Shown here piece after piece: positions 1 through 57,370 of a stretch of DNA of 57,370 nucleotides. Below the pieces are notes generated by a model that searched no databases, was not told where the DNA came from, and worked only from the letters and a program-made list of their open reading frames with translations. Source of the stretch: Ruminococcus sp. (lineage in GTDB: Bacteria > Bacillota > Clostridia > Oscillospirales > Acutalibacteraceae). Both the position numbers and the translations under genes were made by a program. The stretch spans positions 1 through 57,370 of the forward strand of contig JAFTHZ010000012.1 in assembly GCA_017457155.1 (NCBI GenBank). The letters are read 5' to 3'. How positions within the stretch are numbered: position 1 is the stretch's first letter; each line of letters opens with the position of its first letter.

Positions 1-1
1 T

Positions 2-97
2 GAGGCCCAAGATCTTCTCGCAAAAGTACAAGAAGATCCGGACCTCTCTCAGCAGTTATTGCGCTTATTGCTATCCTCTGCAATTAGCAAACTTTGA
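2..97 (+). CDS. C-terminal fragment of an unidentified protein, cut by the window start
   Basis: An open frame enters from the left edge and ends at a TGA at 95-97, giving 31 residues (starts EAQDLLAKVQEDPD, ends LSSAISKL). The composition, rich in Leu, Gln and acidic residues, reads as an amphipathic helix. A hairpin 70 bases downstream would fit the end of a transcript. With only the tail visible I cannot name the family, and a chance open frame of this length cannot be excluded. Confidence 0.4.
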   Translation, partial: EAQDLLAKVQEDPDLSQQLLRLLLSSAISKL

Positions 98-166
98 TGC
101 AGAAAGAAAAAGTTTAGCTGACTTTTTAGCAAATTTCCGCGTTTTTGATGCTTTGTCAGAAATGCA

Positions 167-200
167 CAAAACCCCGTAACCATTGCGGTTACAGGGTTTT
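167..200. terminator. Hairpin between the leftmost gene and the tRNA operon
   Basis: AACCC-c-GTAACC and GGTTAC-a-GGGTT form a stem of about 11 pairs with one mismatch and a short loop, flanked by AAAA on the left and TTTT on the right. It could end transcription in both directions: the partial gene from the left and the tRNA operon from the right. The T-runs are short. Confidence 0.5.
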
Positions 201-202
201 GT

Positions 203-278
<76 letters not shown>

Positions 279-283
279 AAAAA

Positions 284-360
284 TGGCGACCCGGAACGGG
301 CTCGAACCGTCGACCTCTAGCGTGACAGGCTAGCGTTCTAACCAACTGAACTACCGGGCC
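284..360 (-). tRNA. tRNA-Asp (anticodon GTC)
   Basis: The minus strand reads GGCCCGGTAGTTCAG. The anticodon stem CTAGC/GCTAG holds the loop CTGTCAC with anticodon GTC. The acceptor strand CCGGGTC closes the cloverleaf, followed by G and an encoded CCA. It is the middle gene of the operon, 5 bases from tRNA-Thr and 3 bases from tRNA-Val. Confidence 0.95.
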
Positions 361-363
361 ACA

Positions 364-439
364 TGGTGGGAACAACAGGGCTCGAACCTGTGACCCTCTG
401 CTTGTAAGGCAGATGCTCTCCCAGCTGAGCTATGCTCCC
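364..439 (-). tRNA. tRNA-Val (anticodon TAC)
   Basis: The minus strand reads GGGAGCATAGCTCAG. The anticodon stem TCTGC/GCAGA encloses CTTACAA with anticodon TAC. The acceptor strand TGTTCCC is followed by A and an encoded CCA. It is the first gene of the operon, about 30 bases downstream of the -10 box of the promoter at 470-498. Confidence 0.95.
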
Positions 440-469
440 ACGTGGATGCCATTTTTCGTGACGCGTATT

Positions 470-498
470 ATAATACAACATCCATCGTAAAAAGTCAA
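470..498 (-). promoter_or_regulatory. Sigma-A-type promoter of the tRNA operon
   Basis: On the minus strand the -35 box TTGACT (493-498) and the -10 box TATTAT (470-475) are 17 bases apart. The promoter points at tRNA-Val, and a strong, near-consensus promoter fits a stable-RNA operon. Confidence 0.75.
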
Positions 499-525
499 TA
501 CTTTTTTGAAACTTTTTTTGAAAAA

Positions 526-1407
526 TTATTTTTTCTTTTTAATGAGCTTTTCCAGATCCTCTGTTGTGAAATTGTACTTCTTGTTACAGAAATGACAGTT
601 AGCGCTACAGACGCCGCTCTCGTCGGGCAGAGAGTGGATTTCGTCCTCAGGCATACCGATAATCACGTTCTCAAGGGACTCCCTTGAGCAACCGCAGCGA
701 TAGCCTACAGGCATCTCATCCAGCACCTCAACCTCAAATCCCTGGAGGATCTCCTTGCACATATCCAGAGGAGTCATGCCCTCGCCCAGCATGGTGGTCA
801 CAGGGCGAAGCTTCTTGACGTTCTCCTCCAGCTTCTCGATAGTATCCTCGAACGCACCGGGCAGAAGCTGCACAAGCAGTCCACCCGCAAAGAGTGCGGT
901 TCCGTTGTCCTTATCCACAAGCACACCCAGAGCACAGATTGTAGGCAACTGCTCGCTGGTTGCATAGTAGGAGGTAATGTCCTCGGCAATCTCTCCGCTG
1001 ACAAGAGGCACCTGACCGATGTAGGGGTCTCCCTCCTTGAATTTTTTCATAACATTCAGCACGCCGTTCTTGCCCACACCTGCTGAGACGTTTATCTTGC
1101 CGTTTTCGTAATGCTCGGTAAAGCATCCGGGATTCTCCACATAGCCCTTGACGTAGCCCTGTGCGTCCGATGCGGCAATCACAACCCCCAGAGGGCCGTC
1201 TCCTGCCACACGCAGGCTGACTGTTGCCTCCTTCTGCTTGAGCTGTGCACCCATCATGGATGCTGCTGTGAGCAGTCTGCCCAGAGCCGCTGTGGCCACA
1301 TTGGTGGTATTATGAAGTTTCTGCGCTGTATATACGATCTCTGAGGAATCAATGGCAGAAGCCATAACCGCTCCGTCGCTTGTAATACATCTGATAATCT
1401 TATCCAT
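526..1407 (-). CDS. hslO: Redox-regulated chaperone Hsp33
   Basis: Hsp33 is a cytosolic holdase that binds unfolding proteins when oxidation releases zinc from its C-terminal cysteines. The 293-residue length is standard. The N-terminal half has the family opening (MDKIIRCITSDG) and the body pattern GRLLTAASMMG. The C-terminus shows the zinc-site cysteines as CGC (about residue 240) and, about 30 residues on, CHFC, the family's CxC...CxxC switch. GGAG lies 8 bases before the ATG. A methyltransferase gene lies upstream on the same strand 43 bases away, so the two may be co-transcribed. Confidence 0.95.
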   Translation of the reverse strand: MDKIIRCITSDGAVMASAIDSSEIVYTAQKLHNTTNVATAALGRLLTAASMMGAQLKQKEATVSLRVAGDGPLGVVIAASDAQGYVKGYVENPGCFTEHYENGKINVSAGVGKNGVLNVMKKFKEGDPYIGQVPLVSGEIAEDITSYYATSEQLPTICALGVLVDKDNGTALFAGGLLVQLLPGAFEDTIEKLEENVKKLRPVTTMLGEGMTPLDMCKEILQGFEVEVLDEMPVGYRCGCSRESLENVIIGMPEDEIHSLPDESGVCSANCHFCNKKYNFTTEDLEKLIKKKK

Positions 1408-1450
1408 ATATATTCTCCGTTATTATAAAATATTCCAATAAAGAATTAAC

Positions 1451-2188
1451 TCAAAGTTTCTTTGCAACAAATATCATCCGCTGCTCGCACTCAGAAGGTG
1501 CATCAAAGCTCATATCCCCCAGCACATCCAGCACCTCAAACCCTGCATCGCACAGGAACTTCCTCAAAGTTTCCTCCGGATATGCACGCTCGGTGAAGCA
1601 CTCGCTCAGCCGATAGTAGCTGCGTCCCTCGGGGATGAAAAAGTCAAGGGTGATCTCTGTGAGATTCTCCTCCAGAGGAGTGTTCTGCCACACACAGTAC
1701 ACATCATCTTTGTCATAGACAAACACATTGTCCGACAGCACACGTCTGTGCTTATACTCTGTATTCACATCAAAGATAAACAGACCGTCAGGATTCATAA
1801 AGAGGGACACTCTCTCAAAGGTCTTCTGTACATCCTCGGGACGGGTCATATGATTGATGCTGTCCAAAGTACACACACAGGTATCAATGGTACCGTAAAG
1901 ATCCAGCGACTGCATCTTCTGACGAAGGAAGAGTATCTGATACCCTGCCTCTGAAGACTTTTGAAGTGCTACAGAAAGCATATCAGCAGAGCCGTCGATG
2001 CCGTACACATCAACCCCTCGCTTCTTAAGCTCCAGAGTCAGAGAGCCTGTACCGCAGGCAAGGTCAAGGGTCAGCCCCGGGTCGTGATTATATCGACCAA
2101 GAAGCTCCAGTATATACTCTGCCCTCTCCTTATATCCTACGTTGCCTGTAAGCCCATCGTAAAAATCAGCGAACGCCTCGTAAGCCAT
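1451..2188 (-). CDS. Class I SAM-dependent methyltransferase
   Basis: This 245-residue protein has the Rossmann-type SAM-binding motif I, LDLACGTGSLTLELKKRG, followed by an acidic residue at the end of strand 2 (VYGIDGS) and motif IV-like CTLDSINH. It starts MAYEAFADFYD, typical of the clostridial class I methyltransferases often found beside hslO. The acceptor molecule cannot be told from sequence. I chose the ATG at 2188 because AGGAGG lies 6 bases before it; an in-frame ATG 27 bases upstream would place this SD inside the gene. A promoter is visible at 2224-2252. Confidence 0.85.
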   Translation of the reverse strand: MAYEAFADFYDGLTGNVGYKERAEYILELLGRYNHDPGLTLDLACGTGSLTLELKKRGVDVYGIDGSADMLSVALQKSSEAGYQILFLRQKMQSLDLYGTIDTCVCTLDSINHMTRPEDVQKTFERVSLFMNPDGLFIFDVNTEYKHRRVLSDNVFVYDKDDVYCVWQNTPLEENLTEITLDFFIPEGRSYYRLSECFTERAYPEETLRKFLCDAGFEVLDVLGDMSFDAPSECEQRMIFVAKKL

Positions 2189-2223
2189 AACTCTCCTCCT
2201 CTCTTTTTCTATCAAACAGGATT

Positions 2224-2252
2224 ATTTTATCACAGCTAAATAAAAAAGTAAA
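2224..2252 (-). promoter_or_regulatory. Probable promoter of the methyltransferase/hslO unit
   Basis: On the minus strand TTTACT (2247-2252) and TAAAAT (2224-2229) are 17 bases apart, about 36 bases before the methyltransferase start. It is divergent from the BlaI-like promoter about 75 bases away. Confidence 0.5.
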
Positions 2253-2324
2253 TCCTATTTATTATCTGTCACTATGCACAGAAAAGAAATAGGAATTCAG
2301 TATATAATAACGAACAAATAATAA

Positions 2325-2382
2325 TTGACAATTTGGTCTATTTACGATAGACTAAAACAAAGAGGTCTATCATATATAGACC
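2325..2382 (+). promoter_or_regulatory. Promoter with two inverted-repeat operators before the BlaI/BlaR-like pair
   Basis: A consensus -35 box TTGACA (2325-2330) is followed after 17 bases by TAGACT (2348-2353) as -10. Two dyads overlap it. GTCTA-N7-TAGAC at 2336-2352 covers the spacer and -10. GGTCTAT-N5-ATAGACC at 2364-2382 covers the start of the transcript. The centres are about 29 bases apart, close to three helical turns. BlaI/MecI-family repressors bind paired dyads in this position, so autorepression by the downstream regulator is the natural reading. Confidence 0.8.
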
Positions 2383-2416
2383 AATCTTCATCCTACAACC
2401 AAAGGAGGACATCACA

Positions 2417-2779
2417 ATGGACAACACCAGACTTGGAATGGTTGAGTCCCGCTTTGCGGATATCATCTGGAGCAGAGAGCCCCTGCCCTCAGGAGAACTT
2501 GTAAAAATCTGTGAGGCAGAGCTGTCCTGGAAAAAATCCACCACCTACACGGTGCTCAAGAAACTCTGTGACAGGGAAATATTTCAGAACAAAGACGGAA
2601 TCGTATCTTCTCTTATCTCTCGTCAGGACTTCTATGCCTTGCAAAGTGAACAGTTTGTGGAAGAGACCTTTGAGGGGTCTCTGCCTGCCTTCTTCGCTGC
2701 ATTCACAAAGAGGAGGAGCCTGTCCCCTGAGGATATAGGAGAGCTGCGCAGACTAATTGACTCATACGAGGAGGAATGA
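2417..2779 (+). CDS. BlaI/MecI-family transcriptional repressor
   Basis: A 120-residue winged-helix regulator of the BlaI/MecI/CopY family: a helix-turn-helix region about residues 8-60 (ESRFADIIW, then STTYTVLKKLCDREI, the recognition helix) and a C-terminal dimerisation helix region. Family members bind paired operators and are inactivated by cleavage when the partner membrane protease is triggered. AAAGGAGG precedes the ATG. The stop codon overlaps the first possible ATG of the downstream M56 protease gene, so the two are translationally coupled. Regulation of beta-lactam resistance should not be assumed: no beta-lactamase is present in this window and the partner lacks the drug-sensor domain. 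Confidence 0.85.
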   Translation: MDNTRLGMVESRFADIIWSREPLPSGELVKICEAELSWKKSTTYTVLKKLCDREIFQNKDGIVSSLISRQDFYALQSEQFVEETFEGSLPAFFAAFTKRRSLSPEDIGELRRLIDSYEEE

Positions 2780-2781
2780 TT

Positions 2782-5304
2782 ATGGAAAGCCTTTTTCTCA
2801 CCATCCTGAATATGAGCATTAACGCAAGCATTGTAGCGATTGTAGTCATCCTCCTTCGTCTACTGCTGAAAAAAGCCCCGAGATATATAATTTGTCTGCT
2901 GTGGATACTGGTAGCGGTGAGACTTGTGTGTCCTTTTTCTATCGAGGCCGCTGTCAGTCTTATCCCACGCGCCGAGCCAATCCCCACGGAAGTTATTTAC
3001 ACCGAACCGCCCGATATGAGCTCAACTGAGGAAGCGCCTGCCAATGCAGAGAACAACATCATTTACAACACCACCGCCCCCGAGTCTATGTCTCATATGA
3101 CAACTTCTCAAATTATCTCGCTGGCGGGTACTGCTATATGGCTCACAGGCATAGGTGGTATGCTGACTTATGCATTCATAAGCTATCATCGTATCCGCAG
3201 ACGGACACGGATTTCAATCTGCACAGAAGACAACATATATATCTGTGACAGCATAGATACCCCTTTCATACTGGGTATGCTGAAGCCTCGGATCTATCTG
3301 CCCTCTGTCCTGATGAATCCGGACAGAGAATACGTTATCGCCCACGAGAGGGCACACATAAAAAGAAAAGACTACCTGTGGAAGCCTCTGGGATTTCTGA
3401 TGCTGGCTGTATACTGGTTCAATCCAGTGCTGTGGGTAGCCTACGTACTCCTGTGCAGAGATATTGAGCTTGCCTGTGACGAAAAGGTTATCAAAGAAAT
3501 GGGCAGCGGAATCAAAAAGGACTACTCCTCGGCACTACTCTCTTGCAGTGTCCCCAGAAAGGTCATATCCGCCTGTCCTCTGGCCTTTGGAGAGTCCGGA
3601 GTAAAAAGCAGAATAAAAAACGTCCTCAACTACAAAAAACCTGCCTTCTGGATAAGCCTTGTGGCAATTATCCTCTGCCTTGCCGCAGGAGTATGTTTCC
3701 TGACAAATCCTCTGCAGAAGGGAGCATACGGGCTGAAGATAACCGACAGCGGATCCGACTATGAGGGTTTGTCTATAGATATCAAGGACCTTCAGCTTCA
3801 AGAAGAAAAACCATACATAGAAGTTAAATGGAGAAACAAAACCGACAAAAGCTTCACCTGCGGAGAAAGCTTCAGCCTCTATAAAATTAATGAAGAGGGT
3901 GAATTTGAAAACTGCAGAGAAAGAGGTATGAATACTTTTCCTTCCATCGGCTACAGCATCCCTGCCCGAGGCTCCTTTGAACATCAGTACAGCCTGTACG
4001 GAGTGAACATCTCCGAACCGGGCACATATAGATTTATGTCGGGATGTTCCCCTGATGGAGAGGCATATACAAATTACGATGTGTGGGTTGAGTTTGAGAT
4101 AAAAGAAATCCCCGAAAACATCAGAGCATACGCCTCCCCCATAACCATCTCAAGCGGATCATCTCCTGATGCAATCACAGGAGAAGCAGGACCTATGACT
4201 CTCGTCCCAAGCAAAAACGGAAAGTACATCGACAACGATAGTTCCTGCATAAATATAGTATGGAAAAACAATTTGTCAGATAAAAAGCTGTCCACAGACG
4301 AACATCAGTACACTCTCTACAAGGAGTCAAACGGTGAGTGGGTAAACTGTATGATAACAGGGAAACTCTACTACACCTCAAAGGACTGTGTCATCGCACC
4401 AAACGAACAGGCATCCATAAGCTACAATCTGTATGGAAACGAGCCTATGGACACAGGAATATACAAGCTGGAGGCGCACTTCTCAGAAGCGAACAGTTCC
4501 GAAACTTCATACACCGCATGGGTTGAGTTTATGTTGTCCGCAGAGGATACCGTTTCTGCCGAAGCAGAGGAATACGTCACCTATTACTGCAACGAAACCG
4601 AAAGCCCCTATCCCCCTCAGCTAAGGCTGTACACCTCGGGGAAACGCTTTGAGCTTATGATCTCAGCTCTGAGCAGCTATATGCCTATGGGAACCTTCAG
4701 AACAGAAGGAAACCTGATGACACTCACCGCAAACGACGGAAACGTGTATGTATTCAATGTAATAGATGACACCACTCTGGAATTTGATGCAGACAAATCC
4801 TCTGATATTCCGAAATATAGTTTTTCTTCAGGAGAAGAAGCACAGGCACCTTTTTCCCATGGCTCACTCTTTCAGCGGACAGTACAGGCAGGAGACACAA
4901 CCAACCTCTACCAAAGCGACAACCCCCTGAACGCAAAGTATGAGTTCGCCCTGAGGGATCCCGACCAAACCATCATCTATGACATTGACAACGACGGGAT
5001 TATGAATCAGATAATCCTGGGACCCGGACCCACATCGGGCACCGCAACCTTCGCCATACTCGCAACAGAGGAGGGCGAAGTGGAATACCACAACTACTAT
5101 CAGGGACCCTTCCACGAGCTATCCTTTGCAACACATACGGATGGTACGCTCTATATTAAGGGTGACACCGATCATGTTTTTGACATAATTATCGACGGAG
5201 ATTCTCTCAGGCTGTATGAGGATTCTGTAGAGTATGGAGAGGAATTCTCTGCTGATGATATGTGGTCGCAGATAGAGCAGGATATGGAAAACCTCAGAAA
5301 CTGA
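2782..5304 (+). CDS. BlaR1/MecR1-like M56 membrane metalloprotease with Ig-like sensor repeats
   Basis: The predicted 840-residue membrane protein starts with hydrophobic helices (about residues 5-50 and 110-133) and has the M56 zinc-protease motif HERAH at 188-192, with the downstream ELACDE motif that supplies the third ligand. After another helix (about 290-310) comes a long outward region. It holds two related blocks of about 110-120 residues, each ending in a WVEF motif (WVEFEI, WVEFML) after a YG-containing beta pattern, and then a further soluble domain. The penicillin-binding sensor domain of true BlaR1 (SxxK, KTG) is absent. I prefer the ATG at 2782, 7 bases after AGGAGG; an in-frame ATG at 2776 overlaps the repressor stop. 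The inducer is unknown; the Ig-like part may sense an envelope ligand. Confidence 0.8.
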   Translation: MESLFLTILNMSINASIVAIVVILLRLLLKKAPRYIICLLWILVAVRLVCPFSIEAAVSLIPRAEPIPTEVIYTEPPDMSSTEEAPANAENNIIYNTTAPESMSHMTTSQIISLAGTAIWLTGIGGMLTYAFISYHRIRRRTRISICTEDNIYICDSIDTPFILGMLKPRIYLPSVLMNPDREYVIAHERAHIKRKDYLWKPLGFLMLAVYWFNPVLWVAYVLLCRDIELACDEKVIKEMGSGIKKDYSSALLSCSVPRKVISACPLAFGESGVKSRIKNVLNYKKPAFWISLVAIILCLAAGVCFLTNPLQKGAYGLKITDSGSDYEGLSIDIKDLQLQEEKPYIEVKWRNKTDKSFTCGESFSLYKINEEGEFENCRERGMNTFPSIGYSIPARGSFEHQYSLYGVNISEPGTYRFMSGCSPDGEAYTNYDVWVEFEIKEIPENIRAYASPITISSGSSPDAITGEAGPMTLVPSKNGKYIDNDSSCINIVWKNNLSDKKLSTDEHQYTLYKESNGEWVNCMITGKLYYTSKDCVIAPNEQASISYNLYGNEPMDTGIYKLEAHFSEANSSETSYTAWVEFMLSAEDTVSAEAEEYVTYYCNETESPYPPQLRLYTSGKRFELMISALSSYMPMGTFRTEGNLMTLTANDGNVYVFNVIDDTTLEFDADKSSDIPKYSFSSGEEAQAPFSHGSLFQRTVQAGDTTNLYQSDNPLNAKYEFALRDPDQTIIYDIDNDGIMNQIILGPGPTSGTATFAILATEEGEVEYHNYYQGPFHELSFATHTDGTLYIKGDTDHVFDIIIDGDSLRLYEDSVEYGEEFSADDMWSQIEQDMENLRN

Positions 5305-5320
5305 CCCGACCCTGCATAAA

Positions 5321-5361
5321 AAAAACAGGATGCTTTCCCCTTGCGGCAGCATCCTGTTTTT
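5321..5361. terminator. Bidirectional terminator between the M56 protease gene and sigG
   Basis: AACAGGATGCT (5324-5334) pairs perfectly with AGCATCCTGTT (5348-5358) around a 13-base loop. A-run on the left and T-run on the right allow termination of both converging genes. Confidence 0.9.
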
Positions 5362-5376
5362 GTTATCTATACAGTA

Positions 5377-6168
5377 TCAGAAGGCCTCCCGCTTTATGGT
5401 TTCCAGAGCTCCCTTCTCAATTCGGCTGACCTGGGCCTGAGATATGCCGATCTCCTTCGCAACCTCCATCTGGGTCTTGCCCCGAAAGAACCGAAGCCCC
5501 AGAATCTTCTTCTCTCTGTCAGAGAGCTTTGCTATGGACTCCTTCAGAGCTATCTCCTCCAGCCAGTCCTTGTCGGTGCAGTTATCCCCCACCTGATCCA
5601 TAACATAGATGGTATCAGACCCGTCAGAGAACACAGGGTCATACAAGGACACAGGCTCCACTATGGCCTCCAGAGACAACACCACGCTCTCCTTCGGGAC
5701 ACCCATCTCCTTTGCAATCTCCTCTACCGTAGGCTCCGAACCCTTCTGATTCGTAAGCTTCTCTTTTATCTGCATAGCGTGGTACGCAATATCCCTCATG
5801 CTGCGACTGACTCTGATGGGGTTATTATCCCGCAGAAACCGCCTGACCTCACCGATTATCATGGGCACTCCATAGGTAGAGAACCTGACATCCAGCGTCG
5901 GGTCAAAGTTATCGATTGCCTTGATAAGTCCTATCACCCCCACCTGAAAAAGATCATCGGGATTCTCGCCCCTGTTGGAAAACCTCTGAATCACAGAAAG
6001 CACAAGCCGAAGATTACCCTGAACCATTTTGTCCCTGGCGACCTTGCGCTGTGCTTCGGTGCCGTTTCGGATAACCTCCAGCAGCTGTCGCTTCTCGCTC
6101 TCCTTCAGCACCTTGAGTCCTGCTGTGTTCACTCCGCAAATTTCAACCTTGCTGTACTGCAAAACCAT
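5377..6168 (-). CDS. sigG: Late forespore sigma factor SigG
   Basis: SigG directs RNA polymerase to forespore genes after engulfment. The 263-residue product matches the family closely: N-terminal SKVEICGV, region 2 (GNLRLVLSVIQRF, then DDLFQVG), region 3 (NNPIRVSRSMRDIAYHA) and region 4 with the helix-turn-helix (GKTQMEVAKEIGISQAQVSR). The open frame runs further upstream but would overlap the divergent lipoprotein gene and lacks family similarity there. I use the ATG at 6168; a TTG two codons later has better SD spacing and would give a start just before SKVEICG. In related genomes sigG lies downstream of ftsZ, often after spoIIGA-sigE. Here three lipoprotein genes intervene. Confidence 0.93.
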   Translation of the reverse strand: MVLQYSKVEICGVNTAGLKVLKESEKRQLLEVIRNGTEAQRKVARDKMVQGNLRLVLSVIQRFSNRGENPDDLFQVGVIGLIKAIDNFDPTLDVRFSTYGVPMIIGEVRRFLRDNNPIRVSRSMRDIAYHAMQIKEKLTNQKGSEPTVEEIAKEMGVPKESVVLSLEAIVEPVSLYDPVFSDGSDTIYVMDQVGDNCTDKDWLEEIALKESIAKLSDREKKILGLRFFRGKTQMEVAKEIGISQAQVSRIEKGALETIKREAF

Positions 6169-6243
6169 CTCTCCCGTCTTTTCTCTGAGAATAGTTTTGA
6201 CAACACACATCTGATTAATGCAAGAAAACAAAAGGAAAACATC

Positions 6244-6272
6244 TTGATAATCAAACACAGCAGATATATAAT
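6244..6272 (+). promoter_or_regulatory. Promoter of lipoprotein gene A
   Basis: TTGATA (6244-6249), a 17-base spacer ending in ATA, and TATAAT (6267-6272). The same layout, with the sequence ATATATAAT at the -10, recurs before lipoprotein genes B and C. Confidence 0.7.
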
Positions 6273-6307
6273 GTATGTATATTTCACCAAAATCGAGGAG
6301 GATCAGT

Positions 6308-8092
6308 ATGAAAAAGAAACTTTCACTGCTGCTTATTGCAGCTTTGCTCATCTGTACCACAGTTCTCACAGGCTGCCAATTTATGGACGTGTTGCTGGAC
6401 GCACAGGGCGAATCTTCTCAGTACAGCGCAAAGGTGGGAGACATCATCGACACAGACGACCCCGACTCTCTCAACAGGCTCATCTACGGAGACGGAGAGC
6501 TTCGGGTATATGATGACCCCATGGAAGAGCTTCAGGCTCTGGCCCGAGGAGAGGGCGTTGCCATCAACACCTTGTCAAAGCTTGCAAGCCTGAGCATTGT
6601 TGAGGTTGTGGAGGTTACTGATGATGGTGTTGTATACAGCATCACATCTCCCGATATGTCAGACTTCTTCAATGACCGTGAGGATGAGCTTGCACAGGCA
6701 GAGAACGCTGACGAAGTCACGGACATTATCAACGACTACGCCCAAAAACAGCTTGATAAAAATAAGAAAAAACAAGAGTTGGTGGTGGTCGGAAACATCA
6801 CTCCCTCAACTCCTGACGAAAGTTCTACCTCAGACGAGGTAAATATCGACTCTCCCTACAAGAACAAAGATTTTCTCAACGCTCTGCTGGGCGGACTTAT
6901 CACCGATTACGAGGAGAATGAAGAAACCCTCTCCCCCGAGTCCACCGCCACCATCAACAACGGAAGCGCAGTAGTCAGAACATCTGACTATATATTCTAC
7001 TTAATCGATGGAGACCTTATCAGAGAGGACTCACAGGACAACCGCGAGACAATCGCTTCCATCGAGAATGTCCAGAACAACATCTACATTCTCAACGATA
7101 CAATTTACGTCTCCTACAACGACACTGCACTTGGCACCATCTCCACCATGAGCTTTGACTTTGACGGAAATCTTCTGGAGGAAAACCAGGACACCGTTGT
7201 GATTGGCATTGCTGAGGAGAAAGGTGTGCTCATCACAGGTGAGGTAGCCAGAAACAGCTGTGCCGACCCTACCCGCTGCGAAATCTACAACCCCGTTACC
7301 TCAACCGGGACAGAGATAACCTCTCTTGAGGGAAGCAAGAACTTCCTGCATGCAGATACACAGTATGCGTACTTTGCATGTATGGACAACACCGATTACT
7401 CTACTCAGATAATCTGCAGAACAGACCTGGATCTGGGCACCACAGAGGAGATCTCCCGCCTGACCGTAGAAACCGAAATGACAGAATTCCTGCTCATTGA
7501 GCATTCACAGCTGACCGATAAAGCTCTCTATGTATCATACGGCTTCCGCGGAGGCTCAGGCAACTTCTTCCAGAGAGGTGCTATTGCCAGAATCGACAAG
7601 GAAGACTGCTCCACAACCATCCTCACCAATCTTGGCTGGACAGACGGCTCCACCCCCTACTTCAACGTTTTCCTGAAGGACTCTGTGGAACATATACTCT
7701 ACAAAGACAGCGAGTCAACCGCAGTTCTCCTTAACTGTGAGACACTGGAGTCAGAGACCTCCGCTATGAACGTAGGCCCCAACAACAAGCCCTTTGTTGT
7801 ATCCACCTACTCCGACGACTACAGCATCGAAACCGCAAAGTGCCTCTTCTATCCCCTCATGACAGGTGAATGTGTGCAGTTACTCCCCGATATGACACTG
7901 ACCTCCCTGGAGGATATCAACAAGGTGTACTACACAGGCGACAAGGTATTCTACACCATCCTATACATAAGAGAGGACCCCGAGGCACTGGCCTGGTGGG
8001 AACAGTTTGTTGATTATAAAGAAGAATACTACTCCTACGACACAGAAAGCGGCACAACTACCCTTCTGGGTACAGTTAATCTGGAGCAATAA
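6308..8092 (+). CDS. Secreted lipoprotein A of a three-gene tandem family
   Basis: The 594-residue product has a lipoprotein signal peptide (MKKKLSLLLIAALL) with lipobox LTGC, so Cys is about residue 22. The N-terminal module (about 35-190) is related to that of genes B and C: a DDP-x-EEL motif, GEGVAINTL, SPDMSDFF and NALLGGL. The C-terminal part (about 215-590) is repetitive beta-strand sequence like a beta-propeller (DUF5050-like in feel) and shares SGNFFQ, TPYFNVF, LYKDSESTAV and MNVGPNNKPF with B. I chose the ATG at 6308 because AGGAGGA precedes it by 6 bases. Function unknown; it is the most diverged member of the family. Confidence 0.85.
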   Translation: MKKKLSLLLIAALLICTTVLTGCQFMDVLLDAQGESSQYSAKVGDIIDTDDPDSLNRLIYGDGELRVYDDPMEELQALARGEGVAINTLSKLASLSIVEVVEVTDDGVVYSITSPDMSDFFNDREDELAQAENADEVTDIINDYAQKQLDKNKKKQELVVVGNITPSTPDESSTSDEVNIDSPYKNKDFLNALLGGLITDYEENEETLSPESTATINNGSAVVRTSDYIFYLIDGDLIREDSQDNRETIASIENVQNNIYILNDTIYVSYNDTALGTISTMSFDFDGNLLEENQDTVVIGIAEEKGVLITGEVARNSCADPTRCEIYNPVTSTGTEITSLEGSKNFLHADTQYAYFACMDNTDYSTQIICRTDLDLGTTEEISRLTVETEMTEFLLIEHSQLTDKALYVSYGFRGGSGNFFQRGAIARIDKEDCSTTILTNLGWTDGSTPYFNVFLKDSVEHILYKDSESTAVLLNCETLESETSAMNVGPNNKPFVVSTYSDDYSIETAKCLFYPLMTGECVQLLPDMTLTSLEDINKVYYTGDKVFYTILYIREDPEALAWWEQFVDYKEEYYSYDTESGTTTLLGTVNLEQ

Positions 8093-8096
8093 TTCA

Positions 8097-8129
8097 AAAC
8101 AGCATCGCACTACCGCGGTGCTGTTTTTG
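8097..8129 (+). terminator. Terminator of lipoprotein gene A
   Basis: ACAGCATCGC (8099-8108) pairs with GCGGTGCTGT (8115-8124), including one G-U pair, followed by TTTTG. It separates gene A from gene B, whose own promoter follows within 20 bases. Confidence 0.8.
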
Positions 8130-8140
8130 TTATTTTCTTC

Positions 8141-8169
8141 TTGTCAACCTTCACAATGCAATATATAAT
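8141..8169 (+). promoter_or_regulatory. Promoter of lipoprotein gene B
   Basis: TTGTCA (8141-8146), 17-base spacer, TATAAT (8164-8169), within ATATATAATATA as before genes A and C. Confidence 0.75.
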
Positions 8170-8202
8170 ATACTCATATCAAAACCATGAGGAGGAAATG
8201 AT

Positions 8203-9954
8203 ATGAAAAGATTTTTTGCGGTTGTGCTTGCTGCTGTGATTTGCCTGACAGCTTTCTCAGGTTGTATCATTAAGGTATCAAGCAACATCGAAGAAAACGC
8301 TATGGAAGCAATCAACATCCTGTCTTCAGGGGATGCGCAGGATATCAACGAGCTGCTCTTCGGCGACAAGGATATGGAGCTTGCAGATGATCCCCTGGCA
8401 GAGCTTCTGACCCTCTCCACAGGCGAGGGCGTGGGTGTGAATGTGCTCACAGAGCTGATCGCCATGAGTACAGTAGAGGTACTCTCCGTAGAGGACGACA
8501 CCATCAAGTACGAGATCACCGCCCCTGATATGTCGGACTTCTTTGAGGAGGAATACACACAGCTTGACTCCACCGACAACGAGGCTGTCACCGACGCAAT
8601 CTATGACTACGCAGACAACGCAGATGAGGCCACAACGAAGGTTGAGCTCGACTACGAGACCGACGATGACGAGGTTATCATCGACTACAACAAAGAGTTC
8701 AACAACGCTCTGGTGGGTGGACTTGTTGACGGATACGAGGACCACATCGGCATTGACAACAATGACGGCGATACCACAACAGATACCCCCGACACCCCTG
8801 CAGAAGAAACAAAAAGCATCATCGGCAACGGCGGCAGCGCCATCAGTGCAGGCGGCTACACCTACTACATTGTGAGCGAGACCGACACAACCTTTGTCCG
8901 CGAGGATAAAGACGGCAACCTCACAGATATCTACTACACCGATTTGCCCACAAACAGAATTTTTGTGCTGAACGATACCATGTACATAACCGACTACAGC
9001 AGCGAATGCATAGTCTGCTTTGACTTTGAGGGCAACCAGACAGGAACCATCGACGGACTTTCTGTTGAGGGTGTGTGCGAGGATACGGGTGTCCTTCTTA
9101 CAAGCCCCATTGAAGACAGAGACTATTTTGCCGCAGCAGTATTCTATTCATTCTATAATCCCGAGACAGGCGCCACAACAGATATCAGCGGTACACCGGA
9201 TTTCGCTACTATGGTAGGCACAGACGCTGAAACCGTATACTTCTCATATAGCACAGACGGAATTATAAACCTGTATCAGGTAGATGCAGCGACTGGCTCT
9301 GCAGTCATCATTTCTGATGTTTCCTGGACTGAAGATATGGGAGACGCTTCCATCGAGTGGATGCAAGTGACCGACAAGTCTGTGTACTTCTCCTATGGAG
9401 GACGTGCAGGGTCCGGCAACTTCTTCCAGGGCGGCGAGATAGCCCGATATGACAAGAGCTCCACTACAACAGAAATTATCGCTGAACTTGACTGGACAAC
9501 CGGAGACACTCCCTACTTCAACGTCTTCGAGAAAAACGGAGTAGAACACCTGCTCTACAAGGACAGCGAGTCTACCGCCGTCATCGTCAACTGTGAGACC
9601 ATGGAGACAGAACCCTCCTCCATGAACGTCGGCCCCAACAACAAGCCCTTCGCAGTTACAGAGCACGCCTCTGACTACAGCTCCAAGACCACATCCTACT
9701 ATATCTATCCAGATATGACAGGAGACTGTGTTCAGCTTATCCCTGAGACAACTCTCGATGATATGGAAAACATCAGCTATGTAAACTACACAGGAAACAA
9801 GGTATTCTATCAGATAAGATATTCAAAGGACAACCCCGACTCCGTTGCCTGGTGGAACGACACCGTGGAGTACCAGATTGAGTACTATGTGCACGATTTA
9901 CAGTCAGGTGTCACAACAAAACTCCCCTACACCGCAACCCCCAGAGAAAGATAA
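8203..9954 (+). CDS. Secreted lipoprotein B of the tandem family
   Basis: The 583-residue product has signal peptide MKRFFAVVLAAVICLTAF and lipobox FSGC (Cys 21). The N-terminal module (about 42-180) is nearly identical to that of gene C in both protein and DNA. The C-terminal part (about 205-575) is homologous to gene A: a run of beta strands with conserved SGNFFQGGEI, TPYFNVF, LYKDSESTAV and MNVGPNNKPF, probably a beta-propeller on the cell surface. AGGAGG lies 9 bases before the ATG. The linker between the modules is rich in Asp and Thr. No enzymatic motif seen; a ligand-binding or envelope role is inferred only from location and fold. Confidence 0.87.
   Translation: MKRFFAVVLAAVICLTAFSGCIIKVSSNIEENAMEAINILSSGDAQDINELLFGDKDMELADDPLAELLTLSTGEGVGVNVLTELIAMSTVEVLSVEDDTIKYEITAPDMSDFFEEEYTQLDSTDNEAVTDAIYDYADNADEATTKVELDYETDDDEVIIDYNKEFNNALVGGLVDGYEDHIGIDNNDGDTTTDTPDTPAEETKSIIGNGGSAISAGGYTYYIVSETDTTFVREDKDGNLTDIYYTDLPTNRIFVLNDTMYITDYSSECIVCFDFEGNQTGTIDGLSVEGVCEDTGVLLTSPIEDRDYFAAAVFYSFYNPETGATTDISGTPDFATMVGTDAETVYFSYSTDGIINLYQVDAATGSAVIISDVSWTEDMGDASIEWMQVTDKSVYFSYGGRAGSGNFFQGGEIARYDKSSTTTEIIAELDWTTGDTPYFNVFEKNGVEHLLYKDSESTAVIVNCETMETEPSSMNVGPNNKPFAVTEHASDYSSKTTSYYIYPDMTGDCVQLIPETTLDDMENISYVNYTGNKVFYQIRYSKDNPDSVAWWNDTVEYQIEYYVHDLQSGVTTKLPYTATPRER
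8325..8743 (+). repeat. Duplicated N-terminal module, copy 1
   Basis: This 419-base stretch of gene B aligns without gaps to 10189-10607 in gene C, with about 17 mismatches counted by eye (about 96% identity). The flanks diverge sharply on both sides. Mismatches are mostly at third codon positions. It indicates a recent duplication or gene conversion. Confidence 0.9.
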
Positions 9955-9958
9955 AAAA

Positions 9959-9990
9959 CGGCACCGCTCAAAAGGCGGTGCTGGTTTTTT
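9959..9990 (+). terminator. Terminator of lipoprotein gene B
   Basis: GCACCGC (9961-9967) pairs with GCGGTGC (9975-9981), then TGG and six T residues. Confidence 0.85.
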
Positions 9991-9999
9991 ATATTAAAC

Positions 10000-10028
10000 T
10001 TGTCTTTGAACTCATATCAATATATAAT
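10000..10028 (+). promoter_or_regulatory. Promoter of lipoprotein gene C
   Basis: TTGTCT (10000-10005), 17-base spacer, TATAAT (10023-10028), again within ATATATAATATA. Confidence 0.7.
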
Positions 10029-10066
10029 ATATTACATAACAAAGCACCATAAGGAGGATATACTGA

Positions 10067-11725
10067 ATGAAACGTTACTTTGCAGCTTTGCTGGCTATAC
10101 TACTATGCCTCACAGCTCTTACAGGCTGCCTCAGACGCATAAGCGTAAACCCTGAGGAGGACGCTCTGAAGGCAATCGGGATTCTCGCTTCAGGGGATGC
10201 GCAGGATATCAACGAGCTGCTCTTCGGCGACAAGGATATGGAGCTTGCAGATGATCCCCTGGCAGAGCTTCTGACCCTCTCCACAGGCGAAGGTGTGGGT
10301 GTGAATGTGCTCACAGAGCTGATCGCTATGAGTACAGTAGAGGTACTCTCCGTAGAGGACGACACCATCAAGTACGAGATAACCTCCCCCGATATGTCAG
10401 GCTTCTTTGAGGAGGAGTACACACAGCTTGACTCCACCGACAACGAGGCCGTCACCGACGCAATCTATGACTACGCAGACAACGCAGACGAGGTCACAAC
10501 AAAGGTTGAGCTCGGCTACGAGACCGACGATGACGAGGTAGTCATCGACTACAACAAAGAGTTCAACAACGCTCTGGTGGGTGGACTTGTTGACGGGTAC
10601 GAGGACCTGAGCAGTGACTCTACTGAAGAGACAGACACGAAAGCATACACCTTCGATGAGGTTGTCGGTGATGCCTACAGCTACACCTGGGAATTTGATT
10701 CTGTACAACATGAATACTACATTCCCGAGATTCTTCTCACAACCGGTAATATTCCCTCCATCAATCAGGAGATATGGGATACCTTCTACCCCGAGGTAGA
10801 ATCTGTTGAGGACTCTGTAAACAACAATACATCCTACGGCACCACCGCAATGACCTACACAGGCCACGTTTTTGAGGATACTCTGCACCTGAATATCTGC
10901 GTCAACTCCTTTTATCATAACAACATTTACAACATATACAACGTAGATCTGACCACAGGCGAGCAAATCTCCGACGAGGAGCTCATAGCCTCCAAGGGAC
11001 TCACTATGGAGGAATACGACCAAAAACTCCGTCTGGCAATTGAATCCAACCACTGGGATACATACCACGACAGTTACGGCTCAGGTGACGATTTCTTCAC
11101 AGATGAGCTTATGGACGAGCTGCTGGACTGGTCACTCTCTGAAGAATATCTCAACGAGGCACAGCCCTACATCGGAGAGGAAGGTCATCTGTGGGTATAC
11201 GCAAAGATTGCGACACCAGCAGGTGCAGGCTTTGTATACACACAGCTCAGGCTGGAGGACACAGAAATCTCTGACTATTTCGGCAACAACACCACCTACG
11301 ATTACTCAGGCCACACCTACACAATGTATCAGAGCAGTATGACCTGGACACAAGCAAAATCATTCTGTGAGAAGCAGGGAGGCCATCTGGTCACCATTAA
11401 CTCACAGCAGGAACAGGACTTTATCACCGACACTATCCTTGCAGATGCCCAGAGAAACTGCTACTGGACCGCAGGATACCTTACTGATGGCCAGTGGGAA
11501 TGGACTACAGGCGAGGATATGAGCTACACCAATTGGGCAGAGAACGAACCCAACAACCAGGACGGCGTGGAGGCGTATATCCACCTCTTCGGCTTTGAAA
11601 AAACCGATGGCAGCGGTCCAAAACCCGTAGGCTCCTGGAACGATGTGGCCAACGAGGGCTCACCCTTTGCAGACGATTTCTATGACATCACAAATTATGG
11701 CTTCATCTGCGAGTGGGACAGCTAA
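10067..11725 (+). CDS. Secreted lipoprotein C ending in a C-type-lectin-like domain
   Basis: The 552-residue product has signal peptide MKRYFAALLAILLCLTAL and lipobox LTGC (Cys 21). Residues about 42-180 copy the N-terminal module of gene B. The middle (about 195-400) looks like a DUF3298-type domain (VDLTTGEQISDEELI, then a long helix and VYAKIATPAGAGF). Residues about 411-552 form a C-type-lectin-like fold: WTQAKSFCEKQGGHLVTI, then WAENEPNN (an EPN-type sugar/calcium loop) and a final FICEW with the last disulfide Cys. AAGGAGG precedes the ATG. So this paralogue has exchanged the beta-propeller part for a middle domain plus lectin. Binding of a glycan is plausible but unproven. Confidence 0.87.
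   Translation: MKRYFAALLAILLCLTALTGCLRRISVNPEEDALKAIGILASGDAQDINELLFGDKDMELADDPLAELLTLSTGEGVGVNVLTELIAMSTVEVLSVEDDTIKYEITSPDMSGFFEEEYTQLDSTDNEAVTDAIYDYADNADEVTTKVELGYETDDDEVVIDYNKEFNNALVGGLVDGYEDLSSDSTEETDTKAYTFDEVVGDAYSYTWEFDSVQHEYYIPEILLTTGNIPSINQEIWDTFYPEVESVEDSVNNNTSYGTTAMTYTGHVFEDTLHLNICVNSFYHNNIYNIYNVDLTTGEQISDEELIASKGLTMEEYDQKLRLAIESNHWDTYHDSYGSGDDFFTDELMDELLDWSLSEEYLNEAQPYIGEEGHLWVYAKIATPAGAGFVYTQLRLEDTEISDYFGNNTTYDYSGHTYTMYQSSMTWTQAKSFCEKQGGHLVTINSQQEQDFITDTILADAQRNCYWTAGYLTDGQWEWTTGEDMSYTNWAENEPNNQDGVEAYIHLFGFEKTDGSGPKPVGSWNDVANEGSPFADDFYDITNYGFICEWDS
10189..10607 (+). repeat. Duplicated N-terminal module, copy 2
   Basis: This is the gene C counterpart of 8325-8743, gap-free and in frame. 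Identity stops abruptly at codon GAC of YED, after which genes B and C share nothing recognisable. Confidence 0.9.
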
Positions 11726-11753
11726 GTTGAATCTGCACATATAAAACAAACAT

Positions 11754-11797
11754 CCCCGACAAGACACGAAAAACTGTCCTGTCGGGGGTTCTTTTTT
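11754..11797 (+). terminator. Terminator of lipoprotein gene C
   Basis: CCCCGACA-a-GACA pairs with TGTC-c-TGTCGGGG around an 8-base loop, followed by TTCTTTTTT. Confidence 0.85.
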
Positions 11798-11831
11798 ACA
11801 AAAAAAAGCGGAGTACAAAACTGCACTCCGC
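11798..11831 (-). terminator. Terminator of ftsZ
   Basis: On the minus strand GCGGAGT (complement of 11825-11831) pairs with ACTCCGC (complement of 11808-11814), followed by a run of eight T. It lies 20 bases after the ftsZ stop. Confidence 0.85.
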
Positions 11832-11850
11832 CAAAATTCAAAGGGATAAA

Positions 11851-12924
11851 TTACTTATTGAAGATAGACATGATGTCATAGAAGTTGTCATCATCGTCAT
11901 CAGTTGTCTCAGCCTTGGGAGCCTCTTCCTCAACCTTCTTGGCAGCAGTAGCTCTTACCTTGCCGTCTGTGGGGAAACCTGTAGCGATAACTGTAACGCT
12001 GATCTCGTCCTTCATTTCCTCGTCAACAACAGCACCCCAGATGATGTTTGCATCATCAGAAGCCTTCTCGGAGATCATTGTGGAAGCGATGTCAATATCT
12101 TCAAGGCTGACATCGGGAGATGCTGTGATATTGATGATAACACCCTGTGCGCCATCGATGGTTGTCTCCAGCAGGGGGCTGGAAATAGCAGCGTCAGCAG
12201 CCATCATAGCCTTGTCCTTGCCTGAAGCTCTGCCGATGCCCATGTGAGCATAGCCTGCATCCTTCATGATAGCAGTAACGTCAGCAAAGTCAAGGTTAAC
12301 AAGACCGGGAACAACGATAAGGTCAGAGATGCTCTGTACACCCTGACGGAGAATATCGTCAGCAATAGTGAAAGCGTTCTGGAGAGTGATGCTCTGCTCA
12401 GAAACGAACTTGAGTCTTTCGTTGGGAACAACAATGAGAGAGTCAACGCAAGCAGCCAGCTGCTCGATACCCTGCTCAGCCTGAAGCATACGCTTCTTGC
12501 CCTCAAATGCGAAGGGCTTGGTAACAACTGCAACGGTGAGGATACCCATATCCTTTGCAATCTTTGCAACAACGGGAGCTGCACCTGTACCTGTGCCGCC
12601 GCCCATACCTGCGGTAACAAATACCATGTCGGTATCCTTCAGCAGAGCAGAGATCTCCTCTCTGTTCTCCTCTGCAGCCTTCTGGCCAACCTCAGGCAGA
12701 GAGCCTGCGCCCTTGCCGCGGGTAACCTTCTCACCGATCTGGATCTTCTGGGAAGCCTTGGAGAAGCGGAGTACGTGCTCATCTGTATTGACAGCGATGA
12801 ACTCTACGTTCTTAACCTCCATTTTTACCATGCGGTTAACTGCGTTTCCGCCGCCGCCGCCGACACCGATAACCTTAATTACAGGCAAATAATCAACATA
12901 CTCTTTCTCTAACTCAAAAGCCAT
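11851..12924 (-). CDS. ftsZ: Cell division protein FtsZ
   Basis: FtsZ is the tubulin-like GTPase that forms the division ring. The 357-residue length is usual for Firmicutes. It has [11 protein letters not shown] at 22-32, the tubulin signature GGGTGTG at 108-114, and the C-terminal peptide YDIMSIFNK after an acidic linker; this tail recruits ZapA/SepF-type partners. AGGAGG lies 8 bases before the ATG. It is the last gene of the dcw cluster and has its own terminator. A 254-base AT-rich gap separates it from ftsQ, so it probably has its own promoter there; I could see a TATAGT box in that gap but no convincing -35. ftsA is not adjacent. Confidence 0.98.
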
Positions 12925-13178
12925 TTACAATTCCTCCTTGAAGTCGTATATATGTTACAATCTGACGATAGATTCTTCTGAAATAAATACAATAATACAC
13001 TATAATCCATCATATAATAAAGTAACATATTCCAAGCACAATTTCAACATTTTTTTGAAAATAAAGTGATTTTTTATATTTTATTCTTTTTATGAGGGCA
13101 GTTTTTTATTACATAGCACAGATAATTATTCTTTGCGAGAACAATCCCCTGTTTTTCTCTACCACCAAGCTCCCAAAA

Positions 13179-14819
13179 TCAGTAGTATACCGTGTCATCC
13201 GAGCCTGAGTCGGAGTCCCACTGAGAGTCATCTGAGCCATAAGAATCATCAGATCCGCCATCGTCAGCGTAGCTGTCGTCATAGTACCCATCATCAGCGT
13301 AGCTGTCGTCATAGTAGCCGTCATCATAGTAGCTGTCATCAGAGTAACTATCGTCATAATAACTGTCGTCTGTATAAACATCATCATAATCGGATGAGTC
13401 GTCCCCGTACCAGTCATCTGTATAGTAATCATCCACCGCACTCTCAGGAGCCGTGGTCTCGGGCTCTGTCTCGGGCGGTGCCTCGTTCTCGGCAAGGATG
13501 GTGTACTGCTTGAAGTATGACTTCTTGCTGTCATAGCACATAGAAACATCCAGATCTCCTGCGATGTTGGTGCTTTCGCTCACATCTAGCTTCTCAGTGA
13601 TTATCACGTGGGCGGTCTGGACCTTGTAGTTTATATGTTCGGGAAGTCCCAGATACACTACTATTCTGTTGTCATATACATATCGAAGCTCGATCTTTCC
13701 GTCGTCTGTGTTCATCACCTCAATAGATGTGACATTCTTGACAGAGTACTCCTTGAAAGCCGCAAACATCTCTTCAAGCGCTGTACCGATAACATCCGAC
13801 CCGAAGCTCACATACTCGCCGGGGGTCTTTGCCTGGGCATCAAGTCCCTCAATAACAGGAACACCCAGCTCATCTGTAGTAGAGGTAACCTCCAGCACCT
13901 TGCCCTTGTTGCTGACAACACAATACAGCCCGTCCGCCTCAAACACACAGGCAGGGTTTGCAGGAGTCACATCAATATTGATTCCGTCGGGGAAAACACA
14001 GTACACATCCACCGACTCCATATAGGGAAAAGCCTTGAGGATATTCTCCTCTGCCTTGCTCTTGGGAGCCAAAAAGATATTGTCTCCCTTCTTCAGACCG
14101 CTGGCCTGGATTATCTCCTGAGCAGAATAGGTGCCATGGCCGCTGACGGTGATGGTCTGGGTCTTGAAGAGTACTGTCAAAGACAGTATCACTCCCACAA
14201 TCACAACCACCGCGCCAATGGCAAAATACCTGAGGAAATTCCGCAGATCAATTCTGTGCTTTTGGGGTGTGGGAACCTCTCTGAGGGTCACATCGTCCTC
14301 CCTGACGGGAGGCATCCGCCGTGTGCTCTGGCTGACAGAAGGCTTCTCGGATGATACTCCCCCTACACCGTTGCGATGTCTGGCATATACCTTGGGAGCA
14401 GCTACGGTATCCGCAGGCTTTCTGCGTGTGGGGGCTGTGCCCTGATGTTTATCAGAAGCGGCCCGAGGAGAGGCAGAGGTCTTCTTCCCTCCGTTTCGGG
14501 CGGCTTTTTTGCTATCATTCTGTACACCAAATACCCTTGTGTCTCCCAGATTCTCTTTCTTTGGGGCGGGTTTTCGGTTATCGGAGGCAGACTTCTTCCC
14601 CTTCTGACCTGAGCTGATTCTGGTCATATCCTCCTGAGAGAAACGTCGGGTCTCATCAGAAACAGATTTCCCACGGGTCTTAGGCTCCGTTTTATCTGAG
14701 CTGCGCTGAAGCTGACTTTTGGTCTGCATGGTTTTGTTGCGCTGATTCTGAGCATCCCTGTCCCGACGCTTACTGTCGTATTTCTTCAGGGAAGGAATCT
14801 CAGCTGTCTTATCTTCCAT
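13179..14819 (-). CDS. ftsQ: Division protein FtsQ/DivIB with acidic Tyr/Asp-rich tail
   Basis: FtsQ/DivIB links the early division ring to the septal peptidoglycan machinery. The 546-residue product, about twice the usual size, has three parts. A basic, disordered cytoplasmic region spans about residues 1-195. A membrane helix (about 197-218) is followed by the POTRA and beta domains (ITVSGHGTYSAQEIIQASGL; MESVDVYCVFPDGINIDV). A final stretch of about 85 residues is made almost only of Asp, Tyr, Ser and Gly (DDSYYDD repeats) and should lie outside the membrane. I use the ATG at 14819, 5 bases after AAGGAGGTG; an upstream in-frame ATG overlaps that SD. It sits between murA and ftsZ, the usual place. 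Confidence 0.88.
   Translation of the reverse strand: MEDKTAEIPSLKKYDSKRRDRDAQNQRNKTMQTKSQLQRSSDKTEPKTRGKSVSDETRRFSQEDMTRISSGQKGKKSASDNRKPAPKKENLGDTRVFGVQNDSKKAARNGGKKTSASPRAASDKHQGTAPTRRKPADTVAAPKVYARHRNGVGGVSSEKPSVSQSTRRMPPVREDDVTLREVPTPQKHRIDLRNFLRYFAIGAVVVIVGVILSLTVLFKTQTITVSGHGTYSAQEIIQASGLKKGDNIFLAPKSKAEENILKAFPYMESVDVYCVFPDGINIDVTPANPACVFEADGLYCVVSNKGKVLEVTSTTDELGVPVIEGLDAQAKTPGEYVSFGSDVIGTALEEMFAAFKEYSVKNVTSIEVMNTDDGKIELRYVYDNRIVVYLGLPEHINYKVQTAHVIITEKLDVSESTNIAGDLDVSMCYDSKKSYFKQYTILAENEAPPETEPETTAPESAVDDYYTDDWYGDDSSDYDDVYTDDSYYDDSYSDDSYYDDGYYDDSYADDGYYDDSYADDGGSDDSYGSDDSQWDSDSGSDDTVYY
13257..13395 (-). repeat. Imperfect tandem repeat encoding the FtsQ acidic tail
   Basis: A 12- to 24-base unit (coding strand TACGATGACAGCTA-like) is repeated about ten times with third-position drift, encoding DDSYYDD, DDGYYDD and DDSYADD units. 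Such repeats can expand or contract by slippage, so tail length may vary between strains. Confidence 0.75.
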
Positions 14820-14892
14820 GGGAGCACCTCCTTTTTTCATTAGTCCTATCTTATATGTTAATCCAAAGTAATCTATATGTCAAACGATAATC

Positions 14893-16146
14893 TTAAATTT
14901 TCTTCACTACTGCGCCAAGGTCTCTCAGGGTTACATCCAGGTCCTCATATCCTCGCTGCAGAAAACTTGTGGTGTCCATCTCTGTGACACCCTGTGCACA
15001 AAGTGCCGCCACCACAAGCGCCGCCGAACCTCTCAGGTCCCATGCCTGTACGGGAGCGCTGAACAGCTCTCCTACTCCCTCAACCACAGCCACCCTGCCC
15101 TCGGCACTCACATTGGCACCCAGACGCTTCAGCTCCTCCACGTGCTTGTATCGGTTCTCGAAGATATTCTCAACAAACACTGTGGTGCCCTTGGCAACGG
15201 TTGCCATAGCCATTACGGGTGCCTGGGCATCTGTGGGAAACCCGGGGTACGGGGTGGTACGCACCATACGGAAGGACCGCAGCCGCTGAGGGGCAGATAT
15301 GTTTATTCTTCCGCCCTGTGTATCCACCTGACAGCCTGCCTCCTCAAAGACAGGAATAACCGACCCAAGGTGAGACGGAATAACATCACGCAGAAGAATC
15401 TCAGAGCCTGTGACAGCCGCTGCCGACATGAGGGTAGCCGCAACAATACGATCAGGAATGATGGTGTGGGATGTGCCGTGAAGGCTTCCGACTCCCTCGA
15501 TAATCACCGTTCCCTCTCCTGCTCCGCTGACGCAGGCACCACACTTGTTCAGGTAATCAGCCAGATCCACTATCTCAGGCTCTCTGGCCGCATTGGTGAT
15601 GATGGTCGTGCCCTTGGCAAGGGATGCGGCTATCATTATATTTTCTGTAGCGCCTACGCTGGGGAACGCAAGAGCAACAGACGCACCGCAGAGCCCCGAG
15701 GGCGCACTGCAACAGATCCTGCCGTGGTGCTCTGTTATCTCGGCACCCAGCTTGCGCAGGGCATCCAGATGCAGGTCTATGGGTCTGGGACCCAGCTCAC
15801 ATCCTCCGGGGAAAGACAGATACGCTCTGCCGCATCGGGCAAGGATTGCTCCAAGAAAAATTATGGAGCTTCGCATCTGACGCATCAGGGATGTGGGAAT
15901 CTCATCCCCTGTCATTGGGCGACTGTCTGTCACCAGAGTGTGCCCGTGGCGGGACACCCTGCACCCCAGATACCTGAGTATCTCTACACACACGTCTATA
16001 TCAGACAAACAAGGGCAGTTGTGCAGGACACTCTCGTCTCCACACAGAATCGTAGCCGCCAATATGGGCAGGGCACTGTTCTTGGCTCCCTGTACTCTGA
16101 CCTCTCCACGGAGTTTTCTCTGTCCTTCAATCAGAAGTTTCGACAT
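14893..16146 (-). CDS. murA: UDP-N-acetylglucosamine 1-carboxyvinyltransferase
   Basis: MurA transfers enolpyruvate from PEP to UDP-GlcNAc, the first committed step of peptidoglycan synthesis. The 417-residue product has the opening LLIEGQRKLRGEVRVQGAKN and the flexible catalytic loop FPGGCELGPRPID with Cys 116, the residue alkylated by fosfomycin in the family. I use ATG 16146 (GAAAGG upstream); a GTG three codons before is an alternative. Position between murG and ftsQ is where murB or murA genes occur in firmicute dcw clusters. Clostridia often have a second MurA elsewhere. Confidence 0.95.
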   Translation of the reverse strand: MSKLLIEGQRKLRGEVRVQGAKNSALPILAATILCGDESVLHNCPCLSDIDVCVEILRYLGCRVSRHGHTLVTDSRPMTGDEIPTSLMRQMRSSIIFLGAILARCGRAYLSFPGGCELGPRPIDLHLDALRKLGAEITEHHGRICCSAPSGLCGASVALAFPSVGATENIMIAASLAKGTTIITNAAREPEIVDLADYLNKCGACVSGAGEGTVIIEGVGSLHGTSHTIIPDRIVAATLMSAAAVTGSEILLRDVIPSHLGSVIPVFEEAGCQVDTQGGRINISAPQRLRSFRMVRTTPYPGFPTDAQAPVMAMATVAKGTTVFVENIFENRYKHVEELKRLGANVSAEGRVAVVEGVGELFSAPVQAWDLRGSAALVVAALCAQGVTEMDTTSFLQRGYEDLDVTLRDLGAVVKKI

Positions 16147-16232
16147 ACGAAACACCCTTTCCGCACATAAAATTAAAGCTCACCGCTTCCTATTCTATGC
16201 ATCGAAAGAGGGTGTTGTTACTTAACTGTATC

Positions 16233-17360
16233 TTACTTTTTCTCTTCTGCAAGCACCTCAGTAATAACAGCAAAGATACGCTCGTTGGCGTCGTCTATAG
16301 CCATAGACTTTGCCCCTGCGGCATACTCTGCAAGGAGTGCTTCGTCAGACAGGAGTCTGTCTATCTCGGCAGTGAGTTTCTCGTCTGTCAGGTCCTTCTC
16401 CTCAATCACCGAGGCTGCCTTGCGCTCTACCAGGGCCATGGCGTTGTGATACTGATGATTCTCCGCTACATTGGGAGAGGGTATCAGCACAGAGGGCTTG
16501 CCCATAATCTGAATCTCACTGAGGGTGATGGCGCCGCAACGGCACACAACAACATCTGCCGCCGCAAGACACACATCCATATTATCAATATATTCTCTGA
16601 TATCAAGGTTACTGCATTTGTCAGGGTCCGCACCCTTCTCTCTCAGAAGATCGGGGAACCACTTGCCGTACTGGCCGTAGGCATGGATATGCTGATATCT
16701 GCCATCCTTGCCGCTTCTGGCAATAACAGAAGCAACGCTTTCGTTTATCTTGCGAGCTCCCATACTGCCACCAAAAGAGAGCACCATAGGTCTGCTGTCA
16801 AGTCCCAGAGTCTGTCTTGCTTTCTCCTTATCTGCAAGGATGATCTGAGGGCGGACAGGGTTGCCTGTCAGCACAAAGTTGCATCCTGAATCCATTCTGC
16901 TGCGGGCTGCATCCATGGCGAGCATAACGCGTTTTGCTTTCTTTGACAGCATCTTTGTGGTAACGCCGGGGTAGGCATTCTGCTCGTGGATAACTGTGGG
17001 GATACCAAGCTTCTGAGCTGCCTGAATAACAGGGCCGCTCACATAACCGCCTGTGCCCACACAGATATCGGGAGAAAACTCCCTTATTATCTTTTTGGCA
17101 GCAGATGAGGCGGACACAGCCTTAAACACAGTACCCACATTCCTGACAATTGCTCTGGGTCTTAAACTGCGCTGAAATCCGCGAATAGAAACAGTCTTAA
17201 TATCAAAGCCTGCGCCGGGTACAAGTCTCTGTTCGAGACCACCCTCGTTGCCTACAAAAAGAATCTGCGCATCAGCACAGTGCTGACGGATGGACTGAGC
17301 TATGGCAATAGCAGGATTGATGTGTCCTGCGGTGCCGCCGCCTGCCAGTAATACTCTCAT
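16233..17360 (-). CDS. murG: Lipid II synthase MurG
   Basis: MurG is the membrane-associated glycosyltransferase that adds GlcNAc to lipid I to make lipid II. The 375-residue GT-B protein begins with the glycine-rich donor-phosphate loop GGGTAGHINPA. It contains GGYVSGP and the HEQN motif in the N-terminal lobe, and the C-terminal lobe has SFGGSMGARKIN and RCGAITLSE, the UDP-GlcNAc site. AAGGAAGG precedes the ATG. It follows ftsW by 32 bases, so they are likely co-transcribed. Confidence 0.97.
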   Translation of the reverse strand: MRVLLAGGGTAGHINPAIAIAQSIRQHCADAQILFVGNEGGLEQRLVPGAGFDIKTVSIRGFQRSLRPRAIVRNVGTVFKAVSASSAAKKIIREFSPDICVGTGGYVSGPVIQAAQKLGIPTVIHEQNAYPGVTTKMLSKKAKRVMLAMDAARSRMDSGCNFVLTGNPVRPQIILADKEKARQTLGLDSRPMVLSFGGSMGARKINESVASVIARSGKDGRYQHIHAYGQYGKWFPDLLREKGADPDKCSNLDIREYIDNMDVCLAAADVVVCRCGAITLSEIQIMGKPSVLIPSPNVAENHQYHNAMALVERKAASVIEEKDLTDEKLTAEIDRLLSDEALLAEYAAGAKSMAIDDANERIFAVITEVLAEEKK

Positions 17361-17392
17361 AATTACCTTCCTTACCTATATATGAACTTGGT

Positions 17393-18658
17393 TTATACTT
17401 TCTCTATTCTGGCTGTACGTGAAATGGAAAGAACGATTCCCATCTGTGCCAGAAGCATTATCAGGGAGCTTCCTCCGTAGCTGAAGAAAGGAAGCGAAAT
17501 ACCCGTATTTGGAAGCCAGTCTGTGATAACCAGAATATTGAGGACTACCTGAAGTCCCACCTGAGCCGTCAGACCGCATCCCAGAAGCTTGCCGAAGGTA
17601 TCTCCTGCACGCTGAGACATAGTGATTCCTCTCCAGATAAGCAGACCGAAGAGAAGCAGGATAAAGCCTGCACCGATAAGACCCAGTTCCTCACAGACGA
17701 TTGCAAATACAAAGTCGTTCTGAGGCTCGGGCAGATACAGATACTTCTGTCTTGACTGACCCAGACCCAGTCCCCACAGACCGCCTGAGCCGATGGCATA
17801 CAGGGAGTTTCGGGTCTGCCAGGTTGTCTGCCACATTTCCTCTGTTGTATATATGAGCGCCTGTCCCCAACCGTCCATACGGGTCATGGCATAACCCAGA
17901 AGTCCTGTGGACAACGCAATCACAAAACATACTCCAACAAATATTCCGATGGCAACAAAATACTTGCCCGGCATACCGCCCAGATAAAGCATAATGAGTG
18001 TCAGCAAGAACACGATTACGATACAGGAGTAGTGAGGCTCCATAATCAACAACACAGCTGTTGAACCAAAGAGGATGATTCCTGGCACTAAGCTGTACTT
18101 GATGTACTTCATCTTGTCATAGTACTTGGTGCCCCAGTACGCCAGAAAGACTATCATACAGAACTTTGTGATCTCTGACGCCTGAATGGTAAAGGGTCCC
18201 ACTCCGATCCAGCGCTGGATACCGGTCTTTGACGGTATGAGAAGAACTACGATCAGAACCGCATAGGAAACAACAATAAGTACCTTGGCAAGCTTGTAGA
18301 AGGTGTGATAGTTTACATAGGAAAGTCCTATCATCAGCGCCACACCCACAACCGCAAAGATAAGCTGACGCTTCAGGTAGTAGTAGCTGTCTCCGTCCTC
18401 TGTATATGCCAGTGGGTAACTTGCAGAGAACATCATTATTATTCCAATGGTGAGAAGCACAAGTATCAGCAGACAGAAGGGCATATCCAGTCCCAGTCCG
18501 ATGGACATAAGATGGAACTTGTTCTTCTTGCGCCTGGTTTTTGCCATGCTTTCTCTTTTTTCAGAGGGAGCCTTTGCACCGCCGCCTGTGGCTGCCTGTG
18601 CGCTGTAACGACGCAGGTATTCCCTGTCAGGTGCATGTAGAGAACTGCCGTGTTTCAT
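17393..18658 (-). CDS. ftsW: SEDS peptidoglycan polymerase FtsW (SpoVE-like)
   Basis: A polytopic SEDS-family membrane protein that polymerises lipid II together with a class B PBP. The 421-residue product has a basic cytoplasmic N-terminal extension of about 50 residues, then about ten hydrophobic helices starting at LDMPFCLLILVLLTIGI. The family markers are FTIQASEITKF and, near the end, NTGISLPFFSYGGSS. GGAGGG lies 5 bases before the ATG. The neighbouring PBP makes a matching pair. Whether it serves vegetative division or spore cortex (SpoVE) cannot be settled by sequence alone. Confidence 0.92.
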   Translation of the reverse strand: MKHGSSLHAPDREYLRRYSAQAATGGGAKAPSEKRESMAKTRRKKNKFHLMSIGLGLDMPFCLLILVLLTIGIIMMFSASYPLAYTEDGDSYYYLKRQLIFAVVGVALMIGLSYVNYHTFYKLAKVLIVVSYAVLIVVLLIPSKTGIQRWIGVGPFTIQASEITKFCMIVFLAYWGTKYYDKMKYIKYSLVPGIILFGSTAVLLIMEPHYSCIVIVFLLTLIMLYLGGMPGKYFVAIGIFVGVCFVIALSTGLLGYAMTRMDGWGQALIYTTEEMWQTTWQTRNSLYAIGSGGLWGLGLGQSRQKYLYLPEPQNDFVFAIVCEELGLIGAGFILLLFGLLIWRGITMSQRAGDTFGKLLGCGLTAQVGLQVVLNILVITDWLPNTGISLPFFSYGGSSLIMLLAQMGIVLSISRTARIEKV

Positions 18659-18706
18659 TATATCCCTCCATTTATGTATGTAGTAAATAATATTAACCGA
18701 ATAATC

Positions 18707-19747
18707 TTAACCTGCAGGTGTAATATGAATAACACCGAAGTATGTGAGCAGAACAGCCAGTATACCTGCCACAGCAGTCACAAGGCTGAATACACAGACT
18801 ATCTTGACCTCAGACCAGCCGCACATCTCAAAGTGGTGATGAATGGGGCTCATCTTGAAGAGTCTCTTGCCCTTTGTAAGCTTGAAGTAGCCAACCTGAA
18901 GAATAACAGAGAACATCTCTGCCAGATAAACAATTCCGATAAGAATTACAAGAACAGGAACATCCAGAGTAAAGAGGACAGCGCAAACTATGCCGCCCAG
19001 GAACAAAGATCCTGTGTCACCCATGAACACCTTTGCGGGATGGAAGTTCCACACCAGAAAGCCAAGACAGCCGCCTGCAAGAGCAGCACTCTCCATCATT
19101 CCGCCCACGTTCTTCAGCATGCTTGACATGAGCATCATGAACACAGCCGCAAAGAATGTGATGGAACCATCCAGACCATCGATACCGTCTGTCAGGTTGG
19201 TGGCATTGACTATTCCCACAATAACAACAGAAGCAATAACATAGAAGAACCAGCCCAGATCCACTGTGCCAACAAAGGGTATGATTGTAGATGTGAGGGA
19301 TGTATCCTTAGCAACATATCTGAGTGCAAGCAGATAGAGAACTGCAACCGCAAACTGAAGCACCAGCTTCTGAGGAGCGGTGAGACCCAGATTGCGCTTT
19401 TTGACAACCTTAATATAGTCATCTATAAAGCCGATGAGTCCGTAGCACACAGCCATAGCAAGACCGATGTACACGCTATAGCTGTCAACAGTTGTTGCGA
19501 AATCCGCAGGCGCTGTCAGGAGTCTGACTGTATAGCACAGTACAACCGAAACAATGATTCCTGCGATAAACATGATTCCTCCCATGGTGGGGGTACCCTG
19601 CTTTTTCTTGTGCCAGTCGGGACCTATCTCCAGAATGGTCTGACCGAACTTCAGCTTATGAAGATAAGGTATAAGAATTTTTCCGAGAAATGCGGATATC
19701 ACAAAGGATATCACCGCTGTTGCTACTGCCCACAAACTGTTTACCAT
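18707..19747 (-). CDS. mraY: Phospho-MurNAc-pentapeptide translocase MraY
   Basis: MraY moves phospho-MurNAc-pentapeptide onto undecaprenyl phosphate, forming lipid I in the membrane. The 346-residue protein has ten-helix hydrophobicity and the family motifs GTPTMGG (near residue 52), FIDDYIKV with the paired aspartates, NATNLTDGIDGLD, and the HHHFE signature near the C-terminus. A GGGTGG ribosome site precedes the ATG. It lies between the Mur-ligase-like fragment and ftsW. Confidence 0.97.
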   Translation of the reverse strand: MVNSLWAVATAVISFVISAFLGKILIPYLHKLKFGQTILEIGPDWHKKKQGTPTMGGIMFIAGIIVSVVLCYTVRLLTAPADFATTVDSYSVYIGLAMAVCYGLIGFIDDYIKVVKKRNLGLTAPQKLVLQFAVAVLYLLALRYVAKDTSLTSTIIPFVGTVDLGWFFYVIASVVIVGIVNATNLTDGIDGLDGSITFFAAVFMMLMSSMLKNVGGMMESAALAGGCLGFLVWNFHPAKVFMGDTGSLFLGGIVCAVLFTLDVPVLVILIGIVYLAEMFSVILQVGYFKLTKGKRLFKMSPIHHHFEMCGWSEVKIVCVFSLVTAVAGILAVLLTYFGVIHITPAG

Positions 19748-19763
19748 AATTAATTTCCACCCT

Positions 19764-20210
19764 TTACTTTAAAAATCCGTTTAATGATGTCAGTATATCA
19801 TCAAGAGCCGCTCCCAGAGCACACATCACCGCTACAGCAATGAGTATCTGATCCATAGAATAGTTACAGGAATAAGGCACATACACTCTGCCCATGGAGC
19901 TTCCGCTGAGAACCTCAAAGCTGCGACAGGTCTCCCTTTGCTGAAGATTCAGGGATGTTACGTCTGCGCTTGTATTATTGCGAGAGAAAGTCACAAGACG
20001 CACAGAAGGATCCACAAGCTGTCTCAGCTCATAATCCGCAACCGCCACATCTGCCTCAGACAGAAGGGTCGATACCCTATCCTTATCTGACAAGGTGAGC
20101 ACCGCCACCCTCTCGGGAATAATCTGAACCCCATCGGCTATCCCTGCAATTATTTCTGATACCTTCTGACCTGTGTCAGAAGAAAGCTTTATCATATTCA
20201 TATCTGTCAT
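19764..20210 (-). CDS. Truncated Mur-ligase-like protein (MurE/MurF central-domain remnant)
   Basis: This 148-residue protein sits exactly where murE and murF lie in most dcw clusters, between the PBP and mraY. Its sequence resembles the end of the Mur-ligase central domain: IPERVAVLTLSDKD (compare GVAVLNADD), VTFSRNNTSADVTSLNL (compare VITFG..N.ADV.A.NI), and MDQILIAVAVMCALGAALDDI (compare NVYNALAAIAVALALG.SLEDI). The ATP-binding GKTT loop, the N-terminal UDP-binding domain and the C-terminal domain are all missing, so ligase activity is not expected. Start: ATG at 20210 with AGGTGAG close by; a TTG 18 bases upstream is also possible. It keeps an intact frame, which suggests some retained role. 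The relationship is inferred by eye. Confidence 0.6.
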   Translation of the reverse strand: MTDMNMIKLSSDTGQKVSEIIAGIADGVQIIPERVAVLTLSDKDRVSTLLSEADVAVADYELRQLVDPSVRLVTFSRNNTSADVTSLNLQQRETCRSFEVLSGSSMGRVYVPYSCNYSMDQILIAVAVMCALGAALDDILTSLNGFLK

Positions 20211-20239
20211 ATACTCACCTACTAACAAGTGAATTCAGG

Positions 20240-22465
20240 TTAGTCGCTGACTCCGCTGCCTGTGAAGGTAACCTTCACAACCGTACCCGGTGACACCATC
20301 GTTCCCGGAGCTATGCTCTGAGAGGATGCCACGCACATTGCGTTGTCCGTCACACCTGTGATGCTTATGTTCAGCTCGCTGTTAGAAGCCAGCCAGTTCA
20401 CGTTCATAATGTCATAACCCGTGAAGTCGGGCACCTCCACCTGAAGGGTTGCGCTCTCCGTATCCGTGTAGAGCACCACGTTGCCTCCCTGCGGAATGGT
20501 GGTTCCTGCGGCAGGCTCCTGATCAAGAACTGTCTCTCCGCCGCCCTTGACGGTTACTGTGTAGCCGTCTTCCTCGGCAGCAGCGGTAGCCTCGGATACT
20601 GTCATGCCCATATATGTTCCTGCGGTTTTGTCAAGAGCCGCAAGCTCGTCTTCTGTATAGTCAGTTGCAACCTGCAGATATGGCATAACCTCAGACATAA
20701 TCTGCGCAAACACAGGAGCCGCAACCTGGCTTCCGTAGTAAGCGTTGCCCTTGGGTGTATCAAAGAACACCAGACACACAACCTCAGGGTCGTTGGCAGG
20801 TGCAAATCCGCAGAAGGATGCAATATAATCCTCTATGCCGTCCTCTGATGCAGGTTTTTTCTCTGATGTACCGGTCTTACCTGCTACTCTGTATCCGGGA
20901 ACATAGCTGTTCTTACCAGAGCCGGAGGTTGAGTTTTCCTCCAGAATATCACAGAGCAGGTCAGCTGTTTCGGTAGAGATAACCTGACGCTTCACCTCAG
21001 TGGAAGTGGTTGAGGTTACGTTTCCGTCGCTGTCCAGTATCTGTGCAACCACGTGGGGCTGAACTATATATCCGCCGTTGGCAATGGCACATACCGCTGT
21101 GGCGACCTGAATAGGTGTAACCGCAAAGTTCTGACCGAAGGAGGCAGTCGCCAGCTCAACAGGACCCATTGAACCATCTGTAGAGAAAAAGATGTCGTCC
21201 GCTTCACCGGGCAGGTCGATACCTGTCTTCTCAGAGAAGCCGAATGCCTGATAATACTGCCAGAACTTTTCCTGCTGCACCAGCTCACCTATCTGCATAA
21301 ATGCAGGGTTACAGGAATTGAGGATTGACTGGCGGAAGTTCTGGGTTCCGTGACCCAGACGCTGATGACAGTGCATCAGCTCTCCTGCCACCTCGTATCC
21401 ACCATCACAGTAGAAGGAGCTGTTCTCATCAACGAGACCCTCCTCAACCGCCATGGCGGCGGTGAACATCTTGAACACAGAACCGGGATAATAGGTATCC
21501 ATAACAGCCTTGTTTCGCCACATTTTGCTCAGGGCAGCACTCTTTGCCTGTGCACGCTCATCCTCAGGCAAGGCATCGATCTGTGCCTGACTCTCAGCGT
21601 CAAGAGTGAAGGGGTCATTCAGGTCATATCCGCCTACGGATGCCATCGCTCTGACAGCACCTGTGTCCACATCCATGATGATACACACACCGCGGTTGAT
21701 AACCTTGTGTTCCTCGATTCCCTGCTGCATGTATTTTTCAACAATAGACTGAATTGTCTCGTCAATGGTAAGCACAAGACTTGAGCCATCCACAGCCTCG
21801 ATGTTCTGGCTGTACTGGAAGGGCAGCGCTGTGCCATGGGCATTGGTTGCAGTAACAAGTCTGCCGGGAGTACCTGTGAGGATGTCGTTGTACTGATACT
21901 CCACACCATCCAGACCCTGATCATCAGAGCCTGTAAATCCGATAACCGAAGATGCCAGATTCTTGTAGGGATAGTATCGCTTGTAGTCATCCAGCAGATA
22001 AACTGCGTTGCCGTTTATTCCATACTGATCGGACAGCTGTTGAGAAAAGGCAAGGACCTCTTCCCTCACATCAGATTCGATCTGTCGTTTGATTTCCACA
22101 TAGTAGCTGGATTGCTGAGCTTTCTCAAAGATAGTCTCTGATTCCATATCCAGTATCTCAGCCAGTCCGTCCGCCACAAGCTGACGGTGCTCGTCAGTTG
22201 TAAGATACACAGGGGCGATTACAACTCTCCATACAGAAGCAGAGGTTGCAAGTACCTTTCCGTTTACATCATATATCGTACCTCTCTGAGCAGAGATGGT
22301 AGTATCAGACAGCTGCTGGTCAACCGCCTTCTGCTGCAGCACATCCGCCTTGAAAATCTGCAGATATCCCAGTCTGCACATGGCAGCTCCGAGTCCCAAC
22401 ACCAACAGCATCGCAAGCAGTCTGTTGGATCTGGATATAAAGGTCTGTTTCACACCTTTTGCCAT
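20240..22465 (-). CDS. Class B penicillin-binding protein with PASTA domains (FtsI/SpoVD-like)
   Basis: This transpeptidase cross-links septal or spore peptidoglycan together with the SEDS protein. In the 741-residue product a membrane anchor (about 17-34) is followed by a dimerisation domain (from about 55) and the transpeptidase domain, with SVFK at 329-332, SCN at 384-386 and KTG at 530-532. Two PASTA repeats (about 617-741) end the protein; PASTA modules are known to bind muropeptides and beta-lactams and mark SpoVD and PBP2x-like proteins. I use ATG 22465 with AAAGGAG 10 bases upstream; GTG at 22471 is the alternative. A terminator-like hairpin upstream separates it from ftsL. Confidence 0.93.
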   Translation of the reverse strand: MAKGVKQTFISRSNRLLAMLLVLGLGAAMCRLGYLQIFKADVLQQKAVDQQLSDTTISAQRGTIYDVNGKVLATSASVWRVVIAPVYLTTDEHRQLVADGLAEILDMESETIFEKAQQSSYYVEIKRQIESDVREEVLAFSQQLSDQYGINGNAVYLLDDYKRYYPYKNLASSVIGFTGSDDQGLDGVEYQYNDILTGTPGRLVTATNAHGTALPFQYSQNIEAVDGSSLVLTIDETIQSIVEKYMQQGIEEHKVINRGVCIIMDVDTGAVRAMASVGGYDLNDPFTLDAESQAQIDALPEDERAQAKSAALSKMWRNKAVMDTYYPGSVFKMFTAAMAVEEGLVDENSSFYCDGGYEVAGELMHCHQRLGHGTQNFRQSILNSCNPAFMQIGELVQQEKFWQYYQAFGFSEKTGIDLPGEADDIFFSTDGSMGPVELATASFGQNFAVTPIQVATAVCAIANGGYIVQPHVVAQILDSDGNVTSTTSTEVKRQVISTETADLLCDILEENSTSGSGKNSYVPGYRVAGKTGTSEKKPASEDGIEDYIASFCGFAPANDPEVVCLVFFDTPKGNAYYGSQVAAPVFAQIMSEVMPYLQVATDYTEDELAALDKTAGTYMGMTVSEATAAAEEDGYTVTVKGGGETVLDQEPAAGTTIPQGGNVVLYTDTESATLQVEVPDFTGYDIMNVNWLASNSELNISITGVTDNAMCVASSQSIAPGTMVSPGTVVKVTFTGSGVSD

Positions 22466-22532
22466 GGGCACTCAGCTCCTTTCCCTAGTCATATTGACAC
22501 AAAATACCATTTTTCGTTAGTCCCTTACAATA

Positions 22533-22564
22533 GCAGAAAAAGAGTCAAGACATAATCTTAACTC
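22533..22564 (-). terminator. Terminator-like hairpin between ftsL and the PBP gene
   Basis: On the minus strand GAGTTAAGA pairs with TCTTGACTC (one G-U pair) around a 5-base loop and is followed at once by TTTTTC. It lies about 40 bases after the ftsL stop and 70 bases before the PBP start. Confidence 0.6.
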
Positions 22565-22603
22565 TTGTTCTCACATAACATAACTATTATCCCTCAGGAT
22601 ATG

Positions 22604-23134
22604 TTATGACCAAAGCGAATCAAAGAAATTTCCCACAACAGTGAAGATGCTCTCGCTACTCTGCGTGTAAACCTCTGCTTTGTCACCATGTGAAAGGGTG
22701 ATATATTCCTTCTGTTGATTGGTAGCCTTCTGCATACCCAGTTCTGTGCGGGCGTACTCCTCCACCACAGCGGTGGACAGGGAGGCCTCTACCTTCGCCT
22801 GCATTTGAGTGTACTCGCTGACCCTGTGAGACAAGGTTGTCTCTGCGGCGTTTATCTGCTGATTAAGCTCTGCAAGCCGTACCTGACCGTGAATCATAAC
22901 TCCAACGATCAGTACGATTACAGCCGCCATCATAAATCCCCACACCAGACCTGCCACATTGTGCTTTCTGCGGCTGGCTTTGTCAAACTCCATCTGGTGG
23001 AGAAGAACTATATTATTCTCAGGTTTTTTCTTTCTTGCTCTTGCAGGAGCAGGCTTAGGCGCCGAGGTACCCTCTGTCTCAAACAAGCTCAGATCGTATC
23101 CTCTGTCGCTGTACTTATAAGCACTGTAAGCCAT
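22604..23134 (-). CDS. ftsL: FtsL-like division protein
   Basis: FtsL forms the FtsQLB-type complex that activates septal synthesis. The 176-residue protein has a cytoplasmic N-terminus of about 60 residues, one membrane helix (WGFMMAAVIVLIVGVMI, about 65-83) and an outward coiled coil (about 86-140; LAELNQQINAAETTLSHRV) ending in the ELGMQKATNQQKEYI pattern typical of FtsL/DivIC. AAGGGG precedes the ATG. FtsL is poorly conserved; identification rests on topology and its place between rsmH and the PBP. Confidence 0.85.
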   Translation of the reverse strand: MAYSAYKYSDRGYDLSLFETEGTSAPKPAPARARKKKPENNIVLLHQMEFDKASRRKHNVAGLVWGFMMAAVIVLIVGVMIHGQVRLAELNQQINAAETTLSHRVSEYTQMQAKVEASLSTAVVEEYARTELGMQKATNQQKEYITLSHGDKAEVYTQSSESIFTVVGNFFDSLWS

Positions 23135-23166
23135 TGTTTATATCCCCTTCATATTCAGATGCTGAT

Positions 23167-24090
23167 TCACAGCTTTTCACATACCCTCAGCTTTGCGCTT
23201 CGGCTGCGCTGGTTTTCCTCCAGCTCCTGCTCGGTTGCGGTCACAGGTTTGCGTGTGATGACCTTTGCCCGAGGAGTCTTTCCACAGACACAAACAGGAA
23301 AGTCAGGGGGGCAGGTACATCCTGTTGCCCAGCCGAGCATTCTCTGCTTTGTGATTCTGTCCTCGATAGAGTGGAAGGTGATGACCGCCAGCCTGCCGCC
23401 GGGTCTCAGAAGCTCAAAGGCGGAGTCAAGCCCACGCTCAAGCTCAGAAAACTCATCATTGACGGCGATGCGTATCGCCTGGAAAGTCTGTCGAGCAGGA
23501 TGTCCCTCACGACGCACCCTCTGAGGTACAGAGCTTTTAATTATCTCTGCAAGCTCCAAAGTTGTCTCTATCTCTTTAGTTTCTCTGTATTTTATAATAT
23601 TGCGAGCGATGGAGGATGCGAACTTCTCCTCGCCGTAGGTTCCGATTATCCGTGCAAGCTCGCTGTAGGGCAGGTTATTGACAAGATCTCTTGCACTGGT
23701 GCCTTCCTGGCTCATTCTCATATCAAGAGGTGCGTCCTCGTGGAAAGAGAAACCTCTCTGTGCTGTGTCCAGCTGGTGTGAGGAGACTCCTATATCAAGG
23801 AGCACTCCGTCAACCTGTGTGACGCCATAAGCTCTCAGCAGCTCTGTCATATCACCGAAGCGGCCCTTCACTATCACCGAGCAAGGTTCATCCTTGAACC
23901 TCTCTGTCACCGCCCTGATGGCATCGGGGTCGCGGTCTATGGAGTAGAGTTTTCCACTCTCAAGTCTTCTGAGAATCTGAGAGGAATGTCCCCCGCCTCC
24001 TGCTGTGCCGTCAACATAGACTCCGTCGGGTCTGATGTTGAGACCCTCGATAGTCTCGTTCAGCAGAACGGGCAAATGCGCAAAACTCAT
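23167..24090 (-). CDS. rsmH: 16S rRNA m4C1402 methyltransferase RsmH (MraW)
   Basis: RsmH methylates N4 of C1402 in 16S rRNA. The 307-residue product has HLPVLLNE at its start, the SAM motif DGTAGGGGHSSQIL, the DIGVSSHQLD motif, RGFSF and the C-terminal HSIEDRITK. The start at ATG 24090 is 2 bases past the mraZ stop, with GAGG inside the end of mraZ as ribosome site; a GTG 6 bases earlier overlaps the mraZ stop. Coupled translation with mraZ is likely. Confidence 0.97.
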   Translation of the reverse strand: MSFAHLPVLLNETIEGLNIRPDGVYVDGTAGGGGHSSQILRRLESGKLYSIDRDPDAIRAVTERFKDEPCSVIVKGRFGDMTELLRAYGVTQVDGVLLDIGVSSHQLDTAQRGFSFHEDAPLDMRMSQEGTSARDLVNNLPYSELARIIGTYGEEKFASSIARNIIKYRETKEIETTLELAEIIKSSVPQRVRREGHPARQTFQAIRIAVNDEFSELERGLDSAFELLRPGGRLAVITFHSIEDRITKQRMLGWATGCTCPPDFPVCVCGKTPRAKVITRKPVTATEQELEENQRSRSAKLRVCEKL

Positions 24091-24092
24091 GA

Positions 24093-24521
24093 TCACAGCC
24101 TCAGCAGCTCAAGAGCATCCGCGAAGGACTCCTGCATCTGCTTGTTCATGAACTTGTCGTAGGTCTCCTTGTCCCAGACCTCAACTCGTGTATCCATACC
24201 CAGAACCACCAGTTCCTTGGAGAGTCCTGCGAAATCTCTCAGCGCCTGAGGAATCTGGACTCTGCCCTGAGAGTTGGGAGATACCTCTGTGGCAGGAGAG
24301 ATAAGCACATACTGAAGCTGGAGCGCTTTGTCCGCAGGAAGCTCACGTATCTGTGTGCGGAGTCGGTCAAACTGCTCACAGGAAAGGATCTGGATACATC
24401 TGTAATCTTTATTGAAACCGCTGGTCACGAAGAAACTCTCGCCCAGCTCATCACGGAACTTCTGAGGCAAAACTACTCTGCCCTTAGTATCCAGGCTCTG
24501 AAACAACATTCCCGTAAACAT
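24093..24521 (-). CDS. mraZ: Transcriptional regulator MraZ
   Basis: MraZ is a ring-forming DNA-binding protein of the AbrB/SpoVT fold that controls its own dcw operon. The 142-residue product carries two such domains: the first holds DTKGRVVLPQKFRDEL (about residues 11-26) and the second SQGRVQIPQALRDFA (about 84-98). GGAGGTG is 5 bases before the ATG. It is the first gene of the cluster, with a promoter at 24600-24628. I looked for the tandem TGGGN repeats bound by MraZ elsewhere but found no clear set in the 80-base leader. Confidence 0.97.
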   Translation of the reverse strand: MFTGMLFQSLDTKGRVVLPQKFRDELGESFFVTSGFNKDYRCIQILSCEQFDRLRTQIRELPADKALQLQYVLISPATEVSPNSQGRVQIPQALRDFAGLSKELVVLGMDTRVEVWDKETYDKFMNKQMQESFADALELLRL

Positions 24522-24599
24522 TTTGCCACCTCCGTTCCTTTTTGCTCAATTCATGTGCAATCCGTGCTACTTTTGTACACTAAATGACACTGTATGTAC

Positions 24600-24628
24600 A
24601 TTATACCTTATGGGTATCAAAAATGCAA
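24600..24628 (-). promoter_or_regulatory. Promoter of the mraZ-led dcw operon
   Basis: The minus strand has a perfect TATAAT (24600-24605) 17 bases from TTGCAT (24623-24628). The -35 box is weak, as expected for a regulated promoter. The leader to mraZ is about 75 bases. Confidence 0.6.
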
Positions 24629-24684
24629 GACAAATATTACGACTTTTTTACCAATAATGCGACCTGATTATGTTGCACAATAGA

Positions 24685-24726
24685 CAAAAAAAGAGGCGTA
24701 ACCGTAGCAAAACTACGATTACGCCT
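24685..24726 (-). terminator. Terminator of the uvrC-rsmD-coaD operon
   Basis: AGGCGTAA-c-CGTAG and CTACG-a-TTACGCCT form a 13-pair stem with one mismatch. On the minus strand it is followed by TCTTTTTTTG. It lies about 70 bases after the coiled-coil gene. Confidence 0.85.
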
Positions 24727-24796
24727 ATGTTTTAAGAATGTTTGTTCGATTTTCTGTTCTCTCCGAAGAAGATTACAACGCCGTAACTTTTTGTGA

Positions 24797-25267
24797 TCAC
24801 ATACCGCTGCCTGTCTTGTGGGTCATCTTGATGCTCTGACGGGTCTTGCGCAGGTCAGTGAGCTGTGCTGCAAGAGCATCATCAGTCTTCTTCATAATAT
24901 CCTCAACGAACTCGCTGGCAGCCTTACGCATGTCAGAGGTCTTTGCCTTTGCGTCGTTGATAATCTCGTTAGCCTGAGCATGAGCAGCGCGAACAATCTC
25001 GTTCTGATTGACCATCTGCTTCTTTCTCTCCTCAGCCTCACGGATAATAGACTCAGCCTCTTTCTTAGCCTCAGAAACGATCTGGGATCTGTCAGCAACG
25101 ATGTTCTTTGCCTGACGGATCTCAGAGGGCAGAGAATCCTGAATCTCATCCAGAATATCCAGCACAAGCTCTGTATCAACCAGAGACTTGCCGCCTGTGA
25201 GAGGAACAGCCTTTGCCTCGTTCATAATATCCTGCAGCTCATTGAGAAGCTCTTCAATTCTTTTCAT
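24797..25267 (-). CDS. Coiled-coil protein (DivIVA/ATP-synthase-b-like)
   Basis: A 156-residue, soluble, highly helical protein. Residues about 55-140 form a long alanine- and charge-rich coiled coil (AKKEAESIIREAEERKKQ; AHAQANEIINDAKAKT) similar to DivIVA C-terminal regions and to F-type ATPase b subunits, which explains mixed database names for such proteins. No membrane helix and no DivIVA N-terminal membrane-binding motif are evident. Clostridial genomes often carry such a gene after coaD. Function is unknown; a scaffold role is a guess. AAAGGGAG precedes the ATG. Confidence 0.7.
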   Translation of the reverse strand: MKRIEELLNELQDIMNEAKAVPLTGGKSLVDTELVLDILDEIQDSLPSEIRQAKNIVADRSQIVSEAKKEAESIIREAEERKKQMVNQNEIVRAAHAQANEIINDAKAKTSDMRKAASEFVEDIMKKTDDALAAQLTDLRKTRQSIKMTHKTGSGM

Positions 25268-25318
25268 TATATATCTCCCTTTCCTATCTGAACTCTACTT
25301 TGGTACTTATATATTATT

Positions 25319-25801
25319 TCACATATTTGTGAGTCTGTCAACTATTTTATCGTGAACACAAGCAGGAACAAACAGACTGATATCTCCGCCGAAGGAGGAA
25401 ATCTGTTTGATGACACTGGAGCTTAAGTACATATACTCCTGACTTGTGTTGAGATACACCGTCTCTAGCTCAGGGTACAGTTTCTTGTTTATCATGGACA
25501 TCTGGAACTCGTACTCAAAGTCCGACACAGCTCGCAGGCCCTTGACTACCGCCACGGCACCCTTCTCTCTGGCATAATCTACCAGCAGACCCTGAAAGCT
25601 GTCTATCTCCACATTATCATATTCTGCTGTGGCCTGGCGCAGAAGCTCCATCCTCTCCTCCACTGTGAAGCAGGGATTCTTCTCCTTATTACACAGCACC
25701 GCCACGATAACCTTGTCAAAAAGTCCCGAAGCACGTGCAATAATATCCATATGTCCCATAGTAACCGGGTCAAAACTACCCGGGCAGATTGCTATTCTCA
25801 T
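25319..25801 (-). CDS. coaD: Phosphopantetheine adenylyltransferase
   Basis: CoaD makes dephospho-CoA from 4'-phosphopantetheine and ATP. The 160-residue protein is full length: N-terminal CPGSFDPVTMGHMDII with the TMGH version of the nucleotidyl-transfer motif, KGLRAVSDFEYEFQM, and the C-terminal YLSSSVIKQI. I chose ATG 25801, 7 bases after GGGAGG, rather than the earlier in-frame start 30 bases upstream. It follows rsmD by 22 bases, the usual rsmD-coaD pairing. Confidence 0.97.
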   Translation of the reverse strand: MRIAICPGSFDPVTMGHMDIIARASGLFDKVIVAVLCNKEKNPCFTVEERMELLRQATAEYDNVEIDSFQGLLVDYAREKGAVAVVKGLRAVSDFEYEFQMSMINKKLYPELETVYLNTSQEYMYLSSSVIKQISSFGGDISLFVPACVHDKIVDRLTNM

Positions 25802-25823
25802 AGGACTACCTCCCATCCGTAAA

Positions 25824-26369
25824 TCACTCATCCATAGGACGTCTGTATGTGGTCAATTTTATTTTACCATAGCGATAGGTTCTGTCAAGAACAAATTCCC
25901 CCGCATTCTCGGGCAGTTCCTCCTCAATAGCTGTCTCGCACACAATCACTCCTGCAGGATTCATCACATGAGGCAAAAGTTCCAAAGCCTTCTTACACAA
26001 CCCTTTGCCGTAGGGCGGGTCAGCAAACACCACATCAAACTTCTCGTCACATGCCCCCAGAAAGCCCAGCGAGTCTGCACACCTGACCTGAGCCTTATCC
26101 TCAAGCCCCGTATCTGCAAGGTTACGGCGGATAACAGACACCGCGTCCCTTCTCATATCCAGAAAGTATGCACCCTTTGCACCTCGGGATAGCGCTTCTA
26201 TACCCATCTGTCCCGACCCTGCAAAAAGGTCAAGGAAAATTCTGCCGGGTATCTGAAACTGTATTATGGAGAAAACAGACTCCTTTACCTTGTCGGTTGT
26301 GGGACGCACATCGTCTCCTGACAGAGTCTGCAGTCTGCGTCCTCTTGCAACACCTGTGATTACTCTCAT
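25824..26369 (-). CDS. rsmD: 16S rRNA m2G966 methyltransferase RsmD
   Basis: RsmD methylates N2 of G966 in 16S rRNA. The 181-residue protein opens MRVITGVARGRRL, contains RPTTDKVKESVFSII, the SAM motif FLDLFAGSGQMGIEALSRGA and the catalytic DPPY (FADPPYGKG). ATG 26369 is preceded by AAAGGAG and lies one base after the uvrC stop, so translation is likely coupled. Confidence 0.96.
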   Translation of the reverse strand: MRVITGVARGRRLQTLSGDDVRPTTDKVKESVFSIIQFQIPGRIFLDLFAGSGQMGIEALSRGAKGAYFLDMRRDAVSVIRRNLADTGLEDKAQVRCADSLGFLGACDEKFDVVFADPPYGKGLCKKALELLPHVMNPAGVIVCETAIEEELPENAGEFVLDRTYRYGKIKLTTYRRPMDE

Positions 26370-26370
26370 A

Positions 26371-28221
26371 CTATTCTCCTTTGCTACCCTGGTCATCCGG
26401 GTGAAAATATCTGTATACTGCCAGAGCGGTCTGCTTTGTCATCCGCGGAGCAGACAGAAGCTCCTCGTAATCCGCGTGGGAAATGTTTTTTATAGTCTTG
26501 AAATATCTGAGCAGTTCTTTTGCCCGCTTCTCACCGATACCCTCAATATCCGTCAAAGAGCTTCGAAACGCTGCGGCGCTTCGGCGGCTGCGGTGATATC
26601 CGATGGCAAATCTGTGAACCTCATCCTGCACAGAGCTTATGAAATTAAACACTCTTTGTCTGGAGTTTATGGCTATCTCCTGACTGTCGCCTGTGATGGC
26701 ACGGGTACGATGACGGTCGTCCTTCACCATACCGAAAAGCGGTATATCCAGCCCGTACTCTGACAGCAGGGGTCTGACGGCGTTCACCTGGCCCACACCT
26801 CCGTCAAGAAGAATCAGGTCAGGGAGTCTGCCAAAGCCCTCTCCCTCATCCTTGTGGGCAAGGTACTCCTCAAACCTGCGTCTGAGCACCTCGTTCATGG
26901 AGCCGTAGTCATCCTGACCCTCAAAGGACTTTATCTTAAATTTTCGGTAAGCTTTCTTCAGAGGCTTTCCGTTCTCAAACACAACCATTCCCGCAACATT
27001 CTCGGCCCCTGCGGTGTTAGAGATATCGTAGGACTCAATATACAGAGGAATACTGTCCAGAGAGAGAACCTCCTTGAGCTCCCTGAGCACCTCCAGCTCT
27101 CTGCCTGTTCCTCCGCTCTGCTGTGCCACACGCTCTGCGGCGTTCTGTCTGCACATCTGAACCAGCTTGTACTGCTCCCCTCGTCTGGGAATCGTCAGAT
27201 ACACTCTCCTGCCGCTGCGCTCTGTCAGATACTGCTCTATGAGCTGTTGATTCTCCACAGCTTCGTCAAGGGTAACATATTGGGGGACGGTGTTGCTTCC
27301 GCTATAGAAGCTTGTGAGGAACTCCTCTCTCGCCTCTTCGTCGCTGCCCAGCACACTCACAGAGAAATCCTGTCTGTCACAAAGTCTTCCTCCGCTGAAG
27401 CGAAACACCTCGAAAGCAGCCTTATTTCCATCAGAGAAATATCCTATAACATCCTGATCTTTCACTCTCGACTGGATAACCTTCTGTTTATCAGAGAGCT
27501 TTCTGATGGCATTTATGCTGTCGCGAAGAGACGCCGCCCGCTCAAACTCAAGATTCTCGGCGGCGGTGTGCATCTCCTGAGTGAGAGCCTTAAGGGACTC
27601 GCTGCTGCCACCTGACAGAAACTCCAGTGCCCTGTCCACGTTCCTTTTATATTCCTCAAACCTCACCTTTCCCGTACAGGGTGCACAGCACTTTTTGATG
27701 TGAAAATTCAGGCAAGGACGTCCCTTGCCAAAATCCTGGGGAAAGCGTCGGTTGCAAGTGGGAAGTCTGAATACGGTGTTAGCCTCTTCCACCGCCTGCT
27801 TCACAAAGTAGCCCGAATTATAGGGACCGATATATTCGGCTGAGTCATCATCCTTCTGGAGAGCACAGGATATCCTGCGCCACTTCTCCCCTGTCACCTT
27901 GATATAGCTGTATCCTTTGTCATCCTTCAGCAGGATGTTGTACTTGGGGGTATGTTGTTTGATGAGACTGCACTCAAGTATAAGCGCCTCAAACTCGCTG
28001 TCCGTGATGATATACTCAAAGTCCTCCACACGGGACACCATCCGGCGGACCTTCTCAGGGTGATTGTTCTGTGAGCCGAAGTACTGGCTGACACGGTTGC
28101 GAAGCTTCTTTGCCTTGCCGATATAGATAATCTCCCGTCGGGCGTCCTTCATAATATACACCCCGGGCTGAAGAGGAAGCCCCATGGCCTTGGCTCTGAG
28201 ATCTCTCAATTTATCGCTCAC
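26371..28221 (-). CDS. uvrC: Excinuclease ABC subunit C
   Basis: UvrC makes both incisions in nucleotide excision repair. The 616-residue product has the GIY-YIG nuclease at the N-terminus (PGVYIMKD, then IIYIGKAKKLRNRV), a zinc-type cysteine cluster after about 170 (CLNFHIKKCCAPC), a UVR motif near 205-240, the RNase-H-like C-terminal nuclease (PDLILLDGGVGQVNAV) and helix-hairpin-helix motifs (IEGIGEKRAKELLRYF). I choose GTG 28221: AGGAGG lies 8 bases before it, and the product then begins VSDKLRDLRAKA. An intrinsic terminator sits just upstream, so its own promoter or read-through from ptsH is needed. Confidence 0.95.
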   Translation of the reverse strand: MSDKLRDLRAKAMGLPLQPGVYIMKDARREIIYIGKAKKLRNRVSQYFGSQNNHPEKVRRMVSRVEDFEYIITDSEFEALILECSLIKQHTPKYNILLKDDKGYSYIKVTGEKWRRISCALQKDDDSAEYIGPYNSGYFVKQAVEEANTVFRLPTCNRRFPQDFGKGRPCLNFHIKKCCAPCTGKVRFEEYKRNVDRALEFLSGGSSESLKALTQEMHTAAENLEFERAASLRDSINAIRKLSDKQKVIQSRVKDQDVIGYFSDGNKAAFEVFRFSGGRLCDRQDFSVSVLGSDEEAREEFLTSFYSGSNTVPQYVTLDEAVENQQLIEQYLTERSGRRVYLTIPRRGEQYKLVQMCRQNAAERVAQQSGGTGRELEVLRELKEVLSLDSIPLYIESYDISNTAGAENVAGMVVFENGKPLKKAYRKFKIKSFEGQDDYGSMNEVLRRRFEEYLAHKDEGEGFGRLPDLILLDGGVGQVNAVRPLLSEYGLDIPLFGMVKDDRHRTRAITGDSQEIAINSRQRVFNFISSVQDEVHRFAIGYHRSRRSAAAFRSSLTDIEGIGEKRAKELLRYFKTIKNISHADYEELLSAPRMTKQTALAVYRYFHPDDQGSKGE

Positions 28222-28240
28222 ATCAATCACCTCCTGCAAA

Positions 28241-28271
28241 AAATAAAAAAGGGCGGAGACATACTCCGCCC
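28241..28271 (-). terminator. Terminator of ptsH
   Basis: GGGCGGAG (28251-28258) pairs with CTCCGCCC (28264-28271) around a 5-base loop. On the minus strand it is followed by six T, A and six more T. It lies 17 bases after the ptsH stop and only about 20 bases before the uvrC start codon. Confidence 0.88.
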
Positions 28272-28287
28272 TGCAAATGCACGTTAA

Positions 28288-28551
28288 TTACTCGGAAAAA
28301 CCGGATTCAACCAGAGTCACAAGACCCTCAACTGCGTTGGTCTCATCAGGACCATCTGCAAAGATCTTGATAGTTGTGCCGCCGAGGATACCCAGTGACA
28401 GTACGCCGAGCAGACTCTTGGCGTTGACTCTTCTCTCATCCTTCTCAACCCAGATGGTAGACTTAAACTCGTTTGCCTTCTGAATGAAGAAAGTTGCCGG
28501 ACGGGCGTGCAAACCTGTTTTATTCTGAACTAAAACATCCTTACCGTACAT
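28288..28551 (-). CDS. ptsH: HPr-family phosphocarrier protein
   Basis: HPr relays phosphate in the sugar phosphotransferase system and, when phosphorylated on Ser46, acts in carbon catabolite control. The 87-residue protein has both sites: His15 in KTGLHARPA and Ser46 in NAKSLLGVLSLG. The presence of His15 argues for HPr rather than the catabolite-only paralogue Crh. GAGAGGG precedes the ATG, a promoter lies at 28642-28670, and a terminator follows, so it appears monocistronic. No ptsI is adjacent. Confidence 0.92.
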   Translation of the reverse strand: MYGKDVLVQNKTGLHARPATFFIQKANEFKSTIWVEKDERRVNAKSLLGVLSLGILGGTTIKIFADGPDETNAVEGLVTLVESGFSE

Positions 28552-28641
28552 GGAAATACCCTCTCTTATCTTAATGATGAAATCTTTTGGCTGTCAATAA
28601 CTTATCATCAGACAGCATACTTAAATTGTTCATTTTTTGTT

Positions 28642-28670
28642 ATTATATCCACAAAAAACAGAGAGGTCAA
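28642..28670 (-). promoter_or_regulatory. Promoter of ptsH
   Basis: On the minus strand TTGACC (28665-28670) and TATAAT (28642-28647) are 17 bases apart. The leader of about 85 bases contains the pair GCTGTC/GACAGC, able to form a small hairpin, and a second TTGACA that could belong to another promoter closer to the gene. Confidence 0.7.
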
Positions 28671-28760
28671 CATAATAAAAACATTTTTGTTTTGATACAC
28701 TATTGCGACAAAAAACTAACAAAGTTTCTTGTGCAAAATAACAACATATCCGAGAGCACC

Positions 28761-29510
28761 TCAGAGGCTGTCTTTCTCCTGCTCCTGAAGCTGAGAAACA
28801 AAAGCTTTTTCTTTATCTGTGAGCTGAGCCTGAGAAAGCATATCGGGACGAAGTCTGACGGTGGCTGTGATAGCCTGCTCACGACGCCATTTCTCGATAT
28901 TTGCATGGTGGCCGCTCATGAGAACCCCGGGCACAGTCTGATCCCTCCATACCTCGGGTCGGGTATACTGGGGATATTCCAGAAGGCCTCCGTAGTGGCT
29001 CTCGAGCTCAAAGCACTCGTCGCTGGAGAGCACACCGGGCAGCATTCTGCACAAAGCATCTGCAAACACCACCGCAGGCAGCTCGCCGCCTGTGAGTACA
29101 TAGTCGCCGATGGATATCTCTTCATCCACAAGGCTGTCGAGCACACGCTGATCCACACCCTCATAGTGACCGCAGAGTATACACACATTCTCATAGGAAT
29201 CCGTAATCTCACGGACAACCTGCTGAGTGAGGGTTCTGCCCTTGGGTGACATATAAATAAAGTGGGGTCTCGTGCCCAGTTGTTCGCATATATTCTCAAA
29301 ACACAGAGCTATGGGCTCTGCCATCATCAGCATCCCCATACCTCCCCCGTAGGGAGCATCGTCCACACGGCGATGCTTGTCAAAGGCAAAATCACGCAGC
29401 TGATGGCATACTATCTCCACCGCCTTGCTCTGTCTGGCTCGTCCGATGATGCTTTCTGAGAGCACCGCCTCGCACATCTCAGGGAACAGCGTAATTATAT
29501 CAATCCTCAT
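28761..29510 (-). CDS. trmD: tRNA (guanine-N1)-methyltransferase TrmD
   Basis: TrmD makes m1G37 in tRNAs, which prevents frameshifting. The 249-residue SPOUT enzyme begins MRIDIITLFPEM and has PYGGGMGMLM, the trefoil-knot SAM loop region (ILCGHYEGVDQRV, then SIGDYVLTGGELP) and the R/H-rich C-terminal part. The start overlaps the end of rimM by 11 bases, a conserved coupling. No clear terminator was found after it. Confidence 0.97.
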   Translation of the reverse strand: MRIDIITLFPEMCEAVLSESIIGRARQSKAVEIVCHQLRDFAFDKHRRVDDAPYGGGMGMLMMAEPIALCFENICEQLGTRPHFIYMSPKGRTLTQQVVREITDSYENVCILCGHYEGVDQRVLDSLVDEEISIGDYVLTGGELPAVVFADALCRMLPGVLSSDECFELESHYGGLLEYPQYTRPEVWRDQTVPGVLMSGHHANIEKWRREQAITATVRLRPDMLSQAQLTDKEKAFVSQLQEQEKDSL

Positions 29511-30012
29511 CGCCGAACAGACCTTTCATGGGTTTGATGAGAACGACTCCGTTTTTGGGGTCCTTCTTAGTAACGATATCATCAATCACAGGGATGTAGA
29601 AGGCTTTACCCTCAGTATCCTTCACCTCGTAGACATCGTTGGCACCTGTACGCAGAACATCAGTGATATTGCCGTAGACCTGATCTGTGTCTGCATCCCT
29701 GACCTCAAGCCCCAACAGGTCCTGCACAAAGTACACATCCTTGGGGAGCTTTACGTCTTTTCGTCTCATATACAGGATTCTTCCGCGGAGCATATCTGCC
29801 TGCTCTACGGTGGTCACACCCTCTATCTTAAGCAGGGCGATATTTTTATGAGGACGACCCTTGACAGACAGCTTCTGTGCTCCTTTGTCAAAGTACAGGT
29901 TCTTAAACTGTGACAGAAAGGCGGGGCTGTCACACCAGCACTCGACCCTGCACTCACCCATAACTCCGTGGGTACCAACTATTTTTCCTATTTCAAGATA
30001 TTCTTTAAGCAT
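29500..30012 (-). CDS. rimM: Ribosome maturation factor RimM
   Basis: RimM helps assemble the 30S head and binds ribosomal protein S19. The 170-residue protein has the RimM N-terminal barrel (YLEIGKIVGTHGVMGECRV) and the C-terminal PRC-barrel (VYFVQDLLGLEV; DVYEVKD; FYIPVIDDIV). It overlaps trmD. Upstream is a leucine-rich-repeat gene rather than rpsP-khpA, which is unusual; the promoter at 31212-31240 probably serves this whole unit. Confidence 0.96.
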   Translation of the reverse strand: MLKEYLEIGKIVGTHGVMGECRVECWCDSPAFLSQFKNLYFDKGAQKLSVKGRPHKNIALLKIEGVTTVEQADMLRGRILYMRRKDVKLPKDVYFVQDLLGLEVRDADTDQVYGNITDVLRTGANDVYEVKDTEGKAFYIPVIDDIVTKKDPKNGVVLIKPMKGLFGDED

Positions 30013-30043
30013 ATTACTCTTATCCTATCCAAAAATTCAGTTA

Positions 30044-31186
30044 TTACTTTTTCTTCTTTTTCTTTGACTTATTCTTCTGCTTTTCTTCTTTTTCTTGAGT
30101 CTTGCGCTTCTTCTCAGTGAAGGTTATATACAGATAGAGTCCTCCGAAGATAACCACACAGGATGCAATAATTATCACAATAACAACTGCGGAGTTGTTC
30201 TTCTTGAACCAGCTTGTCTTCTGCACAGGCTCGGTTGCACTCTCGGATGTGACCTCTGACAGGTCCTTTGCAACACAGGACTCGGGCTCAGGCAGCTCAT
30301 CGGGAGTTGCGTTGTCTGCAGGAGAGCTGAGCTTCAGGTCATAGGTCTGGGCATACTCGGCGCCCAGAGTATCCTCGTTGGCATAAATAGTGAAGCCCTC
30401 ATTCTGATGCTCTCCGTCTGCGTCGATGGAGTCATAACCGAAGGCGTACACACCCAGGTAGTTCACATCATCGGGCAGGCTTACGCTCTCAAGGTTGGGA
30501 CAGTTAAAGAAGCTGTAGTCTCCCACAAAAAGCACTGTCTCGGGAATATTAACATAGGTTACGTTCTGATTGTCTGTAAAGGCATTTCCGCTGATACCGA
30601 CCACACCGTAGGGAATGTTCACCACAGAAGCATCGCCCATATAGCGATAAAACACCTTTCCGCCAAAGATGATGGAGGTGTTGTCCTCAAATCTCTTGAT
30701 CCAAAGGGTATTATCAAAGGCTCCGCCACCTACATAGAGGATATCCTTGGGAATATTGACACTCTCCAGAGCATAGCACTCTGCAAATGCCGCTGTGCCA
30801 ATCTCTTTGACGCTGTCAGGAATTGTCACTGACTTTAGCATCGAGCAGTTCTGGAAAGCTCTGTCTCCGATGAACTCCAGATAGTCAGGCAGATCAACAG
30901 CTGTGATCTTGTCCTCATACCAGAAAGCTTCGGTCTCGATTGCAAGCACCGACAGATCATCAATCATATTGGGAATGGAAACATCTCCGCCATCACCTGT
31001 GTAGCCTGTTATCCAGACCACATTGTCGCGGATAACATACTCAAGGTATCCGTGTGTGAGGACCTCTTCCTCTGTCTCCTGGGCATGGGCGGTGAACCCA
31101 AAGCAACCCAGAGCCAGCACAAGAGCCATCATCAGGCAGAGGGACAGCACCTTCATATATATTTTTTTATTCTCAGAATAAGCCAT
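30044..31186 (-). CDS. Leucine-rich-repeat (BspA-like) membrane-anchored surface protein
   Basis: The 380-residue product has a signal peptide or anchor (MKVLSLCLMMALVLALGCF, after a short cytoplasmic start), then about six BspA/LRR_5-type repeats of roughly 23 residues (about 70-280), with the pattern SVTIPDSVKEIGTAAFAEC. A linker with acidic and Pro residues is followed by a membrane helix (VVIVIIIASCVVIFGGLYLYI, about 335-356) and a very Lys-rich cytoplasmic tail. So it is a single-pass protein displaying LRRs outside. The long upstream open frame is not used: GAGGTG is 7 bases before ATG 31186. LRR_5 proteins often bind host or matrix proteins. It interrupts the usual khpA-rimM order. Confidence 0.82.
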   Translation of the reverse strand: MAYSENKKIYMKVLSLCLMMALVLALGCFGFTAHAQETEEEVLTHGYLEYVIRDNVVWITGYTGDGGDVSIPNMIDDLSVLAIETEAFWYEDKITAVDLPDYLEFIGDRAFQNCSMLKSVTIPDSVKEIGTAAFAECYALESVNIPKDILYVGGGAFDNTLWIKRFEDNTSIIFGGKVFYRYMGDASVVNIPYGVVGISGNAFTDNQNVTYVNIPETVLFVGDYSFFNCPNLESVSLPDDVNYLGVYAFGYDSIDADGEHQNEGFTIYANEDTLGAEYAQTYDLKLSSPADNATPDELPEPESCVAKDLSEVTSESATEPVQKTSWFKKNNSAVVIVIIIASCVVIFGGLYLYITFTEKKRKTQEKEEKQKNKSKKKKKK

Positions 31187-31211
31187 AAATGTACACCTCA
31201 TCTCATTGTAC

Positions 31212-31240
31212 AGTATAAACTTATTTTTCCGTATTGTCAA
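31212..31240 (-). promoter_or_regulatory. Promoter of the LRR protein-rimM-trmD unit
   Basis: On the minus strand a perfect TTGACA (31235-31240) and TATACT (31212-31217) are 17 bases apart, about 25 bases before the LRR start codon. Confidence 0.8.
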
Positions 31241-31316
31241 CAAAACCCCTTTTACTGCGGCAAATACCAACCACATCGCAAGAACCAACGAGCCCTTCTG
31301 TCTCACAGAAAAACGA

Positions 31317-31372
31317 CAAAGGACACAAAGCAGCAAAAAGCCCTCTGACTCCTTGATACTCTGTGTCCTTTG
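31317..31372 (-). terminator. Possible terminator of the ylxM-ffh-rpsP-khpA operon
   Basis: CAAAGGACACA and TGTGTCCTTTG pair over 11 bases with a loop of about 34 bases, followed on the minus strand by TCGTTTTTC. The large loop makes it weaker than the other terminators here, but its place, just after khpA and before the LRR promoter, fits. Confidence 0.5.
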
Positions 31373-31406
31373 AAAAAAGGTTATTAAAAGTGGGGATACA
31401 GGTGAA

Positions 31407-31640
31407 TCAGTCGATCTCAACCTGAATCTTAACATCCTTGCGGATAGCTGCAGAACGGGCAACGGTGCGGATAGCCTTGGCTATTCTGCCCTGCTTGCCG
31501 ATGATTCTGCCCATATCGTCCTCTGCTACATGGATATGATAGACAGTGGTGCCGTCCTCAAGGGGCTCGTCAGCGGTAACGTTGACCTCATCAGGAGCCT
31601 CAACGAGACCTTTAGCGATAATAGTAAGTAAGTCTTTCAT
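31407..31640 (-). CDS. khpA: KH-domain RNA-binding protein KhpA (YlqC)
   Basis: A single type II KH domain of 77 residues with the RNA-gripping loop IIGKQGRIAK. KhpA pairs with KhpB (Jag) in Firmicutes and influences cell shape and division through RNA binding. It lies 18 bases after rpsP, its conserved partner, and is the last gene of that operon. Confidence 0.93.
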   Translation of the reverse strand: MKDLLTIIAKGLVEAPDEVNVTADEPLEDGTTVYHIHVAEDDMGRIIGKQGRIAKAIRTVARSAAIRKDVKIQVEID

Positions 31641-31658
31641 CTACTTATACTCCCAAGC

Positions 31659-31901
31659 TTAGATAACGCCGTTAGACTTGAAGAGAGCCTTAACCTTATC
31701 TGTGGGCTGTGCGCCGTTAGCGATCCACTTCTTTGCTGCCTCAGCGTCAACCTTTACCTCTGCAGGCTCGGTGAGGGGATTGTAAGTACCGATCTCCTCG
31801 ATGAAACGGCCATCTCTGGGATAGCGGGAATCTGCAACAACGATGCGATAGAAGGGGTTCTTCTTTGCGCCCATTCTGCGAAGTCTGATTTTAACTGCCA
31901 T
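31659..31901 (-). CDS. rpsP: Ribosomal protein bS16
   Basis: The 80-residue product matches S16: [37 protein letters not shown] and NPL. I choose ATG 31901, 7 bases after GGAGGT, and not the earlier in-frame ATG. It is co-oriented with ffh upstream and khpA downstream. Confidence 0.98.
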
Positions 31902-31983
31902 GGTGTTTACCTCCATAAAATAATTTGCGTTTTTATATTATAAGCCCGAGGGCTGATAACCTGTGTTACGTCAATGACGGATA

Positions 31984-33372
31984 TCAGAATCCGCCGAAGC
32001 TGCCTGTGCCGCCTCCGTCAAAGGGCATACCGCCCAGTCCGGGGAGACCGCCTTTGCGGCGTTTCTTTGCTTTTGTGCCTGATTTGCCTGTCATCTGCTT
32101 CATCAGCTTCTGCATCTGCTCCAGCTGCTTTATCAGGCGGTTGACCTCCTCGACGCTGCGTCCTGAGCCTGCGGCGATACGACGCTTGCGGGAGGGATTC
32201 ATGAGAGAGGGTTTTTCTCTCTCCTCAGGGGTCATGGACAGGATGATTGCCTTTGTCCAGTCTATCTGACGCTCCTCAATGTTTGCCTCTTCCAGCTTCT
32301 GCTGATTCATACCGGGGAGCTTCGAGAGGATGCCCTTGAGGGGGCCCATCTTCTGAAGCTGCTCGAACTGAGCCAGAAGGTCATTGAAGTCCATCTTGTT
32401 GCGCATCATCTTGTCAGCAAGTTCCTCTGCCTTCTTCTGGTCAAGCTTCTCCTCTGCCTCCTCAATGAGAGTGAGCATATCGCCCATGCCCAGAATACGG
32501 CTTGCCATACGATCAGGGTGGAAAACCTCCAGGTCAGAGAGCTTCTCTCCTGTACCTGCAAACTTGATGGGCTTGCCTGTGACAGCCTTGACGGACAGTG
32601 CCGCACCGCCTCGGGTATCACCGTCAAGCTTTGTAAGAATGACGCCTGTTATATCCAGAAGCTCGTTGAAGCTCTTGGCAACATTAACTGCATCCTGACC
32701 TGTCATTGAGTCAATAACAAGCAGAATCTCGGAGGGATTGACTGCCTCCTTGACGCGGGAAAGCTCACCCATGAGTTCCTCGTCAATATGGAGTCGGCCT
32801 GCTGTATCCAGGATAACGATATCGTTACCGTAGTCCTTTGCCTGACGGATAGCCGCCTGAGCAATCTTCACAGGATCCTCCTTGCCCATCTCAAAGACGG
32901 GCACCTCGGCGGTCTTGCCCACTACCTTCAGCTGTTCAATAGCAGCAGGACGATAGATATCACAGGCAACCAGCAGAGGTCTGTGGTTCTTAGCCTTGAG
33001 CATCTTTGCAAGCTTACCTGAGTGGGTAGTCTTACCTGAACCCTGAAGGCCGCACATCATGATAACTGTGGGAGGCTTGGACGCAAATTCGATTCTTGCG
33101 CTGTCGCCGCCCATCAGAGCCACAAGCTCCTCGTTAACTATCTTGATGACCATCTGTGCAGGGGTGAGACTCTCCATAACACTCTCGCCTACTGCACGCT
33201 CTGTAATCTTGTTGGTGAAATCCTTGGCGACCTTGTAGTTAACATCGGCCTCAAGCAGTGCCAGTCTCACCTCACGCATAGCGGTTTTGACATCGCCCTC
33301 TGTGAGCTTACCCTTATTCTTAAGCCGTTTGAAGACGCCGGTAATCTTCTCCGACAAGCTATCAAATGCCAT
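31984..33372 (-). CDS. ffh: Signal recognition particle protein Ffh
   Basis: Ffh binds 4.5S RNA and signal sequences and delivers nascent membrane proteins to FtsY. The 462-residue product has the N domain, the G domain with P-loop GLQGSGKTT (about residue 107), DTAGR and TKLDGD, and a Met-rich M domain with RRIAAGSGRSVEEVN, the RNA-binding part. The C-terminus is Gly-rich. ylxM precedes it by 2 bases. Confidence 0.98.
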   Translation of the reverse strand: MAFDSLSEKITGVFKRLKNKGKLTEGDVKTAMREVRLALLEADVNYKVAKDFTNKITERAVGESVMESLTPAQMVIKIVNEELVALMGGDSARIEFASKPPTVIMMCGLQGSGKTTHSGKLAKMLKAKNHRPLLVACDIYRPAAIEQLKVVGKTAEVPVFEMGKEDPVKIAQAAIRQAKDYGNDIVILDTAGRLHIDEELMGELSRVKEAVNPSEILLVIDSMTGQDAVNVAKSFNELLDITGVILTKLDGDTRGGAALSVKAVTGKPIKFAGTGEKLSDLEVFHPDRMASRILGMGDMLTLIEEAEEKLDQKKAEELADKMMRNKMDFNDLLAQFEQLQKMGPLKGILSKLPGMNQQKLEEANIEERQIDWTKAIILSMTPEEREKPSLMNPSRKRRIAAGSGRSVEEVNRLIKQLEQMQKLMKQMTGKSGTKAKKRRKGGLPGLGGMPFDGGGTGSFGGF

Positions 33373-33374
33373 AG

Positions 33375-33731
33375 TTATGCCTCCTGCTCATAAAGCTTAT
33401 CTGCGAGGGTGATGATATCCTCGGCTGCGCCTTGTACGGAGGAATCCCCGCTTCTCAGCACAGACTCTGCCAGAGAGCGTATCTGTGATGCTGTCTCTCC
33501 GACCTGCTCAAACCTTGCAAACAAGCCAAGCTTCTTCTCATATTCATACAGCTCCGCCTCGCTGCGTCTGACCAGGTCCCTGGCACCCTGACGGGTGATA
33601 CCGCACAGCATGGCCACCTCCGAAAGAGAAAGGTCATCGTTGTAGTACAAGGATACTGCCTGACGCTGCTTATCGCTGAGAAGCTGTCCGTAAAAATCAA
33701 ACAACAGGGAGATCTCTAAATTCTTATCCAT
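33375..33731 (-). CDS. ylxM: YlxM/UPF0122 helix-turn-helix protein
   Basis: The 118-residue protein has a sigma-region-4-like helix-turn-helix (DLSLSEVAMLCGITRQGARDL) and the family start LFDFYGQLLSDKQRQ. YlxM is a known companion of Ffh in Firmicutes and is reported to stimulate SRP function. GGGAGG lies 5 bases before ATG 33731. A strong promoter lies at 33809-33837, making it the first gene of ylxM-ffh-rpsP-khpA. Confidence 0.93.
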   Translation of the reverse strand: MDKNLEISLLFDFYGQLLSDKQRQAVSLYYNDDLSLSEVAMLCGITRQGARDLVRRSEAELYEYEKKLGLFARFEQVGETASQIRSLAESVLRSGDSSVQGAAEDIITLADKLYEQEA

Positions 33732-33757
33732 AGCTACCTCCCAAAAAAACACCTCAA

Positions 33758-33801
33758 GGAAGGAGCAACCTTCCCAGGATGTAAAGCTTTTTTCTTTACA
33801 C
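33758..33801 (-). promoter_or_regulatory. Structured leader of the ylxM operon
   Basis: The roughly 70-base leader has GTAAAG/CTTTAC (a 6-pair hairpin) and then GGAAGG-ttgct-CCTTCC, followed after 8 bases by seven T residues and then the ylxM ribosome site. It could fold as a weak attenuator or simply as a structured leader. I know of no described element of this form. Confidence 0.4.
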
Positions 33802-33808
33802 CTATGAG

Positions 33809-33837
33809 ATTATACTATTCCGCGAGGGCTTTGTCAA
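33809..33837 (-). promoter_or_regulatory. Consensus promoter of the ylxM-ffh-rpsP-khpA operon
   Basis: On the minus strand TTGACA (33832-33837) and TATAAT (33809-33814) match consensus exactly with a 17-base spacer. It is the strongest-looking promoter in the window. The rest of the region between ylxM and phoH (33838-34029) is AT-rich; a TATACT at 33986-33991 may be the phoH -10, but no -35 is convincing. Confidence 0.9.
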
Positions 33838-34056
33838 TAGTAAATACGCACAATTTGTGTTGTTTTTTGCCTTGGGAACTTTATTTTTCACCAAACACAG
33901 CCCCGACTCTTCGGCAAGTTTCACAAAATATCGTTAAATGGGAACTTTTTTTGAAAATTCGGATGATTTTAATACAAACTTGTGATATACTTTATAAGAT
34001 TAAATATATCAGTATTGGAGTAATCAGCTACGGAACAGATAATCAACATCGACAGA

Positions 34057-35001
34057 ATGGAACAGGCGGTTGCACTATTCGGCAGCTTTGACGAGAACAT
34101 CAAGCTCATCGAAAGAGAGTACAACGTCTGTGTCACAGGACGTGACAGCGAACTGAAAATCAGCGGAGACATTGAGAACGTGGACAAGGCCTGCAAGGTA
34201 ATCGACAGCCTCCTCATGCTTATCAACAGAGGCGAGACCCTGTCTGACCAGAATATCCGCTACTGTATATCCCTTGTCAATGAAGGTTCAAAGGAGAAGA
34301 TAGAGTCCATCGTAGGCGACTGCATCTGCATCACCTCCAAGGGCAAACCCATCAAGCCCAAGACCATCGGCCAGCGCAGATACTGCAAGTGCATACAGGA
34401 GAACACCATCACCATCGGTGTGGGCCCTGCAGGTACAGGCAAGACCTATCTGGCAGTTGCCATGGCGGTGACCGCCTTCAGAGCAAAGCAGATCAACCGC
34501 ATCATCCTCACCCGCCCTGCGGTGGAGGCAGGCGAAAAGCTGGGATTCCTGCCCGGAGATTTGCAGAGCAAGGTTGACCCCTATCTGCGTCCCCTGTACG
34601 ATGCACTCTTTGATATGCTGGGTGCTGAGACATACCAGAAGTACGTTGAGCGCGGTAACATTGAGGTTGCACCTCTGGCATACATGCGAGGACGTACGCT
34701 GGACGACAGCTTCATCATTCTTGACGAAGCACAGAACACCACCACTGAACAGATGAAGATGTTCCTCACCCGTCTGGGGTTCAACTCCAAAATGGTCATC
34801 ACAGGTGACATCACCCAGATCGACCTGCCAAACGGAGCCCGCTCGGGACTTAAGGAATGCATAAAGGTACTGCGAGGTATCGATGATATAGCAAGCTGTA
34901 CATTCAACGAAAAGGACGTAGTCAGACACAGACTGGTTCAGGATATAATCAAAGCTTACGAAAAGCTTGAGGAAGGAAGGAACAGACATGACAAAAGATA
35001 A
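34057..35001 (+). CDS. phoH: PhoH-like ATPase (YbeZ family)
   Basis: A cytosolic P-loop protein linked with YbeY and RNA metabolism. At least 314 residues: an N-terminal KH-like region, Walker A GPAGTGKTYLAVAMAV (about residue 128), Walker B ILDEAQN and the conserved KMVITGDITQIDLP. The first standard start codon is ATG 34057, but it has no ribosome site. The open frame continues upstream for 11 codons, and the residues there (TEQIINIDRM) look like the normal family N-terminus. GGAG at 34017-34020 is 9 bases before an in-frame ACG at 34030, so initiation at ACG or a sequence error is possible. phoH overlaps ybeY by 14 bases. Confidence 0.93.
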   Translation: MEQAVALFGSFDENIKLIEREYNVCVTGRDSELKISGDIENVDKACKVIDSLLMLINRGETLSDQNIRYCISLVNEGSKEKIESIVGDCICITSKGKPIKPKTIGQRRYCKCIQENTITIGVGPAGTGKTYLAVAMAVTAFRAKQINRIILTRPAVEAGEKLGFLPGDLQSKVDPYLRPLYDALFDMLGAETYQKYVERGNIEVAPLAYMRGRTLDDSFIILDEAQNTTTEQMKMFLTRLGFNSKMVITGDITQIDLPNGARSGLKECIKVLRGIDDIASCTFNEKDVVRHRLVQDIIKAYEKLEEGRNRHDKR

Positions 35002-35494
35002 GATCAAAGTAATCATTACCAACAGACAGAAGGATGTGGCTATTCCCACAGGACTGCGTATGCTGGTGCGCCGTTGCTGCACAGCTGTTCTCCAGATGGA
35101 GAAATTCCAGGGTCCCGCAGAGGTCAGCGTATCCTTTGTTAATAACGCACAGATCAAGGAGCTGAACGCTCAGTACCGCAACAAAGACATAGAGACCGAC
35201 GTGCTGTCCTTTGTTATGGGAGAAAACGGAAAGTACGACCTTGACCCCCAGACAGGAGCACAGATTTTGGGCGATGTTGTCATCTCTATGGAGAAGGCTC
35301 TGGAGCAGGCAGATCTTTATGGTCACTCACTCCAGAGAGAGGTTGGGTACCTTACCTGTCACAGCGTGCTTCACCTGCTGGGATATGACCACGAGGACAA
35401 TATGGAGCGCATCCGCATGAGAGAGAAAGAAGAAGCTGTTATGGATATGCTGGGACTGCCTGCATCATCCACATATGTTCTGGACGAAAACTAA
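34988..35494 (+). CDS. ybeY: Endoribonuclease YbeY
   Basis: YbeY is a zinc-dependent single-strand endoribonuclease needed for 16S rRNA 3'-end maturation and ribosome quality control. The 168-residue protein has the zinc motif HSVLHLLGYDHE (three His) and DVLSFVMG. Start at ATG 34988, 6 bases after AAGGAAGGA; the first 14 bases overlap phoH. It is the second gene of a phoH-ybeY-dgkA-era-yqzL-recO-mutS2 run. Confidence 0.96.
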   Translation: MTKDKIKVIITNRQKDVAIPTGLRMLVRRCCTAVLQMEKFQGPAEVSVSFVNNAQIKELNAQYRNKDIETDVLSFVMGENGKYDLDPQTGAQILGDVVISMEKALEQADLYGHSLQREVGYLTCHSVLHLLGYDHEDNMERIRMREKEEAVMDMLGLPASSTYVLDEN

Positions 35495-35495
35495 C

Positions 35496-35966
35496 ATGAA
35501 AAAACAGCTTCTTAGCTTCAGGTATGCTATTGAGGGAATCCTCAGCGCCATAGCCACCGAATCCCATATTAGGTTTCATCTGGTTGCGGGATTCTATGTT
35601 TTTCTCTTTGCCTTTCTCGGAAGGTTCAACACAACCGAATGGGCGGTGCTCATTGTCACCGTCTGCGCCGTGCTGTGCTCTGAGCTTTTGAACACCGCCA
35701 TGGAGAGACTCTGTGACCTGTACACCACAGAGGAAAACAAAAACATAAAATTCATCAAGGATGTGGCAGCAGGTGCCGTCCTTGTATTTGCCGTTGGTGC
35801 CGCAGCGGTCGCTCTGTGCCTCTTTGTATTCACAGGAAAACTGGCAGACGCCCTGCACCTGATTACAGCAAGCCATCCCCTGCTGCTCATCCCCCTGTGT
35901 ATATCTGCAGTACTGTCAGTTATCTTTGTCACAAAGGGATTCGGGCTGAAAAGAAAATCCAAATAA
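35496..35966 (+). CDS. dgkA: Undecaprenol/diacylglycerol kinase family membrane protein
   Basis: In Firmicutes this family phosphorylates undecaprenol, recycling the cell-wall carrier lipid. The 156-residue protein has SFRYAIEGI at the start, three hydrophobic helices of the kinase core and the active-site SELLNTAMERLCDL, followed by KFIKDVAAGAVL. An extra C-terminal pair of hydrophobic stretches (about 95-150) makes it longer than the usual 120-130 residues. It begins 1 base after ybeY; there is no clear SD, so it probably depends on coupled translation. Confidence 0.88.
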   Translation: MKKQLLSFRYAIEGILSAIATESHIRFHLVAGFYVFLFAFLGRFNTTEWAVLIVTVCAVLCSELLNTAMERLCDLYTTEENKNIKFIKDVAAGAVLVFAVGAAAVALCLFVFTGKLADALHLITASHPLLLIPLCISAVLSVIFVTKGFGLKRKSK

Positions 35967-36048
35967 CAATTATTCTTCGTCACATCATCAGTATCCTCTG
36001 TGGTGTGGCGTTGTAGATTATAATAAACATCACCGAAAGGATACATAT

Positions 36049-36957
36049 ATGAACCAGAAAGACCGCTCCGCATTTATTGCCATTGTGGGCAGACCCAACG
36101 TAGGAAAATCCTCCATACTCAACCGTATGCTGGGAGAAAAGATCGCCATCGTCACAAACAAACCCCAGACCACCCGTACCCGCATTATGGGAGTGCTGAC
36201 TCAGGGAGAGTACCAGCTTGTGTTCACCGACACCCCCGGAATGCACAAGGCACGCACATCACTGGGAAAATACATGGTCCGCTCTGTCACCGAGTCTGTC
36301 AGCGGCGCAGACGCCTGTCTGCTGGTTGTGGACTCTAACGACCCCGTATCCGACACAGAGCGCGAGCTCATCGACCGCATCAAGACCCTGGGACTTCCGG
36401 CGGTGCTTGCAATCAACAAGACCGACACCCTCAAAGAAAAATCCGTTCTGATGAAGGTGATACTTGAGTACAGCAAGCTGTACGACTTTGACGCCATTGT
36501 TCCTGTCAGCGCAAAGTCAGGAGACGGAATGGATGAGCTCATAGATGAACTGAAGAAGCTATGTTCCGAGGGTGGACATTTCTTTGACGAAGACACTCTC
36601 ACCGACCAACCTGAGCGTCAGCTGGCATCAGAGATGCTCCGCGAGAAGCTGCTGCTCTCTCTGGACAAGGAGATCCCCCACGGCACCGCTGTGGTAATCG
36701 AGAGGATGAAGCAGAGAGAGGACGGACTGCTGGATATTGAAGCCGTCATCTACTGCGAGAAGGACTCCCACAAGGGAATCATCATCGGCAAGGGCGGAGC
36801 CATGCTCAAGAAGGTCTCCTCCAAGGCACGAGCCGATATGGAGCACTTCTTCGACTGCAAGGTTAACCTGCAGACATGGGTCAAGGTAAAGGAAGACTGG
36901 AGAAACCGCGATGGACTCCTGCGTAACTTCGGCTTTGACAGCTCCGACTTTGAGTAA
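36049..36957 (+). CDS. era: GTPase Era
   Basis: Era is a GTPase that binds the 3' end of 16S rRNA during 30S assembly. The 302-residue protein has G1 GRPNVGKSS, G3 DTPGMHKA, G4 NKTD, the G5 region VSAKSG, and a C-terminal KH domain with IIIGKGGAMLKKV. AAAGGA lies 7 bases before the ATG. An 80-base gap after dgkA holds a TATAAT at about 36017 that might be an internal promoter. Confidence 0.97.
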   Translation: MNQKDRSAFIAIVGRPNVGKSSILNRMLGEKIAIVTNKPQTTRTRIMGVLTQGEYQLVFTDTPGMHKARTSLGKYMVRSVTESVSGADACLLVVDSNDPVSDTERELIDRIKTLGLPAVLAINKTDTLKEKSVLMKVILEYSKLYDFDAIVPVSAKSGDGMDELIDELKKLCSEGGHFFDEDTLTDQPERQLASEMLREKLLLSLDKEIPHGTAVVIERMKQREDGLLDIEAVIYCEKDSHKGIIIGKGGAMLKKVSSKARADMEHFFDCKVNLQTWVKVKEDWRNRDGLLRNFGFDSSDFE

Positions 36958-37073
36958 AGACAATTAAGTCTTATAAATCAAAAATTATTTGCAGATGTTA
37001 ATTTCTGACATCTACAAATTCCCCTCTATATCCCCCGTCGGTTTCGATATACTTTTATTGCGGGGTGATATTT

Positions 37074-37241
37074 ATGAACGAACAAGAAGCCTGGAACCGA
37101 TTTTTCCTCACAGGGAAGGTTCAGGATTATCTATGCTACAAGGGACTTTGGCAGCAAAACGCCGCTCAATCCCCAAAAAACTCTCAGCAACATGAAGATA
37201 GTCACGGACGGACTGATAATCAAACAACAGAATATCGGTGA
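37074..37241 (+). CDS. YqzL-like small protein between era and recO
   Basis: A 55-residue frame (MNEQEAWNRFFLTG, then KVQDYLCYKG) starts at ATG 37074 with GGGGTGA 5 bases upstream, and ends in TGA at 37239-37241, overlapping the first 50 bases of recO in another frame. Bacillus subtilis has the small gene yqzL at this exact place, and its product has the same W-x-x-F-x-x-TG...YL...K pattern. The N-terminal half matches the family; the Gln/Asn-rich C-terminal half is an extension generated by the overlap. The function of YqzL is not established. Confidence 0.7.
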   Translation: MNEQEAWNRFFLTGKVQDYLCYKGLWQQNAAQSPKNSQQHEDSHGRTDNQTTEYR

Positions 37242-37941
37242 GCAGGATAAGCTGTGCACCGTCCTCACAAGGGAGCTGGGTGTGGTGAGGGCATTTGTCA
37301 GAGGTGCCAAGAACATCAAAAGCCCCAAGAGTGCCGCCACAGGTCTGCTGTGCTACTCGCAGCTTTCTCTCTATCACAGCAAGGACGCCTATGTCATTGA
37401 CGAGGCAAGAGTGCAGGAGATGTTCTTTGACCTGCGCAAGGACGTGGAAAAGGTGGCTCTGGCACAGTACTTCTGCGAGCTGGCGGCATACATCTGTCCC
37501 ACAGAGCAGAGCGCCGACAAACAGCTGAGCCTTGTGCTCAATGCCCTGTATTTGCTCTCAAACAACAAGAAGCACCACAGTCTCCTCAAAGCATGTGTGG
37601 AGATGCGCCTTGCCTGCCTCGGGGGATATATGCCCGACCTTGTTATGTGTCGGGGCTGTGGAGAGTACTCATCACAGCAGATGTACTTCTCACTCTCTGA
37701 CGGAAGTATCCTGTGTGATAAATGCTTTGCGCAGGCTCCGAGGGGCTCCTCGGTCCCCATTGACCAAGGAGTGCTGCAGGCGCTGAGACACACAGTCTTT
37801 TCCGAGGACAAAAAGCTGTTCTCCTTCTCCCTTTCAGAAGAGGGGCTGGAGAAGCTCAGCTACATTACCGAAAGCTATATATGCAGAGTACTGGAGAAGG
37901 ATTTCCAGACCCTGCATTTCTACAAGACCATCAAGTCATAA
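37192..37941 (+). CDS. recO: DNA repair protein RecO
   Basis: RecO, with RecR, loads RecA onto SSB-coated single strands. The 249-residue product has the N-terminal OB fold (TDGLIIKQQNIGEQDKL; GVVRAFVRGAKN) and a zinc site CRGCGEY...CDKC (about residues 153-183). The start lies within the yqzL-like frame. The 3' end is 11 bases before mutS2, giving a compact operon. Confidence 0.95.
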   Translation: MKIVTDGLIIKQQNIGEQDKLCTVLTRELGVVRAFVRGAKNIKSPKSAATGLLCYSQLSLYHSKDAYVIDEARVQEMFFDLRKDVEKVALAQYFCELAAYICPTEQSADKQLSLVLNALYLLSNNKKHHSLLKACVEMRLACLGGYMPDLVMCRGCGEYSSQQMYFSLSDGSILCDKCFAQAPRGSSVPIDQGVLQALRHTVFSEDKKLFSFSLSEEGLEKLSYITESYICRVLEKDFQTLHFYKTIKS

Positions 37942-37952
37942 AGGATAAGAAA

Positions 37953-40313
37953 ATGAACAAACATCACAGAGCTTTAGAGCTTGATAAAATACTGAATATG
38001 CTGGCACAGGAGACCACCTGTGATGATGCCAGAGAAAGAGCCCTGCAGACAGAGCCTCTGGAGGGCAAGTTCCAGATTGAGGAACAGCTCAAGCAGACAG
38101 AAGACGCATACATACTCACAGGCAGATTTGGTGCGCCATCCTTTGGCAGAGTGAAGAACATGACCAACGCATTCCGCCGTGCGGAGGCAGGTGGCTGTCT
38201 CAGTCCCAAGGAACTTCTGGGCATAGCAGAGACCCTGCGTGTCACCCGAGGTATCCGCCAGTGGCGCAACCGCTGTGCAGGAATGGACACCTCCCTGGAT
38301 CTGCTGTTTGAGAGGCTGGCTGACAACAAGCATCTTGAGGAGAGGATCACCTCCTGCATAATCGGAGAAGAAGAGATATCCGACAACGCATCTCAGGAGC
38401 TTATGAACATACGCAGAAAAATGCGGATCGCCTCCTCAAAAGCAAGAGAGATACTTGACAAAATCATCCACTCAAGCACATATCAGAAATATCTTCAGGA
38501 TACAATCGTCACCCAGCGTAGCGGACGTTTTGTTGTGCCTGTCAAGGCAGAGTGCAGAGGAAGTGTGCCCGGACTTGTCCACGACACCTCCTCCAGCGGA
38601 GCTACGGTTTTCATTGAACCTATGGGTGTTGTACAGGCAAACAACGACATCCGTGTGCTGGAGTCCAAAGAAGCAGCAGAGATAGAGAGAATACTCTACG
38701 AGCTTTCTGCAGAGGCAGGTGGCCACGCTGACACCGCCGCAGAGAGTTTTGAGGCCATGGTAGAGCTGAACCTTATCTTTGCAAAGGCAAGCCTGGGATA
38801 CAAGATGAAGGCAACCATACCCAAAATAAACGATCAGGGTCAGATAGACCTGAAGTCTGCCCGTCATCCCCTGCTTGACCCAAAGACCGCCGTTCCCACC
38901 AACATCACTCTGGGCAAGGAGTTCGACACCCTTGTTATCACAGGACCCAACACAGGAGGCAAGACCGTATCCCTCAAGACCATCGGTCTGCTGACTCTGA
39001 TGGCAATGTGCGGTCTGATGATACCCGCTGCTGACAACAGCGAAATATCCATTTTCAGCAAGGTGCTGGTTGATATAGGCGATGAGCAGAGCATCGAGCA
39101 GTCTCTGTCCACCTTCTCAGCACACATGACAAATATCGTATCTATACTGAAAGAAGCCAACCGAAGCTCCCTGGTGCTTATTGACGAGCTGGGAGCAGGC
39201 ACCGACCCTGTTGAGGGTGCAGCGCTGGCGGTGGCTATACTTGAGAAGCTCCGTCGCAAGGGCGCAAAGATCGCTTCCACCACCCACTACGCAGAGCTCA
39301 AGGAGTTCGCCCTGAAGACTCAGGGAGTAGAGAACGGATGCTGTGAGTTTGACGTGGCAACACTCCGTCCCACCTACAAGCTCCTCATCGGCGTTCCCGG
39401 ACGAAGCAATGCCTTTGCCATATCCCGCAGGCTGGGAATCGAAGAGGACATCGTAGACAGAGCCAACACCCTGGTGTCTGTTGAGAGCCGTCAGTTTGAG
39501 GATGTTGTCAAGAACCTTGACAACCGCCGTCAACAGCTGGAGCAGGAGCTTCAGTCTGCCAGAAAGCTGGAGCAAAAGGCAAGGGACGCAAGCCGTCAGG
39601 CCGAAGAAGAGCTCAAAAAAGTCCGCCAGCAGGCAGAGCGTGAGCTTGAGAAAGCAAAGCAGGAGGCATCCCGACTCCTCGCCCGCACAAAGGCCCAGTC
39701 CGATGCCCTCATAAACGAGCTTGAGGATATGAAGAAGAAGGGCTCATCCCTGACAAACGAAGACAAAGCAAAACTCAGACAAAGCATCAGACAGATGGAG
39801 AATCAGGCGGACCCTGTCAAAGAGCAGAAAAAAGACGACTACGTCCTCCCCCGTCCCCTGAAGGCAGGCGACACGGTGCTGATGAAGGACATCGACAAAA
39901 AGGCAACCGTCCTTGAGACCCCTGCAGAAAACGCAAACACCGTACTGGTGCAGGCAGGAATCATCAAGACCCGAACTCCCCTGAAGAACCTGAAGCTTCT
40001 GGAAACCGAGAAGATAAGCGTATCAGGTCGCCCCATCGACAGAAGCCCCCGCAGCCGTATCGACACCCGACCCCTCACCGAGGTGGATGTGCGAGGCTAC
40101 ACCGCCGACGAGGCGATTATGGAGGTTGACAGAGCTCTGGACAACGCAATCCTCTCCAGACTATCCTCCCTCACCATCATCCACGGCAAGGGCACAGGAG
40201 TCCTCCGCCGGGAGATTCAGGCATTCCTGAGGCACCACAAGGCTGTCAAGTCCTTCCGCCTCGGCACCTTCGGCGAGGGCGAAGCAGGCGTCACCATCGT
40301 TGAGATGAAGTAA
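37953..40313 (+). CDS. mutS2: Endonuclease MutS2
   Basis: MutS2 acts on branched DNA and also, in B. subtilis, in rescue of collided ribosomes. The 786-residue product lacks the mismatch-reading N-terminal domain of MutS. It has the lever/clamp core, Walker A GPNTGGKT (about residue 331), Walker B LVLIDELGAGTDP, a coiled-coil segment (about 520-620), and the C-terminal Smr domain (about 708-785) with DVRGYTADEA and IIHGKGTGVLR. Start at ATG 37953 after AAAGGA, downstream of recO; the upstream in-frame ATG lies inside recO. Confidence 0.97.
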   Translation: MNKHHRALELDKILNMLAQETTCDDARERALQTEPLEGKFQIEEQLKQTEDAYILTGRFGAPSFGRVKNMTNAFRRAEAGGCLSPKELLGIAETLRVTRGIRQWRNRCAGMDTSLDLLFERLADNKHLEERITSCIIGEEEISDNASQELMNIRRKMRIASSKAREILDKIIHSSTYQKYLQDTIVTQRSGRFVVPVKAECRGSVPGLVHDTSSSGATVFIEPMGVVQANNDIRVLESKEAAEIERILYELSAEAGGHADTAAESFEAMVELNLIFAKASLGYKMKATIPKINDQGQIDLKSARHPLLDPKTAVPTNITLGKEFDTLVITGPNTGGKTVSLKTIGLLTLMAMCGLMIPAADNSEISIFSKVLVDIGDEQSIEQSLSTFSAHMTNIVSILKEANRSSLVLIDELGAGTDPVEGAALAVAILEKLRRKGAKIASTTHYAELKEFALKTQGVENGCCEFDVATLRPTYKLLIGVPGRSNAFAISRRLGIEEDIVDRANTLVSVESRQFEDVVKNLDNRRQQLEQELQSARKLEQKARDASRQAEEELKKVRQQAERELEKAKQEASRLLARTKAQSDALINELEDMKKKGSSLTNEDKAKLRQSIRQMENQADPVKEQKKDDYVLPRPLKAGDTVLMKDIDKKATVLETPAENANTVLVQAGIIKTRTPLKNLKLLETEKISVSGRPIDRSPRSRIDTRPLTEVDVRGYTADEAIMEVDRALDNAILSRLSSLTIIHGKGTGVLRREIQAFLRHHKAVKSFRLGTFGEGEAGVTIVEMK

Positions 40314-40327
40314 AGAAATATATAAAA

Positions 40328-40366
40328 AGAAAGAGGCTGACTCCTTATGAGTCAACCTCTTTTTAT
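40328..40366. terminator. Bidirectional terminator after mutS2
   Basis: AAAGAGG-ct-GACTC pairs with GAGTC-aa-CCTCTTT; A-rich on the left and T-rich on the right. It can end both mutS2 and the converging dockerin gene. Confidence 0.85.
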
Positions 40367-40405
40367 TATTCATAAAACCGCGTTCATCAACAAAAATCAC
40401 ACAAA

Positions 40406-41302
40406 TCAGAATGCAACATATATTGTCATGCTGTGAGATGCTGTGTCTCCTGTGACCACATCCTTGACAGTAACATCAATGATATACTCTTCCTTTTCGC
40501 TGTCATAGGACAGCGTTCCAATACTGCAGACATTGTCCTGTGAGAAATCCCTGATAAGCTCTCCGTCCATATAGAATGCGTACTCATACTCTCCTGAGCC
40601 ATATGCCGCATAGGCTGTCACCTCAAAGTCATCGGCTCCGACCCAGATATAGTCAGAACGCTGATTGTGACAAAGGGCGCTTACGGTCAGGGTATCCCTG
40701 TCCGCATTCTCCAAAACAGTATAACTTCCGCCTTCGCTGAAGAGATTGTTGAACCTCTCGCTTACTCCCAGCACATTTGTAATCTCCACGTCAATTTTGT
40801 AGTCTCCGGGGGAATCAAAGGTATACTCCAGCTTGTTGTCAGAAATATCGTCCTGTGCCACAGCTACATCGTTGATGTAGAAGGTATAGGTGAAGGGACC
40901 GTATCCGTTGTCAGCTTCTGTGATAAACACCACAGGGGTGCCGACTACTGCCCTGCCCGACTCAAAGGTTGAGTTAGCATATTCGTAATCAAAGTCCCAG
41001 TAAATCCACTCTTCCACAGGTGATAAGACAATTCCTGCAACTATCTTCTGTATCATGGTTGCATCCTTGACGGTGATTCTTTTGTCACCGTCCACCTCGC
41101 AGGCATATATCTGCCAGTCATGAAGGGACTCAAGCTCAGAAAGATGCTTCTGGGTGAGGGTTGCGTCCTTGACGGTAATTTTATCGTCCATATCCACATC
41201 TCCCGCACGGACAGGTGCGATGGATGCAGACACTCCGAAAGACGACAAACACAGGGACAACACCAAGGTAAACATCAAAACAAGGGCACCGATTTTCTTC
41301 AT
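40406..41302 (-). CDS. Secreted protein with N-terminal dockerin-like module
   Basis: The 298-residue product has a signal peptide (MKKIGALVLMFTLVLSLCL) and then, directly after it, a two-repeat dockerin-type module (about residues 33-92): GDVDMDDKITVKDATLTQK and, with Glu in the first calcium position, EVDGDKRITVKDATMIQK. The rest (about 95-298) is beta-rich: two Ig/PKD-like domains with patterns GPFTYTFYINDVAV and GSGEYEYAFYMDGE. No enzyme motif seen. Dockerins bind cohesins on scaffoldins; no cohesin is in the window. AAGGAGG precedes the ATG by 9 bases; the leader holds a striking palindrome. Confidence 0.85.
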   Translation of the reverse strand: MKKIGALVLMFTLVLSLCLSSFGVSASIAPVRAGDVDMDDKITVKDATLTQKHLSELESLHDWQIYACEVDGDKRITVKDATMIQKIVAGIVLSPVEEWIYWDFDYEYANSTFESGRAVVGTPVVFITEADNGYGPFTYTFYINDVAVAQDDISDNKLEYTFDSPGDYKIDVEITNVLGVSERFNNLFSEGGSYTVLENADRDTLTVSALCHNQRSDYIWVGADDFEVTAYAAYGSGEYEYAFYMDGELIRDFSQDNVCSIGTLSYDSEKEEYIIDVTVKDVVTGDTASHSMTIYVAF

Positions 41303-41327
41303 AAAACATACCTCCTTGAGTACTGCC

Positions 41328-41349
41328 GTACCTCTGATATCAGCGGTAC
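41328..41349 (-). promoter_or_regulatory. Palindrome in the leader of the N-terminal-dockerin gene
   Basis: GTACC and GGTAC flank CTGATATCAG with a single mismatched pair between them, making a 22-base dyad about 25 bases before the start codon. As DNA it could be an operator; as RNA a hairpin next to the ribosome site. Confidence 0.55.
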
Positions 41350-41386
41350 CATTCTATGTCAAAAAAGCAACTCCCCATTCAACCAC

Positions 41387-41415
41387 ATTATAGTGCAAGT
41401 TATTCACTTTGTCAA
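41387..41415 (-). promoter_or_regulatory. Consensus promoter of the N-terminal-dockerin gene
   Basis: On the minus strand TTGACA (41410-41415) and TATAAT (41387-41392) match consensus perfectly with a 17-base spacer, about 85 bases before the start codon. Confidence 0.88.
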
Positions 41416-41444
41416 CGAGAAATAAAAATATAGATTTATAAAGA

Positions 41445-41473
41445 AAGAGGCTGACCCGAAAGACAGCCTCTTT
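41445..41473 (-). terminator. Terminator of gpr
   Basis: AGAGGCTG and CAGCCTCT flank a short loop; on the minus strand it is followed by TTTCTTTAT. The left arm shares AAAGAAAGAGGCTGAC with the terminator after mutS2. Confidence 0.75.
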
Positions 41474-41479
41474 TTTCTA

Positions 41480-42364
41480 TCACATCAGGGACAGCAGGTC
41501 TGACACCTCCACACTGCTGTGGAGGGACAGGTTTATGGACAGGGACAGCAGCTTTGATGCGCGCTGTACAAGCAGGTCCACCTCTCTGGGGGTTACTACC
41601 ATGGCGCGGCCCTTGGGGGACACCTTCTCCCGCAGGTCGTTCTGCTCGCAGTCGCCCTCCGGACACACAAGGTCACTGACAAGAGTCACCGCGTCCACCA
41701 CCGTGGGCACTCCCAAGGCGATAACAGGCACACCCATAGACTCCTGAGATATCCGTGTGCGATGATTACCTACCCCTGCTCCCGGGGATATACCTGTGTC
41801 GGTAATCTGCAGGGTACACCCAAGCCGCTCGAGCCGACGGGATGCCAGAGCGTCCACAACCACCACCGCGGTGGGGCGGATACGCTTGACTACACTCAGC
41901 AGGAGTTCTCCCGTCTCGATGCCTGTCTGACCTGTGACCCCTGTGGACAACACCGCCACCGCTCTCAGTCGGTCAAGCCCCGTGCTGCGGGCTATCTCGC
42001 CTGTGATGTGTCTTGTAGCAAGCACCCGAGCCACGCACTTCGGACCAAGGGCGTCGGGGGTTATCTCAGGATTACCCAGTCCTGCCACAAGCACAAGGCC
42101 GTTAACAGGCAGGAGCCTACGTATCTCACGGGCAATCACAGGGAGCCTCTCGTCCGTATCCTGTATATTATCCGTCAGGGGCGGCAGGGTCACCGTCACA
42201 TACCTGCCTGCTTCCTTCCCCAACAATTGTCCCGCACGCTTTGTCTTTATGTTCAGTCGCTCGATGCGCAGGCCCTTCTCTTCTTCGCAACCGTAGTCCA
42301 CATCCCTGATCTCCTCAGGCGCCAGCTCTCTGGCTTCAACCGCCAGGTCGGTACGCAGTTCCAT
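41480..42364 (-). CDS. gpr: Germination protease GPR
   Basis: GPR degrades the small acid-soluble spore proteins during germination. The 294-residue product matches the A25 family: RTDLAVEARELAPEEI at the very start, LVAGLGNPEITPDALGPK, VTGQTGIETGE, DALASRRLERLG and GISPGAGVGNHR. In Bacillus the zymogen has about 15 more residues before RTDLAVEA that are removed for activation; here only two to three residues (M-E-L) precede it, so the usual propeptide is nearly absent. GGGGAGGATG precedes the ATG. A forespore-type promoter may lie at 42392-42420. Confidence 0.95.
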   Translation of the reverse strand: MELRTDLAVEARELAPEEIRDVDYGCEEEKGLRIERLNIKTKRAGQLLGKEAGRYVTVTLPPLTDNIQDTDERLPVIAREIRRLLPVNGLVLVAGLGNPEITPDALGPKCVARVLATRHITGEIARSTGLDRLRAVAVLSTGVTGQTGIETGELLLSVVKRIRPTAVVVVDALASRRLERLGCTLQITDTGISPGAGVGNHRTRISQESMGVPVIALGVPTVVDAVTLVSDLVCPEGDCEQNDLREKVSPKGRAMVVTPREVDLLVQRASKLLSLSINLSLHSSVEVSDLLSLM

Positions 42365-42391
42365 CTTTCATCCTCCCCTTTTTCTAAGGCT

Positions 42392-42420
42392 TATTATCCC
42401 ATATTCTTTACTCAATATAC
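42392..42420 (-). promoter_or_regulatory. Possible forespore (SigG/SigF-type) promoter of gpr
   Basis: On the minus strand GTATA (42416-42420) fits the SigG -35 pattern and GATAATA (42392-42398) fits CATWMTA with one mismatch; the spacer is 17 bases. gpr is a known SigF/SigG target in Bacillus, and sigG is in this same window. Confidence 0.4.
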
Positions 42421-42435
42421 TCTGTATAAATATCC

Positions 42436-42464
42436 TTTACAAAAAGATTGGGCGATGATATAAT
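42436..42464 (+). promoter_or_regulatory. Promoter of the dockerin-protease gene
   Basis: TTTACA (42436-42441), a 17-base spacer and TATAAT (42459-42464), about 42 bases before the GTG start. It is divergent from the gpr promoter, with the two -35 regions 16 bases apart. Confidence 0.8.
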
Positions 42465-42505
42465 TTAGGTGTAATGCTATGCTTTTTTGCAAAGGAGTCC
42501 TTAAC

Positions 42506-44581
42506 GTGAAGATTCATCGTAAACTCACAGCAGCAATTCTCGCAATATTAGTTCTTATTTCCACGATTTTCTGTGCATCTGCCGCCCAGAAAGAGATCGC
42601 CCTCTTGTCTGCAAAGACAGGTCTGATCCCTCTGGGAAGTGACGCAGGATTTTCGGCGACTCTCCCTGTCACCTACGCAGACCTGCCCTCCAGCTTCAGC
42701 TCTGCCGCAGAAGGACACGTCCTCCCTGTCAGACAGCAGAACGCCAACACCTGCTGGGCATTCGGCACACTGTCATCCTTTGAGACTCTTCTGCTTTGCA
42801 ACGGCGAAGAGAACATAAAGGCCTTTGCACCTCAGCACGCAAACTTCTGGGGTTCAAAGAGAGCTGACGGCACAGGCTGGCAAAGAGACATAAACAACGG
42901 CGGATACTCATACATCCCCCTGGGATATCTCACAAGCTGGTACGGACCTGTCAACGAGGAGGACTTCCCCGAGTCTACAAAATCCAAGGATGTTTACAAC
43001 GACTCCCTGAAGACCCTCACTCCCCAATATGGTCTGACCGCCGCAGTGTTCTTCAACAGCGATTCTCCCCGCGACTCCATCAAGTCTCTCATCTATAACT
43101 ACGGCTCCGTTGTGGGCAACTTCAACGCAGACACACAGTATATGACTGACTACACCAACTTCTACTGTGGCGACCACACCATAGCCACCAACCAGCTTCA
43201 GGGACATTGTGTCAGCATAGTAGGCTGGGACGACAACTATCCCAAAGAGAACTTCACAGCCAAGGGCACCCCTGAGAACGACGGCGCATGGCTCATCAAG
43301 AACAGCTGGAGCAGATACATCAACGATATCGGCGGATACTTCTGGATCTCCTACGAGGACGCCTGGATCTTTGACAGTATCTTCGGACCCAGCTACGCTC
43401 TCACAGACTATACTGAGATCAACGACCAGACCAAGCTGTATCAGAACGAGCAGGACGGCGCAACCTATGAATTCAGCTACCTGACCGGGCAGAGTTCCAA
43501 CCCTTACGCTGAGATCACATATATGAATGTGTTTGACTTCACCGAGGAGGACCGCACCCTTGACAAGGTTGTGTTTGAGTCCACCTCCTACGGAGCAGAC
43601 TACACCGTATACTACATCCCTCTGGACGGAGACAAACCCTCAGGCAACAAGGAAGACTGGACCGAGCTTTACTGTGACATTATTGACCACACAGGATACA
43701 TCTGTGCAGACTTTGAGGATATTATCCTCCCTGCAGGCAAGGGTGCCATCGGCATCTGCATCGATAACGAGATCACCTATAAATTGAATCACAAAAAAGA
43801 GGGCTACACCTACATACCCAACTCCATCGGCGTTTCCGAGTGGCTCAACTCAGGCTCAAGAATGCTCTTTGTCCCCGAGGCTGACTACGGAATGTGCTAC
43901 TTCATGGACACAAGTTGGGACTCCAAGGTGAAGGACGTAATGTCGTTCTACAAACAGTATCTGGACGACGAGGTCGGCGGAACCTTTGTTATCAAAGCAA
44001 TCACCCAGAACGAAGTCCCTGATGATATTCCCACATCAGCTACCTCTACATCTGCTGTGACAACTGCCACCCTGCCCTCAGAGACTACAACTGACAAACC
44101 TGCCCCCGTAACCTCGGCACCTGTTGTGACAGATCCCACAACCGCTCCTATCCCAACAGAGACCACCACATCTCCGTTGGTAACCGAGCCTTCATCATCC
44201 ATCACAACAGACCCCACCGAGACTACAGCCCCCACAACCTCAATCCCCGTTACCTCTATTCCCGTAACATCCATACCCGTATTCACATCCGCTCCTGCTT
44301 CATCAGCCACATCTCCCTCAACCTCCACAACCAACCCTGATGTGGTACAGATGTACTATATTGGAGATGCGGACCTTAACAATAAGATCAACGTCAAGGA
44401 CGCAACCCTGATTCAGAAGCATGCAGCTGAGATCACCCGAATGGAAGGTCTCCAGCTTGTCTCTGCGGATATCAACGGCAAAGGCGGAGTCAATGTACAG
44501 GACGCAACGCTGATTCAGAAATTCATAGCAGGAATTAGCAACCAATACAAGATAGGCGATCCTGTGTACATCTTCTCATAA
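42506..44581 (+). CDS. Secreted papain-like (C1A) cysteine protease with lectin-like domain and C-terminal dockerin
   Basis: The 691-residue product has a signal peptide (KLTAAILAILVLISTIFC). The C1A domain (about 58-310) shows VRQQNANTCWAFG with catalytic Cys 83 and oxyanion Gln just before it, His 234 in GHCVSIVGWDD and Asn 266 in WLIKNSW. A beta domain of the lectin-like type that often follows such proteases covers about 320-510. Then comes a Thr/Ser/Pro linker (about 515-615) with repeats of TSIPV, and a dockerin (about 620-685): ADLNNKINVKDATLIQK and a second loop DINGKGGVNVQDATLIQK in which Lys replaces a calcium ligand. The GTG start 8 bases after AAAGGAG is preferred over an ATG inside the leader. 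Confidence 0.9.
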   Translation: MKIHRKLTAAILAILVLISTIFCASAAQKEIALLSAKTGLIPLGSDAGFSATLPVTYADLPSSFSSAAEGHVLPVRQQNANTCWAFGTLSSFETLLLCNGEENIKAFAPQHANFWGSKRADGTGWQRDINNGGYSYIPLGYLTSWYGPVNEEDFPESTKSKDVYNDSLKTLTPQYGLTAAVFFNSDSPRDSIKSLIYNYGSVVGNFNADTQYMTDYTNFYCGDHTIATNQLQGHCVSIVGWDDNYPKENFTAKGTPENDGAWLIKNSWSRYINDIGGYFWISYEDAWIFDSIFGPSYALTDYTEINDQTKLYQNEQDGATYEFSYLTGQSSNPYAEITYMNVFDFTEEDRTLDKVVFESTSYGADYTVYYIPLDGDKPSGNKEDWTELYCDIIDHTGYICADFEDIILPAGKGAIGICIDNEITYKLNHKKEGYTYIPNSIGVSEWLNSGSRMLFVPEADYGMCYFMDTSWDSKVKDVMSFYKQYLDDEVGGTFVIKAITQNEVPDDIPTSATSTSAVTTATLPSETTTDKPAPVTSAPVVTDPTTAPIPTETTTSPLVTEPSSSITTDPTETTAPTTSIPVTSIPVTSIPVFTSAPASSATSPSTSTTNPDVVQMYYIGDADLNNKINVKDATLIQKHAAEITRMEGLQLVSADINGKGGVNVQDATLIQKFIAGISNQYKIGDPVYIFS

Positions 44582-44599
44582 CAGATAATAATCATAAAA

Positions 44600-44640
44600 C
44601 AAAAACCCTCCCACAGCTTACGTGGGAGGGTGATTTTTTT
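44600..44640. terminator. Bidirectional terminator between the protease gene and asnS
   Basis: ACCCTCCCAC (44605-44614) pairs perfectly with GTGGGAGGGT (44622-44631). AAAAA lies on the left and a run of seven T on the right. Confidence 0.92.
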
Positions 44641-44653
44641 GCTTTGTATTCTC

Positions 44654-46024
44654 TTATCTTACGTAGCCTACGGTACGGGGATAGAGGATAACGTCACGGA
44701 TGTTGGACACGCCGGTCACATACATGAGTATACGCTCAAAGCCCAGACCGAAACCTGAGTGAGGAACAGAGCCGAACTTACGCAGCTCGATGTAGTCTGT
44801 GTAGTCCTCCTCGTTCATACCGCGGACACGCATTGCATCCAGAAGCTTATCCAGGTCTGCCTCACGCTCAGAGCAGCCGATGATCTCGCCGACACCGGGA
44901 ACCAGCAGGTCAGTAGCAGCAACGGTCTTGCCGTCGGGATTCTGCTTCATATAGAAGGACTTGATATCCTTGGGGTAGTTTATAACGAAGACAGGCTTCT
45001 TGAACACTTCCTCTGTGATGTAGCGCTCGTGCTCTGTCTGCAGGTCGCTGCCCCACTCAACGGGATAAACGAACTCCTTGCCGCTCTCCTTGAGCAGCTC
45101 AATGGCCTTTGTATAATCCAGAATCTCGAAGTTGCTCTCAACAAGAGCGTTCAGCTTATCCAGAAGGCCCTTCTCAAAGTGCTTGTCAAAGAACTGAAGC
45201 TCTGCGGGACACTTCTCCATGACCTCTTTGATGATGGTCTTGATCATATCCTCTGCGATACCGATAATGTCAAACAGGTCTGCAAAAGCCACCTCAGGCT
45301 CAACATGCCAGAACTCTGCCACATGTCTGGGGGTGTTGCTGTTCTCTGCTCTGAAGGAAGGACCAAAGGTGTAGATCTTTCCGAATGCCATAGCGGCAAC
45401 CTCACCCTCCAGCTGACCTGATACAGACAGGCCTGCCTTTCTGCCGAAGAAGTCGTCTGCGTAGTACTCCTCCTCGCTCTTGTAGTCCTGAGAGTAGCCG
45501 ATGGTTGTAACCTTGAACATCTCGCCTGCACCCTCACAGTCAGATCCTGTGATGAGGGGAGTGTTGACGTAGGTATAGTTTCTGCTCTGGAAGTAGTTGT
45601 GGATGGCGCCTGCCATTACTGAGCGAACACGGAAAACAGCGTTGAATGTGTTTGCTCTGACACGCAGGTGAGGGATGGTTCTCAGGTACTCAAGGGTGTG
45701 GCGCTTCTTCTGCAGGGGATAATCTGCAGGGCACTCACCCAGCACCTCAATCTCAGTTGCGTTGATCTCTACAGAGCCCTGTCGAGCCTCTACCACCTGA
45801 CCCACAACACGCAGTGCGGTACCAAGTCTGAGAGCAGTAGCAGGATACTCCAGATTTGCTCTGTCAATAACTATCTGAATATGTGTAAGGGATGTGCCGT
45901 CGTTAAGCTCTGCAAAAGCCATGGTCTTGGACTCTCTGGAGGTTCTGACCCAGCCGCAGACTGTGACGGTCTGACCCAAATACTCTGCTTTTTCCAGTAC
46001 GTGTTTAATATCAATGTGTTCCAT
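44654..46024 (-). CDS. asnS: Asparaginyl-tRNA synthetase
   Basis: AsnRS charges tRNA-Asn. The 456-residue class II enzyme has the N-terminal OB-fold anticodon domain (VTVCGWVRTSRESKTMAFAEL), the family signature YPLQKKRHTLEYLRTIPHLR, motif 2 region FRAENSNTPRHVAEFWHVEPE and motif 3 GFGLGFERILMYVTG. The long AsnRS-specific insert and the absence of AspRS motifs exclude aspS. No T-box leader is visible in the 64 bases before it. Confidence 0.97.
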   Translation of the reverse strand: MEHIDIKHVLEKAEYLGQTVTVCGWVRTSRESKTMAFAELNDGTSLTHIQIVIDRANLEYPATALRLGTALRVVGQVVEARQGSVEINATEIEVLGECPADYPLQKKRHTLEYLRTIPHLRVRANTFNAVFRVRSVMAGAIHNYFQSRNYTYVNTPLITGSDCEGAGEMFKVTTIGYSQDYKSEEEYYADDFFGRKAGLSVSGQLEGEVAAMAFGKIYTFGPSFRAENSNTPRHVAEFWHVEPEVAFADLFDIIGIAEDMIKTIIKEVMEKCPAELQFFDKHFEKGLLDKLNALVESNFEILDYTKAIELLKESGKEFVYPVEWGSDLQTEHERYITEEVFKKPVFVINYPKDIKSFYMKQNPDGKTVAATDLLVPGVGEIIGCSEREADLDKLLDAMRVRGMNEEDYTDYIELRKFGSVPHSGFGLGFERILMYVTGVSNIRDVILYPRTVGYVR

Positions 46025-46088
46025 AAAAAATCTCTCCGTTCCTATTTATGAAGCCTCACATTCCATGAGGTCCTGTTTTACTGTTTTG

Positions 46089-47120
46089 TCAGATAAGTGA
46101 TGCCAGAACTTTCTGGATATATGTAGCATCGGTGACGGTGACCTTGCCGTCTCCGTTGGCATCTGCTGTCTCCTTATCAGGAAGCTCTGTCACAATACCT
46201 ACCAGATACTTCTGAATCAGGGTTGCATCGGTGATGGAGGTTTTTCCGTCTCCGTTAAGGTCAGCCCAGTCCTCTTCCCTGTGATTGGGGTCTGCAGGCT
46301 CTGTGGGATTTGTGGGAGACTCCGTGGGCTTTGTTGTGTCAACATCAGGGTCGTCATATATAAGGGTGGCAAAATCCAGCACACACCAACCCGACACTCC
46401 GCAATAGGAGGTCTTGCCCCACAGGTACTGACCGTCATCATAGACCTCTGTCACAATGAACTCTGTGTTATAGGGCAAAGCACCCACGATAGAGTAGCTT
46501 GTCCCGTGGCCCTTGCGCAGGTTGACTCCGTTGGAGGAATCAACCCTATATCTGTCGCCGGAAGGTCTGATGGGTTCTCCCGGCTGAGCATTATCCAGAA
46601 TGTAGATGTATCCCTTGAAGGTCCAGTTGGGATTCTGTGAGCCTCCGTTGGGTGCATCCAGGTCATACTCTGTGGTGTAGAAGTTGGTGCCGCTGTACGC
46701 GGAGTGGGACAGGGTCATGGTTGTGGAGGTGATAACCTCTACAACAGCTACATGGCCTCCGCCGTTATACTCCCAGCAAGCTATGGCACCAAGCTTGGGA
46801 GTCTGGCCATAGGGATAGTAACCGCCGTTTAAGTTATAATTCCACCAGCGGTGGGCACTGTCAACAGACAACTGTGGCTTCTCTCCCAGTATCTCGTATG
46901 CTCTGCCCCACGCATAAGCGGTACAGTTGGGCATACCGAATCCGTATTTATAAAAAATATTCTTGTCGCTGTAGTAGTAGTCGTTGTCAGCCTCAGGTGC
47001 AGTGAGTCTGGGTGTGAAAACCGCCTGTGCAGACGGCTGTGACGACTCTGTTGCATAGACGGCTGTGACGGGAATAATCATCAGCAAAATGAGAAGTACA
47101 ACTTCCAGTCCTCTCTTCAT
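46089..47120 (-). CDS. Secreted CHAP-domain amidase with SH3 domain and C-terminal dockerin
   Basis: CHAP domains are cysteine amidases/endopeptidases that cut peptidoglycan. The 343-residue product has a signal peptide (about 1-23), a CHAP domain (about 55-175) with catalytic Cys 66 in PNCTAYAWG and His 123 in GGHVAVVEV, a bacterial SH3 domain (about 190-260; SSNGVNLRKGHGTSYSIVG), a Pro/Thr linker and a dockerin (about 285-343) with two complete calcium loops, DLNGDGKTSITDATLIQK and DANGDGKVTVTDATYIQK. AAGGTGG precedes the ATG and a promoter lies at 47162-47191. A cell-wall hydrolase with a dockerin could be displayed on a scaffold or act on other bacteria. Confidence 0.9.
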   Translation of the reverse strand: MKRGLEVVLLILLMIIPVTAVYATESSQPSAQAVFTPRLTAPEADNDYYYSDKNIFYKYGFGMPNCTAYAWGRAYEILGEKPQLSVDSAHRWWNYNLNGGYYPYGQTPKLGAIACWEYNGGGHVAVVEVITSTTMTLSHSAYSGTNFYTTEYDLDAPNGGSQNPNWTFKGYIYILDNAQPGEPIRPSGDRYRVDSSNGVNLRKGHGTSYSIVGALPYNTEFIVTEVYDDGQYLWGKTSYCGVSGWCVLDFATLIYDDPDVDTTKPTESPTNPTEPADPNHREEDWADLNGDGKTSITDATLIQKYLVGIVTELPDKETADANGDGKVTVTDATYIQKVLASLI

Positions 47121-47161
47121 TCATATACCACCTTATGTAAAAAATACGCATATTCATAAAT

Positions 47162-47191
47162 ATTATACCACAAGTGATTGGGATTTGACAA
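47162..47191 (-). promoter_or_regulatory. Promoter of the CHAP-dockerin gene
   Basis: On the minus strand TTGTCA (47186-47191), an 18-base spacer and TATAAT (47162-47167), about 40 bases before the start codon. Confidence 0.7.
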
Positions 47192-47273
47192 CCTTTTGCA
47201 GAAATATATAGAAAAATACTTTCTACGCAGAAGTCAGCCTCCTCATCCTCTGTACAGAGCAAATAAACACAAG

Positions 47274-47317
47274 AGAAAAAACAGAACAGCTCCCCTGCAG
47301 AATAGCAAGGAAGCTGT
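47274..47317 (-). terminator. Terminator after the Pro/Thr-rich membrane-protein gene
   Basis: On the minus strand ACAGCTTCCTTGC pairs with GCAGGGGAGCTGT (13 pairs counting three G-U) around a 6-base loop, followed by TCTGTTTTTTCT. Confidence 0.8.
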
Positions 47318-47344
47318 GTAGTCACATGAAAATTATCTTCTGAA

Positions 47345-48070
47345 TCAGAAGCCGTCATCGTAGTCCTTTGCAGAACGATCATCGTACTCGTACTCATCGT
47401 CAAAGGGGTCGTTGTAATCATCTCTGCTTCTGCCCGCAGAGTGAGAACCCGCTTTTGCAGCAGCCATATGAGCAGATGCCTTCTTGGGACCCTTGAAGAG
47501 GATAGCGAAGGTGATTCCGCCCAGGGCAACAAAGATAAGTACAAGACCCAGAATCAGGAAGAAGGGAGAAACCTCATCCTCTGCGGATGTATTCTGCTTG
47601 ATCTCCTTGAAGCTCTTGATGCCGTCTTTGTCGTTGTTCTCAACAGACATACCTACGATCTCATCCACATCCAGAGGCACGAAGGTCTCCTCAACCTTCT
47701 CCTCCAGCTCAACGTCGTTCATGTGGGCGTTGCCCTCGTAGTAGCTCTGGGTTGCGGGAGGATTGAGCTCGTCATACTCCACAGGAGGAGTATATACTGT
47801 GGTGGGCTGCTCCACAGGGTCTGTCACGGGGACAGAGGTCATGGGAACAGTCACCTGAGTGGAAGGCTGGTCTGTGTAAGCAGGCTGTGTTGCTGTGGTA
47901 ATAACCACAGGATCAGTCTGCATAGGGTTTGTAACCACAGGGTCTGTCACAGGAGCCTGGGAAGGGGTCTGAACGTTCTCCTCGGGGACTGCCAATACGG
48001 AGAATACTCCTACTGCAGTCATCAGGAGAATAACCACCAGAGATATGGAAAAAAGCTTAATTGTTTTCAA
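47345..48070 (-). CDS. Pro/Thr-rich single-pass membrane protein with acidic cytoplasmic tail
   Basis: I do not recognise the 241-residue product. It has a signal peptide (KLFSISLVVILLMTAVGVF), an outward region rich in Pro, Thr and Val (about 28-110; repeats of TDPVV and SVPVTDP), an acidic stretch (about 110-165), a membrane helix (PFFLILGLVLIFVALGGITF, about 169-190) and a cytoplasmic tail with basic residues then an Asp/Tyr-rich end (DDEYEYDDRSAKDYDD). It lies 53 bases after the PrsA-like gene and could be in the same transcript. The tail composition resembles that of FtsQ in this window. Function unknown; no dockerin or sortase motif. Confidence 0.7.
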   Translation of the reverse strand: MKTIKLFSISLVVILLMTAVGVFSVLAVPEENVQTPSQAPVTDPVVTNPMQTDPVVITTATQPAYTDQPSTQVTVPMTSVPVTDPVEQPTTVYTPPVEYDELNPPATQSYYEGNAHMNDVELEEKVEETFVPLDVDEIVGMSVENNDKDGIKSFKEIKQNTSAEDEVSPFFLILGLVLIFVALGGITFAILFKGPKKASAHMAAAKAGSHSAGRSRDDYNDPFDDEYEYDDRSAKDYDDGF

Positions 48071-48123
48071 TGTGAACCCTCCTTGAGTTTACATCAGAAT
48101 ATAGGAAAAATGCCTTTGACACG

Positions 48124-49305
48124 TTAGGCTGTAACAAGGGTGTCTGCCTGTGTCTCAAACATTGATAAGTCGTACTTTGCAATAGCGTCTGTGTTGATCT
48201 CGCGCTCAACACCCTCAACAAGACCATCAAGATAATCGAGGAAATCCTCACTTCTCAGCTCATCCAGCAGGGAGTTGTAGTTGTTCTCGTTGGCAACATA
48301 CTCTGCTGTCTCGTCGGCGATGGGCTTCTTGTAGATAAAGTACACGATAGCTGTGTCGCCCTCTCCGACAGAGACGATATCAGCCTTGCCCTCCTGAAGC
48401 TCATCCAGAGCCTCGACTACCTTTTCGCCAAGGGTGCTGGACACATCGATCCGCTCGGTGTAGCTGGAATTTGACAAAAACTCCATCTCGCCGTTGGCAA
48501 TTCCCAGAATATCGTCGTAGGAGGTACCGTTATCAATCATCTTCTGATACAGCTCCAGGTCCTCGGTAATATCCAGAATCTCTGCGTCAGAAAGCGCAAA
48601 GCTCTTCTCCTCGCCTTCAGCCTCATCAAAGGTGGACTCATAGAGAGCTACATTGAAGTAAGAGTAGCTTGTGTAGCTATCTTCGAAGTATGCCTCTATC
48701 TCTGACTGGGGAACTTCCTCAATACCGCCCTTGTTGTACAGATAGTCAAAGATGGCGGTCTGCTTGATGTTCATCAGGGAGGTAGCTGTGAAGTAACTGT
48801 CAAGAGAAATACCGAAGGGCTCCAGAATATCCTTGGTGGGAGTTGTGGAGTAGTCATACTCGGCATAATACTGGCTTGTGTACCACTCTGTACGTGCCTG
48901 CTCGTAGTATTCATCTATCAGAGCCTGGTCAATCTCGATGCTGTTATCAGCAACCATCTTGTCAATGGCAATCAGTCTGTCCATCATATAGTCAGCCTGC
49001 TTCTTGACCCAGTCACGTGTCAGGTACTTCTCATCTGTCTCGTCAAAGGTAGCGGATATATCAAGAATGGATGTGGTTGTGCTCTCGATGGAGCCTGCAT
49101 CATACAGTGCGCTGTATGCCTCCTGATATGCAGCGTAGAGATAACAAACGTAAACTCCGATGGGATACTCCTGAGAATCTGTTCTGTAGCTCCACTCGTG
49201 GTTGAGGGTAGCGGGCACCTGGGGTGCGGTCTTTGAACAGCCTGCAAAACTCAAAAGCATAATTGCCGCAAGGACAACTGCCGCAATTTTTCTGAAGCTC
49301 TTCAT
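48124..49305 (-). CDS. PrsA/SurA-like extracytoplasmic foldase lipoprotein
   Basis: The 393-residue product has lipobox FAGC (Cys 22). The N-terminal half (about 30-250) is helical like the SurA/PrsA chaperone region (VKKQADYMMDRLIAIDKMV), and residues about 285-330 (SSTLGEKVVEALDELQEGKA, then IVYFIYKK) resemble the end of a parvulin prolyl isomerase domain, but the usual parvulin active-site histidines are not evident. PrsA-like proteins help secreted proteins fold outside the membrane. In many Firmicutes such a gene follows mfd, as here. GGA lies upstream at slightly long spacing, and a promoter is at 49351-49379. Confidence 0.8.
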   Translation of the reverse strand: MKSFRKIAAVVLAAIMLLSFAGCSKTAPQVPATLNHEWSYRTDSQEYPIGVYVCYLYAAYQEAYSALYDAGSIESTTTSILDISATFDETDEKYLTRDWVKKQADYMMDRLIAIDKMVADNSIEIDQALIDEYYEQARTEWYTSQYYAEYDYSTTPTKDILEPFGISLDSYFTATSLMNIKQTAIFDYLYNKGGIEEVPQSEIEAYFEDSYTSYSYFNVALYESTFDEAEGEEKSFALSDAEILDITEDLELYQKMIDNGTSYDDILGIANGEMEFLSNSSYTERIDVSSTLGEKVVEALDELQEGKADIVSVGEGDTAIVYFIYKKPIADETAEYVANENNYNSLLDELRSEDFLDYLDGLVEGVEREINTDAIAKYDLSMFETQADTLVTA

Positions 49306-49350
49306 ATCTGATACCGTCCTTTGCTAAAAAAACTGAAACTTAACTAATTT

Positions 49351-49379
49351 ATTATACACAACAAATCCCGAAATTTCAA
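49351..49379 (-). promoter_or_regulatory. Promoter of the PrsA-like gene
   Basis: On the minus strand TTGAAA (49374-49379) and TATAAT (49351-49356) with a 17-base spacer, between mfd and the PrsA-like gene, so the latter can be expressed apart from mfd. Confidence 0.7.
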
Positions 49380-49435
49380 CAATTATCGGAAAATTAACAT
49401 AATCTTCACGGAGAATTTCTTCCAAAACAGGAAGC

Positions 49436-52400
49436 TTACTGGGCAAATACCTCTTTCATAGCAGGCAGAGCATCCTGTTTGCTATGAAGTCGCAGGGCGA
49501 TGTAGGGCTTTGAACCTGCAGAGAGGAAAGCGTTGCCCTTTGCCTTGGTGATGAGAGAGATAAGAGCAGGATTCTTAATGTCTTTTACGTACATCAGCAG
49601 GGTGGTGTCGTTCTGTTTTATCTCGTATATGCCCATCTGTGCCGCACTGTTTCTGATAAGCGCCACATCGATGAGTCCCATAACAGACTTGGGCACATCG
49701 CCGAATCTGTCGATCAGCTCATCCACCACATCCGACGCCTGCTCGGGTGTACGGATATCCGCAATCAGCTTATACACATCAAGTCGCAGAGACAGACTCT
49801 CGATGTAGCTGTCGGGGATATGAGCCACAATGGCAACATCGATGAGACAATCCTTGTCATCCCGCTCGGCGGTTGACTCTCCCCTCTCCTCCTTAACAGC
49901 ACTATCAAGAAGCTTCAGGTACATATCGTATCCTACGTCCTCCATGTGTCCGTGCTGATGAGCGCCCAGCACAGAGCCTGCACCTCTCAGCTCCAGATCA
50001 CGCATGGCGATCTTCATACCTGAGCCAAACTCAGTAAACTCCCTGATGGCGGTCAGACGCTTGCTGGAAATATCACTGAGGGCCTTGCCGGGAGTGAAGG
50101 TAAGGTATGCCCATGCACGGCGGTTGGAGCGACCGACTCTGCCTCTCAGCTGATGAAGCTGAGAAAGTCCGAATCTGTCTGCGTTCTCTATAATCAGGGT
50201 GTTGGCATTGGCAATATCCACACCTGTCTCTATGATGGTTGTGCACACAAGCACGTTTATCTTCTGCTCCAACATATCACGCCACACAGCGCTCAGCTCG
50301 GTCTCGGACATTTTTCCGTGACCTACCCCTACATTTGCCTCGGGGATAGCCTGCTGGATGCGTGCAGCCTTTGCGTTGATGGTCTCTACATTATTGTGCA
50401 GGTAGAACACCTGTCCCCCACGGCGAAGCTCCTTGCGGATGGCTTCGTTAATGATTCCGCTGTCGTGCTCCAGCACATAGGTCTGCACAGGATATCGGTT
50501 CTGGGGAGCTTCCTCCAGCACCGAAAGATCCCTGATTCCGCTCAGGGCCATGTTGAGGGTTCTGGGTATAGGTGTGGCCGAGAGGGTCAGCACATCCACA
50601 TTCTTGTAGAGCTCCTTGAACCGCTCTTTGTGAGCAACTCCAAAGCGCTGTTCCTCGTCGATAATCGCAAGTCCCAAATCCCTAAACTCCACGTCCTTCT
50701 GAACCAGACGATGGGTACCGATTATCATATCGATTTCTCCGCGCTTGAGTTTCTTAATTATCTCCTGCTGTTCCTTTGGCTTGCGGAACCTGGACAGAAG
50801 TTCTACCCTCACAGGGTATCCGTCAAAACGACGCAGAACGGTCTGGTAGTGCTGCCAGGCAAGGATGGTTGTGGGACAAAGCAGCGCACACTGCTTTGAG
50901 TCGCCGATACACTTGAAGGCTGCTCTGAGTGCTACCTCTGTCTTGCCAAATCCCACGTCTCCGCACAGGAGTCTGTCCATGGGCGCTGTGCGCTCCATAT
51001 CTCCTTTTATTTCTGAGGCACAGCGGAGCTGGTCAGGAGTCTCCTCATACTCAAATCCCGTCTCAAAGTCACGCTGCCACTCTCCATCACGGGAGAAAGC
51101 ATATCCGGGAGCATTCATACGCTGACTGTACAGAGCAATCAGCTCCTTTGCCATATCCTTCACGGCGGAACGGACTCTGGACTTTGCCTTCTGCCACTCT
51201 GTGCCGCCAAGTCTGTTAAGCTTGACCTTTGAGTCCTCTTTTGGTCCGATGTACTTTGCCACCAGGTCCAGCTGGGTTACGGGAACATACAGAACATCTC
51301 CCTTGGCATAGCTGATCTTTATATAGTCCTTCACGACACCATGGGCGTCAATTTTGTTGACACCCTGAAAAATTCCGATGCCGTGAGCAGTATGAACAAC
51401 ATAGTCACCCACAGACAGGTCAGACAGGCTGTATATCTCCTGTCCGTTCTTAGGGAGCTTGCGTTTGCGCTCGTTCTGAACCACTCTTCTGCCCTGAGTA
51501 TAGAGGAAGAACCTCTCATGAGGATACTCAAATCCCGAGGACAAAGCTCCCTCCATAAGGTACACACGGCCTGCCTCCAGCAGCTCATCCGTCTGAGCAT
51601 ATCGGGCAGGAAAACCTCTGCTGCTCAGAGACTGGGCGATGTTGCGAGCCCCCTTCTCGGTGCCTGCAAGGAACACCACGGTACTGTTTCTCAGCTCTAT
51701 GGTACGAAGCTCCTCGCACAGCTCGGAGATAGTACCCGTAAAAGGCGGAAGCTGCTTTGCGGTCATACTCACCGCCTCAGACAGAGGAAGCTCCTTGCTG
51801 CCATGAACAAAGTTGTCCAGATACACTACTCCCCTGTCTCTGAATATATCCGTAATCTCTCTGTAATCCAGAGAGTATTTCTCAAAACCTCTGCAAAGAA
51901 TTCCCTCGGCAAAATAATCCACCAGGTCCTCTTTGTACCGAAACTCCACGTTGGACATTCTCTCCCTGAGGGCATTCTCCTCAGAGAGGAAGCAAATGTA
52001 GTCATCATCAAGATAATCAAAGAGAGTGGCGCTCTCTCCGTAGATGAGATTTATGTACTTATCAAGGCAGGAAAGATGAAGCCCCCGGCTTATCCTCTCT
52101 GCTTCATCAAACAGAGTCTCCTTTGCTTTTTGGGATTTCTCTCCTCGCAGGAGAGATGCCTTCTTGCGGATTTTCTCAGATAGCTCCTCTCTGTCAGATA
52201 TAAACACCTCTGAGGAGGGAGTCAGGGTTATCTCTTCCAGCGCCTTTGTCCTGCGCTGGGTAGGCAGGTCAAAGTAGTTGATAGAGTCTATATCATCACC
52301 CCAAAACTCCACTCTGATGGGATTTTCTGCATCGGGAGCATAGAAATCCAGTATTCCGCCTCTCACAGAATACTGACCAACTCCGTCAATCTGGTCGTAG

Positions 52401-52882
52401 CGCTCATACCCGAGGAGTGTAAGCGCAGACACACACCTGTCAAGGGACACACTCTCGCCCACCCTGAGAAACAGGGTGGCACTGTCAAGACACAAAGGAG
52501 GAATTGTGTACTGAGCCGCCGCATCACCGCAGGCAATACAGCAGTCGCACTCCCCTGTCAGCATACGGAGCAACACTGACATACGCTGGTGCTCGTACTC
52601 TCTGGAGCGACCTGTCAGGTCACGGAAGTTAAAATCCCTGTAAGGATACACCATGGCACGAAGTCCCATAGAGCACAGATCATCACACAGAAGCGCCGCT
52701 TCCTGCTCATCAGAAGCAATACAAAAAGCCCTGCTTTTTTTACTTTGGCAGAGCGAGTATATCATATTAGCCTTGTGGACGGCTGTCAGTCCCGACACCG
52801 CCACACAGGCACCTTTTTTCACCGAAGCCTGTACCCTCCTGTAGTCAGGAGACTGCTCCGAAATCTGAGAGAGAAACTTCAT
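49436..52882 (-). CDS. mfd: Transcription-repair coupling factor Mfd
   Basis: Mfd dislodges stalled RNA polymerase and recruits UvrA. The 1148-residue product has UvrB-like N-terminal domains, a polymerase-interacting CarD/RID domain (about 470-540; LSVGDYVVHTAHGIGIFQG), and the RecG-like translocase with Walker A GDVGFGKTEVALRA and DEEQRFG. TETGVDIANANTLI and QLHQLRGRVGRS belong to motifs V and VI, and the C-terminal regulatory domain follows. TTTGGAGG lies just before the ATG. pth lies upstream, the usual order. Confidence 0.98.
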   Translation of the reverse strand: MKFLSQISEQSPDYRRVQASVKKGACVAVSGLTAVHKANMIYSLCQSKKSRAFCIASDEQEAALLCDDLCSMGLRAMVYPYRDFNFRDLTGRSREYEHQRMSVLLRMLTGECDCCIACGDAAAQYTIPPLCLDSATLFLRVGESVSLDRCVSALTLLGYERYDQIDGVGQYSVRGGILDFYAPDAENPIRVEFWGDDIDSINYFDLPTQRRTKALEEITLTPSSEVFISDREELSEKIRKKASLLRGEKSQKAKETLFDEAERISRGLHLSCLDKYINLIYGESATLFDYLDDDYICFLSEENALRERMSNVEFRYKEDLVDYFAEGILCRGFEKYSLDYREITDIFRDRGVVYLDNFVHGSKELPLSEAVSMTAKQLPPFTGTISELCEELRTIELRNSTVVFLAGTEKGARNIAQSLSSRGFPARYAQTDELLEAGRVYLMEGALSSGFEYPHERFFLYTQGRRVVQNERKRKLPKNGQEIYSLSDLSVGDYVVHTAHGIGIFQGVNKIDAHGVVKDYIKISYAKGDVLYVPVTQLDLVAKYIGPKEDSKVKLNRLGGTEWQKAKSRVRSAVKDMAKELIALYSQRMNAPGYAFSRDGEWQRDFETGFEYEETPDQLRCASEIKGDMERTAPMDRLLCGDVGFGKTEVALRAAFKCIGDSKQCALLCPTTILAWQHYQTVLRRFDGYPVRVELLSRFRKPKEQQEIIKKLKRGEIDMIIGTHRLVQKDVEFRDLGLAIIDEEQRFGVAHKERFKELYKNVDVLTLSATPIPRTLNMALSGIRDLSVLEEAPQNRYPVQTYVLEHDSGIINEAIRKELRRGGQVFYLHNNVETINAKAARIQQAIPEANVGVGHGKMSETELSAVWRDMLEQKINVLVCTTIIETGVDIANANTLIIENADRFGLSQLHQLRGRVGRSNRRAWAYLTFTPGKALSDISSKRLTAIREFTEFGSGMKIAMRDLELRGAGSVLGAHQHGHMEDVGYDMYLKLLDSAVKEERGESTAERDDKDCLIDVAIVAHIPDSYIESLSLRLDVYKLIADIRTPEQASDVVDELIDRFGDVPKSVMGLIDVALIRNSAAQMGIYEIKQNDTTLLMYVKDIKNPALISLITKAKGNAFLSAGSKPYIALRLHSKQDALPAMKEVFAQ

Positions 52883-52915
52883 TATTCCTCCAAAGAATTA
52901 TATCAATCAGGACGA

Positions 52916-53518
52916 TCAGTTGAACTTTTGCATTGCGCCCTGAGTATTGTCGTCAACCATAAGCTCCACAGCTTCCACCGTGTTCAGGAGTACTCCCTCA
53001 AGCACCTTGCGGTCAGACTGTGAGAACCTTGACAGCACCCAGTCCTTCAGGTCATAGTCGGGATGGGGCTTCTTGCCCACACCCACCTTGACTCTGGGGA
53101 ACATATCCGAGCCTGTCAGATAGATGATATTCTTCATTCCGTTGTGGCCGCCGTCGCTACCCTTCTGGCGGATACGCATCCTGCCCACATCGAGAGAGAT
53201 ATCATCAAAAATTATAATCACCCGTGAGGGGTCGATTTTGTAGAAATTCATCGCCTCACGGACAGCTTCACCCGAGTTGTTCATATAGGTGGAGGGCTTC
53301 ATCAGCAGACAACGTTTTCCGCTGATTCTGCACTCGCCTGTGGTGGACTTGAATCTGATCTTCTTCATCTGGCATCCGAACTTATCGGCAATCAGGTCGA
53401 TGGCATCGAAACCGCAGTTGTGGCGGGTATTCTCGTACTGTCTGCCCGGGTTGCCCAGTCCAACAATAATATAGTCCACAGGAGATGAGCCTGTGCTCTT
53501 TGACCCTCTGAATAACAT
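52916..53518 (-). CDS. pth: Peptidyl-tRNA hydrolase
   Basis: Pth releases tRNA from prematurely dropped peptidyl-tRNA. The 200-residue product has VGLGNPGRQYENTRHNCGF with the catalytic His, KPSTYMNNSGEAV, FDDISLDVG with the catalytic Asp, and RQKGSDGGHNGMK. I choose ATG 53518, 7 bases after GAGGTG; a further 20 in-frame residues upstream do not match the family. About 15 residues precede the conserved core. Confidence 0.97.
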   Translation of the reverse strand: MLFRGSKSTGSSPVDYIIVGLGNPGRQYENTRHNCGFDAIDLIADKFGCQMKKIRFKSTTGECRISGKRCLLMKPSTYMNNSGEAVREAMNFYKIDPSRVIIIFDDISLDVGRMRIRQKGSDGGHNGMKNIIYLTGSDMFPRVKVGVGKKPHPDYDLKDWVLSRFSQSDRKVLEGVLLNTVEAVELMVDDNTQGAMQKFN

Positions 53519-53576
53519 ATATAAACACCTCAGAAATACAATCTCTATCTGCAGTAAAAACCACCGCAGAAAACGC

Positions 53577-53607
53577 AAAACACAGGGAACGGCTCAGCCG
53601 TCCCCTG
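53577..53607 (-). terminator. Terminator-like hairpin between prs and pth
   Basis: CAGGG-a-ACGGC and GCCGT-c-CCCTG form a 10-pair stem with one mismatch, followed on the minus strand by TGTTTTGCG. It would end or attenuate the transcript from prs. Confidence 0.65.
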
Positions 53608-53644
53608 TTGACTTTCTTAAAATATGGACAGATATACCCGTATC

Positions 53645-54601
53645 TTACAGAGTAACTGTGGAAACAGGCTTGTCTGCGTAGATTCTCTCGATTGCCTCTG
53701 CGAATACGGAAGCAACAGGAAGAATAGTGAACTTGTCCAGCATATTCTCCTCGGGAATCGGAACTGTATCCAGAAGGATGAGCTCCTTGATAACGCTGTT
53801 CTCAATTCTCTCAATAGCGGGACCGGAGAGCACTGCGTGAGTTGCGCAAGCGTAAACCTCCTTGCAACCCTGATCCATGATAGCCTTTGCAGCGTTGCAC
53901 AGTGTGCCTGCTGTATCGATCATATCATCAACGAGGATAGCCTTCTTGCCTGCAACATCACCGATGATGTTCATAACCTCGGAGACGTTAGCCTTCTGTC
54001 TTCTCTTATCGATAATTGCAATGGGGGTACCGATCTTTGCTGCAAAGTTTCTTGCTCTTGTAACGGAGCCAAGGTCAGGAGAAACAACTACATAATCGTC
54101 GAAGTTCTTGCCGATCTTCTTCTTCATGTGATTTGCAAGCATGGGAGCACCAACAAGGTGGTCAACGGGAATGTTGAAGAATCCCTGAATCTGGTTTGCA
54201 TGAAGGTCCATGGTCAGGACTCTGTCTGCACCTGCAGCTGTGATAAGGTCAGCGCAAAGCTTTGCTGAGATCGGATCTCTTGCCTTTGCCTTGCGATCCT
54301 GACGTGCATAACCGAAGTAAGGGATAACTGCTGTGATACGAGCAGCGGATGCACGCTTCATAGCGTCGATCATAATGAGCATCTCCATGAGATTGTCATT
54401 AACAGGTGTGCAGGTAGACTGAACGATAAAGCACTCGCTACCTCTGACTGACTCGTGAAGAGATACAGAGATCTCGCCGTCACTGAAGGTAGTACAGCTG
54501 CTCTTGCCCAGAGGCAGACCCAAACAACCGGCTATACCCTGTGCAACGGTAGGATTTGAGTTACCTGCAAAGATTTTAATGTCTTTTCCGTGAAAATTCA
54601 T
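53645..54601 (-). CDS. prs: Ribose-phosphate pyrophosphokinase
   Basis: Prs makes PRPP from ribose 5-phosphate and ATP for nucleotide, His and Trp synthesis. The 318-residue class I enzyme has FSDGEISVSLHESVRG, the ATP loop YFGYARQDRKAKARDPISAK, the metal-binding DLHANQIQGFF and the PRPP loop ILVDDMIDTAGT. AAAAGGAA precedes the ATG. It lies between a GlmU-like gene and pth, the classic glmU-prs-pth order. Confidence 0.98.
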   Translation of the reverse strand: MNFHGKDIKIFAGNSNPTVAQGIAGCLGLPLGKSSCTTFSDGEISVSLHESVRGSECFIVQSTCTPVNDNLMEMLIMIDAMKRASAARITAVIPYFGYARQDRKAKARDPISAKLCADLITAAGADRVLTMDLHANQIQGFFNIPVDHLVGAPMLANHMKKKIGKNFDDYVVVSPDLGSVTRARNFAAKIGTPIAIIDKRRQKANVSEVMNIIGDVAGKKAILVDDMIDTAGTLCNAAKAIMDQGCKEVYACATHAVLSGPAIERIENSVIKELILLDTVPIPEENMLDKFTILPVASVFAEAIERIYADKPVSTVTL

Positions 54602-54680
54602 GTTCCTTTTCCCCTTTTCATGAAATAGTTAATTGGATTTTGAGTATATGTAAAATTAATTAACCACAGTTTTATGTGTA

Positions 54681-55436
54681 TCAGCCCTGTGTGCCGTAGC
54701 CCTTGGCGATGGCAATCTCGTTGAGCTGCTGAAGCTGAGCAGGATCGTTGGCACCCAGTGCCACGTCTGAGGTAGCAGCAACGAAGGCGCCTGCCTTCTT
54801 GCCGTCAGAGATGATGAGCTTCAGTGCATCGGGCAGATAGTATTCCTTAGCCTTGTTGTCAGAGGTGATTCTGTCAAGCACAGAGAGCAGTGCCCCTGTG
54901 TCAAACCAATATGCACCGGAGTTGATCTCCCTGATTTCTCTGATTTTCTCATCAGCATCCTTGTGCTCGATGATGGCGCTGAGGGTACCGTCGCTGTTTC
55001 TCACAACTCTGCCGTAGCCTGTTGCATCCTCAACCTCTGCGCTGATAACGGTTGCATAGGAGCCTGTGTCCATATGCTGGCTCAGCGAATCGGCGATTGT
55101 GCCTGCATCGATAAAGGGAGCATCTCCTCCCAGTATCACAACAGAGCCGCCCCTCTCCTCAAGGAACTTTCTGGCCATCATAACTGCGTGGCCTGTTCCC
55201 AGTCGCTCTGACTGGAGCACCGTCTCAACAGGAAAATCAAGTGTACCAAGATACTCGTCGATGTACTCTGCACGATATCCCTTGACAACACAGATGTCGT
55301 CAATCCCTGCAGCTCTGACTGCATCGATGACCCATCTAAGCATAGGCTTTGAGAGAACCTCGCAGAGTGTCTTGGGTTTTTCGCTCTGCATTCTCTTGCC
55401 TTCGCCTCCGGCAAGAATAACCGCACATTTCTTCAT
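54681..55436 (-). CDS. GlmU-like UDP-GlcNAc pyrophosphorylase domain protein lacking the acetyltransferase domain
   Basis: The 251-residue product is a sugar-nucleotidyltransferase with the GlmU N-terminal signature VILAGGEGKRM, KPKTLCEVLSKPML, the uridine-site QSERLGTGHAV, ILGGDAPFID and the YGRVVRN and EINSGAYWF motifs. Full-length GlmU has about 455 residues, with a left-handed beta-helix acetyltransferase after residue 250. Here a TGA ends the gene at that border, and no beta-helix hexapeptides follow in any frame before prs. It probably makes UDP-GlcNAc from GlcNAc-1-phosphate; acetylation must come from elsewhere. ATG 55436 with GAAAGGA is the likely start, next to prs as in Bacillus glmU. 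Confidence 0.88.
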   Translation of the reverse strand: MKKCAVILAGGEGKRMQSEKPKTLCEVLSKPMLRWVIDAVRAAGIDDICVVKGYRAEYIDEYLGTLDFPVETVLQSERLGTGHAVMMARKFLEERGGSVVILGGDAPFIDAGTIADSLSQHMDTGSYATVISAEVEDATGYGRVVRNSDGTLSAIIEHKDADEKIREIREINSGAYWFDTGALLSVLDRITSDNKAKEYYLPDALKLIISDGKKAGAFVAATSDVALGANDPAQLQQLNEIAIAKGYGTQG

Positions 55437-55453
55437 ACGAACATATCCTTTCC

Positions 55454-55470
55454 GAGTCCCTCGTGGACTC
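55454..55470 (-). promoter_or_regulatory. Hairpin beside the ribosome site of the GlmU-like gene
   Basis: GAGTCC-acgag-GGACTC on the minus strand sits immediately before the SD GAAAGGA. A plausible promoter upstream reads TTACAA-N17-TATAAT in the same AT-rich region. The rest of the 318 bases between this gene and ppdK (55437-55754) holds only the ppdK promoter and leader. Confidence 0.4.
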
Positions 55471-55623
55471 ACAGAATAACACTTATAGATATTATCGCAT
55501 AAATAAATCTTTTTTCAAGTCATTATAAAGAATTAATCACATCTTTGTAATGATTAAACAAATTGTCATCCTTAAAACATAAATATTGGTAACATTTTAT
55601 GACAAAATAAATACAAAAAAATA

Positions 55624-55652
55624 TGGCAATTTTTCAATTAATTTGTTATAAT
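55624..55652 (+). promoter_or_regulatory. Promoter and leader of ppdK
   Basis: A perfect TATAAT (55647-55652) stands 17 bases after the weak TGGCAA. The leader of about 90 bases has two possible hairpins (GGGACA/TGTTCCC with a bulge; AAGC...CGG/CCG...GCTT) before the strong AGGAGG at 55741-55746. Confidence 0.55.
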
Positions 55653-55754
55653 ACTTTTTAGGCATGGGACAAGCTGTTCCCAGCGCACTTAATAAGCAAG
55701 GCGGAATACCGTTTCGCTTTTGCATATCACACACATTTTTAGGAGGTTTTTAAA

Positions 55755-57370
55755 ATGAGCCACAAGTTTGTTTACCTCTTCAAAGAGGGTAACGCAAGCA
55801 TGCGTGAGCTTCTCGGCGGTAAGGGTGCTAACCTGGCAGAGATGACTTCTCTTGGTCTTCCTGTTCCCCAGGGTTTCACAGTAACCACAGAGGCTTGCAC
55901 ACAGTACTACGAGGACGGTCGTAAGATCAACGATGACATCCAGGCACAGATCATGGAGTACATCGAGAAGATGGAGGAGATCACCGGCAAGAAGTTCGGC
56001 GACCTCGAGAATCCTCTCCTTGTTTCCGTTCGCTCCGGCGCAAGAGCATCCATGCCCGGTATGATGGATACTATCCTTAACCTCGGTCTCAACGAGGATG
56101 TTGTTAACGTTATGGCAGAGAAGTCCGGCAACGCTCGTTGGGCTTGGGACTGCTACAGAAGATTCATCCAGATGTACTCCGACGTTGTTATGGAGGTTGG
56201 TAAGAAGTACTTCGAGCAGCTCATCGACGAGATGAAGGAAGCTAAGGGCGTTACACAGGATATCGAGCTGACAGCTGAGGATCTGAAGGTTCTGGCAGGC
56301 CAGTTCAAGGACGAGTACAAGGCAAAGATCGGTAAGGACTTCCCCACAGATCCCAAGGAGCAGCTCATGGGCGCTGTTGAGGCAGTATTCCGTTCATGGG
56401 ATAACCCCCGTGCAAACGTTTATCGTCGTGATAACGATATTCCCTACAGCTGGGGTACAGCTGTTAACGTACAGATGATGGCATTCGGTAACATGGGCGA
56501 CGATTGCGGCACAGGTGTTGCATTTACTCGTGACCCCGCTACCGGTGAGAAGGGCCTCATGGGTGAGTTCCTTGTAAACGCTCAGGGTGAGGACGTTGTT
56601 GCTGGCGTTCGTACTCCCATGCCCATCGCACAGATGGCTGACAAGTTCCCCCAGGCATACGAGGAGTTCCTCGCAGTATGCGCAAAGCTGGAGGACCACT
56701 ACAGAGATATGCAGGATATGGAGTTCACAATTGAGGGCGGCAAGCTCTACATGCTCCAGACAAGAAACGGTAAGAGAACAGCTAAGGCTGCTCTGAAGAT
56801 TGCTTGCGACCTGGTAGACGAGGGTATGATCGATGAGAAGCAGGCTGTTGCTATGATCGATCCCAGAAACCTGGACACACTCCTCCATCCCCAGTTCGAT
56901 CAGAAGGCTCTCAAGGCTGCAACTCCCGCAGGCAAGGGTCTTGGCGCATCTCCCGGTGCTGCTTGCGGTAAGGTTGTATTCACAGCTGAGGACGCAGAGG
57001 CTTGGAACGAGAGAGGCGAGAAGGTTATCCTCGTAAGACTCGAGACTTCTCCCGAGGATATCACAGGTATGAAGGCTTCTCAGGGTATCCTGACAGTTCG
57101 TGGCGGTATGACATCCCACGCAGCTGTTGTTGCTCGTGGTATGGGTACTTGCTGTGTATCCGGCTGCGGCGACATCAAGATGGACGAGGAGAACAAGAAG
57201 TTCGAGCTGGCAGGCAAGACCTACACAGAGGGCGACTACATCTCCATCGATGGTTCCACAGGTAACATCTACGACGGCATCATTCCCACTGTTGACGCTG
57301 AGATCGCTGGCGAGTTCGGCAGAATCATGGCTTGGGCTGACAAGTACAGAGTTCTGAAGGTTCGCACCAA
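55755..57370 (+). CDS. ppdK: Pyruvate, phosphate dikinase (3' end beyond the window)
   Basis: PPDK interconverts pyruvate, ATP and phosphate with PEP, AMP and pyrophosphate, and in anaerobes often works in glycolysis or gluconeogenesis. The first 538 codons of a gene of about 875 are present. The ATP-grasp domain covers about 1-340 (ELLGGKGANLAEM; SVRSGARASMPGMMDTIL; GTGVAFTRDPATGEKG). The swivelling phosphohistidine domain follows, with catalytic His 455 in GGMTSHAAVVARG, the same number as in the Clostridium symbiosum enzyme. The PEP-binding barrel is outside the window. AGGAGG lies 8 bases before the ATG. Codon use (many GTT, CGT, TAC, AAG) suggests high expression. Confidence 0.97.
   Translation, partial: MSHKFVYLFKEGNASMRELLGGKGANLAEMTSLGLPVPQGFTVTTEACTQYYEDGRKINDDIQAQIMEYIEKMEEITGKKFGDLENPLLVSVRSGARASMPGMMDTILNLGLNEDVVNVMAEKSGNARWAWDCYRRFIQMYSDVVMEVGKKYFEQLIDEMKEAKGVTQDIELTAEDLKVLAGQFKDEYKAKIGKDFPTDPKEQLMGAVEAVFRSWDNPRANVYRRDNDIPYSWGTAVNVQMMAFGNMGDDCGTGVAFTRDPATGEKGLMGEFLVNAQGEDVVAGVRTPMPIAQMADKFPQAYEEFLAVCAKLEDHYRDMQDMEFTIEGGKLYMLQTRNGKRTAKAALKIACDLVDEGMIDEKQAVAMIDPRNLDTLLHPQFDQKALKAATPAGKGLGASPGAACGKVVFTAEDAEAWNERGEKVILVRLETSPEDITGMKASQGILTVRGGMTSHAAVVARGMGTCCVSGCGDIKMDEENKKFELAGKTYTEGDYISIDGSTGNIYDGIIPTVDAEIAGEFGRIMAWADKYRVLKVRT

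Follow-up and report, generated by a model that had tools for sequence, protein, structure and literature searches.

A probable partial gene conversion tract in the N-terminal module of neighbouring lipoprotein genes from Ruminococcus sp.

Partial gene conversion is a known, ordinary evolutionary process, and a close counterpart of the locus described here is the PE_PGRS17/PE_PGRS18 pair, also neighbouring duplicated genes, between which a cluster of differences has moved (PMC1762029). A second point of reference is provided by diversity-generating retroelements with C-type-lectin-fold targets, in which, as in one of our genes, a lectin fold forms the C-terminus and the N-terminal domain preceding it is of another kind (PMC8144416).

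The locus comprises three genes (A, B, and C) arranged in tandem on the + strand within the window, that is, the whole stretch of 57,370 nucleotides of Ruminococcus sp. DNA that was analysed (contig JAFTHZ010000012.1, assembly GCA_017457155.1). All three are open reading frames with lipoprotein-type signals at the protein start. Gene A (6308..8092, lipobox LTGC) and gene B (8203..9954, FSGC) encode an N-terminal module followed by a beta-propeller-like part, and gene C (10067..11725, LTGC) the N-terminal module, a middle domain and a C-type lectin domain; the start of A at 6308 was picked by reading, the open reading frame list having a longer start at 6275. A sporulation sigma factor (5377-6369, - strand) flanks the array on the A side and ftsZ (11851-12924, - strand) on the C side, both named by reading the sequence rather than by family search. 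The reading frame adjoining ftsZ (13179-14840, - strand) reads as DivIB/FtsQ-like and ends in a long repetitive Asp/Tyr/Ser-rich tail.

Sigma-70-like sites with a 17-base spacer end 33-38 bases 5' of the three starts (6244..6272, TTGATA-17-TATAAT, for A; 8141..8169, TTGTCA-17-TATAAT, for B; 10000..10028, TTGTCT-17-TATAAT, for C; all + strand) and terminator-like hairpins lie 3' of A (8096..8127, +) and B (9959..9983, +), to be read against a scan background of 13 promoter-like and 12 terminator-like hits in total versus shuffle means of 6.4 and 4.6. Since each gene has its own promoter-like site and hairpins follow A and B, the three look like separate transcription units. Their upstream regions can be aligned and have the same promoter layout, as expected of tandem duplicates.

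A first-pass annotation of this DNA had pointed to a 419-base block nearly identical in B and C, with about 17 differences estimated by eye, and counting gives exactly 17. Codons 1-180 of genes B and C can be aligned with no gap, and along this alignment their divergence is mosaic: the block (8325..8743 in B, 10189..10607 in C, both + strand) is 95.9% identical (17/419 bases differ), whereas the left flank (8203..8324 in B, +), which encodes the signal peptide and mature N-terminus, has 49 differences in 122 bases. Under a model with a single changepoint, the left edge falls at 8324 (2-lnL range 8324-8328), and none of 2000 permutations gave as high a likelihood ratio. Flank and block differ at all sites (49/122 vs 17/418, Fisher p = 4e-22) and likewise in rounded synonymous counts (20/30 vs 12/92, p = 5e-8). 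The first 103 bases of the block contain no differences, and a second changepoint is marginal (reached by 80 of the 2000 permutations). Past 8743, the DNA of B and C can no longer be aligned (the best blastn piece spans 18 bases, E 0.52); the left edge falls within coding sequence that aligns, and the right edge is where homology ends. The annotation was therefore correct that the C-terminal parts are unrelated, but the signal-peptide regions, which it had also taken to be different, look homologous though diverged.

The same annotation had asked for synonymous divergence along the genes, and a flat level was not seen. In the block (codons 42-180) dS between B and C is 0.143 and dN 0.016, while in the flank (codons 1-41), which has only about 30 synonymous sites, dS is about 1.58; the A-B comparison gives a dS of about 1.63 in this block and of about 2 in the propeller part. 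Among codons for identical amino acids, B and C use the same codon at 119 of 131 positions in codons 42-180 (54.5 expected if saturated) and at 10 of 21 in codons 1-41 (7.9 expected). Constraint, instead of recombination, was rejected as the source of the similarity because the step also occurs at synonymous sites and the same block is near saturation between A and B. From the dS of the flank and of the A-B comparison, the three genes look like long-diverged paralogues, with a B-C block far younger than the flank beside it; the term 'recent' used previously holds in that relative sense and is otherwise an overstatement, block dS being about 0.14. The block changes comprise 12 synonymous and five nonsynonymous differences (dN/dS about 0.11), which suggests purifying selection since conversion.

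A sharp change of divergence within alignable sequence, synonymous sites included, is what is expected of partial gene conversion, and the recombination or gene conversion proposed initially is upheld by the step at 8324, the permutations and the synonymous signal. The explanation we consider likely is partial gene conversion between the old tandem paralogues B and C followed by purifying selection. In this sequence of events, A, B, and C would have arisen as tandem paralogues encoding membrane-anchored lipoproteins with a common N-terminal module and a C-terminal head; C would have acquired another head (middle domain plus C-type lectin) by fusion; and later homologous recombination would have carried a module segment of at least 419 bases from one of B and C to the other, in a tract whose left end falls within coding sequence that can still be aligned and whose right end coincides with the loss of homology. 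The case rests on one genome of the species, the only one in which this gene family has been seen so far.

Alternatively, C could be a younger duplicate of B (dS about 0.14) whose 5' end (promoter and signal peptide) was later replaced from another paralogue and whose 3' end was replaced from a lectin gene. The similarity of the block, taken alone, fits this scenario, as does a right edge that joins unrelated sequence, and a duplication after which both ends were replaced would leave the same divergence pattern as conversion. It is nevertheless rather unlikely, as it needs two replacements where conversion needs one event, and no further module copy that could have served as a source is present in the 89%-complete assembly: its three module copies at E up to 1 all lie within the window. 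A single conversion event is the simplest account of the B-C block. An assembly artefact (strain mixture or collapsed repeat) was also considered, given that the genome is in 40 contigs, is incomplete and looks like a metagenome bin; it appears very improbable, since simple copying of reads would not be expected to produce 17 scattered differences, 12 of them synonymous, in intact frames.

With respect to the encoded proteins, the C-terminal part of A and B is propeller-like as judged from structure prediction. The part of B common to A, which B had been said to keep, shares 44% amino acid identity with it; in the AlphaFold model of B residues ~213-475 mostly have pLDDT 70-90 (whole-model mean 56.4), and Foldseek matches this model to solved propellers such as BamB and designed ones (best E 5.3e-9; target TM-scores of ~0.5 for the top matches). 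The N-terminal module is modelled with low confidence in B and may have a stalk role. The proteins of the window give no Pfam match to DUF5105 (PF17118). Two distant relatives of the module (L070 and L071), comparable to DUF5105-like small lipoproteins, share with it the motifs ITxxDM and N..F.NA..G, and one of them (L070) has a weak DUF5105 match below the Pfam cut-off (23.4 vs 30), in contrast to the window proteins, which have none. The module appears to bear a distant resemblance to the DUF5105-type domain that a small lipoprotein carries in another family of the order.

Gene C had been described as a DUF3298-like middle plus a C-type-lectin fold, and only the second half of this description stands. 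The lectin domain (Lectin_C, PF00059; residues 424-499) matches Pfam with E 3.7e-14 (53.8 bits vs a cut-off of 22.6), and compared with solved C-type lectins it is closest to the secretory phospholipase A2 receptor (E 4e-33), mannose receptors also being related. EPN and WND motifs mark calcium-dependent mannose-type sites; both are present in this domain, and the head of C may have a glycan-binding role. The middle part matches no Pfam family at E up to 10, DUF3298 included, which leaves that label unsupported by profile; a profile built from four relatives has no match among solved chains better than E 0.8. The middle part aligns at 22-25% identity with genus lipoproteins that stand alone (L088, L089, and L093). 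The model of C has a low mean pLDDT (37.6). In a search for defence functions, PADLOC gave one weak match in C (Effector 2TM, E 0.0028, residues 217-310) and NCBIfam none.

Sequences similar to the head of C (a 370-residue query) occur in 60 of 161 genus genomes at E up to 1e-6, its own included, and among the matches listed outside its own gene none covers more than 226 of the 370 residues. In the six matches that were read, the two domains occur apart, the lectin in L083, L086, and L087 and the middle domain in L088, L089, and L093; C therefore looks like a domain fusion, and its head was probably gained in this way. The three lectin proteins, which were the ones scanned, carry dockerins, and two of them (L083 and L087) show additional CHAP and NlpC matches under Pfam cut-offs. 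Gene C thus places a C-type lectin behind a lipoprotein signal, as opposed to the dockerin-bearing arrangement of these three proteins. Elsewhere in the same genome (contig C15), another protein (L004, 445-1602) matches the C lectin twice and then, by reading, has a dockerin.

The distribution of the other parts is narrow. The N-terminal module and the A/B propeller profile are each found in one of 161 genus genomes, their own, and beyond it no other C-termini attached to the module were found at E up to 1e-5 in this set. Among 300 family genomes, B matches two besides its own, weakly and in the propeller part only (E 8e-7 and 8.9e-4). A module profile has matches at E up to 0.05 in 11 other genomes of 394 from the order; of the five of these that were read, the two short proteins mentioned above (L070 and L071) look real, unlike the remaining three. 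A looser genus profile that includes the signal peptide matches 125 of 161 genomes, most among the matches listed covering only about the first 60 positions; the longest outside the window among them (L021, positions 1-159 of 181) appears from its sequence to be a substrate-binding lipoprotein, and L017, a further candidate relative of the module, reads as unrelated. One signal-peptide match (genome G030, contig C14, E 3.5e-6) is L083, the protein with lectin domain and dockerin. Two places in the genome of the window itself (C5:27401-27598 and C39:2915-3112, each with a 339-residue frame) resemble the signal-peptide part of the profile almost equally well (E 1.7e-4 and 1.5e-4) and are possibly another duplicated lipoprotein.

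A mobile origin was rejected on the grounds that tblastn of B found no match in plasmids and phages, and that viral contigs contained no relative by the module profile and no match to a 53-base exact pattern from the block. In genome_contigs the module of B gave 293 pattern matches, none confirmed as a relative. The ftsZ neighbourhoods of 20 relatives, several of them ending at contig ends, contained no A, B, or C by tblastn (E up to 0.01). Two of the 20 stretches contain both ftsZ and a clear sigma factor copy, separated by two other genes (L040) or by none (L044); a third (L039) has only a weak 40-residue match. In the seven of 20 that were read (L036-L041 and L044) the genes 3' of ftsZ differ: examples, named by reading, are an ABC transporter and a 1173-residue protein of secreted type, and ftsZ may also be followed by the sigma factor with no gene between.

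The claim that the locus keeps an inner module unchanged and exchanges the exposed part is too strong: since homology runs out at the right edge, the C-termini may simply have differed already before conversion. The wider proposal, a diversifying display system in which exposed heads are swapped repeatedly on a constant anchor, would draw on the two kinds of head borne by one module in one locus, on the lectin domain of C and on the domains like those of its head in other genus proteins. Against it stand a single head change among three genes, the detection of the module in one of 161 genus genomes, the lack of an RVT_1 match in the genome, a promoter-like site before each gene, block changes that look purifying, and a locus free of direct or inverted repeats of at least 60 bases beyond the paralogues themselves, so that we regard it as highly unlikely. 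The window has two direct-repeat families of at least 60 bases, the B-C block and the A-B propeller stretch. An inverted repeat pair (41135-41203 and 44363-44431; 69 bases, 77% complementary) lies elsewhere in the window with its arms 3159 bases apart. A diversity-generating retroelement is unsupported as well, as the genome, 89% complete, has no RVT_1 reverse transcriptase match at E up to 0.001 (the control matched in three of 14 genomes).

Codon usage also bears on whether further exchanges took place in the array. Shared codons are in excess for A-B and A-C at codons 101-180 (z 3.66 for both) and for A-B at codons 397-496 (z 3.36). Under a gene-specific null, the observed maximum near codons 131-198 was reached in 67 of 1000 simulations for A-B and 23 of 1000 for A-C, and the A-B propeller stretch peaks near z 2.2 among the windows listed. 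In coordinates of B, sharing with A above saturation is located at 8503-8742 and 9391-9690, marginally so under the stricter null, and these segments are possibly older A-B conversion tracts. A slowly recombining lipoprotein cassette array, in which the module would act as a homology patch for exchanging or acquiring heads and would bear conversion tracts of several ages (the B-C tract being the youngest, and candidates for older ones lying around codons 101-180 for A-B and A-C and around 397-496 for A-B), is a speculative and improbable extension of the conversion reading. Were different heads to be found on this module in other strains, the locus would become a model for slow cassette exchange.

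Set beside the described systems, the locus differs from the retroelements (PMC8144416) in that no reverse transcriptase was found, the repeat lies in the N-terminal module and not in the lectin, and 12 of the 17 changes are synonymous. It differs from PE_PGRS17/18 (PMC1762029) in that conversion there is backed by many strains and here comes from one genome, in other families and with unrelated tails. What partial gene conversion between B and C would represent alongside these cases is a clear and measurable homogenisation of one domain between neighbouring multidomain lipoproteins whose heads stay different.
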